Below, one piece after another: positions 1 through 35,164 of a DNA stretch of 35,164 nucleotides. The number at the start of each line of letters is the position of its first letter. Position 1 is the stretch's first letter. This DNA comes from Bacteroidales bacterium (GTDB lineage: Bacteria > Bacteroidota > Bacteroidia > Bacteroidales > WCHB1-69), in assembly GCA_017962275.1 (NCBI GenBank), contig JAGCVQ010000042.1:1-35164 (forward strand), in the 5' to 3' direction. The notes beneath the pieces are model-generated. The model searched no databases and was not told the origin of the DNA. It saw only the letters and a program-made list of their open reading frames with translations. Both the position numbers and the translations under genes were made by a program.

Positions 1-863
1 CCGCTGACCCCAACCGCGCCTTGATTGGTGACGACGAACACGGCTGGGCCGACGTCTCCGTGTTTAACTTCGAGGGCGGCTGCTACGCCAAGTGCATCAA
101 CCTCAGCGAGGAGAAGGAGCCCGACATCTTCCACGCCATCAAGCGTGACGCGCTGTTGGAGAACCTCGTGGTGGATGCCGAGGGCAACATCGATTTCAAC
201 TCCGCCGAGAAGACCGAGAACACCCGCGTCTCCTACCCCATCTACCATATCAACAACATCGTGCGTCCGGTTTCCCGCGGCACACACCCGAGCAAGATCA
301 TCTTCCTCTCCGCCGACGCTTTCGGCGTGCTGCCTCCCGTCTCCATCCTCAACAAGGAGCAGACCATGTACTACTACTTAAGCGGTTACACGGCCAAGTT
401 AGCCGGCACGGAGCGCGGTATCGTGACCCCGCAGCCGACCTTCTCCTCCTGTTTCGGCGCGGCTTTCCTGTTGCTGCACCCCACGAAATACGCCGAGGAG
501 CTGGCCAAGAAGCTCGAAGAACACAATGCCACGGCTTACTTGGTGAACACCGGATGGGCTGGCGGCGGATACGGCGTTGGTGAGCGTATCTCCCTGAAAG
601 CCACCCGCGCCATCATCACGGCCATCCTCAACGACGAGCTCAAGAGCTGCGAAACCGAAATCGTGAAACCTTTCAACTTGGTGATTCCCAAGCATGTTAC
701 CGGCGTGGATGACAATATCCTCAATCCCGAAAACAGCTGGACCGACAAGGCCGCTTTCAAGAAAAACGCTGACGAACTGGCCGCCGCTTTCATCAAGAAC
801 TTCGCCAACTTCAGCGACACCGAGGAAGGCAAGGCGTTGATTCCGTTCGGCCCGCAAATTTAA
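1..863 (+). CDS. pckA: Phosphoenolpyruvate carboxykinase (ATP), 3' part
   Basis: The open frame runs in from the left edge (first whole codon at base 3), so the start and roughly the first half of the protein lie outside the window. The visible 286 residues match the C-terminal half of ATP-dependent PEP carockykinase-type enzymes (PckA), which interconvert oxaloacetate plus ATP and PEP plus CO2 in the cytosol. Visible signatures are the metal/nucleotide motif IGDDEHGW right at the edge, [10 protein letters not shown], the [13 protein letters not shown] stretch, [14 protein letters not shown] and KLAGTERG. The upstream kinase-1 P-loop is not in view. Spacing and length agree with the roughly 540-residue bacterial family. 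In anaerobic Bacteroidetes the enzyme usually runs towards oxaloacetate in succinate/propionate fermentation (family knowledge). The TAA stop is followed at once by a heptad repeat tract. Confidence 0.97.
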
Positions 864-891
864 TGGTTAATGGTTATTGGTTATAGGTTAT
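864..891 (+). repeat. Heptad tandem repeat after pckA stop
   Basis: Four consecutive 7-bp units, TGGTTAA, TGGTTAT, TGGTTAT and AGGTTAT, begin on the first base after the pckA stop codon. The tract leads into the structured element that precedes pepE. Period 7 is shared with other tracts in the window although the unit sequence differs. Confidence 0.8.
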
Positions 892-898
892 TGAGGCC

Positions 899-1032
899 TG
901 TTATTTCTAAATAATAATTCATTGAGCAGCCTCGAAGAGGCAAGACGCACGAAGTGCTAATAACCCCACATAAGCGAAGCGCAATGTGAGGGTTCGCAAA
1001 AGGTGATAGCCGCGTGCGAGAGCTCACCAAAA
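899..1032 (+). promoter_or_regulatory. Structured leader element, copy 1 (upstream of pepE)
   Basis: This intergenic segment holds a row of hairpins readable on the plus strand. Hairpin 1 is GCCTC-GAA-GAGGC (929-941). Hairpin 2 is GCAC-GAA-GTGC (947-957). Hairpin 3 pairs AACCCCACAT (962-971) with ATGTGAGGGTT (984-994), with a bulged A989 and an inner GC-GAA-GC mini-hairpin (974-980). An outer GGTGA...TCACC pair closes at 1028. The blocks TTGAGCA, AAGA, AATAACCCCACA and CACCAAAA, and the AT-rich lead-in, recur in copy 2 on the minus strand at 3474-3377. In both copies exactly 14 nt separate CACC from the downstream ATG. The segment could be a cis-acting RNA leader, a transcription or translation control site, or a dispersed palindromic repeat; function is unproven. 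Confidence 0.6.
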
Positions 1033-1042
1033 GAAAAAGAAT

Positions 1043-1801
1043 ATGAAACTGTTACTTATAAGCAACTCCACCAACTACAAGGAACCCTACCTGGGTTGGT
1101 GCCAGCCGTTGATCGCGGAGTTCCTGCAGGGAACGGCTGACGAAATTTTGTTTGTGCCGTACGCCGGCGTGGATGTGGGCGGCAAGGTCTATCCCGACAG
1201 CTACGACAGCTACACGGCTCGCGTGCGTGGCGTGTTCGAGAAACTCGGCAAGAAGGTGGTCTCCGTACACGAGGTCAGCGATCCCGTGGCGGCGGTCAAC
1301 AACGCGAAGTTCATCATGGTGGGCGGCGGCAACACCTTCCACCTGGTGGCCGAGCTGCACCGCAACAAGCTCATCAAGCCCATCCGCCGCAAGGTGATGG
1401 AGGGCACGCCCTACATGGGCTGGAGCGCGGGCTCCAACGTGGCCTGCCCGACGCTGTGTACCACCAACGACATGCCCATCGTGATGCCCGAGAGCTTCGA
1501 CTGCCTCGACCTGGTGCCGTTCCAGATTAACCCGCACTACATCGACCCCTATCCGGAGGAGATCAACGACCGCATCCGTCACGGCGGCGAGACCCGTCAG
1601 GTGCGCCTGAACGAGTACTTGGCCGTAAACAAGGAGAAGACCGTTGTCGGCCTGCGCGAAGGCACCGCCCTCTGGATCGAGAACGAGCACATCACCCTCA
1701 AGGGCACCCGCAACATGATCGTGCTCCGTTACGGTCAGGAGCCCGAGGAGATTGTGCCGGGTTCCGTGTTCGGGTACGACATAAAGGCTTTTAGCTGTTA
1801 G
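1043..1801 (+). CDS. pepE: Dipeptidase E (peptidase S51)
   Basis: The 252-residue protein is a cytosolic serine peptidase of family S51 that removes N-terminal aspartate from dipeptides. The glycine-rich VGGGNTFHL stretch is at about 93-101. The nucleophile motif GWSAGS puts Ser128 in the catalytic position, NPHYID supplies His165, and GLREGTAL supplies Glu206; these match Ser120, His157 and Glu192 of Salmonella PepE by spacing (family knowledge). It is about 20 residues longer than that enzyme. The start is the ATG 14 nt after the conserved CACC of the structured leader element; no strong Shine-Dalgarno sequence is seen, as is common in this phylum. The last codons (TTT AGC TGT TAG) lie in a heptad repeat, so the repeat appears to supply the C-terminal end and stop codon. 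Cyanophycinase-like S51 members are a less likely alternative. Confidence 0.93.
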   Translation: MKLLLISNSTNYKEPYLGWCQPLIAEFLQGTADEILFVPYAGVDVGGKVYPDSYDSYTARVRGVFEKLGKKVVSVHEVSDPVAAVNNAKFIMVGGGNTFHLVAELHRNKLIKPIRRKVMEGTPYMGWSAGSNVACPTLCTTNDMPIVMPESFDCLDLVPFQINPHYIDPYPEEINDRIRHGGETRQVRLNEYLAVNKEKTVVGLREGTALWIENEHITLKGTRNMIVLRYGQEPEEIVPGSVFGYDIKAFSC

Positions 1802-1818
1802 CTATTGGCTATTGGCTA
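1791..1818 (+). repeat. Heptad tandem repeat spanning pepE stop
   Basis: Four 7-bp units (TTAGCTG, TTAGCTA, TTGGCTA, TTGGCTA) overlap the last codons and the TAG stop of pepE (1799-1801). The coding sequence therefore ends inside the tract. Confidence 0.75.
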
Positions 1819-1829
1819 TAATAAACAAT

Positions 1830-1857
1830 GTAGGGGCGGATGATTATTCGCCCCTAC
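1830..1857. repeat. GTAG...CTAC palindrome, copy A
   Basis: A 28-bp inverted repeat with left arm GTAGGGGCGGATGA and right arm TTATTCGCCCCTAC; the outer 9 bp pair perfectly and the centre is imperfect. It lies between the convergent pepE and kamE genes, preceded by ACAAT like copy B. It may fold as a bidirectional transcription barrier, but no T-tract follows it on either strand. Confidence 0.75.
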
Positions 1858-1881
1858 GTGTTATGGTTCGGTTACAACAAT

Positions 1882-1910
1882 GTAGGGCTGTCGCAATGCG
1901 GCAGCCCTAC
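1882..1910. repeat. GTAG...CTAC palindrome, copy B
   Basis: A 29-bp inverted repeat: arms GTAGGGCTGTCGCA and TGCGGCAGCCCTAC around one central A, with a single mismatch that would be a G-U wobble in RNA. It has the same ends and length as copies A, C and D but a different core. It ends 9 nt before the kamE stop codon on the opposite strand, so it is in a position to terminate or stabilise the kamE transcript. Confidence 0.75.
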
Positions 1911-1919
1911 ATCGCAATA

Positions 1920-2708
1920 TTATCCGTTCATTCTCTTGTCGAGTTCCTGCGCGATGTACGATGCCACGTCGTCGGCGTAGGTGTTGGCACCGAAACCGGC
2001 ATCGTAACCTAGCTCCTTGGCCAGCTCGTGGGTGATACGCGGACCACCGCACACCACAATCATCTTGTCGCGAAGACCCTCGGCCTCGAGCATCTCAATC
2101 AGCTCGGTAAGGTTCTGAATGTGTACGTCTTTCTGGGTCACCGTCTGGGAGACTAACAGCGCATCGGCATGCAGTTCCACCGCCTTGGCGATGAACTCCT
2201 CGTTCGGCACCTGGCTGCCCATGTTGAGGGCATCGAACATGTCGTAACGCTCAATACCGTAGTGACCGGCATAGCCCTTCATGTTCATAATGGCGTCGAT
2301 GCCCACCGTGTGCGCATCGGTACCCGTACTGGCGCCCACCACCACGATCTTCCGGCCGATGTGCTCGCGGATGAAATCGTCAGTCTCCGGCATCGACCAC
2401 ACCGTGGATTCCACTTTCGGGACGTGGATGGTCGTGTAATCCACCGTGTGCGTGCAGGCACCGTAACAGTTCACGAAGGTATAGCCTTCTGTCAATTCTT
2501 TGAAATAAACGACTTGCGGGTTGTCGAAGCCCATCTTCTTCAGCAGCTGCTTGGCTGCCTCCACGGCCTCGTCGCCGCAGGGCACCGGCAGCGTGAAGCT
2601 CAGCTGCGTCTTGCCGTCGTTCATCGTGTCGCCGTAAGGCTTCACTTTGGTTAGGTCTAAGGTCTGATCAAAGTCCTTTTGATCCATTGAATATAATCCG
2701 CCACTCAT
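1920..2708 (-). CDS. kamE: Lysine 5,6-aminomutase, beta subunit
   Basis: KamE is the B12- and PLP-binding subunit of lysine 5,6-aminomutase, which moves the terminal amino group of D-lysine or L-beta-lysine to C5 in anaerobic lysine fermentation. The 262 residues equal the length of the clostridial protein. The base-off cobalamin motif DAHTVG starts at Asp131 with His133, and Lys144 (in MNMKGYAGHYG) sits at the position known to form the PLP aldimine, so both cofactor residues are conserved. The C-terminal VVCGGPRITHELAKELGYDAGFG stretch is typical of the Rossmann B12 domain. It is the last gene of the minus-strand order kamD, Tudor-like gene, kamE. A degenerate heptad tract and palindrome C separate it from the preceding gene. 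kamA, kdd, kce and kal are not in this window. Confidence 0.95.
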   Translation of the reverse strand: MSGGLYSMDQKDFDQTLDLTKVKPYGDTMNDGKTQLSFTLPVPCGDEAVEAAKQLLKKMGFDNPQVVYFKELTEGYTFVNCYGACTHTVDYTTIHVPKVESTVWSMPETDDFIREHIGRKIVVVGASTGTDAHTVGIDAIMNMKGYAGHYGIERYDMFDALNMGSQVPNEEFIAKAVELHADALLVSQTVTQKDVHIQNLTELIEMLEAEGLRDKMIVVCGGPRITHELAKELGYDAGFGANTYADDVASYIAQELDKRMNG

Positions 2709-2713
2709 TTTTC

Positions 2714-2768
2714 TAAGGTTTAAGGTTTAAGGGTTAGGGTTTATGGGTTATAGGGTTATAAGGTTAAA
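2714..2768 (-). repeat. Degenerate heptad tract upstream of kamE
   Basis: On the plus strand the tract reads as TAAGGTT units drifting through TAAGGGT, TAGGGTT and TATGGGT; on the kamE strand this is AACCTTA and relatives. It ends a few bases before the kamE ATG, so the kamE leader is largely made of this repeat. Confidence 0.7.
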
Positions 2769-2780
2769 AGATTGCGGGTT

Positions 2781-2808
2781 GTAGGGGCGAATAATTATTC
2801 GCCCCTAC
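2781..2808. repeat. GTAG...CTAC palindrome, copy C (perfect)
   Basis: A perfect 28-bp palindrome: GTAGGGGCGAATAA followed directly by its reverse complement. It differs from copy A at only two positions. It lies 9 nt past the stop codon of the 182-aa minus-strand gene, within the kam operon between that gene and kamE. It could act as an intercistronic RNA-processing or attenuation hairpin. Confidence 0.85.
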
Positions 2809-2817
2809 ATATACATC

Positions 2818-3366
2818 TTAATTGGATTTTAAGCCGACAAAATAGTCTTCCTTGTTCTCGAACAGCACGTTGAACGAGGTCATGCTGCCGTAGATGCGGG
2901 AGATGTACTGCTGGAGGTTGAATTTCTCCTCGTCGGTGAGGGAGGCACTGCTGTTGATGTTCTGTTCGAGCACGCGCAGGCGGTCGCGCATCATGACGAT
3001 CTTGTGGAAGAAGGTCTCCACGGGAATCTCCTTGGGGGCGAGGTCCTTGTTGGCGGGTTGCAGAATCATAGTGCCGCCCTGCCACTTCTTGCCCAGCTCG
3101 GCCTTATATTCGATGCCGTTGTACTGGGTCAGGATCTGCGTCAGCACCTGCTTGAACTCGCGGATGTTGAGTTTCGGGGTGTCATCATCCACTTCATTAG
3201 CCTCGATGACCTCGAGCTCCACGGCCGCTTTGGAGAATTCCAGCTCGCCGCCGCGCACGAAGATAATCTTGTACGTCAGCGCGTTGTTCTGACTGATGAT
3301 GCCCTCGCCGTACTTTTCGTGGGACACTCTTGTTCCGACTGAAAGGTTGTCTATATCGTATTCCAT
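2818..3366 (-). CDS. Tudor-like protein of unknown function in kam operon
   Basis: A 182-residue soluble protein with no signal peptide or membrane segment. I do not recognise a named family with certainty. Residues about 7-50 (NLSVGTRVSHEKYGEGII... IIFVRGGELEFSKAAVELEVIE) resemble the small beta-barrel (Tudor/SH3-like) found at the C-terminus of UvrD/PcrA helicases. The remainder looks alpha-helical, with an acidic linker (EVDDDTPK). I chose the ATG at 3366 rather than the in-frame GTG at 3393, because the GTG lies inside a hairpin of the leader element and the ATG stands 14 nt from its end, as in pepE. Its place between kamD and kamE suggests a role tied to the aminomutase, for instance assembly or reactivation of the B12 enzyme; this is inference from position only. 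Confidence 0.8.
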   Translation of the reverse strand: MEYDIDNLSVGTRVSHEKYGEGIISQNNALTYKIIFVRGGELEFSKAAVELEVIEANEVDDDTPKLNIREFKQVLTQILTQYNGIEYKAELGKKWQGGTMILQPANKDLAPKEIPVETFFHKIVMMRDRLRVLEQNINSSASLTDEEKFNLQQYISRIYGSMTSFNVLFENKEDYFVGLKSN

Positions 3367-3376
3367 ATCTATATCG

Positions 3377-3474
3377 TTTTGGTGTGTCCCCACACTTCCG
3401 TGTGGGGTTATTGAGCTCTACCGAGCTCTTGTCCCTTCGGGACTGCTCAAAGAATTATTTTCTTTAAAAATAAC
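3377..3474 (-). promoter_or_regulatory. Structured leader element, copy 2 (kamD/Tudor-like gap)
   Basis: On the minus strand this holds hairpin 1 GTCCC-GAA-GGGAC (plus coordinates 3443-3431), hairpin 2 GAGCTC-GGTA-GAGCTC (3428-3413) and hairpin 3 CCCCACAC-GGAA-GTGTGGGG (3407-3388), all perfectly paired. The blocks TTGAGCA, CAAGA, AATAACCCCACA and CACCAAAA, plus the GTTATTTnTAAA lead-in, are shared with copy 1. Between the copies hairpin 1 keeps its pairing through two compensatory changes (C-G to T-A and T-A to C-G). CACC ends 14 nt before the ATG at 3366. The element follows the heptad tract of kamD. It lies in an operon, so it may control expression of the two downstream genes; a terminator or a mobile palindromic repeat are alternatives. 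Confidence 0.6.
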
Positions 3475-3498
3475 TGCTAACTACTAACTGCTAACTGA
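3471..3498 (-). repeat. Heptad tandem repeat after kamD
   Basis: Plus-strand units are TAACTGC, TAACTAC, TAACTGC, TAACTGA, read on the kamD strand as GTTAGCA-type repeats. The tract starts 3 nt after the kamD stop and runs straight into structured element copy 2. Confidence 0.8.
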
Positions 3499-3501
3499 TG
3501 A

Positions 3502-5061
3502 TTACCATCTCTCTTTCATCATCTTGATGAACGGGTTGAAGTAGTTGTCGCCTTTGGTGACGACGCCGGCGAGGCCCTTGCCGCCGTCCTTCGGACGTTT
3601 CACGTCGCCGAAGATACCCTTCTCCAGTGCGGTGAAGAGGCCTTCCTGGACGATTTGCTGCAGCAGCTCGATGGCGTTGTTGAGGACGACCTTGGCGCGC
3701 TCACGGCAGATGCCGCCTTCGCGGAACTCCATCTCCTCGCCGATGCTGCGCATGTCGTTGAAGATGTAGCGGGCGTTCTCAATGGAGAGGTAACGGTCGC
3801 TCATGAACGGCGTGTGGATGGCCTCGGTGGGCATACCCAACAGCTGGATACCCTGGTGCGTCCAGATACCGATGATGTTGAAGAGTGCGTCCTGAATGTG
3901 GCCGCGGAAGATGTTGCCGGTCATGAATTTCGTGGGCGGCATGTACTTCAGCGTGGCCTTCGGGAAGATCTCGCGGGTCATCTGCGCCTGCGCAAGCTCC
4001 AACAGGAAACCGTTCTCCAACATCGGGTCCATCTCGAAGGCGTGGCCCAAGCCCATCTGCTCTTCAGGCAGACCGGCCAACAAGGCCAACTGCTCGTTGA
4101 TGAGGTCGGAGGCGAGCACCGTGTGGGCGGCCTCCACAGCATCAGCGGTGGTGAGGTAGTTGTCCTCGCCCGTGTTGATGATGACACCGGCATAACCGTT
4201 GATGATGCGGGAGAAGTACTGGTCGATGAGGGTACGCTGCGGGTTGATGTCGCGGAAGAGGATGCCGTAAAGGGCGTCGTTCAACATCACGTCGAGGCGT
4301 TCGAGGGCGCCCATGGCTGCGATTTCCGGCATACAAAGTCCTGAGCAGTAGTTACATAAGCGGATGTAACGGCCTTGCTCTTCGCCCACTTCGTCAAGAG
4401 CCTTACGCATGATGCGGAAGTTCTCCTGCGTGGCAAACGTGCCGCCGAAACCCTCAGTGGTCGCGCCGTAAGGCACGTAGTCCAACAAGCTCTGACCAGT
4501 GGTACGGATCACGGCGATGACGTCAGCACCTTGACGGGCACCGGCCTGCGCTTGCACCACGTCCTCGTAGATGTTACCCGTCGCCACGATGATGTAAAGG
4601 TAGGGTTTCGGGCCTTCGCCGATGGTGTTCAGGTACTCGTTACGCTTGGCCACATTGCCCTTGATGCGGGTGAGGCACTGTTCGATGTAGGGTTGGATGG
4701 ATTTTTGGATGTCAGCCAGCGGATGCAGCGGCAACGAAGTGACGTTCAGTTCGTTGCGGGAAATGCGCTCGGCAATCTCTTGCGGGGTCGCGCCGGTCTC
4801 CAGAATGGCGTTGCCCATGAAATAGAGCACGCCCTGACTGAGCACGCCGGCCTCGAGAAGGGCATCCACCACCCTGTTGGGCAGCGGCACCTCGTTCTCG
4901 TCAATGCCGTCAATGCCGATCAGACGACAGAGCGTACGCTCCACCGTCACGGTCGTGTAACCGTCCACAAACTCCTGGACCTGGTCCGCAATCTGCTTGG
5001 CCAACTGCTTTGCCACAGCCACTTGGTTGAAATCCAGTCCGAGTTTCGATTTTTCTGTCAT
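3502..5061 (-). CDS. kamD: Lysine 5,6-aminomutase, alpha subunit
   Basis: KamD is the large TIM-barrel subunit of lysine 5,6-aminomutase; with KamE it forms the adenosylcobalamin/PLP enzyme that rearranges D-lysine or beta-lysine. At 519 residues it fits the family length of about 516. Recognisable stretches include YLYIIVATGNIYEDVVQAQ, the GADVIAVIRTTGQSLLDY strand-loop, PYGATTEGFGGTF, and YCSGLCMPEIAAMGALERLD. The ATG at 5061 sits about 48 nt downstream of a TATTTTTG box at 5116-5109. It heads the minus-strand operon kamD, Tudor-like gene, kamE. Divergent to it is the PorT-like gene. Confidence 0.95.
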   Translation of the reverse strand: MTEKSKLGLDFNQVAVAKQLAKQIADQVQEFVDGYTTVTVERTLCRLIGIDGIDENEVPLPNRVVDALLEAGVLSQGVLYFMGNAILETGATPQEIAERISRNELNVTSLPLHPLADIQKSIQPYIEQCLTRIKGNVAKRNEYLNTIGEGPKPYLYIIVATGNIYEDVVQAQAGARQGADVIAVIRTTGQSLLDYVPYGATTEGFGGTFATQENFRIMRKALDEVGEEQGRYIRLCNYCSGLCMPEIAAMGALERLDVMLNDALYGILFRDINPQRTLIDQYFSRIINGYAGVIINTGEDNYLTTADAVEAAHTVLASDLINEQLALLAGLPEEQMGLGHAFEMDPMLENGFLLELAQAQMTREIFPKATLKYMPPTKFMTGNIFRGHIQDALFNIIGIWTHQGIQLLGMPTEAIHTPFMSDRYLSIENARYIFNDMRSIGEEMEFREGGICRERAKVVLNNAIELLQQIVQEGLFTALEKGIFGDVKRPKDGGKGLAGVVTKGDNYFNPFIKMMKERW

Positions 5062-5108
5062 AGTTTACCTTTTATATTAATGTATAATTTCCTATTTTTT
5101 CAAACCGG

Positions 5109-5116
5109 CAAAAATA
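5109..5116 (-). promoter_or_regulatory. -7 box for kamD
   Basis: TATTTTTG on the minus strand matches the Bacteroidetes TAnnTTTG -7 element. The expected start of transcription is near 5103, giving a leader of about 40 nt. A -33 TTG is not clear. Confidence 0.55.
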
Positions 5117-5133
5117 CAAAAAATATCAAATCA

Positions 5134-5154
5134 TTTCGAACCTGACGTTTCGAA
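5134..5154. promoter_or_regulatory. TTTCGAA direct repeat near kamD promoter
   Basis: TTTCGAA occurs at 5134-5140 and again at 5148-5154, a 14-bp period; each contains the self-complementary TTCGAA. The first copy falls about 20-30 bp upstream of the kamD -7 box, where a regulator could act. Candidate operator only. Confidence 0.3.
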
Positions 5155-5164
5155 CAACCCCAAT

Positions 5165-5196
5165 AATTATCCATTCTCAATTATCCATTCTCAATT
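5165..5196. repeat. 14-bp (2 x 7) tandem repeat
   Basis: AATTATCCATTCTC occurs twice in tandem plus a partial third copy. The period is 14, i.e. two heptads. It sits in the divergent kamD/PorT-like intergenic region, just before the TATCTTCG box of the plus-strand gene. Confidence 0.7.
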
Positions 5197-5206
5197 AAAA
5201 AAAGTG

Positions 5207-5214
5207 TATCTTCG
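5207..5214 (+). promoter_or_regulatory. -7-like box for the PorT-like gene
   Basis: TATCTTCG departs from TAnnTTTG by one base. It lies 21 nt before the ATG at 5236, so the leader would be about 15 nt. Confidence 0.45.
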
Positions 5215-5235
5215 CGGGCTTAAAATTGGCTAAAC

Positions 5236-6039
5236 ATGAAAAGACATATCCTTCGTGCGGCAACCGTTCTTGTGCTTTTCCTTTTTGCGGCACAAGAAAT
5301 TGATGCACAACGTTTTATAGGATCCGCCATCGCGGGTGTCAACTTCGCGCAGATCGAAGGCGACGACGTGCACGGCTTCTACAAGATCGGCTTCAACGGC
5401 GGTCTGGGACTCACGCTGCCCGTGGACCGCAAACAGCAGTGGCAGGTCTCCATCGAGTTGCTCTATTCGATGAAAGGTTCCGTAAAGCACTGTGACAAAG
5501 GGTATTTTGATACCATATACTATGCGCCTTCGATGTTCACCGATGTGGATCGTTCTGTCCCCTTCGACCCGGAAACGAAGTGCAACATCTCCCTCGACTA
5601 CGTGCAGATTCCCGTGATGATGCGCTATGAGGACAGATACTCCGGTTGTTCGTTCGGGGTGGGCTTCTCATGGAGCCGCTTGGTACGCGCCAAGGAAGTC
5701 TATAACGGCTTCGCCCGCACCACCACCGTCCGTAGCGGAACCTACAAGACCAGCGACTGGTCTGTGCTCGCCGACGTGAACATCCGGTTATACAAGAACC
5801 TGAACCTCAACATCCGCTACGAATATTCGCTCGTTCCCATCCGTGTGGAACAGTTCGTGTACAAGAACGCCGAAGGGTCCGTGTTGGTTTCCGAAACCCA
5901 CAAGTTCCACAACAACATGCTCTCCGCCCGTCTCATCTATTATTTCAACGAGAAATTCTACAAAAACACCCGCGTCAACAAGTACGGCCAAGTCATGGGC
6001 ACGAAATGGCTGCGCGAAATCCCCGATTATAACGAGTAA
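5236..6039 (+). CDS. PorT-like outer-membrane beta-barrel protein
   Basis: A 267-residue exported protein. Residues 1-24 form a signal peptide (MKRHILRAATVLVLFLFAAQ then DAQ). The mature N-terminus (RFIGSAIAGVNFAQIEGDD...GFYKIGFNGGLGLTL) is typical of the Bacteroidetes outer-membrane beta-barrel family OMP_b-brl_2, of which the T9SS component PorT is a member. Alternating amphipathic strands continue to the end, for example NLNIRYEYSLVPI and MLSARLIYYFNEKFY. Many paralogues of this fold exist, so a direct role in type IX secretion is not shown, though three T9SS cargo proteins are encoded nearby. It starts a likely operon with the next two genes (9-nt and 8-nt gaps). Confidence 0.75.
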   Translation: MKRHILRAATVLVLFLFAAQEIDAQRFIGSAIAGVNFAQIEGDDVHGFYKIGFNGGLGLTLPVDRKQQWQVSIELLYSMKGSVKHCDKGYFDTIYYAPSMFTDVDRSVPFDPETKCNISLDYVQIPVMMRYEDRYSGCSFGVGFSWSRLVRAKEVYNGFARTTTVRSGTYKTSDWSVLADVNIRLYKNLNLNIRYEYSLVPIRVEQFVYKNAEGSVLVSETHKFHNNMLSARLIYYFNEKFYKNTRVNKYGQVMGTKWLREIPDYNE

Positions 6040-6048
6040 AGACTGATT

Positions 6049-7116
6049 ATGAAGAAACTATTGGCATACTGTCTGATTCTGCTGGCAGCCGGCACGCTGT
6101 TCCGCCAGTGCAAACCCGTCGATCTGACGGCCGACTACAAGGACATCACCGTCTCCTACGGCATCCTGAACATCAAGGACAACATCCACTATTTCAAGAT
6201 TTACCGCGGCTTCCTCACCGACGGCAACGCCTACGAGGCCGCTGGCGAATGGGACAACATCTACTACCCGGTGGATTCCATCGAGGTTTGCTTGGAGGAG
6301 TACCAAAACGGCACTCTGCGGCGGAGCGCGGTGCTGGATACCACCACCGCCGTGCCGAAAAACGAGGGCGACTTCCACAATCCGAAGCAGCTGCTCTACT
6401 ATTCCGACTGGCAGCTGGATCCCGAGCGGGTCTATCGTCTGTTGATTAAGCGCCACACCTCCGACGACGTGATCTACGCCCAGACCGTTATGGTCGGTGA
6501 TTTCTCCGTCCGCCGCCCGATGGTGTCTTGGAACATGTGTTCCGAGAATCCCTATAAAATCGTCTTCTACTCCGCTGAGAACGCCGCCATGTACGACCTC
6601 TACCTCACCTTTTACTATATCGAGGTTGATAACGCCACCGGGGCCATCGAGCACAAGCAGATTTCCAAAAGACTTAACGGCGACTACATCCGGGCGACCA
6701 CCGGCAGTGAGGTTTCCTACACGGGATTCACCCCCGAGACCTTCTTCACCTCCATCATCCAAGGCATCGAGACCAACAACCGCGTGACGCGCTACATCGA
6801 CTCCGTTGCCGGTCAGCCCTATCATTGCATGCGTCTCACCGCATGGGCTGCCGACCAGAATTACCTGACCTACCGCGAGGTCTCCACCCCGGGCAGCAGC
6901 ATCGTCCAGAACCGTCAGGAATACACCAACTTCGTCTCCGACAACGAATCGGCATACGGTCTGTTGGCCTCCCGCAATTACGCTTACGCTGACCTCACCT
7001 TTGACAACGTGTCCGGCCACAACGAGGACACCTTGGTGAAGAGTCCCCGCACACGCCGTCTCAATTTCGACTATTACCGCAATTCACCGGAGTTCCCGAC
7101 CGGGCCCGCCCAATAA
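6049..7116 (+). CDS. Exported protein of unknown function
   Basis: A 355-residue protein with an N-terminal hydrophobic export signal (residues 4-16) followed by Cys21 in FRQC, which is not a good lipobox, so lipidation is doubtful. The body is rich in aromatic residues and beta-strand patterns, such as YYSDWQLDPERVYRLLIKR and FYYIEVDNATGAIEHKQISKRL. The C-terminal RRLNFDYYRNSPEFPTGPAQ looks like an ordinary polar tail and not a T9SS sorting domain. The general pattern recalls envelope lipoproteins of the DUF4249 type, but I cannot confirm this. Co-transcription with the PorT-like barrel gene, 9 nt upstream, suggests the two act together at the outer membrane. Confidence 0.65.
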   Translation: MKKLLAYCLILLAAGTLFRQCKPVDLTADYKDITVSYGILNIKDNIHYFKIYRGFLTDGNAYEAAGEWDNIYYPVDSIEVCLEEYQNGTLRRSAVLDTTTAVPKNEGDFHNPKQLLYYSDWQLDPERVYRLLIKRHTSDDVIYAQTVMVGDFSVRRPMVSWNMCSENPYKIVFYSAENAAMYDLYLTFYYIEVDNATGAIEHKQISKRLNGDYIRATTGSEVSYTGFTPETFFTSIIQGIETNNRVTRYIDSVAGQPYHCMRLTAWAADQNYLTYREVSTPGSSIVQNRQEYTNFVSDNESAYGLLASRNYAYADLTFDNVSGHNEDTLVKSPRTRRLNFDYYRNSPEFPTGPAQ

Positions 7117-7124
7117 GCAGAACC

Positions 7125-7787
7125 ATGTTGTGGGAATTTGTCCTTAGGTTACTGGCCGCGACGGCCATGGGCGCGGCAATCGGTCTCGAACGCGAGTACC
7201 ACGCGAAGGAGGCCGGTCTGCGCACGCACTTGTTAGTGGCGTTGGGTTCCTGTCTGTTCATGATTCTCTCGATTTACGGCTTCGACTTCATGCTGGGGCG
7301 CGAGCACGTGAGTTTCGACCCGTCGCGTATCGCCGCACAGGTGGTCACGGGCATCGGCTTCATCGGCGCGGGCACCATCATTTTCCAGAAACAGGTGGTG
7401 CGCGGTCTGACTACCGCCGCCGGCCTCTGGGTCACCGCCGCCATCGGTCTGGCCTGCGGTAACGGCATGTACTGGGTGGCCCTCATCGCCACCGTCATCG
7501 TGCTGGTCTCCCTCGGCCTCATCAACCTCTATGTCCCCTATTTTTCACAGAAAGAACGCCAGGTCACCTTCCTGGTGGAGGACTACACCGTGCTGACGGA
7601 GATTCTCGAAAGCCTGCGCAAGGAGAAAATCACCGTGCTGAACTACGAAATGCACAAAGACGCCGAAGAAAACAACGGCAAAATGCTGGTTTCCATCGAA
7701 ATCCGCATGAAACGCTACGACAATTTCAAGGAAATCACCTCCATCCTGAAGAATTTCGAAAAGGTTGATCTGGTCCAGGTCTCTTAA
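7125..7787 (+). CDS. MgtC/SapB family membrane protein
   Basis: A 220-residue inner-membrane protein. The N-terminal 130 residues hold about four to five membrane helices and the family signature: AAIGLEREYHAKEAGLRTHLLVALGSCLFM, then QVVTGIGFIGAGTIIF and VRGLTTAAGLWVTAAIGLACG. Residues about 145-220 form a soluble ACT-like domain (VTFLVEDYTVLTEILESLRKE...). Members are linked to Mg2+ homeostasis and survival at low Mg2+ or in hosts; MgtC itself acts as a regulator of other membrane proteins rather than a proven transporter. It is the last gene of the plus-strand run and is followed 16 nt later by a strong hairpin terminator. Confidence 0.9.
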   Translation: MLWEFVLRLLAATAMGAAIGLEREYHAKEAGLRTHLLVALGSCLFMILSIYGFDFMLGREHVSFDPSRIAAQVVTGIGFIGAGTIIFQKQVVRGLTTAAGLWVTAAIGLACGNGMYWVALIATVIVLVSLGLINLYVPYFSQKERQVTFLVEDYTVLTEILESLRKEKITVLNYEMHKDAEENNGKMLVSIEIRMKRYDNFKEITSILKNFEKVDLVQVS

Positions 7788-7803
7788 TCGTCACATAAAA
7801 CTA

Positions 7804-7841
7804 AAAGAAGGGCCATCGCTAACCAACGAAGGCCCTTCTTT
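7804..7841 (+). terminator. Hairpin terminator after mgtC-like gene
   Basis: AAAGAAGGGCC (7804-7814) pairs perfectly with GGCCCTTCTTT (7831-7841) around a 16-nt loop. The stem's own T-run stands in for the U-tract. It lies between convergent genes and, by symmetry, may work for both. Confidence 0.75.
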
Positions 7842-7845
7842 CATG

Positions 7846-7874
7846 GTGAATTGTGAATTATGAATTGTGAATTA
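7846..7874 (-). repeat. Heptad tandem repeat at the 1771-aa gene's stop
   Basis: Units GTGAATT, GTGAATT, ATGAATT, GTGAATT end exactly in the stop codon (TTA at 7872-7874 on plus, TAA on minus) of the large surface protein gene. Confidence 0.78.
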
Positions 7875-10800
7875 TTGTTTGACGAACGGTTTCGTCACCA
7901 ATCCCTCTTCCGTCACCAGCCGCACGAAATAGATGCCGTTGGCGAGGCCTGAGACGTTGATGCGGGTCTGTACAGACGAATCGTCATTCACCTCCACAAC
8001 AGTACGGAGTACCTTACCGTAAACATCATACACTTCCACCGATTTGACATTCAGTTCATTACCATCCAACACCACATCCACATATTCCTTGGCGGGGTTG
8101 GGATAAAGGTGGATGTAGCCGGACAAGTGGTTGGCGATGCCGATCTCTTGACTGGAAGTGGCGGTGAGGATAGTGGACCATTCACTCAGGCTGCTCTCGC
8201 ACACGGCCTGCACTTGGATTTCGTACTCCGTGGCGGGAATCAATTCCGTAATTGTGTAGGTCGGGGTTCCGGTGACCACTGCCGATGTCCACAAATCGTT
8301 GTTGGTGCGGTACTGCAGATTCCATTGCGTGGCCCCGGCATTGTCCGTCCATGTAACGACAATGACACCCGCTTCCGTCTCCGTCTCGGGAATCAGCTGC
8401 TGCAGATTGGTCGGAGTCTCACACGTGTCACCGGAAAGTTCCAGCGTGGTGAAATTCTTGAGTTCTCCGTAAACTGGACCGTTAGCCGTGGTGGCGAAAG
8501 TACGGTAGGTATAGCTCGTGTTGGGGTTCAATCCTGTGAGAATATGACTTAGCGGGGTTCCGGAAACCGAAACAATCTGGTAGCTTCCGGGGCCGCTCTG
8601 TTTCCATTCGAAGCCGCTGTTCAAAACGGTTTGGTTGCCCATATCAAGGATGGCGCCGTTCAGTTCGGCAGAGAAAGAGGTGACATTGGTGGCATCGTAG
8701 GTAACCACCGTCGGTTGGACGACGGGCGGCACAATATTCAGAACCGTGAAGTTGTCAAGATAGACACCGTTTCCATGAAACGACACAGCCTTGAAGGCAA
8801 TCTGGTAAGTGGCCGAAGGTGAGGGAAGCTCAACCGTATCCGTGTTCCAAGTGATGTCCAAGGCATCGTGGCATCCCCAGCCGTCAATATAGTGCCAGCT
8901 GTCGGTCGGCGACGTGCGGTAGAACAACGACAACGTATCCCTATTGGTCGTTTCCCCTAAAGCATCGTAGAAGAACGCGATATTGGGGTTCGGCGTATTG
9001 CTGAAGTCAAAGACCGGCGAAATGAGCATACCCTCCGAATAGGAGTTGATGGCACTCGGATGGTAATAGACATAGTGGTCGCCGTCTGCAGGGAACTGGG
9101 CCATGGTGTTGAGCACATGGTTCTGCCAGGAGCTGCCGTTTTGGACGATGAGTTGAGGGGTCCAGCAACCAAATGCGCCATCCTCGAAACTCTCGTTATA
9201 GGGGAACAGGGTGACGGCCTCGCACTGCGTATGGCAGCTCACGCTAAGGTAGTCCACCGGCTGGTCACAGAGCGGTTTCACATGGATGGTATAGTTCGTA
9301 CCAGGCATGAGTCCCGTAATGGTGGCCGTCAAGGCATTCACCGTGTCGGTGGTCCATACGGTGCCGCCCTCCGCCATATATTCCACAATGAAAGTGGTAA
9401 TATCCGCTTCTTCCGTCCAAGTGAGGGTCACCGTGTTCATCGTGACATCCGTGACGGTCAGATCACCAATGGGTTCGCAGGCGGGTTTGGCCTGCAGGGT
9501 GATATCATCTACATAGACGTTCGCGGTGGAAGCAGCCAAACATCGGAATGCGATGAAGGAGCCATGGCCGGTGTAATTGGTGAAGTTCGTGCGGAATGCC
9601 ACTTGAGGATAACTGCCGGAAGTAAGGTTGTAGCTCTCCACCAACTCGAAGGTGTTCGGGTCCATCGGATCGCTCATCACACCGACGTCGAGGGTGTAGG
9701 ATTGAGAAGAGTTATAGGTCCGGGCGAAGAACTTCAGCTGAAGGGTGTCCAGCAATAATTCAGTGGTGTCGATGGCGGGGATGGTGGCATAAAGGTTGCC
9801 GCCGGAAGTGTTGAAGAAGAGGGTGCGAATCCCCGTATGGGCATAGTTATAGAGGCTGGAGTAGTAGGCGTACGGGAACGAGGCGTTCGTGCGGTGCCAG
9901 CAGGGAGGCAGCGGATAGGAACTGGTACCTCCGGTGTTGTTGGTCTCGAACGTCCACGTCTGCGGCACGCTGGTAATGCCTGCACAATCCGTGACAAAGG
10001 TGCTGGTTTCGCTCACGTATTCATTGTCTCCGCAGAGAGCGACCAAGTACCACATATAGGTTTTCGAGGGGGTCAGCGGTTCGAGATGGTAGTATCCGGT
10101 GGAATCCAACGTGACGATTTCCTCAAGCCAAGTAGTGGCCGTAGAGGTCTTGTAGTAAAGCGTCAGCGTGTCAACATTGGAGAGCCATGTCAAGTCCGCC
10201 GAGGAACTGGTGACATTGGTGGCAGAGAGCTGTAGGGGCGCGAAACAGTTCGGGATAATACTCACCGTGATGTCATCGAGGAGGAAGAACATGTCGGTAC
10301 TGCACAAATAACGGAAGGCGATGTGGGCGGAATCCGGAACCGTATTGTTGCTGAAATCCACCAAATATTGATGATAGGCATTGTCGGAAAGTGTAGAAGT
10401 CACAATTTGATAGACACTTACGAACGTGCTGCTGTCTGCGGGGTCCGTGATGTAGCCCACTTGCAACGTGCCGGAGGAGGAACTCTCGGGACGGGCATAG
10501 AAAGAAACCCTCAAATTCTGCAGGTTTTGAGAGAAATGCGGCATAATGGCGGTAGCAAAATCCGTCGCACTGGAGCCGAAAACCATGCAAGTGGGTAGGC
10601 TGTGTGCATACTGGAAGGTCGTGGTGTTCATGAACGTCATCGGGAAGGTGTAGGTGGTCTCTGTTAAACCATCGATCTTCAGCCAGCAGTCGGGCATCGT
10701 GTTGGAACCGTAACTATTGAAGTCCTCTTGGTGCGGGAACACCGTGTAGGTACCGCAGTCGGTCATGAAAGTGCCGATCACGCTCGGAGCCTCGGTATTG

Positions 10801-13187
10801 TCCGGACAAATGGCGGAAACGTACCAGTAGTAGTGCGTGGAAGGCTGCAAGCCAGGAAGGACGAAGGTGCCGCCGGAGAGGGTGGCCGGCACAGAAGTAA
10901 ACTCCTGCATGTTGGCTTTGCGGTAGTAGACATTGTAGTCCGTAGCAGTGCCGCTCCAGCTGAGTTCGGCGGTCGTGGAGGTCACGCCCACCACATTCAG
11001 CGCGGTCGGCTCCGGACAAGTGGTGATGATGGTGATGGTAATGTCATCCATAAAAATGCCGCTCACGTTGTCGGTGTCGCTTCCGGCGCCGATATAGCGG
11101 AACGCGATGTAATAACTGTCACCCGTGAAACCGGACTGGTCGAAATCAACGGTATGCTGCGAATAGCTCGTGCCCGACACGGGGACGGTGGCCACCGGCA
11201 CAAAGGAGGCAACATCCATCGCACCCGTCATCACGCCCACCTGCAACGTACCCAACACATTGGCGGAGAGGAACGACTGCGGTTCGCGGGCGTAGAACTT
11301 GACTCTCAGGTTCTCAATGTCCTGGTTCATTTTCGGAGCCACGATAACAGCGGTATAACCGGCCTGGGCACCGACCTCCATGTATCTCGTACCGGAATAA
11401 GCGTTGGAGGAAGAGGCCTCTATCGCCGGGAAATACATGTTTCCATAATAGGAGTCCTCAATGACACCCTGTTGCGCCACCGTCCAGCAATGGAATAGGC
11501 TTTCCGTCTCAAAGTCAATGAAATAGGGAGCAGAAGTAGCCGCACAGTTGGTCGTGACAATAATCTGACGATACATCTCCTCCGTGATCTCTTCGCAGTC
11601 GGGTGCTATCTCTATAATATAAGTGGTGTTGGCCAACAGTCCCATGATCTCAATCGTGTCCGCCGGGGTGGTCTGGTAGTCCCAAACCGTATCACCCTCG
11701 GCATGATAGCGGGCCACGTAGCCATCGTTCAGGCCATGCCAGGAGAGGCCCACGCTGGTTTCGCTGATGGAGGTGACCGTCAGCTGTTGCACTTTCGGAC
11801 ATTCGGGAATCTCCTCCAGCAAAATGTCATCGACACAGAGGTACATCAAGGTGGTGGAGGGATTGTCCGCTTTAATGGCAAAATGGCTGCCCGAGCCTGT
11901 GAATTCATTGAACATCAGGAAATAAGGCTCGCTACCATAGTCGCCTGAGCTGATATGAATCGTGTCGTAAGGTTGAAAAGTACTGTTGTCGTTCGGATCC
12001 GCTATCACACCCACAATCAAATCCATGTTGGTTCCGTAGGTGAAGGTCTTGGCGTAGAAAGACAGCTGCAAGTTATTGATAGGCAATACCGTAGTATCAA
12101 TTTCCGGCAAGATGGCCAGATTCGCCGCACCTGTGGAGGTGAAATAGAGCAGATGGGAACCGCTCAGGGCATGCGAGGCGATGTAATTGTACACGTATGG
12201 GGCTTGGGCGGTGGCAGGCAGTCGCGACCAGCAAGCCGGCATGGGGTACGAAGGACTGTATTCCACATTGTCGGTCTCAAAGTCCCATAACACAGGCACT
12301 TCCGTAATCTTGGCACAGAGCGTGCGGAAGTTCGCGTAGGTCGAAGCGCTGGTCGTACTGTCGCAATCGGTGCGCACAAAGATAGTGTAAGGAGTGTTGT
12401 CGGTAAGATTCGAAAAATTGAGGACGGTGTCGGTCGTGGCGGTCCACGTCATGCCAGTGGTGTCGGCATTGTTCGAGACCAGCAGGTATTCCCAAGCGTC
12501 CTGACCGGAACGAGGCGTGATGACAACGGTAGCGTTATATTCCGAAACGCTGTCGGCCGTGACCGCCGCGGGCGAGAGGCACGACACGCCGCCCGTATAG
12601 GTGAAGGTCGTTTTCGGGATAAAAGTATGTCGGATCTGATTGATGATATTCTCCAAACCCGTGGCGTTGTGCCCACGGATACTCATGTAGCTCTCCGTGG
12701 TCACTCCTTTGAAGGTGGCGCTTTTATAGTTGGGCGTTTTCACCTCGGTGGCAATGTCGAGGAGGAGATTGCCGCCCGTATAGGTAAACGTAGAGTCGAA
12801 AACGATATTCATCGTCCCCATCACGACGGAAATCGTCCCCACATAGACAGTCGCCATGGCGTCAGTCAGATAGTCGGCGGACGAGTAGGTGCTGTTTTGC
12901 GTGATGCCCAGCTGGATACGCACAGGCGCCTCCCAGTTGTAGTTGAAAGCGGGTGCGGAGGTGTAGAAGGAGAGTTCCGAGATGGTTCCTCCGACCAAAT
13001 CCGCCAGCATACTTTCCGGATATATCATCTGGGTATGCATCCAGGAGCTCATATAGGAACCCCAGATGGGAATGTATGAACTCGTGGTGCTGCCGTCAGC
13101 CACAGTGGTGCTGTTAGTCTGCGCCGGAAGCCTCGTCACGCCGCAAAAAAGCAGAATTGAAACGATAAAAAGGAGAACTTTTTTCAT
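7872..13187 (-). CDS. Modular T9SS surface protein (FN3 / jelly-roll repeats)
   Basis: A 1771-residue secreted protein. I place the start at the ATG at 13187 (MKKVLLFIVSILLFCG), which begins a clear signal peptide (1-23); the longer frame upstream runs through a terminator. After an N-terminal beta-domain of about 220 residues, about seven fibronectin type III-like modules alternate with five jelly-roll/MAM-like modules of about 150 residues. The latter share ...FP..EDF....MP.CW, LPEIDTT...LQLSFYAK, VGVMSDPMDPNTF and a closing VDDITL strand. The last 85 residues, HLYPNPAKEYVDV to TKPFVKQ, are a type A T9SS sorting domain, so export and anchoring by the type IX system is predicted. A TATCTTTG box lies at 13234-13227. 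Function is probably adhesion or binding to a polymer; no catalytic domain was seen. It is a paralogue of the 1283-aa protein at 21224-25075. Confidence 0.88.
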   Translation of the reverse strand: MKKVLLFIVSILLFCGVTRLPAQTNSTTVADGSTTSSYIPIWGSYMSSWMHTQMIYPESMLADLVGGTISELSFYTSAPAFNYNWEAPVRIQLGITQNSTYSSADYLTDAMATVYVGTISVVMGTMNIVFDSTFTYTGGNLLLDIATEVKTPNYKSATFKGVTTESYMSIRGHNATGLENIINQIRHTFIPKTTFTYTGGVSCLSPAAVTADSVSEYNATVVITPRSGQDAWEYLLVSNNADTTGMTWTATTDTVLNFSNLTDNTPYTIFVRTDCDSTTSASTYANFRTLCAKITEVPVLWDFETDNVEYSPSYPMPACWSRLPATAQAPYVYNYIASHALSGSHLLYFTSTGAANLAILPEIDTTVLPINNLQLSFYAKTFTYGTNMDLIVGVIADPNDNSTFQPYDTIHISSGDYGSEPYFLMFNEFTGSGSHFAIKADNPSTTLMYLCVDDILLEEIPECPKVQQLTVTSISETSVGLSWHGLNDGYVARYHAEGDTVWDYQTTPADTIEIMGLLANTTYIIEIAPDCEEITEEMYRQIIVTTNCAATSAPYFIDFETESLFHCWTVAQQGVIEDSYYGNMYFPAIEASSSNAYSGTRYMEVGAQAGYTAVIVAPKMNQDIENLRVKFYAREPQSFLSANVLGTLQVGVMTGAMDVASFVPVATVPVSGTSYSQHTVDFDQSGFTGDSYYIAFRYIGAGSDTDNVSGIFMDDITITIITTCPEPTALNVVGVTSTTAELSWSGTATDYNVYYRKANMQEFTSVPATLSGGTFVLPGLQPSTHYYWYVSAICPDNTEAPSVIGTFMTDCGTYTVFPHQEDFNSYGSNTMPDCWLKIDGLTETTYTFPMTFMNTTTFQYAHSLPTCMVFGSSATDFATAIMPHFSQNLQNLRVSFYARPESSSSGTLQVGYITDPADSSTFVSVYQIVTSTLSDNAYHQYLVDFSNNTVPDSAHIAFRYLCSTDMFFLLDDITVSIIPNCFAPLQLSATNVTSSSADLTWLSNVDTLTLYYKTSTATTWLEEIVTLDSTGYYHLEPLTPSKTYMWYLVALCGDNEYVSETSTFVTDCAGITSVPQTWTFETNNTGGTSSYPLPPCWHRTNASFPYAYYSSLYNYAHTGIRTLFFNTSGGNLYATIPAIDTTELLLDTLQLKFFARTYNSSQSYTLDVGVMSDPMDPNTFELVESYNLTSGSYPQVAFRTNFTNYTGHGSFIAFRCLAASTANVYVDDITLQAKPACEPIGDLTVTDVTMNTVTLTWTEEADITTFIVEYMAEGGTVWTTDTVNALTATITGLMPGTNYTIHVKPLCDQPVDYLSVSCHTQCEAVTLFPYNESFEDGAFGCWTPQLIVQNGSSWQNHVLNTMAQFPADGDHYVYYHPSAINSYSEGMLISPVFDFSNTPNPNIAFFYDALGETTNRDTLSLFYRTSPTDSWHYIDGWGCHDALDITWNTDTVELPSPSATYQIAFKAVSFHGNGVYLDNFTVLNIVPPVVQPTVVTYDATNVTSFSAELNGAILDMGNQTVLNSGFEWKQSGPGSYQIVSVSGTPLSHILTGLNPNTSYTYRTFATTANGPVYGELKNFTTLELSGDTCETPTNLQQLIPETETEAGVIVVTWTDNAGATQWNLQYRTNNDLWTSAVVTGTPTYTITELIPATEYEIQVQAVCESSLSEWSTILTATSSQEIGIANHLSGYIHLYPNPAKEYVDVVLDGNELNVKSVEVYDVYGKVLRTVVEVNDDSSVQTRINVSGLANGIYFVRLVTEEGLVTKPFVKQ

Positions 13188-13226
13188 AAATTTGGATTTA
13201 TTTTGGTGTTGAACTATTTGATTTCG

Positions 13227-13234
13227 CAAAGATA
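13227..13234 (-). promoter_or_regulatory. -7 box for the 1771-aa T9SS protein
   Basis: TATCTTTG on the minus strand is a full match to TAnnTTTG, 39 nt before the ATG at 13187. It lies just downstream of the terminator of the preceding glycosyltransferase gene, so the large gene has its own promoter. Confidence 0.65.
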
Positions 13235-13267
13235 CATTTATTTCTTTCACGATCCTCCATAAAAAAA

Positions 13268-13297
13268 AAATAGGCAACCATTTCCTGTTGCCTATTT
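13268..13297 (-). terminator. Intrinsic terminator of the glycosyltransferase gene
   Basis: On the minus strand an 11-bp perfect stem (AAATAGGCAAC with GTTGCCTATTT, 8-nt loop) is followed by a run of T residues (A-run 13258-13270 on plus). It lies 33 nt past the stop codon of the glycosyltransferase. The GTTGCCTATTT...ATTGCCTTTT echo next to it is a short direct repeat. Confidence 0.85.
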
Positions 13298-13330
13298 CGT
13301 ATTGCCTTTTATCTTTTTCCTTTTGCCTCT

Positions 13331-14437
13331 TCACACAACGCCGTCATAAACAAGCCGCCATTTTTCTCCGATCACCCTCGGCGAACAGATATCTAATGCG
13401 TTTTGCCGTATGACCGACGGATCGTAAGCCTGGATATGATCCAGTATATGATCCAGTTTATCGACCAGTTGTGGTTCGTCCTCCGGGGTGACGATGACGG
13501 CATTCTCTTTGTTAGTTATTTCGGGGATGCCGCCGACGGGCGTGGTGACGACGGGGGTGCCGGTGCAGAACGACTCCAGCAGCACGCAGGGCTGGTTCTC
13601 GAAATTGGAGAACAGGAGGAAAAAGGCCGACTGCTGCAACAAGGCGGCGATGTCAGCGGAGGTTTTGCGGCCAAGGAAGTGGACGACGGAATCCAGCCCG
13701 CGCTCCCGGACATATGTCTCCGCCAAGATGTTCTGGAAATCGTGGACGATGTTGAGTTCGAAGTCGTTGCGTTGTTTGCTCAACGTATCCACCGCATGCA
13801 AGATGCCCATTATGTTCTTCGCATTGTTCTCCAACGTGGAGACATGCAGAATCTGCTTCTTATCCTGTGGTAACAAATTGTCTTTCAAAGAGAAGAGGTG
13901 TGTGTCAACTACATTCCCGACCACCGTCTGCGGTTTTTTCGCGGCGGCGTGCACAGTGAGCCCGATATTGTCCAACAGATTCTGCGACACGGCGGTGACA
14001 TGCGTGGCGTGGCGGTATGTCTGCCAGAGCATCACCTTTTCCGTGAACGTCAGGTTGGGGCGATTCATCGGCAGATAACCGGTCCAGTGTTCACTGACGA
14101 CCAGCGGAATGCGATGTTTCCGGCTGATCCGCGCCGCGACCGGTCCCAGCGGCAGCGCCACGTGCAGGTGAAGGATATCGGGTTTGCCATACTGCCGGAC
14201 AAGCTCATCAAAGGCGGTCATATACGCCCGGAAGAGTCCGAACTTATCGTCACTGTCGGCCTTGACCGGGAAAAGTGTCGCATTGGCGGGCACTTCCGGC
14301 ATAAAACCGTCATGCAGATGGTGCAAGATGACCGACTGCACGCGATCCCCCAGCGACTCGATGTGCCGGAAGATGAAATTCCCGTTCAGCGGCTTTTCGG
14401 GGATGGGGAACCAGGAGGGAATATGGACTATTAGCAT
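13331..14437 (-). CDS. Glycosyltransferase, GT4-like
   Basis: A 368-residue GT-B glycosyltransferase, probably cytosolic or membrane-peripheral, acting in assembly of a surface glycan. The N-terminal half has an acceptor-side pattern (LIVHIPSWFPIPEKPLNGNF; DILHLHVALPLGPVAA; VVSEHWTGYL). The C-terminal half has the donor-site EX7E motif (Glu280, Glu288 in FENQPCVLLESFCTGTPVV) followed by TPVGGIPEI, which is typical of family GT4. The start is the ATG at 14437; upstream in-frame codons extend into the divergent flippase gene and are ignored. This ATG begins about 6 nt past a TATCTTTG box, so the mRNA is probably leaderless. The sugar donor and acceptor cannot be told from the sequence. Confidence 0.88.
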   Translation of the reverse strand: MLIVHIPSWFPIPEKPLNGNFIFRHIESLGDRVQSVILHHLHDGFMPEVPANATLFPVKADSDDKFGLFRAYMTAFDELVRQYGKPDILHLHVALPLGPVAARISRKHRIPLVVSEHWTGYLPMNRPNLTFTEKVMLWQTYRHATHVTAVSQNLLDNIGLTVHAAAKKPQTVVGNVVDTHLFSLKDNLLPQDKKQILHVSTLENNAKNIMGILHAVDTLSKQRNDFELNIVHDFQNILAETYVRERGLDSVVHFLGRKTSADIAALLQQSAFFLLFSNFENQPCVLLESFCTGTPVVTTPVGGIPEITNKENAVIVTPEDEPQLVDKLDHILDHIQAYDPSVIRQNALDICSPRVIGEKWRLVYDGVV

Positions 14438-14474
14438 GGCGGCAAAGATACGAAATTTTCGTATTTTTGCCGCC
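14438..14474. promoter_or_regulatory. Palindromic divergent promoter
   Basis: A 37-bp near-perfect palindrome fills most of the 49-nt gap between the glycosyltransferase and the flippase. Its 18-bp arms around T14456 have one non-complementary pair. It begins GGCGGCAAAG and carries TATCTTTG on the minus strand (14450-14443) and TATTTTTG on the plus strand (14462-14469), so one -7 box faces each gene. The two boxes are 11 bp apart and their polymerases would compete. Confidence 0.7.
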
Positions 14475-14486
14475 ATAAAAATCGCC

Positions 14487-15764
14487 ATGTTCAGTAAGAT
14501 ACTAAACACGTTCGGCACGAAAATGGTGGTCGCTTTCATCAACTTGGCGATCGCCATCCTCATCTCGCAGGTTCTGGGCGACAGCGGGAAAGGCCTGCAG
14601 TCGCTGGTGCTGACGAACATCAGCTTCATCCTGATATTCTCGGAGATTGTCTGCGGGGCGAGCCTCGTCTATCTGACCTCGCGCCACGATTTCTCCAAAC
14701 TGTGGCTGCCGTCGGTGTTGTGGGCGTTGTTCGTGGCCGTCGTCATGGGTGTGCTGATGCTGTTGCTGAACATGGGGTTAGACAGTGCGTTAGCCATTCA
14801 CACCGCCATCCTCTCGTTCGTCTCCTCCTTCGCCAGCATCAACTTCCGCATCCTGATCGGAAAGGAAGAGGTGAAGAAGGCGAACTACAACACGCTGCTG
14901 CAACCGGTCGCGCTGGTACTCACCCTGCTGGTGTACTATCTCGTGCTGGGCAAAAGCGACATCTACGGCTACATCATCGGGCTTTATGTGGCCTACGGCA
15001 GTTCGGCCATCCTGGGCACCCGCCAGCTGTGGAATGAATATAAGTCCCTGAAGATATACCCGTTACGAGAATACAACGACACGCTGAGAGCCCTTTTCAA
15101 GTACGGGTTCCTCAACCAGACCAGCCACTTCGTGCAGTTTTTCAATTTGCGGCTGAGCTACTACCTGCTGAACGCCTACGTGGACACAGGGCACGTTGGG
15201 GTCTATTCCAACGCCGTCTCGTTGGCCGAAGCGCTGTGGATTATCTCCAACAGCATCGCGTTGGTGCAGTACGCCCGCGTCTCGAACAGCACGGACACCG
15301 CTTACAACCAGCGACTTACGCTCGACCTCGCCAAAATCTGCTTTGCCATTTCGTTGCCGGCAGTGATCGTCTTGGCCCTGCTACCGTCTCAGTTCTATCA
15401 GTTCGTCTTCGGTCCCGAGTTCGGGCTGATGTCCACGCTCATCAAGATTTTGGCACCGGGCGTGCTCCTCTACGGCGTTTACCTGATTCTCGGGCACTAC
15501 TACTCCGGCTCCGGCCGCTACTTCATGAACACCTGGGCGGCACTTTGCGGACTGGTGATCACGCTGACCTGCGGCTTCACCCTGATTCCGCGTTTCGCCG
15601 CACAGGGTGCCGCCGTGACCGCCTCATTGGCCTACAGCACAAACGCCCTTTTCCTGATGGCCTGCTTCCTGAAAGAGTCGCGGTTCAAAATGCACGATTT
15701 CGTATTAACACCTTCAGAATTAAAGAATTACCTTTTGGAAATAAAGAATCATTATTTGAAATAA
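14487..15764 (+). CDS. Polysaccharide flippase (Wzx/MATE-like)
   Basis: A 425-residue inner-membrane protein with about 12 hydrophobic segments across its length, e.g. MVVAFINLAIAILISQVLG, LVLTNISFILIFSEIVCGASLVYL, LWALFVAVVMGVLMLLL and VTLTCGFTLIPRFAAQGAAVTASLAY. This layout and the start (FSKILNTFGTKMVV...) fit the polysaccharide transport / oligosaccharidyl-lipid flippase family, which moves lipid-linked glycans across the membrane. The start is the ATG at 14487, about 18 nt after the plus-strand -7 box; the frame is open far upstream but through the opposite gene. The methyltransferase gene follows after 6 nt. Together with the glycosyltransferase it forms a small glycan-export locus. Confidence 0.87.
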   Translation: MFSKILNTFGTKMVVAFINLAIAILISQVLGDSGKGLQSLVLTNISFILIFSEIVCGASLVYLTSRHDFSKLWLPSVLWALFVAVVMGVLMLLLNMGLDSALAIHTAILSFVSSFASINFRILIGKEEVKKANYNTLLQPVALVLTLLVYYLVLGKSDIYGYIIGLYVAYGSSAILGTRQLWNEYKSLKIYPLREYNDTLRALFKYGFLNQTSHFVQFFNLRLSYYLLNAYVDTGHVGVYSNAVSLAEALWIISNSIALVQYARVSNSTDTAYNQRLTLDLAKICFAISLPAVIVLALLPSQFYQFVFGPEFGLMSTLIKILAPGVLLYGVYLILGHYYSGSGRYFMNTWAALCGLVITLTCGFTLIPRFAAQGAAVTASLAYSTNALFLMACFLKESRFKMHDFVLTPSELKNYLLEIKNHYLK

Positions 15765-15770
15765 ACCGTT

Positions 15771-16592
15771 ATGGGAAAGATAAAGAAAGCGCTGTTGGCA
15801 TTGAAGCTCATCATCAAACATCCTTATCTGCTGAACCATGTGCTGAACAGTGAGGATGTTCATCAAAAGAAGTTTGTACATAAGTTCGGGCTTGCCGACG
15901 GACTGCCGCTGTTGCGGTTGGAGGAGCTGTTTCCGGATTTCGAGGAGACGGTGTCGCCCTACGCGTACCTGTCGGGTGCGACAATGCCCATCGACATCGC
16001 GTTGCTGAAGGGCATCGCCCGGAAGATAAACGCGAAGAGCTACTTCGAGATCGGCACGTGGCGCGGCGAAAGCGTCGCCAATGTGGCCGACGTGGTACCG
16101 GAATGCGTCACGCTGAACCTTTCGCGCAAGGAAATCCTCGCGTTCCGGAACGACGAACGCTATGCCGACGCCCACGCCTTCTTCTCCAAGCCGTTGGACA
16201 ACGTGACGCACTTGGAGGGCAATTCTCAACAATTCGACTTCACCCCGTACAAGGGGCAGTTCGACATGGTTTTCATCGACGGCGACCACCATTACGAAAC
16301 GGTGAAGAAAGACACGAAATCCGCTTTCGAGCTGCTGCGCGACGAGAAATCCGTGATCGTGTGGCACGACTACGGTTTCGACCCCGAAACCATCCGCTGG
16401 AGCGTCCTCGCCGCCATCTGGGAGGGCACCCCGGAGGAGAAACGCCCGCACCTTTACCACGTCGCCAACACGATGTGCGCCATCTACCTCCCTGAAACCC
16501 TCCCGACTGAACCCCTTATTCCTTATTCCACCCCAAAACACTATTACCAAGTGACGTTAAAATCTGTTCCCGTCCTATCCTCTAAACTCTAA
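15771..16592 (+). CDS. Class I SAM-dependent methyltransferase (Methyltransf_24-like)
   Basis: A 273-residue protein with the Rossmann SAM-binding pattern: motif I YFEIGTWRGESVANVA (about 91-106) and the acidic FIDGDHHYETVKKDTKSAFELL segment (about 170), followed by VWHDYGFD. This arrangement is typical of Methyltransf_24 enzymes found in polysaccharide and O-antigen clusters. It most likely methylates or otherwise modifies the glycan handled by the flippase 6 nt upstream; the target is unknown. The last codons (TCT AAA CTC TAA) already belong to a CTCTAAA heptad tract, so the C-terminal SKL and the stop codon come from the repeat. Confidence 0.8.
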   Translation: MGKIKKALLALKLIIKHPYLLNHVLNSEDVHQKKFVHKFGLADGLPLLRLEELFPDFEETVSPYAYLSGATMPIDIALLKGIARKINAKSYFEIGTWRGESVANVADVVPECVTLNLSRKEILAFRNDERYADAHAFFSKPLDNVTHLEGNSQQFDFTPYKGQFDMVFIDGDHHYETVKKDTKSAFELLRDEKSVIVWHDYGFDPETIRWSVLAAIWEGTPEEKRPHLYHVANTMCAIYLPETLPTEPLIPYSTPKHYYQVTLKSVPVLSSKL

Positions 16593-16642
16593 ACTCTAAA
16601 CCTTAAACTCTAAACCTTAAACTCTAAACTCTAAACTCTAAA
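16580..16642 (+). repeat. CTCTAAA heptad tract (nine units)
   Basis: Nine uninterrupted 7-bp units: CTCTAAA with two CCTTAAA variants. This is the longest and most regular heptad tract in the window. It begins inside the methyltransferase reading frame, supplies its stop codon and ends 10 nt before the uridine phosphorylase -7 box. Confidence 0.9.
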
Positions 16643-16652
16643 CTATTTTTTG

Positions 16653-16660
16653 TATCTTTG
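16653..16660 (+). promoter_or_regulatory. -7 box for uridine phosphorylase
   Basis: TATCTTTG, a full match to the Bacteroidetes -7 consensus, lies 24 nt before the ATG at 16685. Upstream is the heptad tract, which would occupy the -33 region. Confidence 0.65.
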
Positions 16661-16684
16661 CCGTTTCAAACAAAACCGAACATT

Positions 16685-17551
16685 ATGACCAAACCGATAC
16701 CCGCATCCGAGCTGCCCCTTCAGGCCGACGGCGCGATTTACCACCTCAATTTGCACCCCGAGGAGCTGGCCGACAACGTCATCCTCGTAGGTGACCCGGG
16801 CCGTGTGGCGATGATTTCCGCGATGTTCGACACTGTGGAGGTGCGCAAGCAGAACCGCGAGCTCATCACCCACACCGGAACCTACCAAGGGAAACGCATC
16901 TCCGTGATTTCCACGGGAATGGGCACCGACAATATCGATATCGTGCTCACCGAGTTAGACGCGGTGGCCAACATCGACCTCAAAACCCGCACGGTGAAGG
17001 AGACGCACCGTTCCCTCAACCTTGTGCGCATCGGGACTTCCGGCGCCCTCAACCCGGACCTCGAATGCGGCACCTTCTTGGCCTCCTCGTTCGGCCTTGG
17101 CATTGACGGCGTGCTGCGGTTCTACGAGACCAGCAACATCATCCGCGAAGAGATGGTCGAGGCGTTTGTACGCCACACCGGCTGGGCTGACACGCTCCCC
17201 TACCCTTACTGCACGCCCGCATCGCCCGAACTTCTCAACCGTATCGGCCACGACATGGCCCAGGGCATCACCGTCAGCGCCCCGGGATTTTTCGGTCCGC
17301 AAGGCCGCCAGGTCCGGCTCAACCTGAAATACCCCGAACTCAACGGGAAAATCGAAACCTTCGCGTACCAAGGCCATGCCATCACCAACATGGAGATGGA
17401 GTGCTCCGCGATTTACGGTCTCGGCAACCTGCTCGGACATCAACCCCTCACCGTCTGCCTCCTCATCGCCAATCGCGTCACGGGCAAGTTCCTCGACAAT
17501 TACCACGACCGAATGGAGACGCTGTGCCGCACCGTACTGGATCGGATTTAG
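16685..17551 (+). CDS. udp: Uridine phosphorylase (NP-I family)
   Basis: A 288-residue cytosolic enzyme of nucleoside phosphorylase family I, cleaving uridine and phosphate to uracil and ribose-1-phosphate for pyrimidine salvage. Phosphate-site residues are in ILVGDPGRV (33-41). GMGTDN (78-83) and RIGTSGAL (115-122) follow, and the ribose-binding signature MEMECSAIYGL starts at 236. It is longer than E. coli Udp (253 aa), as is usual for the Bacteroidetes branch. The start is the ATG at 16685, not the GTT/TTG-type codons at 16658 that overlap the -7 box. The binding-protein gene follows after 43 nt. A related purine or broad-specificity phosphorylase cannot be fully excluded. Confidence 0.88.
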   Translation: MTKPIPASELPLQADGAIYHLNLHPEELADNVILVGDPGRVAMISAMFDTVEVRKQNRELITHTGTYQGKRISVISTGMGTDNIDIVLTELDAVANIDLKTRTVKETHRSLNLVRIGTSGALNPDLECGTFLASSFGLGIDGVLRFYETSNIIREEMVEAFVRHTGWADTLPYPYCTPASPELLNRIGHDMAQGITVSAPGFFGPQGRQVRLNLKYPELNGKIETFAYQGHAITNMEMECSAIYGLGNLLGHQPLTVCLLIANRVTGKFLDNYHDRMETLCRTVLDRI

Positions 17552-17594
17552 CAACAGCGGGGCATGCCCTACTGTCCCACAAAAAGATAATACG

Positions 17595-18710
17595 ATGAAA
17601 AAAATAATCCTCTATGCAATATGTATCGTAATCGGGATGACTGCCGTTTTCGCCGAGCCGTCCGAATGTAAGATTCTCTACCTGATTCCCTTTGAATCAG
17701 ATAGTTATACAACGCCCTACATCAAAGAGTGCGATGAAATGGACAATGTGCGCTCCTACCGGCTGATGGGCTTTTGGAACGGGGCGCAGATGGCAATTGA
17801 GGAGATGAGCCGAAACGACAACATCCAGTTCGACATCATCGTGCGCGACATCTCAAACAGCGAGGCGAAGCTGCGTAACATCCTGGAAGACACCGAGTTG
17901 ATGAACGGCGTAAACCTCATTATCGGACCGTTCTACGGCAAGCTGTTCGCGGTGGCGGCAGCATACGCGAAAGAGTACCGGATTCCCATCGTGAACCCCT
18001 TCACCAGCCGTCAGGACTTCATGGAGGGCAACGAATACGTCTATAAGCTGATTCCCTCTTTGGAGGCACGGCCAGCCATGGTCTCGTTCCTGGCGCAGCA
18101 GACCAACGCCTTTCCGATCATCATCTACGGCGATTCCACTTCTGACAATAAGGAGATGAAGGCTTATCTTTCCTATTTCAGGAAACAAAACATCGCGCAC
18201 GAGATCATCCCCAACGCATCTTCGGTGGTGACACGGTTGTCGGAGTACAAACCGAGTGTCGTCATCACCTTCTACGACAACCCCGCGCAGAACCTCATCA
18301 TCTCGCGTAACCTGCTCTACAGCAAAAAGACTGACAACCTCACGTTCGTAGTGCCGGAATCGTGGATGGAGTCCAAAACCTACGACATCGAGTATTATTC
18401 CAAGCTCAACCTGCACTTTTTCTCGGATTATTACATTGATTTCGACGAGGAAAAGACCAAAACATTCATCTACGATTACACGCAGAAGTACGGGGTGCCG
18501 CCCTCCTTGGAGAATTTCGCGTTCCAAGGCTATGACATCACCCGTTATTTCGTGGAACTGGTGCTCAACCATCTGGACCTCGACCGCGTGAAAGTCAGCC
18601 CGATCGCCTTCCCGCTTTCGTTCGACAAATCGCCCGACGGCGGCTACGAGAACGTGAACGTACAGTTTCTCGAAGTGAAAGACAATGAGATAGTTCCGAG
18701 CGGATACTAA
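17595..18710 (+). CDS. Type I periplasmic substrate-binding-like protein
   Basis: A 371-residue exported protein. Residues 1-20 are a signal peptide (MKKIILYAICIVIGMTAVFA). The rest has the two-lobed type I periplasmic-binding fold seen in Leu/Ile/Val-binding proteins: FWNGAQMAIEEMSRN, LIIGPFYGKLFAVAAAYAKEYRIPIVNPFTS, PIIIYGDSTSDNKEMKAYLSYF, and ENFAFQGYDITRYFVELVLNHL. No ABC permease or ATPase gene is adjacent, so a transport role is not supported; such orphans in Bacteroidetes sometimes act as sensors or in envelope biogenesis. It sits between udp (43 nt) and priA (12 nt) and is probably in the same transcript. The ligand is unknown. Confidence 0.8.
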   Translation: MKKIILYAICIVIGMTAVFAEPSECKILYLIPFESDSYTTPYIKECDEMDNVRSYRLMGFWNGAQMAIEEMSRNDNIQFDIIVRDISNSEAKLRNILEDTELMNGVNLIIGPFYGKLFAVAAAYAKEYRIPIVNPFTSRQDFMEGNEYVYKLIPSLEARPAMVSFLAQQTNAFPIIIYGDSTSDNKEMKAYLSYFRKQNIAHEIIPNASSVVTRLSEYKPSVVITFYDNPAQNLIISRNLLYSKKTDNLTFVVPESWMESKTYDIEYYSKLNLHFFSDYYIDFDEEKTKTFIYDYTQKYGVPPSLENFAFQGYDITRYFVELVLNHLDLDRVKVSPIAFPLSFDKSPDGGYENVNVQFLEVKDNEIVPSGY

Positions 18711-18722
18711 TCCTATTTCCCC

Positions 18723-21215
18723 ATGCAGACCTTCTTCGCCGATGTCATCCTGCCGCTGCCCATCGAGGCGCGCTTCACCTACCGCGTCCCGCAGGCGCTC
18801 AACGGTCAGGTGGCATTCGGAATGCGCGTGGTGGTGCCGTTCGGGGCCAACAAGCTCTACGCCGCCATCGTGGAACGGGTGCATGAGAATTCTCCTAAAC
18901 AGTTTACAGTCAAATACATACTGGATGTCATCGATGAACGTCCTGTGGTGTCGGAGGCGCAATACAAGCTCTGGCAGTGGATCGCCGACTACTATATGTG
19001 CACCGTCGGGGAGGTGATGGCCGCCGCGCTGCCCTCCGCCCTGCGCCTCGCAAGCGAAACCAAAGTCAAGATCCACCCCGACTTCGACGGCGACATCTCC
19101 GTGCTTACCCCTCACGAACTCAACGTCGTGGAACTGCTTATCCACCGCGAAACCATGACCGTGGCCGAAGTCGCCAAAACGCTCCAAGTCGCCAAGGTGA
19201 TGCCCATCATCAAATCGTTGGTCGATAAACGGGCGGTCATCACTGACGAGGAGATTCGCAATCCATACAAACCTAAGAGAGAGACAGTTATACGTCTTGC
19301 ACCGCCCTACGACAACGAGGCGGAGTTCATGGCTTTGCTCGACCGACTCAACGGGAAATCGAGCACGTCGCAACAGGCCGACACCCTGCTCGGCTTCATG
19401 ATGCTGACACGCGAGGGCAACCGCTACCGCTTCGATGCGGCGATTCCGAAGAGCACCCTCACCAAATCCGAAAATATCAACCCTAACAGTCTGCAGACGC
19501 TCATCAAGAAGGGAATCCTGCTCTCCGAAGAGCACGTGATTTCCCGTTTAGCGGACTATTCGACCGAAAATGCCGACGAGGTAATTCTCTCTGAGGCGCA
19601 GACACGGGCTTACGAAGAAATCAAACAAAACTTTGAAAAGTTTCCCGTCACGTTGCTGCACGGCGTCACCGGCAGCGGCAAGACCGAAATCTACATCAAG
19701 CTGATCGACGAGGTGCTGAAAAAGGGCAAACAGGTGCTCTATCTACTTCCTGAAATCGCCCTCACCTCACAGATTGTCAATCGGTTGCGGAAGTATTTCG
19801 GCGACAAGGTCGGGGTCTATCACTCCCGTTTCAACGAGTATGAACGGGTGGAAATCTGGAACCGCGTGCTGAGCGGCAGCGATGCGGACGACACCGCCAA
19901 ATACCAGCTGGTTCTCGGGGCGAGGTCGGCTTTGCTGCTGCCTTACAAGAACTTAGGGTTAGTCATTGTGGACGAAGAACACGACGGTTCCTACAAACAG
20001 ATCGACCCGGCTCCGCGCTATCACGCCCGCGACGCCGCCGTGGTGCTCGCGCAGATCCACGGGGCGAAAACGCTGTTGGGTACCGCCACGCCGTCGTTGG
20101 AGACCTACTTCAACGTGCAGCTCCACAAATTCGGATTGGTGGAGCTGATGCAGCGTTACGCCGACAGCAAACTCCCCGACATCTATACCGTTAACATGAC
20201 CCTCGCGACCCGCCGGAAGGAGGTGCAGGGCCTCTTCTCGCACTTCCTGATCGAGCAGATGGCGACGGCCTTGGAGCGCAAAGAGCAGGTCATCCTGTTC
20301 CAGAACCGGCGCGGCTACGCGGTGCGCATGATCTGCCACACTTGCGAATCGATGCCCAAGTGCCAATATTGCGACGTGACGCTCACCTACCATAAGAAGA
20401 CCAACCTGCTGAAATGCCACTACTGCGGTTACGCCATCGAGGTGCCGAGAGAGTGCCCGACGTGCCACAGCACCGACATCGAGATGAAAGGGTTTGGAAC
20501 AGAGCAGGTTGAAGACACGTTGGCGGAAATCTTCCCCGAGGCACGCATCGCCCGCATGGACACAGACACCACGCGTTCGAAAAACGCTTACCAGCAGATT
20601 ATCAGCGACTTCGAGGAGCACAAGACCGACATCTTAGTGGGCACGCAGATGGTGACGAAAGGGTTGGATTTCGACCGCGTGAGCGTGGTGGGCATCCTCA
20701 ACGCCGACGCGCTGATCTCGTTCCCCGATTTCCGGGCATTCGAGCGGGCATTCCAGCTGCTGTCGCAGGTGAGCGGGCGCGCAGGCCGCAAGGAGGTGCC
20801 CGGCAAGGTGGTCATCCAGACCTTCCAGCCCAACCACCCGGCCCTCAAATTCGTGGAGAGCAACGACTTCGCCGCGATGTACCAGAGTCAGATCGCCGAG
20901 CGGCAGCAGTTCCGTTTGCCGCCCGTCACCCGCATGGTGAAAATCACGCTGAAACATACGGAAGAGCAGACCGTTATGGCCGCCGCGATGCAGCTGCAAG
21001 CGATGCTGAGGGAGGTTTTCCAAGGCAATGTGATGGGTCCCGCCACGCCGTTGGTCTCCCGCATCCAGAACTACTACCTGCAGGATTTCTGGATCAAGCT
21101 GAACCGCGACAATACGCTTGGCGCAAGGAAGCAACAACTTCGCGAAGTGCTCCGGCAGTTCAAGCAGCTGCCGACGTTCAAGAAGGTGCGGGTAGTGGTG
21201 AATGTGGATGCGTAA
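18723..21215 (+). CDS. priA: Primosomal protein N' (replication restart helicase)
   Basis: PriA is a 3'-5' superfamily 2 DNA helicase that reloads the replisome at stalled or recombined forks. The 830-residue protein has the N-terminal 3'-binding domain (FFADVILPLPIEARFTYRVP), the Walker A GVTGSGKTE (314-322), Walker B DEEH (417-420), LGTATPS motif III (452-458) and motif VI QVSGRAGR (682-689). Eight cysteines in CX2C pairs (538/541, 547/550, 565/568, 578/581) bind two zinc ions inside the helicase core. All functional motifs are intact and the length is about 100 residues over E. coli PriA, as in other Bacteroidetes. It ends 8 nt before the convergent T9SS gene with no terminator between. 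Confidence 0.97.
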   Translation: MQTFFADVILPLPIEARFTYRVPQALNGQVAFGMRVVVPFGANKLYAAIVERVHENSPKQFTVKYILDVIDERPVVSEAQYKLWQWIADYYMCTVGEVMAAALPSALRLASETKVKIHPDFDGDISVLTPHELNVVELLIHRETMTVAEVAKTLQVAKVMPIIKSLVDKRAVITDEEIRNPYKPKRETVIRLAPPYDNEAEFMALLDRLNGKSSTSQQADTLLGFMMLTREGNRYRFDAAIPKSTLTKSENINPNSLQTLIKKGILLSEEHVISRLADYSTENADEVILSEAQTRAYEEIKQNFEKFPVTLLHGVTGSGKTEIYIKLIDEVLKKGKQVLYLLPEIALTSQIVNRLRKYFGDKVGVYHSRFNEYERVEIWNRVLSGSDADDTAKYQLVLGARSALLLPYKNLGLVIVDEEHDGSYKQIDPAPRYHARDAAVVLAQIHGAKTLLGTATPSLETYFNVQLHKFGLVELMQRYADSKLPDIYTVNMTLATRRKEVQGLFSHFLIEQMATALERKEQVILFQNRRGYAVRMICHTCESMPKCQYCDVTLTYHKKTNLLKCHYCGYAIEVPRECPTCHSTDIEMKGFGTEQVEDTLAEIFPEARIARMDTDTTRSKNAYQQIISDFEEHKTDILVGTQMVTKGLDFDRVSVVGILNADALISFPDFRAFERAFQLLSQVSGRAGRKEVPGKVVIQTFQPNHPALKFVESNDFAAMYQSQIAERQQFRLPPVTRMVKITLKHTEEQTVMAAAMQLQAMLREVFQGNVMGPATPLVSRIQNYYLQDFWIKLNRDNTLGARKQQLREVLRQFKQLPTFKKVRVVVNVDA

Positions 21216-21223
21216 CACGAGCG

Positions 21224-24200
21224 TCACTCCTTGACGAACCGTTTCGTCGCAACGCCGCTTTCGCCCACCACACGTACAACGTAAACTCCTGCCGACAATT
21301 CTTCTAAGCCAATCCGAGTAGAGAGATTCTGTACAGGAATCGTTTTAATCCATTGTCCGTAAGCATTATACAAAAGGATTTCCCCTGCCGCTATGGCTTC
21401 GTCCAAATCAATGTCAATGAATTGTTTGGCCGGATTGGGCCGAATTGAGACATGCTGGCCAAAATCGTCGTAATCGGGCACGGAAGTGTCATCAAGCGTG
21501 GTGAAATCAGTGGTGGTATAGTCGCTGCACATGGTCCGACTATCCCCATAAACTGATTTCACCCGGACATCATAAACCGTGTTGGATGTCAGACTGTCGA
21601 GGAAGACAGGATGTGAATAAACATCCATGCTGTCAGTCCAATCGGGGCTGGTGGCGAGTCTGTATTGCACCACCCAGTGGCTCTCGCCGTTGCCGTCAGT
21701 CCAATCCACAGTGGCCGTATGTGACGTGATGTCGTTGACAACCAGCTGCGTGGGGGCGGGGAAAGCATTCGGGATAAGCTGCACCTTCACGTTTTCGATG
21801 GCGGCGTTTGTCCATCCCGTAACGCTATCATACGTCCGAAATGCGATACAGTAGTTGCTGTCAGCGGCAAGGCCGAGCGTACTGTAGTCGATGGTCATTG
21901 TCGTGAAACTGTTTGTGTTCGAATATGGGCAGGACTGCACTTCATGGTAAGTATTCCCATCAGAAGGGTCGGTCATATAGCCAACCGAAAGGGTTGGACG
22001 AATGGTCGCATATTTGTAGGAGAACGTCAGCTTTAGGAAACGAAGATGTTCGGCAAATTCAGGAAGAACCGCATACAATGGCGTAACCCTGCTATCCACG
22101 AGGTGCAGACTGTTGCCCAAAACAATCAGGTTGCTGCTGTTGGACAAAAAAGCAACGGGAAGTACCCCAGGAGGGCAACCGACAAAAACATGGAGATTGA
22201 GGAACGTCCAGCAGTCCGGATAAGTGATATATGGATAATTCATCGGTGGAAAATACGATGTGGAGACCTCGGTTGTGTAGCTGTCGAAAGATTCCTGATA
22301 AGGCCCGCTGACAACAGACATTGGGGCACAACGAGTGAAAATGTAGCCGAGCGGACTCCATTCGCTGTACTCCCCTGAAGAGCATAGTGCCCGCACATAG
22401 CAACCGTAGAATGTTCCCTCATCCAGTCCTGTCAGAACGAATGGGTTCACGTTTGCCACGCAGATGTTGTTCGCCGAATCCGGATTGAAGTCTTCTGTTC
22501 CGTAGGCTATTTCCCAAGCCTGCTCATCATTGGCGGGTGTCCACCATAGCGTTGCCGAATGTTGGGACACGTTGGTAGCCCGTAAATCGGATGGGGCATG
22601 ACACAAGGGGGCCTCTTCCAACACCAGATCGTCTAAATCGATGAGGAAATCGTATTCTCCCGCATAATCAGAAATAAGGGCAATATAAGTGCCTGAGCCC
22701 TGATAATGGTCAAAAAAGATATCCATCCGATTGACGGCTTGTGACTCAACGGTTTGGACAGTATCCACCGGAACAAAGGTCGAGATGTCATCGGGATCAG
22801 ACATCACCCCCACAATCAAACTGGGGTAGCCGCTGCCTGTGCGCATCAAGAACGAGAGCCGCAGATTGTTGACAGAATAATCGGAAAGAACTTCGGGAAG
22901 TATAACCAAAGCATCTGTGGTATTATTACCCGCAAAACGGAGAACAGAACCGCCGTCGTCCAACATGCTGTTTTCTGAAATGTATGGACTATGGATACCC
23001 GTTTCGGGAGCAAGGGACGACCAACAGTCGGGGAGATTGCCCGAATGATTGTCTCCGGGGGTGAAATCCTCATAGTATGGGAGGGAAAGTGGATCGCACA
23101 AAGTCTGGAAAGCCACCCCATCCGACCAAGCGGAGTAATAGCCGTTATCGCAAACCGATCGCACATACAGGGTGTAATTCGTACTGGATTGCAAACCTGA
23201 GAGCTGAATGGAAGTGCCTTGAATTGCAACCACATCCGAAACCGTGTCGGGGTCAATATCACCGACACCCATAACATATTGCCAGGCAACTTGCTCAATC
23301 CCGGCAGATGAGAAGGAGATGAACGCATCATGTGCCGTGGCTCCTTCAAACGTGACATCCACAGGACGTGGACAGTGATACGGAACAATCTGCACATTAT
23401 CGATGACCGCTCCCGGCGGATACACGGAATTGTACACGTTACGCCATCGGAAGTAGAGACGCCGCACCGTATTGTCGTTTTCGCTTCCCAACACGTAACG
23501 GGTTGTCTTCCAATCATCCTGGAGCGCAAATTTACCTATCAGAACAGATCCCTCGGGATAAACATCATCGAAATAGTTTGTGGAAACCAATATCGGGGCG
23601 GGTTCCCCGACCATTGCATGCATATAAGCGTAAGAGGAATGCCCGTTGCACAGCCATCTGAACCTGATTTCATACTCGGTGGCACCGCTTAACTGGAAGT
23701 CCCGGTACGCCCAAGCCTCGGCTATCGTGCTGCCGTAGGAGGCATCCGTGCCGTTATTGGTAACGAAGAGCAATGAATCGCTGTAACCGTTAGGGATGCC
23801 GATTTGCCACCGGCTGACAGGATTTCCGGTTTCCATTCGCCACGCGGCATTCTCGTTCCCGTTCTCGAAATCATGGGAGTATGGGACTGTGGCTGGCTGA
23901 TATGCGAAAGAGGTCACAGGTATGGAGACCCATTCGCTGTAGTCCCAGCCGTTGGAGCAGTGGGTGCGCACAAAAAAGACAAGGTTGGTGTCATTGATGT
24001 TCGTGGCATGGTACTCACTCTGATGTACAGTAACGATTTGACTGCTGTCCGGCTCCGTCTGGTAGTCGGGCACAATGGCCACCTCCCATTCGTCTTCCCC
24101 TTCCTCATCGTCCCATGTGATGTAAGCAGTACCCGGTGAAATGCTGGTAGCCATTACGTTATAAGGATCGTGGCAATTATAGACCATATCCAAGGCAAGA

Positions 24201-25075
24201 TTGTCCACATCAAAGTAATTGACAGAGGAGGGGATGTATTTCATGGCAATATACCGTCCGCTTCCCGAATAATTCTCGAACAACACCTCTTTTTGATGCC
24301 ATCCCCAGTTGTCGTATGGAGTGGTAGCTGAGTCCAAGGGCACAAACGTGGAGATGTCGAAAGGATCATCCATAACGCCAATGAATAAGGTGGATGGCGC
24401 GTCATTATACGGATTACGGTATGAGAATGTCATTTTGAGGTGTGTAATCGGTACATTGTCCGCTAACCGTGGAAGAATGGCAATCTTCAATTGATTTTGG
24501 AAGGTGTGAAACCTCAGTATCCCGTCACTGCCGAGGTGTACCGCATGATCTCGTTCAACCCAACAGTGCGGAAGCGGCCCTACACTCGGCATAACATGAT
24601 AATACCCTGGCTCTGGATTGTTGAAATTTTCCACATACGGGAAAGAAGACAGATCCTGGCAGTCCGTCCATAAATCGACGTGGCTGGCATTGCTTATGAG
24701 ACCGTTTCCACAATCCGCTTTGACCCAAATCCTGTAAAAATGACCTTCGGAGAGGGAATCAAGTTGGAGGGTGTCGTTTGTGATAATCTGCCACCCAGGG
24801 TCAGAAGCCGACGGACTGGTAGAATCACTCATCACCACGATATAGAGCCATTGTGTCTCGCTTCCGCCCGGTTCCCAAGTGACTCTGGCGGTGGTTTCCG
24901 TGACTTCTGATACATTAAGGTTGGTCACGGATGGACAACTCGTAGCAGATCGCACCGTCAGCGGCGCACAAGGAGTGTACAGCGTCGGATGATTACCGTA
25001 GGTGGCATGCGACAGCAAACAAAAAGAGCACAAAAGCACTCCGAAACGAACTGCGAATGTAAGGGTCTTTTTCAT
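21224..25075 (-). CDS. Modular T9SS surface protein, second paralogue
   Basis: A 1283-residue secreted protein with a signal peptide (MKKTLTFAVRFGVLLCSFCLLSHATYG). About five fibronectin III-like modules (e.g. CPSVTNLNVSEVTETTARVTWEP) alternate with four jelly-roll/MAM-like modules carrying LPDCW, VGVMSDPDDISTFVPVD, and DLDDLVLEE signatures. The C-terminus, SIRPNPAKQFIDIDL to TKRFVKE, is a type A T9SS sorting domain. Phrases such as GVM[SD]DP.D.STFVP are shared with the 1771-aa protein at 7872-13187, showing common descent. The TATTTTTG box at 25126-25119 gives a leader of about 40 nt. The divergent LytTR regulator gene next to it is an obvious candidate controller. The coding sequence is visibly more AT-rich than neighbouring housekeeping genes. 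Role is probably adhesion; no catalytic domain was recognised. Confidence 0.87.
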   Translation of the reverse strand: MKKTLTFAVRFGVLLCSFCLLSHATYGNHPTLYTPCAPLTVRSATSCPSVTNLNVSEVTETTARVTWEPGGSETQWLYIVVMSDSTSPSASDPGWQIITNDTLQLDSLSEGHFYRIWVKADCGNGLISNASHVDLWTDCQDLSSFPYVENFNNPEPGYYHVMPSVGPLPHCWVERDHAVHLGSDGILRFHTFQNQLKIAILPRLADNVPITHLKMTFSYRNPYNDAPSTLFIGVMDDPFDISTFVPLDSATTPYDNWGWHQKEVLFENYSGSGRYIAMKYIPSSVNYFDVDNLALDMVYNCHDPYNVMATSISPGTAYITWDDEEGEDEWEVAIVPDYQTEPDSSQIVTVHQSEYHATNINDTNLVFFVRTHCSNGWDYSEWVSIPVTSFAYQPATVPYSHDFENGNENAAWRMETGNPVSRWQIGIPNGYSDSLLFVTNNGTDASYGSTIAEAWAYRDFQLSGATEYEIRFRWLCNGHSSYAYMHAMVGEPAPILVSTNYFDDVYPEGSVLIGKFALQDDWKTTRYVLGSENDNTVRRLYFRWRNVYNSVYPPGAVIDNVQIVPYHCPRPVDVTFEGATAHDAFISFSSAGIEQVAWQYVMGVGDIDPDTVSDVVAIQGTSIQLSGLQSSTNYTLYVRSVCDNGYYSAWSDGVAFQTLCDPLSLPYYEDFTPGDNHSGNLPDCWSSLAPETGIHSPYISENSMLDDGGSVLRFAGNNTTDALVILPEVLSDYSVNNLRLSFLMRTGSGYPSLIVGVMSDPDDISTFVPVDTVQTVESQAVNRMDIFFDHYQGSGTYIALISDYAGEYDFLIDLDDLVLEEAPLCHAPSDLRATNVSQHSATLWWTPANDEQAWEIAYGTEDFNPDSANNICVANVNPFVLTGLDEGTFYGCYVRALCSSGEYSEWSPLGYIFTRCAPMSVVSGPYQESFDSYTTEVSTSYFPPMNYPYITYPDCWTFLNLHVFVGCPPGVLPVAFLSNSSNLIVLGNSLHLVDSRVTPLYAVLPEFAEHLRFLKLTFSYKYATIRPTLSVGYMTDPSDGNTYHEVQSCPYSNTNSFTTMTIDYSTLGLAADSNYCIAFRTYDSVTGWTNAAIENVKVQLIPNAFPAPTQLVVNDITSHTATVDWTDGNGESHWVVQYRLATSPDWTDSMDVYSHPVFLDSLTSNTVYDVRVKSVYGDSRTMCSDYTTTDFTTLDDTSVPDYDDFGQHVSIRPNPAKQFIDIDLDEAIAAGEILLYNAYGQWIKTIPVQNLSTRIGLEELSAGVYVVRVVGESGVATKRFVKE

Positions 25076-25118
25076 AGCTCACAATTATGGTACGTGAAAA
25101 TTGTTGTTTTTTCGACGG

Positions 25119-25126
25119 CAAAAATA
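25119..25126 (-). promoter_or_regulatory. -7 box for the 1283-aa T9SS protein
   Basis: TATTTTTG on the minus strand matches TAnnTTTG, 43 nt before the ATG at 25075. A small TGACG-TTT-CGTCA hairpin lies at 25191-25203, about 70 bp upstream. Confidence 0.6.
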
Positions 25127-25269
25127 CCACAAATCTCCCAAACATTTTATCCCTCACAGCAGGAATATGTTCCCTCTCAACCAAAAATATGACGTTTCGT
25201 CAAAAACGCAGAACCCCGACAGAGCGATAAGCATATCATAACCAGCGTTTTATGTACATAGCAGGGTAT

Positions 25270-25345
25270 ATCCCCCGAAGCGGCGTTTTGGGGGATTAAA
25301 CGACCGATGGGGGGAATAAACGACGGCATAAAATGACTATCTTTG
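25270..25345 (+). promoter_or_regulatory. LytTR-gene promoter with candidate operator
   Basis: The -7 box TATCTTTG is at 25338-25345, 21 nt before the ATG. Upstream are two direct repeats with a 20-bp period: GGGGGATTAAACGAC (25290-25304) and GGGGGAATAAACGAC (25310-25324). The first also pairs with ATCCCCC at 25270-25276 as an inverted repeat. LytTR proteins bind pairs of direct repeats spaced about two helical turns, so an autoregulatory site is plausible; this is inference. Confidence 0.5.
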
Positions 25346-25366
25346 CCACTGTAAATATCATATATT

Positions 25367-26428
25367 ATGAAACACCAAAAGACAATTGTCACCATTTTGC
25401 TGAACTTCCTGTTTTGCGTTGCGCTGTTGAGGTTCTACTCCCGTAACGCTTATCTCCGCCCGTATGCTGGCAGCACGTTGAAGGAGTCACTCACCGGACT
25501 GCTTCTATTGGCATCGCTCTATGTCAACTATTATCTGCTCTATCCGTTGCTTGTGGAGCGAAGGCACTCACGTACACTTTATTGGTTAGCACTGGTAGTT
25601 ATAGCTCTAGTCTTTGCTGTACTGGAATTAACCATCGCATACCCTTTCATCATGTATTGTAACGGTTTCATTATCGAGCAAGTTGGTTTTTATTCTTATT
25701 TCTCCAGTTTACTGTTTGTTGTTTGTGGACGCAACCTTTTCTTCAACTTCTTCCCATACTTGTTCAGGGAACGAAAGCGGCTACAAGAGCATTTGGACAC
25801 CGAGGTGAGGTTCGTTTACCAAAATGCCCAAATGCTTGATGTTTGCGATGATCAAAACAACTGCCAGCACATACCCGTTGACAATATCCTTTATTGTAAG
25901 AAATTCGGAAATGAAACGGAAATCCATACTGTTGATGGCCTGAAATACACACGCTATTGCACCATCAAATACCTGGAGCAACATTTCGGAAACAAAGAGT
26001 TTATCCGTATATCATCCTCCATTATCGTTCCTTACCAACACATCGCCTCGTGCGACGGAAAGAGTGTCACCATGAAGGCCTTCCCTTCGACGGAAGCGAC
26101 CCTCCCATTCAAGTTGGACACCAAAAGAGCCCCGCAGATTGCAGCCGCCATTGACGAGTATCTGAGGAATATTGAAGAGAAGAAGGGCGTGCGGTTGGAA
26201 AGCGAAGAAGAAAAGGGCAAAAAAATCCAGTCTATCCCGCCGCAAGAAAAGCTTGACACCGTATTCAACTACATCAAAAAGCATCCCGGTTGCCGGTCCA
26301 CGGAAATCATTGCCCACACCTCCTATTCTCAGACCACCATGGAGCGCTGCCTCTATGAACTCAAGAAGCAAGAGCTTATCGAATACACCGGCAGCAAGAA
26401 GAACGGCGGATATTATCCGATTGGGTAA
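25367..26428 (+). CDS. Membrane-bound LytTR regulator with C-terminal winged helix
   Basis: A 353-residue protein with three parts. Residues 1-130 contain four hydrophobic helices (about 7-22, 42-64, 71-92, 106-128). Residues about 165-262 look like a LytTR DNA-binding domain: VDNILYCKKFGNETEIHTVDGLKYTRYCTIKYLEQHFGNKEFIRISSSIIVP. After an acidic/basic linker, residues about 293-352 look like a winged helix (EKLDTVFNYIKKHPGCRSTEIIAHTSYSQTTMERCLYELKKQELIEYTGSKKNGGYY). No receiver or kinase domain is present, so a signal would have to enter through the membrane part. The architecture implies a membrane-tethered transcription factor. It is divergent from a T9SS surface protein gene, a likely target, and has direct repeats in its own promoter. 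Confidence 0.78.
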   Translation: MKHQKTIVTILLNFLFCVALLRFYSRNAYLRPYAGSTLKESLTGLLLLASLYVNYYLLYPLLVERRHSRTLYWLALVVIALVFAVLELTIAYPFIMYCNGFIIEQVGFYSYFSSLLFVVCGRNLFFNFFPYLFRERKRLQEHLDTEVRFVYQNAQMLDVCDDQNNCQHIPVDNILYCKKFGNETEIHTVDGLKYTRYCTIKYLEQHFGNKEFIRISSSIIVPYQHIASCDGKSVTMKAFPSTEATLPFKLDTKRAPQIAAAIDEYLRNIEEKKGVRLESEEEKGKKIQSIPPQEKLDTVFNYIKKHPGCRSTEIIAHTSYSQTTMERCLYELKKQELIEYTGSKKNGGYYPIG

Positions 26429-26435
26429 TGAAGAA

Positions 26436-26530
26436 TTATCTCAACGTATCGCTCGGATCTACACGTAAAATCCATAGAAGTAAATATACGTGAAGATACG
26501 TGTGATACGCGGAGATAAACTTGAGATTGT
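26436..26530. repeat. ATACGTG-rich imperfect inverted repeat
   Basis: The 155-nt gap after the LytTR gene carries several TACGTG-type words (TACACGTA, ATACGTGAAG, ATACGTGTG, ATACGCGGAG) spaced 9-10 bp. TCTCAACGTATCGC near 26442 pairs loosely with GATACGCGGAG...TTGAGA near 26500-26527. It could be a terminator remnant, an operator array or decayed repeat DNA. No function can be assigned. Confidence 0.35.
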
Positions 26531-26549
26531 CACCATTTCGCTTTTTTTG

Positions 26550-26557
26550 TACTTTTG
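26550..26557 (+). promoter_or_regulatory. -7 box for branching enzyme gene
   Basis: TACTTTTG matches TAnnTTTG, 27 nt before the ATG at 26585, preceded by a T-run. Confidence 0.6.
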
Positions 26558-26584
26558 CCAACCTATTTTAATTGTATCGTGACG

Positions 26585-28582
26585 ATGAACCGACCGACCG
26601 TTAAATCCCAATTGGTCGCCAAAGACCCCTGGCTGAAGCCGTTCAAGGCGAAGTTGCAGAAACGTATGGAGCGGGCTGCGCTGCGCGAGCTGCAGCTCAC
26701 CGACGGCAAGACATCCCTGTCCGACATCGCCAACGGGCACCTCTACTACGGGCTGCACAAGACCGCCGGCGGGTGGGTGTTCCGCGAGAAGGCCCCCAAC
26801 GCCACCGCCCTCTACCTCTACGGCGACTTTTCCAACTGGCAGATACAGCCGCAGTTCGCCCTCCACCCTATCGGCAATGGCGACTGGGAAATCGAATTAC
26901 CCGACTTCGCCCTCAAGAACGAAATGCTCTACAAACTCTGGATGGTGTGGCACGGCGGCGCGGACGAACGCATTCCCGCCTACTGCCGGCGCGTGGTGCA
27001 GGACGAGTCCACGAAGGTTTTCTGCGCCCAAGTGTGGGAGCCAGAGCCCTACGTTTGGAAGCATCCCACCCCACCCAAACCCGAACACCCGCTCATCTAC
27101 GAGGCTCACATCGGCATGTCGTCGCAGGAGGCCAAGATCTCCTCCTATCACGAATTTCAGGAGACCGTACTGCCGCGCATCAAAGACTTGGGCTACAACA
27201 TGATACAGCTGATGGCCATCCAGGAGCACCCCTACTACGGCTCCTTCGGCTACCAAGTTTCCAACTTCTTCGCGCCGTCGTTCCGCTTCGGCACCCCCGA
27301 GGAACTGATGGAACTCATCGACACAGCCCACGGCATGGGCATTTCCATCATTCTTGACGTGATTCACTCCCACGCCGTGAAGAACGAGAAGGAGGGTATC
27401 GGCTACTTCGACGGAAGCGACTCCCTCTACACACATCACGGCGAAAAGGGCCACCACAAGGTGTGGGATTCGCGCTGTTTCGACTACGGCAAGCCCGAAA
27501 CCATCCGTTTCCTGCTCTCCAACCTCAAATACTGGCTCGAAAAGTTCCGCTTCGACGGGTTCCGTTTCGACGGCGTGACCAGCATGTGCTACTTCGACCA
27601 CGGTCTCGGGGTGGATTTCATGGAATACGCCCAATATTTCGACGGAAACGTCGATGAGGACGCCCTCTCCTACCTCACCCTTGCCAACCGGCTGGTGCGC
27701 GAAATCAACCCGACGGCCACCACCATCGCCGAAGACGTGAGCGGAATGCCAGGCATGGGATTTCCCGTGGAACTGGGCGGCATCGGCTTCGACTTCCGCA
27801 TGTCAATGGGCATTGCCGACTTCTGGGTCAAAACGCTGAAAACCCGCAGTGACGACGACTGGAGTATGGGGGAAATCTTCTTCAAGATGACCGACAAGCG
27901 CGCCGAGGAGGAGACCATCAGCTATGTGGGATGCCACGACCAGGCGTTGGTCGGCGACAAGACGCTCATATTCCGAATGATCGACAGCAAGATGTACACC
28001 TCCATGTCGGTGCTGACACCGGATATGGTCGTGGATCGCGGCATCGCGCTACACAAGATGATCCGCTTAGTGACGCTGACGCTCTGCTCCGGCGGATACC
28101 TCAACTTCATGGGCAACGAATTCGGTCATCCCGAGTGGATCGACTTCCCGAGGGAGGGCAACGGCTGGTCATGCCACCATGCCCGTCGCCAGTGGAATTT
28201 GGCGGATGACAATATGTTGAAGTACAGCGGATTGAACCGCTTCGACCACGACATGATCCATTGCGTGGAGAAGTATCGGATGTTGGATTCCGTACCCGAG
28301 GTGCTCTGTCAGAACGACGGCGACAAGGTGTTAGCGTTCAAGCGCGGCAACTGTCTGGTGGTCTTCAACTTCCATCCGGGAAATGCCTATTCGGACTACG
28401 CTATCAATTGCCCCGCCGGCGAGTATCGGATTGTCCTCAACAGCGACGACCCGATTTACCACGGCTTCGGCAATGTAGATACAGCGATTTCCTATTTCAC
28501 GAACGATTTCGAGGGGAAGTCGCGCCTGCAGCTCTACCTGCCGCCGCGCACGGCTATAGTACTCGCCTCCATTCCCGATTGA
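26585..28582 (+). CDS. glgB: 1,4-alpha-glucan branching enzyme, eukaryotic-type (GH13)
   Basis: The 665-residue enzyme forms alpha-1,6 branches in glycogen. An N-terminal CBM48-like domain (residues about 55-150, WVFREKAPNATALYLYGDFSNW) precedes the GH13 barrel. Catalytic motifs are DVIHSH (258-263), nucleophile Asp329 in FRFDGVTSM, acid Glu383 in IAEDVSGMP, and HD at 451-452; a C-terminal beta-domain ends the protein. Stretches such as IYEAHIGMSSQEAKISSYHEF and IKDLGYNMIQLMAIQEHPYYGSFGYQ are closer to animal, plant and yeast branching enzymes (CAZy GH13_8) than to E. coli GlgB. The start is the ATG at 26585; the TTG at 26555 lies in the -7 box. Its last 29 nt overlap the 3' end of the convergent CotH-like gene. 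Confidence 0.92.
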   Translation: MNRPTVKSQLVAKDPWLKPFKAKLQKRMERAALRELQLTDGKTSLSDIANGHLYYGLHKTAGGWVFREKAPNATALYLYGDFSNWQIQPQFALHPIGNGDWEIELPDFALKNEMLYKLWMVWHGGADERIPAYCRRVVQDESTKVFCAQVWEPEPYVWKHPTPPKPEHPLIYEAHIGMSSQEAKISSYHEFQETVLPRIKDLGYNMIQLMAIQEHPYYGSFGYQVSNFFAPSFRFGTPEELMELIDTAHGMGISIILDVIHSHAVKNEKEGIGYFDGSDSLYTHHGEKGHHKVWDSRCFDYGKPETIRFLLSNLKYWLEKFRFDGFRFDGVTSMCYFDHGLGVDFMEYAQYFDGNVDEDALSYLTLANRLVREINPTATTIAEDVSGMPGMGFPVELGGIGFDFRMSMGIADFWVKTLKTRSDDDWSMGEIFFKMTDKRAEEETISYVGCHDQALVGDKTLIFRMIDSKMYTSMSVLTPDMVVDRGIALHKMIRLVTLTLCSGGYLNFMGNEFGHPEWIDFPREGNGWSCHHARRQWNLADDNMLKYSGLNRFDHDMIHCVEKYRMLDSVPEVLCQNDGDKVLAFKRGNCLVVFNFHPGNAYSDYAINCPAGEYRIVLNSDDPIYHGFGNVDTAISYFTNDFEGKSRLQLYLPPRTAIVLASIPD

Positions 28583-30149
28583 CGCGACGGGCGCGGCGCT
28601 TGAAGTACCGGCGCAGGCGTCTCACATCCCGTTTCCAAGCCTTCACGCTTTTCGGATAACCGAAACGGGCAGACTGGGAAGCGATTTCAGCTTCCACATC
28701 GTTCACGCAGACGCCAAAAACCGAGGACATCTCCACATCGATGTTCGAGAAAGCGCTCCAGCGGAACTTTTCACGGCGCAACTCTTTCAATCGGGCACGA
28801 AGTTTCTCCTTGAAATCCTTGTTTTCCAACAGTTTGCGCAACAACAGTGTGGCTTCCGAGGAGGTAGGCCAAGTAAGGTCCGCACCGTCGTAAAGGGCGT
28901 TTTGCACCGCATTGAACTTGGTGGTGCGCACTCCGTCGCCATCGAAGAAGATGAAGCGCCACGGACTGCCTTCTGCCGACCAGCAGCGCATGTTGTTGGC
29001 AGGCCAGTCGCGGTTGCCGATGAAAGTCTCGAAAAGGACATAGTCGATAAACGAAGGGATGTCCACCCATCCCGAAATCTGGGCGTATTGTTTCGGGTCA
29101 GCCAGGTCGGCGGTTTTCAACCACCGCATCATCGCCACGAAACCACTGTCGATGCCGTGGTCGTTGTGCCCTGCCCAGTCACGCACGAGCCGCACCGAGT
29201 CGGGGTCGAAGCCGTGACGTTTGGCAATGAACTTCTCGTCGGGCTTCTGTTCCAGATAGTAGATGCCCCAGTATTCGCCGTTGAGGAACAACGCCACCGG
29301 CTTGCATTCGAGCGCATCAAAATTCAGCCCAGCTGCTATCTGCTGGCAGAAGTAGTCCTGAATGCCTGCCGAAGTCCATGCGTTGCCGAAAGGTCTCAGC
29401 ACCAGCCGTTTGTCCTTTCCGGACGGCAAAACATCCTTGAAGTTCTTCTTGCCGTACTCGTTGCGGGCATAGAGCGAAAGTCCTTTCTGCGCATACCGCC
29501 GCCCGATGTTGCCATGCGTACGCAACCCGCAGGCCTGCGCAACCACCTCTTCATTATTTATATATTCGAAGTGGGCCTGCCGCTCCGCAGAGCGTCCCCT
29601 GCGGTAATAATTGCCGGTTTGGCTTGGATTGTCGGGATTGAAATCGACTCCTGGAATGAAGATACCGTTCTGAAAATCAAAGAGATCCATGGAATCCACA
29701 CAAAGCGACACAATGGACATCCTGATTTTCCGTCCCAACAGCGACTCGATGACGTATGAATTCGTCTCCACCTCGGAGACGCGGTTGCCGTCCTTGTCGA
29801 ACACGGCGGCGCGGACCACGATGATATGTTCCACATTATCAGGCTGATACCAGTATTTGTCGGGGGCGTTCTGAATTCTGAAAATCTCCGAACGGGAATA
29901 GGCTTTTCCGGACAGCGCAATCGGCTTCACGTAGCGAGGGCTATTGGCTGTCGGAAGGCTTCCGTTGAGCGTAAACCGAATCACACAGTTTGGGTTGTCA
30001 GCATTATCCGACACAGACAAAGAGAGTGCAAACGGTTTTTCGTAGCAACCGCCGGAGTGTGAAAAGTCAACGGACACCTGCGCCCGCAACGGGAACAGCC
30101 CCATCACGAGAATGGACATCACACTGATTATCAAACATCTGAAATTCAT
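28554..30149 (-). CDS. Exported CotH-like kinase with chitobiase-type N-domain
   Basis: A 531-residue exported protein with a signal peptide (MNFRCLIISVMSILVMGLFPLRAQ). Residues about 26-120 resemble the C-terminal beta-sandwich of chitobiase (CHB_HEX: IRFTLNGSLPTANSPRY). Residues about 190-480 match the CotH kinase family: GLRTHGNIGRRYAQKGLSLYAR, LNGEYWGIYYLEQKPDEKFI, the GNRDWPANNMRCW loop, and FIFFDGDG with the acidic pair typical of the metal site. CotH proteins are atypical protein kinases first known from Bacillus spore coats; in Bacteroidetes they are secreted and of unknown substrate. The C-terminus is strongly basic (RRLRRYFKRRARRVNREWRR), which is unusual and may bind nucleic acid or polyanions. 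Promoter TACCTTTG at 30180-30173. The tail overlaps glgB by 29 nt. Confidence 0.8.
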   Translation of the reverse strand: MNFRCLIISVMSILVMGLFPLRAQVSVDFSHSGGCYEKPFALSLSVSDNADNPNCVIRFTLNGSLPTANSPRYVKPIALSGKAYSRSEIFRIQNAPDKYWYQPDNVEHIIVVRAAVFDKDGNRVSEVETNSYVIESLLGRKIRMSIVSLCVDSMDLFDFQNGIFIPGVDFNPDNPSQTGNYYRRGRSAERQAHFEYINNEEVVAQACGLRTHGNIGRRYAQKGLSLYARNEYGKKNFKDVLPSGKDKRLVLRPFGNAWTSAGIQDYFCQQIAAGLNFDALECKPVALFLNGEYWGIYYLEQKPDEKFIAKRHGFDPDSVRLVRDWAGHNDHGIDSGFVAMMRWLKTADLADPKQYAQISGWVDIPSFIDYVLFETFIGNRDWPANNMRCWSAEGSPWRFIFFDGDGVRTTKFNAVQNALYDGADLTWPTSSEATLLLRKLLENKDFKEKLRARLKELRREKFRWSAFSNIDVEMSSVFGVCVNDVEAEIASQSARFGYPKSVKAWKRDVRRLRRYFKRRARRVNREWRRVL

Positions 30150-30172
30150 CCGAACGATTTAAAATCCGGCGG

Positions 30173-30180
30173 CAAAGGTA
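30173..30180 (-). promoter_or_regulatory. -7 box for cotH-like gene
   Basis: TACCTTTG on the minus strand, 23 nt before the ATG. It is inside an inverted repeat, TCCGGCG (30165-30171) and CGCCGGA (30208-30214), that could be an operator. Confidence 0.6.
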
Positions 30181-30243
30181 CATATTATTATGCAACAGGC
30201 ATTATGTCGCCGGAATAAAACGGGAATTATCAACAAATTTTCC

Positions 30244-30280
30244 ACAAACAAGGTTTGTATGCAAAAAAATCATACCTTTG
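30244..30280 (+). promoter_or_regulatory. Promoter of the cPGS-like gene
   Basis: The -7 box TACCTTTG is at 30273-30280. ACAAAC (30244-30249) and GTTTGT (30253-30258) form a perfect 6-bp inverted repeat whose TTTG may serve as -33 element, although the spacing (15 nt) is shorter than usual. The leader to ATG 30343 is about 55 nt. Confidence 0.55.
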
Positions 30281-30342
30281 CGCCCGCAAAAAAGAAGAGA
30301 AACTCTAATTCATTTTTATAAACCTCAAAAAATTAAAAATTT

Positions 30343-31761
30343 ATGAGAAAAAAAGTTAGAAATGTGATCATCATTGGTGCTGCAGGAAGAGACTTCCACA
30401 ATTTCAACACCTTTTTCCGTCACAACAAAAACTACAATGTGGTGGCTTTCACCGCTGAGCAAATCCCCGGTATCGACGACCGTATGTATCCGAAGGAACT
30501 GGCCGGCGAAGATCTCTACCCGAAGGGCATCAAGATCTATCCGGAATCCAAGTTGGCCGAACTGATCAAGGAATTTGACGTGGACGACTGCGTGTTCGCA
30601 TACAGCGACAAGCCCTACGCATACGTCATGGGCATCAGCGCCATCGTGAACGCCGCCGGCGCCAACTTCTGGCTCATGGGCCCGAACGACACCATGGTGA
30701 AATCCAAAAAGCCCGTCATCGCTGTCGGCGCTACCCGTACTGGTTGCGGTAAGTCCCAGACTTCCCGTAAGATCATCGAATATCTCGTTGGAATGGGCTT
30801 CAGAGTGGTCGCCGTGCGTCACCCCATGCCTTACGATCCCGATTTGAACAAGCAAATCGTCCAACGTTTCGCTTGCGTCGATGACCTCAAATATCAAAAC
30901 TGCACCATCGAGGAGATGGAAGAGTACGAACCCCATGTGGTCACCAAACGCAACGTCATCTACGCTGGTGTTGACTACGAAGCTATCCTGAAGGGTGGCA
31001 AGACCAAAGATCCTCAAACCGGCAAGTGGGTTGAGATGGCTGGTGCCGAGAACGATCCCGACGGCTGCGACATCGTGCTGTGGGACGGCGGTAACAACGA
31101 CTTCCCGTTCTACGTTCCCGATCTGACCATCGGCGTTGCTGACCCGCTCCGTCCCGGTGCAGAGGTGAGCTACTATCCTGGTGAGGTCGTCGCCCGCATG
31201 GCTGACGTCATCGTCATCAACAAGATCGACTCCGCTTCTTTGGAGAACATCAACACCGTCCGCGCCAACCTGCGCAAAATCAACCCGACGGCCAAGCAGA
31301 TCGACGCTGCTTCTATCCTCACGGTTGACAAACCCGAACTCCTCAAGGGCAAGAAAGTCCTCGTGGTGGAAGACGGTCCTACATTGACCCACGGTGAGAT
31401 GAAGATCGGTGCCGGTACGGTTGCCGCTCTGAAACACGGTGCTGAACTCGTTGATCCGAGACCCTACACCGTCGGCAAGCTCTCCGAAACCTTCAAGATT
31501 TATCCGAACATCGGCACTTTGCTGCCCGCTATGGGTTATGGCGCCGAGCAGATGAAGGACCTCGAGAAGACCATCGCCAACACGCCTTGCGATGCCGTCG
31601 TCATCGGTACTCCTATCGACCTGCCGCGTTTCATCAAGATCAAACAACCCGTTGTGAAGGTCGGTTACGAACTGCAGGAGATCGGTACTCCCACTTTGAA
31701 GGAAGTTTTGGACGAATTCGTCGCCAAACACAACCTCAAACCCAAAAGACGCAAAAAATAA
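30343..31761 (+). CDS. Cyclic 2,3-diphosphoglycerate synthetase-like P-loop protein
   Basis: A 472-residue cytosolic nucleotide-binding protein of the COG2403 group. Residues 1-120 form a Rossmann-like N-domain (NVIIIGAAGRDFHNFNTFFR). The Walker A loop GATRTGCGKS is at 129-138, an acidic WDGGNND at about 247-253, and NKID at 293-296 is a G4-type guanine-specificity motif, so GTP may be used. Methanothermus cyclic-2,3-diphosphoglycerate synthetase belongs to this family and is about the same length, but that metabolite is not known from Bacteroidetes, so the real reaction here is uncertain. The gene is monocistronic: its own -7 box before it and a perfect palindrome with a T-run after it. Codon use is strongly biased, as in highly expressed genes (many GGT, GTC, ATC, AAG). 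Confidence 0.82.
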   Translation: MRKKVRNVIIIGAAGRDFHNFNTFFRHNKNYNVVAFTAEQIPGIDDRMYPKELAGEDLYPKGIKIYPESKLAELIKEFDVDDCVFAYSDKPYAYVMGISAIVNAAGANFWLMGPNDTMVKSKKPVIAVGATRTGCGKSQTSRKIIEYLVGMGFRVVAVRHPMPYDPDLNKQIVQRFACVDDLKYQNCTIEEMEEYEPHVVTKRNVIYAGVDYEAILKGGKTKDPQTGKWVEMAGAENDPDGCDIVLWDGGNNDFPFYVPDLTIGVADPLRPGAEVSYYPGEVVARMADVIVINKIDSASLENINTVRANLRKINPTAKQIDAASILTVDKPELLKGKKVLVVEDGPTLTHGEMKIGAGTVAALKHGAELVDPRPYTVGKLSETFKIYPNIGTLLPAMGYGAEQMKDLEKTIANTPCDAVVIGTPIDLPRFIKIKQPVVKVGYELQEIGTPTLKEVLDEFVAKHNLKPKRRKK

Positions 31762-31788
31762 TCGCGGATTTTAGTAATTACCTTTATA

Positions 31789-31816
31789 GTAGAGACGCAA
31801 AATTTTGCGTCTCTAC
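31789..31816 (+). terminator. GTAG...CTAC palindrome, copy D, probable terminator
   Basis: A perfect 28-bp palindrome, GTAGAGACGCAAAA and its reverse complement, followed by GTTTTTT, 27 nt after the cPGS-like gene. The ends and length equal copies A-C at 1830, 1882 and 2781 but the core differs. The T-run makes it a credible rho-independent terminator on the plus strand. Confidence 0.75.
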
Positions 31817-31897
31817 GTTTTTTAAATACATCTCTCAAGATGCTGAAGAAAAAAACAAAAAATTAAACTTCCCCTCCGAATGAATATCTAAAAAGTG

Positions 31898-31905
31898 TAT
31901 TTTTG
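31898..31905 (+). promoter_or_regulatory. -7 box for small T9SS protein
   Basis: TATTTTTG, full consensus match, 30 nt before the ATG at 31936. Confidence 0.6.
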
Positions 31906-31935
31906 CGGCAAGTTTCAAAATATAAAGAATATAAG

Positions 31936-32643
31936 ATGAAAAAGATATTTACGCTTCTGGTTTTCATGTCTGCATTGGCACTTAACGCTCAGTCAATCAG
32001 AATTTTGAATGGTAGTACTCCGCTCAACAACGGGGACACCGTGTTCGTGTCGCTCGACGGCATTGACGGCGAGGTCAGCACGTATCTCGGCTATCAGAAC
32101 ATGACCGAGAACGACCTGAACTTCCGCGTCCGCAAGGAGGAGCTCGTCATCAACCACGAGACCACGGACATCGTTTTCTGTCTTGGCGAGTGCTATGACG
32201 GCACGCTTTCCGCCGTGAAGGAGATTCTGGCAGGCGAGACCGTTGCCTCCACTGACGGCAACGCCTTCCACGCTACCTACGCGGGTGAGGGCGACGCAGC
32301 CGTCGTGAAATTCACGTTCTTCCTGACCGACAACGAAAACGATAAAACGTCGTTCTATATCGTTTACGGCAACGGCACGTCCGTGAAGCCTGTGGACTTC
32401 GTGCAGACTCTTCGCGCCTACCCCAACCCGGCTGTGCGCGTGGTGAACATCGACTATGCCGCCCCTGCTTCCGAATCTTATCTCGTCATCAAGAACCTGA
32501 CCGGCAAGGAGGTTTACCGCTCCGCCGTCAGCAACACGGGCAAAAAGCAGGTGGACATCACCCAATTCAACGCAGGTGTCTATCTTTACGGTGTGGAAGC
32601 GAACGGCAAGATGCTCTGCACCAAGAAGTTGCTGGTGAAATAA
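31936..32643 (+). CDS. Small secreted protein with T9SS sorting domain
   Basis: A 235-residue exported protein. Residues 1-18 are the signal peptide (MKKIFTLLVFMSALALNAQ), the reason for choosing the ATG at 31936 over the codon at 31903 inside the -7 box. A beta-rich domain of about 125 residues (NGDTVFVSLDGIDGEVSTYLGYQNMTENDLNFRV... VVKFTFFLTDNENDKTSFYIVYG) is unknown to me but resembles the DUF-type domains of small Bacteroidales secreted proteins with one conserved disulphide pair (CLGEC). The last 75 residues, LRAYPNPAVRVVNIDY to TKKLLVK, are a type A T9SS sorting domain. It is followed 35 nt later by the DUF4271 gene. Confidence 0.85.
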   Translation: MKKIFTLLVFMSALALNAQSIRILNGSTPLNNGDTVFVSLDGIDGEVSTYLGYQNMTENDLNFRVRKEELVINHETTDIVFCLGECYDGTLSAVKEILAGETVASTDGNAFHATYAGEGDAAVVKFTFFLTDNENDKTSFYIVYGNGTSVKPVDFVQTLRAYPNPAVRVVNIDYAAPASESYLVIKNLTGKEVYRSAVSNTGKKQVDITQFNAGVYLYGVEANGKMLCTKKLLVK

Positions 32644-32678
32644 CCTCAACCCCCATCCCCTGATATTTACGGACAGCC

Positions 32679-33365
32679 ATGTTTGCAGAACACTGGCTCA
32701 CTGTCACGCAGTTTCTGTCGGATCCTGTGGCGCAGCCGAACAACTGGCTGACGCTGGTCTTCTGTGTCCTGCTGTTGCTTTTCACGATGATCCTCATCAC
32801 CTTCCGCCGCAAACTGTTCCTCATATTCCGCGCCCTGTTCTCCCAACGCCACTTCTCCATCATCCAGCGTGAAGGCAAGATCCTCGAGGACCGTATCTCC
32901 CCGTTCGTGCTGTTCTTCGACATTCTCACCATCACCACGGGAATCATCATGTTCTGTTCCACCTACATTCCCGGTGCCATGTCGAAACTGCACTTCATGG
33001 CCAACATCGGCATCTTTTTCGCCCTGTTCTTGGTCGCCTATTTCCTCAAGCTTCTCAGCAACGAGCTCTACGCTTACCTCTTCAACAAAAAGAAAGAACG
33101 CATCTCCATCAACCAGTACAAATTCATCTTCATGACGGATTTCGCCTCCGTCATCTTCCCGCTGCTCGTCGTCATCCAATACACCGGCCTAAAAGCCCTT
33201 TACTATGTGATTACGATCATCCTGGCAATACTGTTCTCCGTATGGGTTTACAGGCTGTTGAAAATAAATTCAACCGGACGTCATCGGTTTCATTTTTTTC
33301 TCTATTTTTGCACCCTTGAAATTTTACCTTGGTTGGTATTCCTTAAGGTGTTGTTAATAATTTGA
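32679..33365 (+). CDS. DUF4271 membrane protein
   Basis: A 228-residue inner-membrane protein with about six hydrophobic helices (WLTLVFCVLLLLFTMILI; ISPFVLFFDILTITTGIIMF; IGIFFALFLVAYFLKLL; FIFMTDFASVIFPLLVVIQY; LYYVITIILAILFSVWVY; FLYFCTLEILPWLVFLKVLL). The closing FLYFCTLEILP is the hallmark of DUF4271 proteins, which in Bacteroidetes lie directly before hemD, as here. Function unknown; conserved linkage to hemD suggests an envelope or haem-related role. A TATTTTTG word at 33303-33310 inside its last codons could be a promoter for hemD but overlaps the conserved LYFC coding motif. Confidence 0.85.
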   Translation: MFAEHWLTVTQFLSDPVAQPNNWLTLVFCVLLLLFTMILITFRRKLFLIFRALFSQRHFSIIQREGKILEDRISPFVLFFDILTITTGIIMFCSTYIPGAMSKLHFMANIGIFFALFLVAYFLKLLSNELYAYLFNKKKERISINQYKFIFMTDFASVIFPLLVVIQYTGLKALYYVITIILAILFSVWVYRLLKINSTGRHRFHFFLYFCTLEILPWLVFLKVLLII

Positions 33366-33413
33366 TTGATAATCGGTTAGTAGATAAAAAACATATTCAC
33401 ATAAAGTTCGGAA

Positions 33414-34178
33414 ATGAAGATTAAAAACATATTGGTTTCCCAAAACGCGCCCGAGGACGTCGAAAAATCCCCTTACGGTGAGCTGATCAGAAAGTACAGC
33501 ATCAATATTGATTTCTACAAGTTTTTCAAGATCAACCGCACCACCGCGTTGGATTTCCGGAAGACCCACATCAACATTCTGGACTACGAGTCCATCGTGT
33601 TCTCCAGCACCAACACCATAGACAAGTTCTTCGAGCTGTGCAAGGAGATGCGCATTGAGATGCCCGAATCGATGAAGTACTACTGCGCCACCGAGTCCAT
33701 CGCGCTCTACCTGCAGAAGTACGTGCCCTACCGCAAGCGCCGCGTTTTCGCCGCAAAAGACGCACAGGTGGCGAGCTTTTACGACCTTCTGATCAAGAAC
33801 AAGACAGTCTCCATGCTGATTCCGTGCAGCCAGGACGGCATCCCGCCGCAACTGGAAGCCGTGCTCACCGAAAACGAGATCAAATTCGCGCAGGCGGTGG
33901 TCTTCGTCATCGCTCCGGCCGATCTCGTTCACAACGTGGACATTGACAAGTACGACATGGTTGTCTTCTTCAGCCCGAACGGTGTGAAGTCGTTGCAGGC
34001 CAACTACCCCGACTTCGAGCAGGGGGAGAAGGCGTTCGCCGCCCTCGGCAAGGCTGCCGAGCAGGCTGTCACGGAGGCCGGATGGACCCTCCATGTCTCC
34101 GCGCCCACCAAAGAGCACGCCTCCCTCACCGAAGCGCTGGACGCTTTTCTGAAGGAATATGCCAACCGCAGACGCTAA
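33414..34178 (+). CDS. hemD: Uroporphyrinogen-III synthase
   Basis: HemD closes and isomerises hydroxymethylbilane to uroporphyrinogen III, the branch-point precursor of haem, sirohaem and B12. The 254-residue soluble protein has the two-domain alpha/beta layout: ILVSQNAPEDVEKSPY start, YESIVFSSTNTIDKFFELC, and a second half with YDMVVFFSPNGVKSLQANYP and FAALGKAAEQAVTEAGWTLHVSAPTKEHASLTEALDAFL. The family is poorly conserved in sequence; the SPNGV/SLT pattern plus DUF4271-hemD-rnpA order supports the call. A B12 link to the kam enzyme cofactor is only thematic. Its last 20 nt overlap rnpA. Confidence 0.9.
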   Translation: MKIKNILVSQNAPEDVEKSPYGELIRKYSINIDFYKFFKINRTTALDFRKTHINILDYESIVFSSTNTIDKFFELCKEMRIEMPESMKYYCATESIALYLQKYVPYRKRRVFAAKDAQVASFYDLLIKNKTVSMLIPCSQDGIPPQLEAVLTENEIKFAQAVVFVIAPADLVHNVDIDKYDMVVFFSPNGVKSLQANYPDFEQGEKAFAALGKAAEQAVTEAGWTLHVSAPTKEHASLTEALDAFLKEYANRRR

Positions 34179-34548
34179 TTTCAGCTTCCCGCAGACCTGC
34201 CGCCTGAAATCCTCGCAGCAGATCAAAGACGTGGTGCTGCAACGGCAGTCCGTGTTCCGCTACCCCATAAAATGCTTCTACAGCATCCTTGAAACTCCGG
34301 GCGAGTCCGCCTGCCGGATTGCTTTCATCGTGCCGAAAAAACGGTTCCGCCACGCGGTCGATCGCAACAGCGTGAAACGGCTCTTCCGCGAGGCATACCG
34401 TCTTCATCGCCACGACATTGCCCTTCCCAAGAACCAGACATTGCGACTCTGCTGGATGTTCGTCGGCGAGGAGCTTCCCGATTTCCCAACCGTGGAGGAG
34501 GCCGCGCTGCACCTTATCGACGAGCTGCAACGGAAACTGAACCCCTGA
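34159..34548 (+). CDS. rnpA: Ribonuclease P protein component
   Basis: The 129-residue basic protein assists the RNase P RNA in 5' processing of tRNA precursors. The family signature RNSVKRLFREAYR is at about 72-84, preceded by RIAFIVPKKRFRHAVD; the start FPQTCRLKSSQQIKDVV contains the usual RL motif for RNA binding. The start overlaps hemD by 20 nt, as in related genomes, suggesting translational coupling. yidD follows after 6 nt. Length is normal for the phylum. Confidence 0.95.
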   Translation: MPTADANFSFPQTCRLKSSQQIKDVVLQRQSVFRYPIKCFYSILETPGESACRIAFIVPKKRFRHAVDRNSVKRLFREAYRLHRHDIALPKNQTLRLCWMFVGEELPDFPTVEEAALHLIDELQRKLNP

Positions 34549-34554
34549 TCAGCT

Positions 34555-34797
34555 ATGAGAAAACTGTACCAAGGGTTCAAAAACCTGCTGTCCAAACTAT
34601 TGATCGGGCTGATACGGCTTTACCAGGTGACGCTCTCGCCCTACCTCGGCCGCGCCTGCCGCTACACGCCCACCTGCTCCAACTACGGCATCGAGGCCAT
34701 CCGCAAGCACGGTCCCTTCAAGGGTTCCTGGCTCACCCTCAAGCGCGTGCTCTCCTGCAACCCCTGGGGCGGCAGCGGGTACGATCCGGTCCCGTAA
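34555..34797 (+). CDS. yidD: Membrane protein insertion efficiency factor YidD
   Basis: An 80-residue protein of the YidD family, which sits at the inner face of the membrane and aids YidC/Sec-dependent insertion. A short amphipathic N-terminus ([17 protein letters not shown]) leads to the signature [23 protein letters not shown] and [13 protein letters not shown], with the three conserved cysteines. Position just after rnpA is the classic bacterial context. The stop codon is followed directly by an AATGAAG heptad tract. Confidence 0.96.
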
Positions 34798-34798
34798 C

Positions 34799-34847
34799 AA
34801 TGAAGAATGAAGAATGAAGAATGAAGATTGAAGAATGAATAATGAGA
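34799..34847 (+). repeat. AATGAAG heptad tract after yidD
   Basis: Seven 7-bp units (four AATGAAG, then ATTGAAG, AATGAAT, AATGAGA) start one base after the yidD stop codon. Confidence 0.88.
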
Positions 34848-34860
34848 CGGTGACGGAACT

Positions 34861-34909
34861 ACTACCTACTAACTACTAACTACTAACTACTAACTGCTAT
34901 CTGCTACAC
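34861..34909 (-). repeat. ACTAACT heptad tract at umuC stop
   Basis: Plus-strand units ACTACCT, four ACTAACT, GCTATCT, GCTACAC; on the umuC strand AGTTAGT. The umuC stop codon (34904-34906) lies in the last unit. This unit resembles that after kamD, also read in the sense of the gene it follows. Confidence 0.85.
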
Positions 34910-35164
34910 CTTGATGGTGAGAATGTCGTTACAGTCCGTGGTGTAGTTGGGAGAGAGGTGGTTTCGGTTCATGCGTATTCCGTCGAAACCGGCGGTGGCG
35001 ACCACCACGCTGCGATGTCCCTGTTTTTCGTTGATTTTGTCCATTGCGTGCATCAGTTTGTCGTGTTTCTCGCGATCGACCTCATCGAAAAGGACGGTCT
35101 GCACGCTCTCCTTCGGGGAGAATTGCGTTAGGATGACCCCGGCCTTCTTGTAGAACGTGCCCGG
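34904..35164 (-). CDS. umuC: UmuC-type Y-family DNA polymerase, C-terminal end
   Basis: The minus-strand frame enters from the right edge and 86 C-terminal residues are visible. They match the extreme C-terminus of UmuC, the catalytic subunit of error-prone translesion polymerase V: YKKAGVILTQFSPKESVQTVLFDE, then DKLMHAMDKINEKQGHRSVVVATAG and the closing NRNHLSPNYTTDCNDILTIKV (DUF4113-type region). The polymerase domain itself is out of view, as is any umuD. Whether the gene is intact cannot be judged. SOS control is expected from the family but no LexA site is in the visible part. Confidence 0.9.
   Translation of the reverse strand, partial: PGTFYKKAGVILTQFSPKESVQTVLFDEVDREKHDKLMHAMDKINEKQGHRSVVVATAGFDGIRMNRNHLSPNYTTDCNDILTIKV

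Follow-up and report, generated by a model that had tools for sequence, protein, structure and literature searches.

The two hairpin stretches in the window (the whole 35,164-nt stretch of Bacteroidales DNA that was analysed) are members of a dispersed repeat family and not a switch for one pathway. The element is probably a REP-like, non-autonomous mobile repeat of single-stranded DNA (ssDNA), spread by Y1 transposases of the kind classed as TnpAY1 subclass 1.2, as judged from the sequences of the dispersed copies and of their relatives at transposase genes.

A dispersed family of three-hairpin elements

A model search of the element's own genome (2.77 Mb) recovered 121 copies at E<=1e-6, and each of the 23 sampled congeners gave matches, whereas 16 genomes from other families of the same order gave none. 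The family combines a high copy number (>100) with an extragenic location, 4 of the 121 own copies overlapping predicted genes. The element is delineated as a unit of about 75-95 nt comprising an AT-rich 5' tail, two hairpins (H1 and H2), an [ATG]TAA tag and a third hairpin (H3). Among the 121 own copies the tag tetranucleotide was ATAA in 63, TTAA in 31, GTAA in 9, GTAG in 1 and another in 5, and was not found in 12. Loops of the GNA type, a class that has been called extraordinarily stable in DNA, closed 102 of 109 perfect H1 hairpins and 76 of 88 perfect H2 hairpins. In an alignment of 113 distinct copies, pairing was kept in 98.6% of the stem cells, and double-sided stem changes numbered 123 versus 32.9 in shuffles; this alignment is fitted to the model, and its copies are related to one another. 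Moreover, G.T outnumbered A.C in the stems by 39:13, with the G.T excess in H3, as expected of RNA and also of folded ssDNA.

Both window copies (Table 1) were recovered where the sequence-only reading had placed them, with the shared blocks in the same order, and its claim that pairing is kept despite sequence change holds for the pair (H1 being GCCTC-GAA-GAGGC in one copy and GTCCC-GAA-GGGAC in the other) as it does for the family. The pattern TTGAGCAGYCYCGAAGRGRC, built from both copies, matched the window twice, at the copies themselves, against 0.05 expected matches (<=3 mismatches), and AATAACCCCACA (<=2 mismatches) gave 3 matches versus 2.2 expected, no excess over chance. RNA folding z-scores of the copies were -4.9 and -6.7. 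The reading had also stressed that CACC ends exactly 14 nt before the ATG, which is true of both window copies but is not a family rule, the spacing being present in 4 of the 88 sense copies lying between tandem genes genome-wide. Searches with the element core revealed no match in viral contigs (exact pattern) or in phages and plasmids (blastn).

Table 1. Positions of the two element copies and their neighbouring genes in the window
Feature	Position	Strand	Remark
Co-directional gene upstream of copy 1	3..863	+	
Copy 1 AT-rich lead-in	902..917	+	~16 nt before core, AT-rich and conserved family-wide (position information)
Copy 1 core	918..991	+	90.0 bits; DNA fold
Copy 1 parts	H1 929-941, H2 947-957, TAATAA 958-963, H3 964-991	+	
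Gene downstream of copy 1 (pepE)	1043..1801	+	name from earlier note
Gene downstream of copy 2 (Tudor-like kam gene)	2818..3366	-	name from earlier note
Copy 2 core	3388..3454	-	59.7 bits; DNA fold
Copy 2 parts	H1 3443-3431, H2 3428-3413 (GAGCTC-GGTA-GAGCTC), AATAA 3412-3408, H3 3407-3388	-	
Co-directional gene upstream of copy 2	3502..5061	-	

Comparison between close species revealed filled and empty sites at both loci. The pepE gap held a full element in 4 of 11 close species, a remnant in 3 and none in 4, and the kam gap held the element in 5 of 12 and lacked it in 7. One clean presence/absence difference was observed at the kam locus, where the 87-nt unit includes the AT-rich lead-in and ACA is shared at the junction; in one species (G009), which lacks the element, the orthologues of the kam-side gene pair nearly abut (stop-T-ATG). 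Because the gaps turn over in this way between close species, the element is not a conserved leader, and the pattern, as it appears in the compared sequences, fits loss as well as gain. A dispersed palindromic repeat, the alternative that the reading itself had named, matches the at least 121 copies and the filled and empty sites in close species.

Orientation relative to genes and promoters

The orientation of the element follows the direction of transcription, and the bias is unusual. In tandem gaps of the own genome, sense copies outnumbered antisense copies by 88 to 10 (p=5e-17), and in other species by 50 to 1; likewise, the downstream gene lay in sense for 96 of the 118 own copies having a downstream neighbour and for 58 of 61 copies elsewhere. 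The median distance from core end to start codon was 41 nt for the 88 sense tandem-gap copies, with gene starts taken from a home-made hexamer scorer and possibly off. In the own genome, few element gaps were divergent (4 of 110, versus 25 of 112 background gaps). The downstream genes were diverse (20 examined of 84).

Orientation also went with promoter context. In own tandem gaps of 60-300 nt, a promoter motif was found in none of 83 sense-copy gaps and in 34 of 65 element-free gaps, and in other species in 1 of 43 versus 70 of 214. Antisense-copy gaps, taken at any length, carried the motif in 8 of 10 cases and were longer than sense-copy gaps (mean 292 versus 203 nt; n=10 antisense gaps). 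Since sense gaps are without the canonical promoter motif, the element itself may carry a promoter; the strict motif TAnnTTTG lies upstream in sense of 5 of 9 divergent-gap copies (407 nt away in one) and is lacking upstream of the other four, two of which show a near-match by eye. The C52 divergent gap, one of those with the strict motif upstream of the copy, also contains an apparent tRNA.

Relatives of the element at Y1 transposase genes

In the own genome, the third hairpin and the TAATAA before it are found again next to C72, a Y1 (HUH) transposase gene, where the repeat has TAATAACCCCACA..TGTGGGG in common with the dispersed copies, differs in H1, is missing H2 and also forms inverted doublets. 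The sampled genomes held 0-4 Y1 places each, and the signature Y---Q--HH of TnpAY1 subclass 1.2 (PMC6006769), a subclass also characterised by a C-terminal domain of its own, was present in 46 of 48 distinct Y1 genes, with Y---NP in one (own C101) and a broken signature in one. By this signature, the Y1 genes with related inverted repeats are putatively of the subclass 1.2 type.

Inverted repeats (score >=14) flanked 34 of 44 Y1 genes of the genus, compared with 3 of 253 control genes on a repeat-poor contig and, at repeat-rich loci, 10 of 196 and 10 of 257; the repeat-rich controls were added because the G020 stretch used as background, with 4 strong and 2 weak element matches, is repeat-poor. 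In other families, such flanks occurred at 20 of 27 Y1 genes versus 1 of 20 controls. Furthermore, inward inverted pairs of element-model matches (E<=0.002) bracketed the Y1 gene in 10 of 20 loci of one set. A second set of 30 loci contained no inward pair with both matches at E<=0.01, one weak pair being seen at L278 and mixed ones at L272 and L273, and in the copy-rich genomes G002 and G012 no gene with matching flanks was found among the genes examined. A test for an NTAR tag at the transposase flanks had a weak outcome: the tag was present at both flanks in 3 of 47 and 5 of 28 transposase genes, against 1 of 253 controls.

These loci resemble the REPtrons formed by REP/REPIN sequences and TnpAREP (RAYT) in their high-copy extragenic hairpins, the inverted repeats on both sides of the transposase gene, the tetranucleotide 5' of the hairpin foot, the inverted doublets (here of the C72 repeat) and the avoidance of divergent gaps in the own genome. 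Unlike REPtrons, the transposase carries the class 1 signature Y---Q--HH instead of the class 2 Y---NP of RAYT, the tag is mostly ATAA or TTAA and not the canonical GT[AG]G (GTAG or GTGG), and the dispersed unit is asymmetric, three-hairpinned and mostly in sense. With subclass 1.2 as described by Quentin et al. 2018 (PMC6006769), the genes share the signature, the low copy number and the occurrence in Bacteroidetes; Table 1 of that survey gives 'no' for associated hairpins, whereas most genes sampled here have inverted-repeat flanks with hairpins. With 58.1 bits, the C72 protein of the own genome scores above the cut-off (55) of the NCBIfam IS200 model, a likeness to IS200/IS605 elements and their miniature derivatives, from which the system differs in its few Y1 places beside many small repeats and in its inverted flanking repeats. 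Recognition of hairpins as ssDNA is known for the IS200/IS605 family.

Proposed origin and competing explanations

In the proposed mechanism, the sense strand as ssDNA folds into mini-hairpins, mostly with C-GNA-G loops, next to which a Y1 (HUH tyrosine) transposase, putatively of the subclass 1.2 type, would cut and rejoin ssDNA and so move the element. Transcription would run through sense copies, placing them in 5' UTRs or in intercistronic RNA. The RNA of antisense copies would present hairpins with UUCG loops and a short segment rich in U that may hinder transcription, and these copies would persist chiefly at the end of a transcript, beyond its last gene, producing the orientation bias; the terminator activity is suggested by sequence and by 10 gaps.

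A cis-acting leader RNA controlling the downstream gene (riboswitch-like or protein-bound), as the sequence-only reading had suggested, would account for the covarying stems, the sense orientation before start codons and the strict promoter motif upstream of some divergent-gap copies, and the gaps are indeed likely transcribed through. The copy number, the diversity of downstream genes, the turnover between close species, the relatives at transposase genes and the lack of any window match at gathering score to the known cis-regulatory RNA families of Rfam make such a leader very improbable. A REP-like repeat retained for an RNA job, such as mRNA stabilising or processing between operon genes, would agree with the conserved stems, the G.T excess in H3 and an orientation that tracks promoter context, and transcribed RNA roles have been proposed for REPs (PMC3733652), but is unlikely given orthologous operons that do without the element.

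A mobile Y1 element could also acquire its orientation from replication only, by entering the lagging-strand template, as documented for two IS200/IS605 members (PMC6006769). Gene strands on 400 kb of a congener are split 161:124, and the 88:10 ratio is improbable at 56% (p=3e-13) or even 70% (p=3e-6); these counts and the association of orientation with promoter presence speak against replication-strand bias as the sole cause and leave it hardly credible. A MITE mobilised by a double-strand (DDE) transposase would likewise be short, repeated, palindromic and intergenic, but the aligned copies show no apparent inverted repeat at the ends of the unit as a whole, 3 nt alone are shared at the one clean junction and the relatives lie at Y1 genes, so that this origin is very improbable. 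Mobility through Y1 transposases stays the probable reading. We consider it evenly balanced whether, more broadly, a REP class so far unrecognised, with paired mini-hairpins and a TAA-type, not GTAG, tag, has the Bacteroidales proteins of subclass 1.2 as its transposases and in one genus has spread a three-hairpin element through operons in an orientation set by transcription, sense inside transcripts and antisense at their ends, perhaps as a one-way terminator.

If true, this would provide a REP partner for a transposase subclass listed without one in the main survey's table (PMC6006769), and would widen the REP/REPtron concept to include class 1 Y1 proteins, in an order that is dominant in the gut. 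Sense versus antisense copies, and filled versus empty sites, would then constitute a natural experiment on the tolerance of mobile hairpins in operons.

Extent and pairing of the repeat family

Both hairpin copies were confirmed in the gaps where the sequence-only reading had placed them, before pepE and before the Tudor-like kam gene, with H1 formed by GCCTC-GAA-GAGGC in one and GTCCC-GAA-GGGAC in the other, and both folded better than shuffled sequences; in copy 2, H2 was GAGCTC-GGTA-GAGCTC and H3 was short. The proposed CACC end exactly 14 nt before the ATG held for both copies but not as a family rule, being found in 4 of 88 sense copies in tandem gaps. The element is most likely a REP-like dispersed repeat, composed of an AT-rich tail, hairpins H1 and H2, a TAA-type tag and H3.

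Coordinates of the element copies and associated features
Feature	Contig	Position	Strand
Element copy 1, before pepE	window	918-991	+
Element copy 2, before kam gene	window	3388-3454	-
Short tandem repeats after stop codons	window	864-897, 1795-1820, 2715-2760, 3475-3500	
Two palindromes, GTAGGGGCG...CGCCCCTAC	window	1830-1858, 2781-2808	
Three successive units with H2-H3 (L016)	C91	9720-9943	
Y1 gene, second subgroup (L282)	C2	13540	
Copy joining parts of two families	C46	4696	
H2 regions entered by a unit like GTAGAGACGC..GCGTCTCTAC	C91; C90; C25	1659; 22583; 42481	

A similarity search of the genome under study (G000; 2.77 Mb in 105 contigs, the window being contig 97) gave 44 matches. A covariance model, as the sequence-only reading had suggested, was built on our own three-helix structure from 37 copies (36 regex matches in 30 loci after removal of a spurious one, from which the L001 copy was taken out, together with the two copies of the window), and it uncovered 151 matches in G000 at E<=0.1, with 150 of 978 first-look candidates scored; 121 of these had E<=1e-6. 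Across 40 genomes at E<=0.01, matches occurred in G000 and in all 23 of 23 congeners (2 to 120 each, the high counts being lower bounds because 119 candidates were scored per genome), and there were 0 in 16 genomes of other families. In addition, an exact-pattern scan of genome contigs gave 60 stretches; every one carries an uncultured Bacteroidetes or Bacteroidales title, and many come from ruminant samples.

The pairing noted in the two copies was kept across the family: in an alignment of 113 distinct copies, pairing held in 98.6% of stem cells, and 8 of 17 stem pairs showed double-sided changes. The covariation score was 0.204 versus 0.102 when shuffled, for an alignment fitted to the model and consisting of related copies, and covariation supports, short of proof, the paired stems. 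By our test a perfect H2 was missing in 33 of the 121 G000 copies. The three-unit array on C91 represents a local tandem amplification.

GNA loops were found in 102/109 perfect H1 and 76/88 perfect H2 hairpins, with C-G loop closure in 107/109 and 83/88, respectively, and in 90/121 copies a motif search, as opposed to folding, detected C-GNA-G or C-GNNA-G within the inner portion of H3. According to PMC4686876, DNA mini-hairpins are extraordinarily stable when GNA or GNNA loops are combined with G-C pairs, which fits recognition of the element as single-stranded DNA. Moreover, G.T pairs exceeded A.C pairs 39:13, with the excess located in H3, which suggests that it is the sense strand that is structured, be it RNA or single-stranded DNA.

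Presence, absence and placement in gaps

The comparison at the pepE gap covered 11 close species, with protein identities of 93% or more: the full element was present in G000, G016, G010 and G012, a remnant containing H3 in G013, G006 and G020, and no model match in G009, G002, G042 and G019. There was also no match in 15 distant species, one of which offers just 41 nt of upstream sequence; a further locus, truncated, was left out. At the kam gap, G000, G020, G002, G012 and G042 carried the element, which was absent from 7 of the 12 close species (the G019 protein match lacking its first 25 residues) and unmatched in 12 distant species, one cut by a contig end. The presence patterns at the two gaps do not agree. 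In G009 a single T separates stop and ATG of the kam genes. Between G010 and G020 the difference there is a clean 87 nt that runs from the AT-rich tail to H3 inclusive; both have ACA at the junction, and 58/60 upstream bases are identical. A syntenic screen of 230 locus pairs (some being one place covered by two loci), 15 of which were aligned, revealed that gap contents were often replaced among the pairs listed; in L087 versus L100 the element's 3' half was swapped for another hairpin module.

Based on a home-made gene finder, 88 of the 121 G000 copies lay in sense between co-directional genes, 10 were antisense in such tandem gaps, and 8 (SA) and 4 (AS) fell in the other gap classes, the remaining 11 missing a neighbour and/or overlapping a predicted gene. 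The 60 loci of other species held 65 exact-pattern copies (50 sense tandem, 1 antisense tandem, 5 AS, 2 SA, 7 incomplete). The sense:antisense ratio in tandem gaps was 88:10 in G000 (p=5e-17) and 50:1 elsewhere (p=2e-14). Divergent gaps were under-used in G000 (4/110 element gaps versus 25/112 element-free gaps, p=4e-5); REPs are reported in PMC3733652 chiefly from unidirectional and convergent gaps. The core ended a median 41 nt before the start codon. Pfam searches of 20 of the 84 proteins downstream of sense copies (from a shuffled list, four passed over) matched 19/20 with varied functions, including RuvC, TsaD, IspD, UvrC, ABC transporters, acyl-CoA dehydrogenase and C25 peptidase; DUF3857 was common to two.

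TAnnTTTG, the Bacteroidetes promoter motif, acts as a marker of promoters in these genomes: in L066-L125 and a G020 stretch, it occurred in 26/28 element-free divergent gaps (either strand) versus 1/29 convergent gaps (one strand only counted). Among G000 tandem gaps 60 nt or longer, it was found in 2/86 with a sense copy (0/83 at 60-300 nt) and in 39/71 without an element (34/65 at 60-300 nt), and antisense-copy tandem gaps had it in 8/10. Other species showed 1/43 sense, 1/1 antisense and 70/214 element-free gaps, and the strict motif stood upstream in sense for 5/9 divergent-gap copies (4 from G000, 5 from others). From this distribution we infer that sense copies would mostly be part of intercistronic RNA or of 5' UTRs, and antisense copies would mostly sit past the last gene of a transcript.

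The post-stop tandem repeats, often of period ~7 and also seen in other G000 gaps, often stand ahead of the element; period-7 runs of at least 12 occurred in 25/86 sense-element, 14/71 element-free and 0/10 antisense gaps, and 0 in shuffles.

Y1 transposase genes and their flanks

PF01797 (Y1_Tnp) was found in 29/30 genus genomes, G000 included, at 1-4 places each. By our tally, 46 of 48 distinct Y1 genes had the motif Y---Q--HH, one was broken and one (C101 of G000) read Y---NP. PMC6006769 assigns the Y---Q--HH signature to TnpAY1 subclass 1.2, and its Table 1 lists that subclass without associated hairpins, whereas inverted-repeat flanks are common here. The protein on contig C72 of G000 scored 72.4 bits for Y1_Tnp, 58.1 for the NCBIfam IS200 transposase model (cut-off 55) and 23.7 for the REP transposase model, below its cut-off of 80. 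Its gene is bracketed by a repeat in inverted orientation, which has TAATAA and H3 in common with the dispersed family and 49 matches in G000, many to H3 alone, with about five further close inverted pairs.

By our reading, inward inverted pairs of model matches bracket the Y1 gene in 10/20 loci (L281, L286-L291, L296, L299, L300), and another 30 Y1 loci had 0 inward pairs with both matches at E<=0.01 (L278 a weak pair; L272 and L273 mixed). Independently of the model, inverted repeats (score >=14) flank 34/44 genus Y1 genes, a set that includes broken genes and leaves out 3 of 47 loci whose flanks were too short, and control genes had such flanks in 3/253 of a G020 stretch and in 10/196 and 10/257 of repeat-rich loci. 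P0001 homologues were detected in 74/149 sampled genomes of the order; of 30 homologue loci the G000 one was left out, and of the other 29 one was dropped for a short flank; inverted repeats flanked 20/27 in other families, with controls at 1/20, and the one congener was also flanked.

A second Y1 subgroup (L284, L292, L294 and L282, which is a second Y1 gene of G000, on C2) has a different hairpin pair, CCCAGGG..CCCTGGG, and in the C46 copy the H1 part belonging to the first family is fused with that module. Several Y1 flanks in other Bacteroidales families (L326, L327, L329, L336, L338, L339 and others of L325-L352) show two hairpins, the first one small, joined by a linker whose end reads ..ATAACC or similar; the plan is alike and the sequence different. 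The two window palindromes look like 'double-foot' REPs with GTAG/CTAC ends, possibly belonging to the C101 Y1 gene (YIQNNP motif).

Probable movement and orientation of the element

Most likely, a Y1 protein would recognise the sense strand when it is single-stranded and would move it, in the manner of E. coli TnpAREP, for which PMC8266576 describes recognition, cleavage and recombination of single-stranded REP in vitro. Among the titles listed in searches of an open-access library, none tied REPs to subclass 1.2 and none concerned this element; related work includes PMC2817692, PMC3116915 and PMC12306157.

Replication bias alone could be proposed as the cause of the orientation bias, but gene strands on 400 kb of G020 are split 161:124, which makes it unlikely. 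Alternatively, the bias may arise because transcription exposes the coding strand as single-stranded DNA. Under movement by a Y1 protein, the orientations would then be sorted by selection, as we infer: sense copies would let transcription pass, and antisense copies may stop it.
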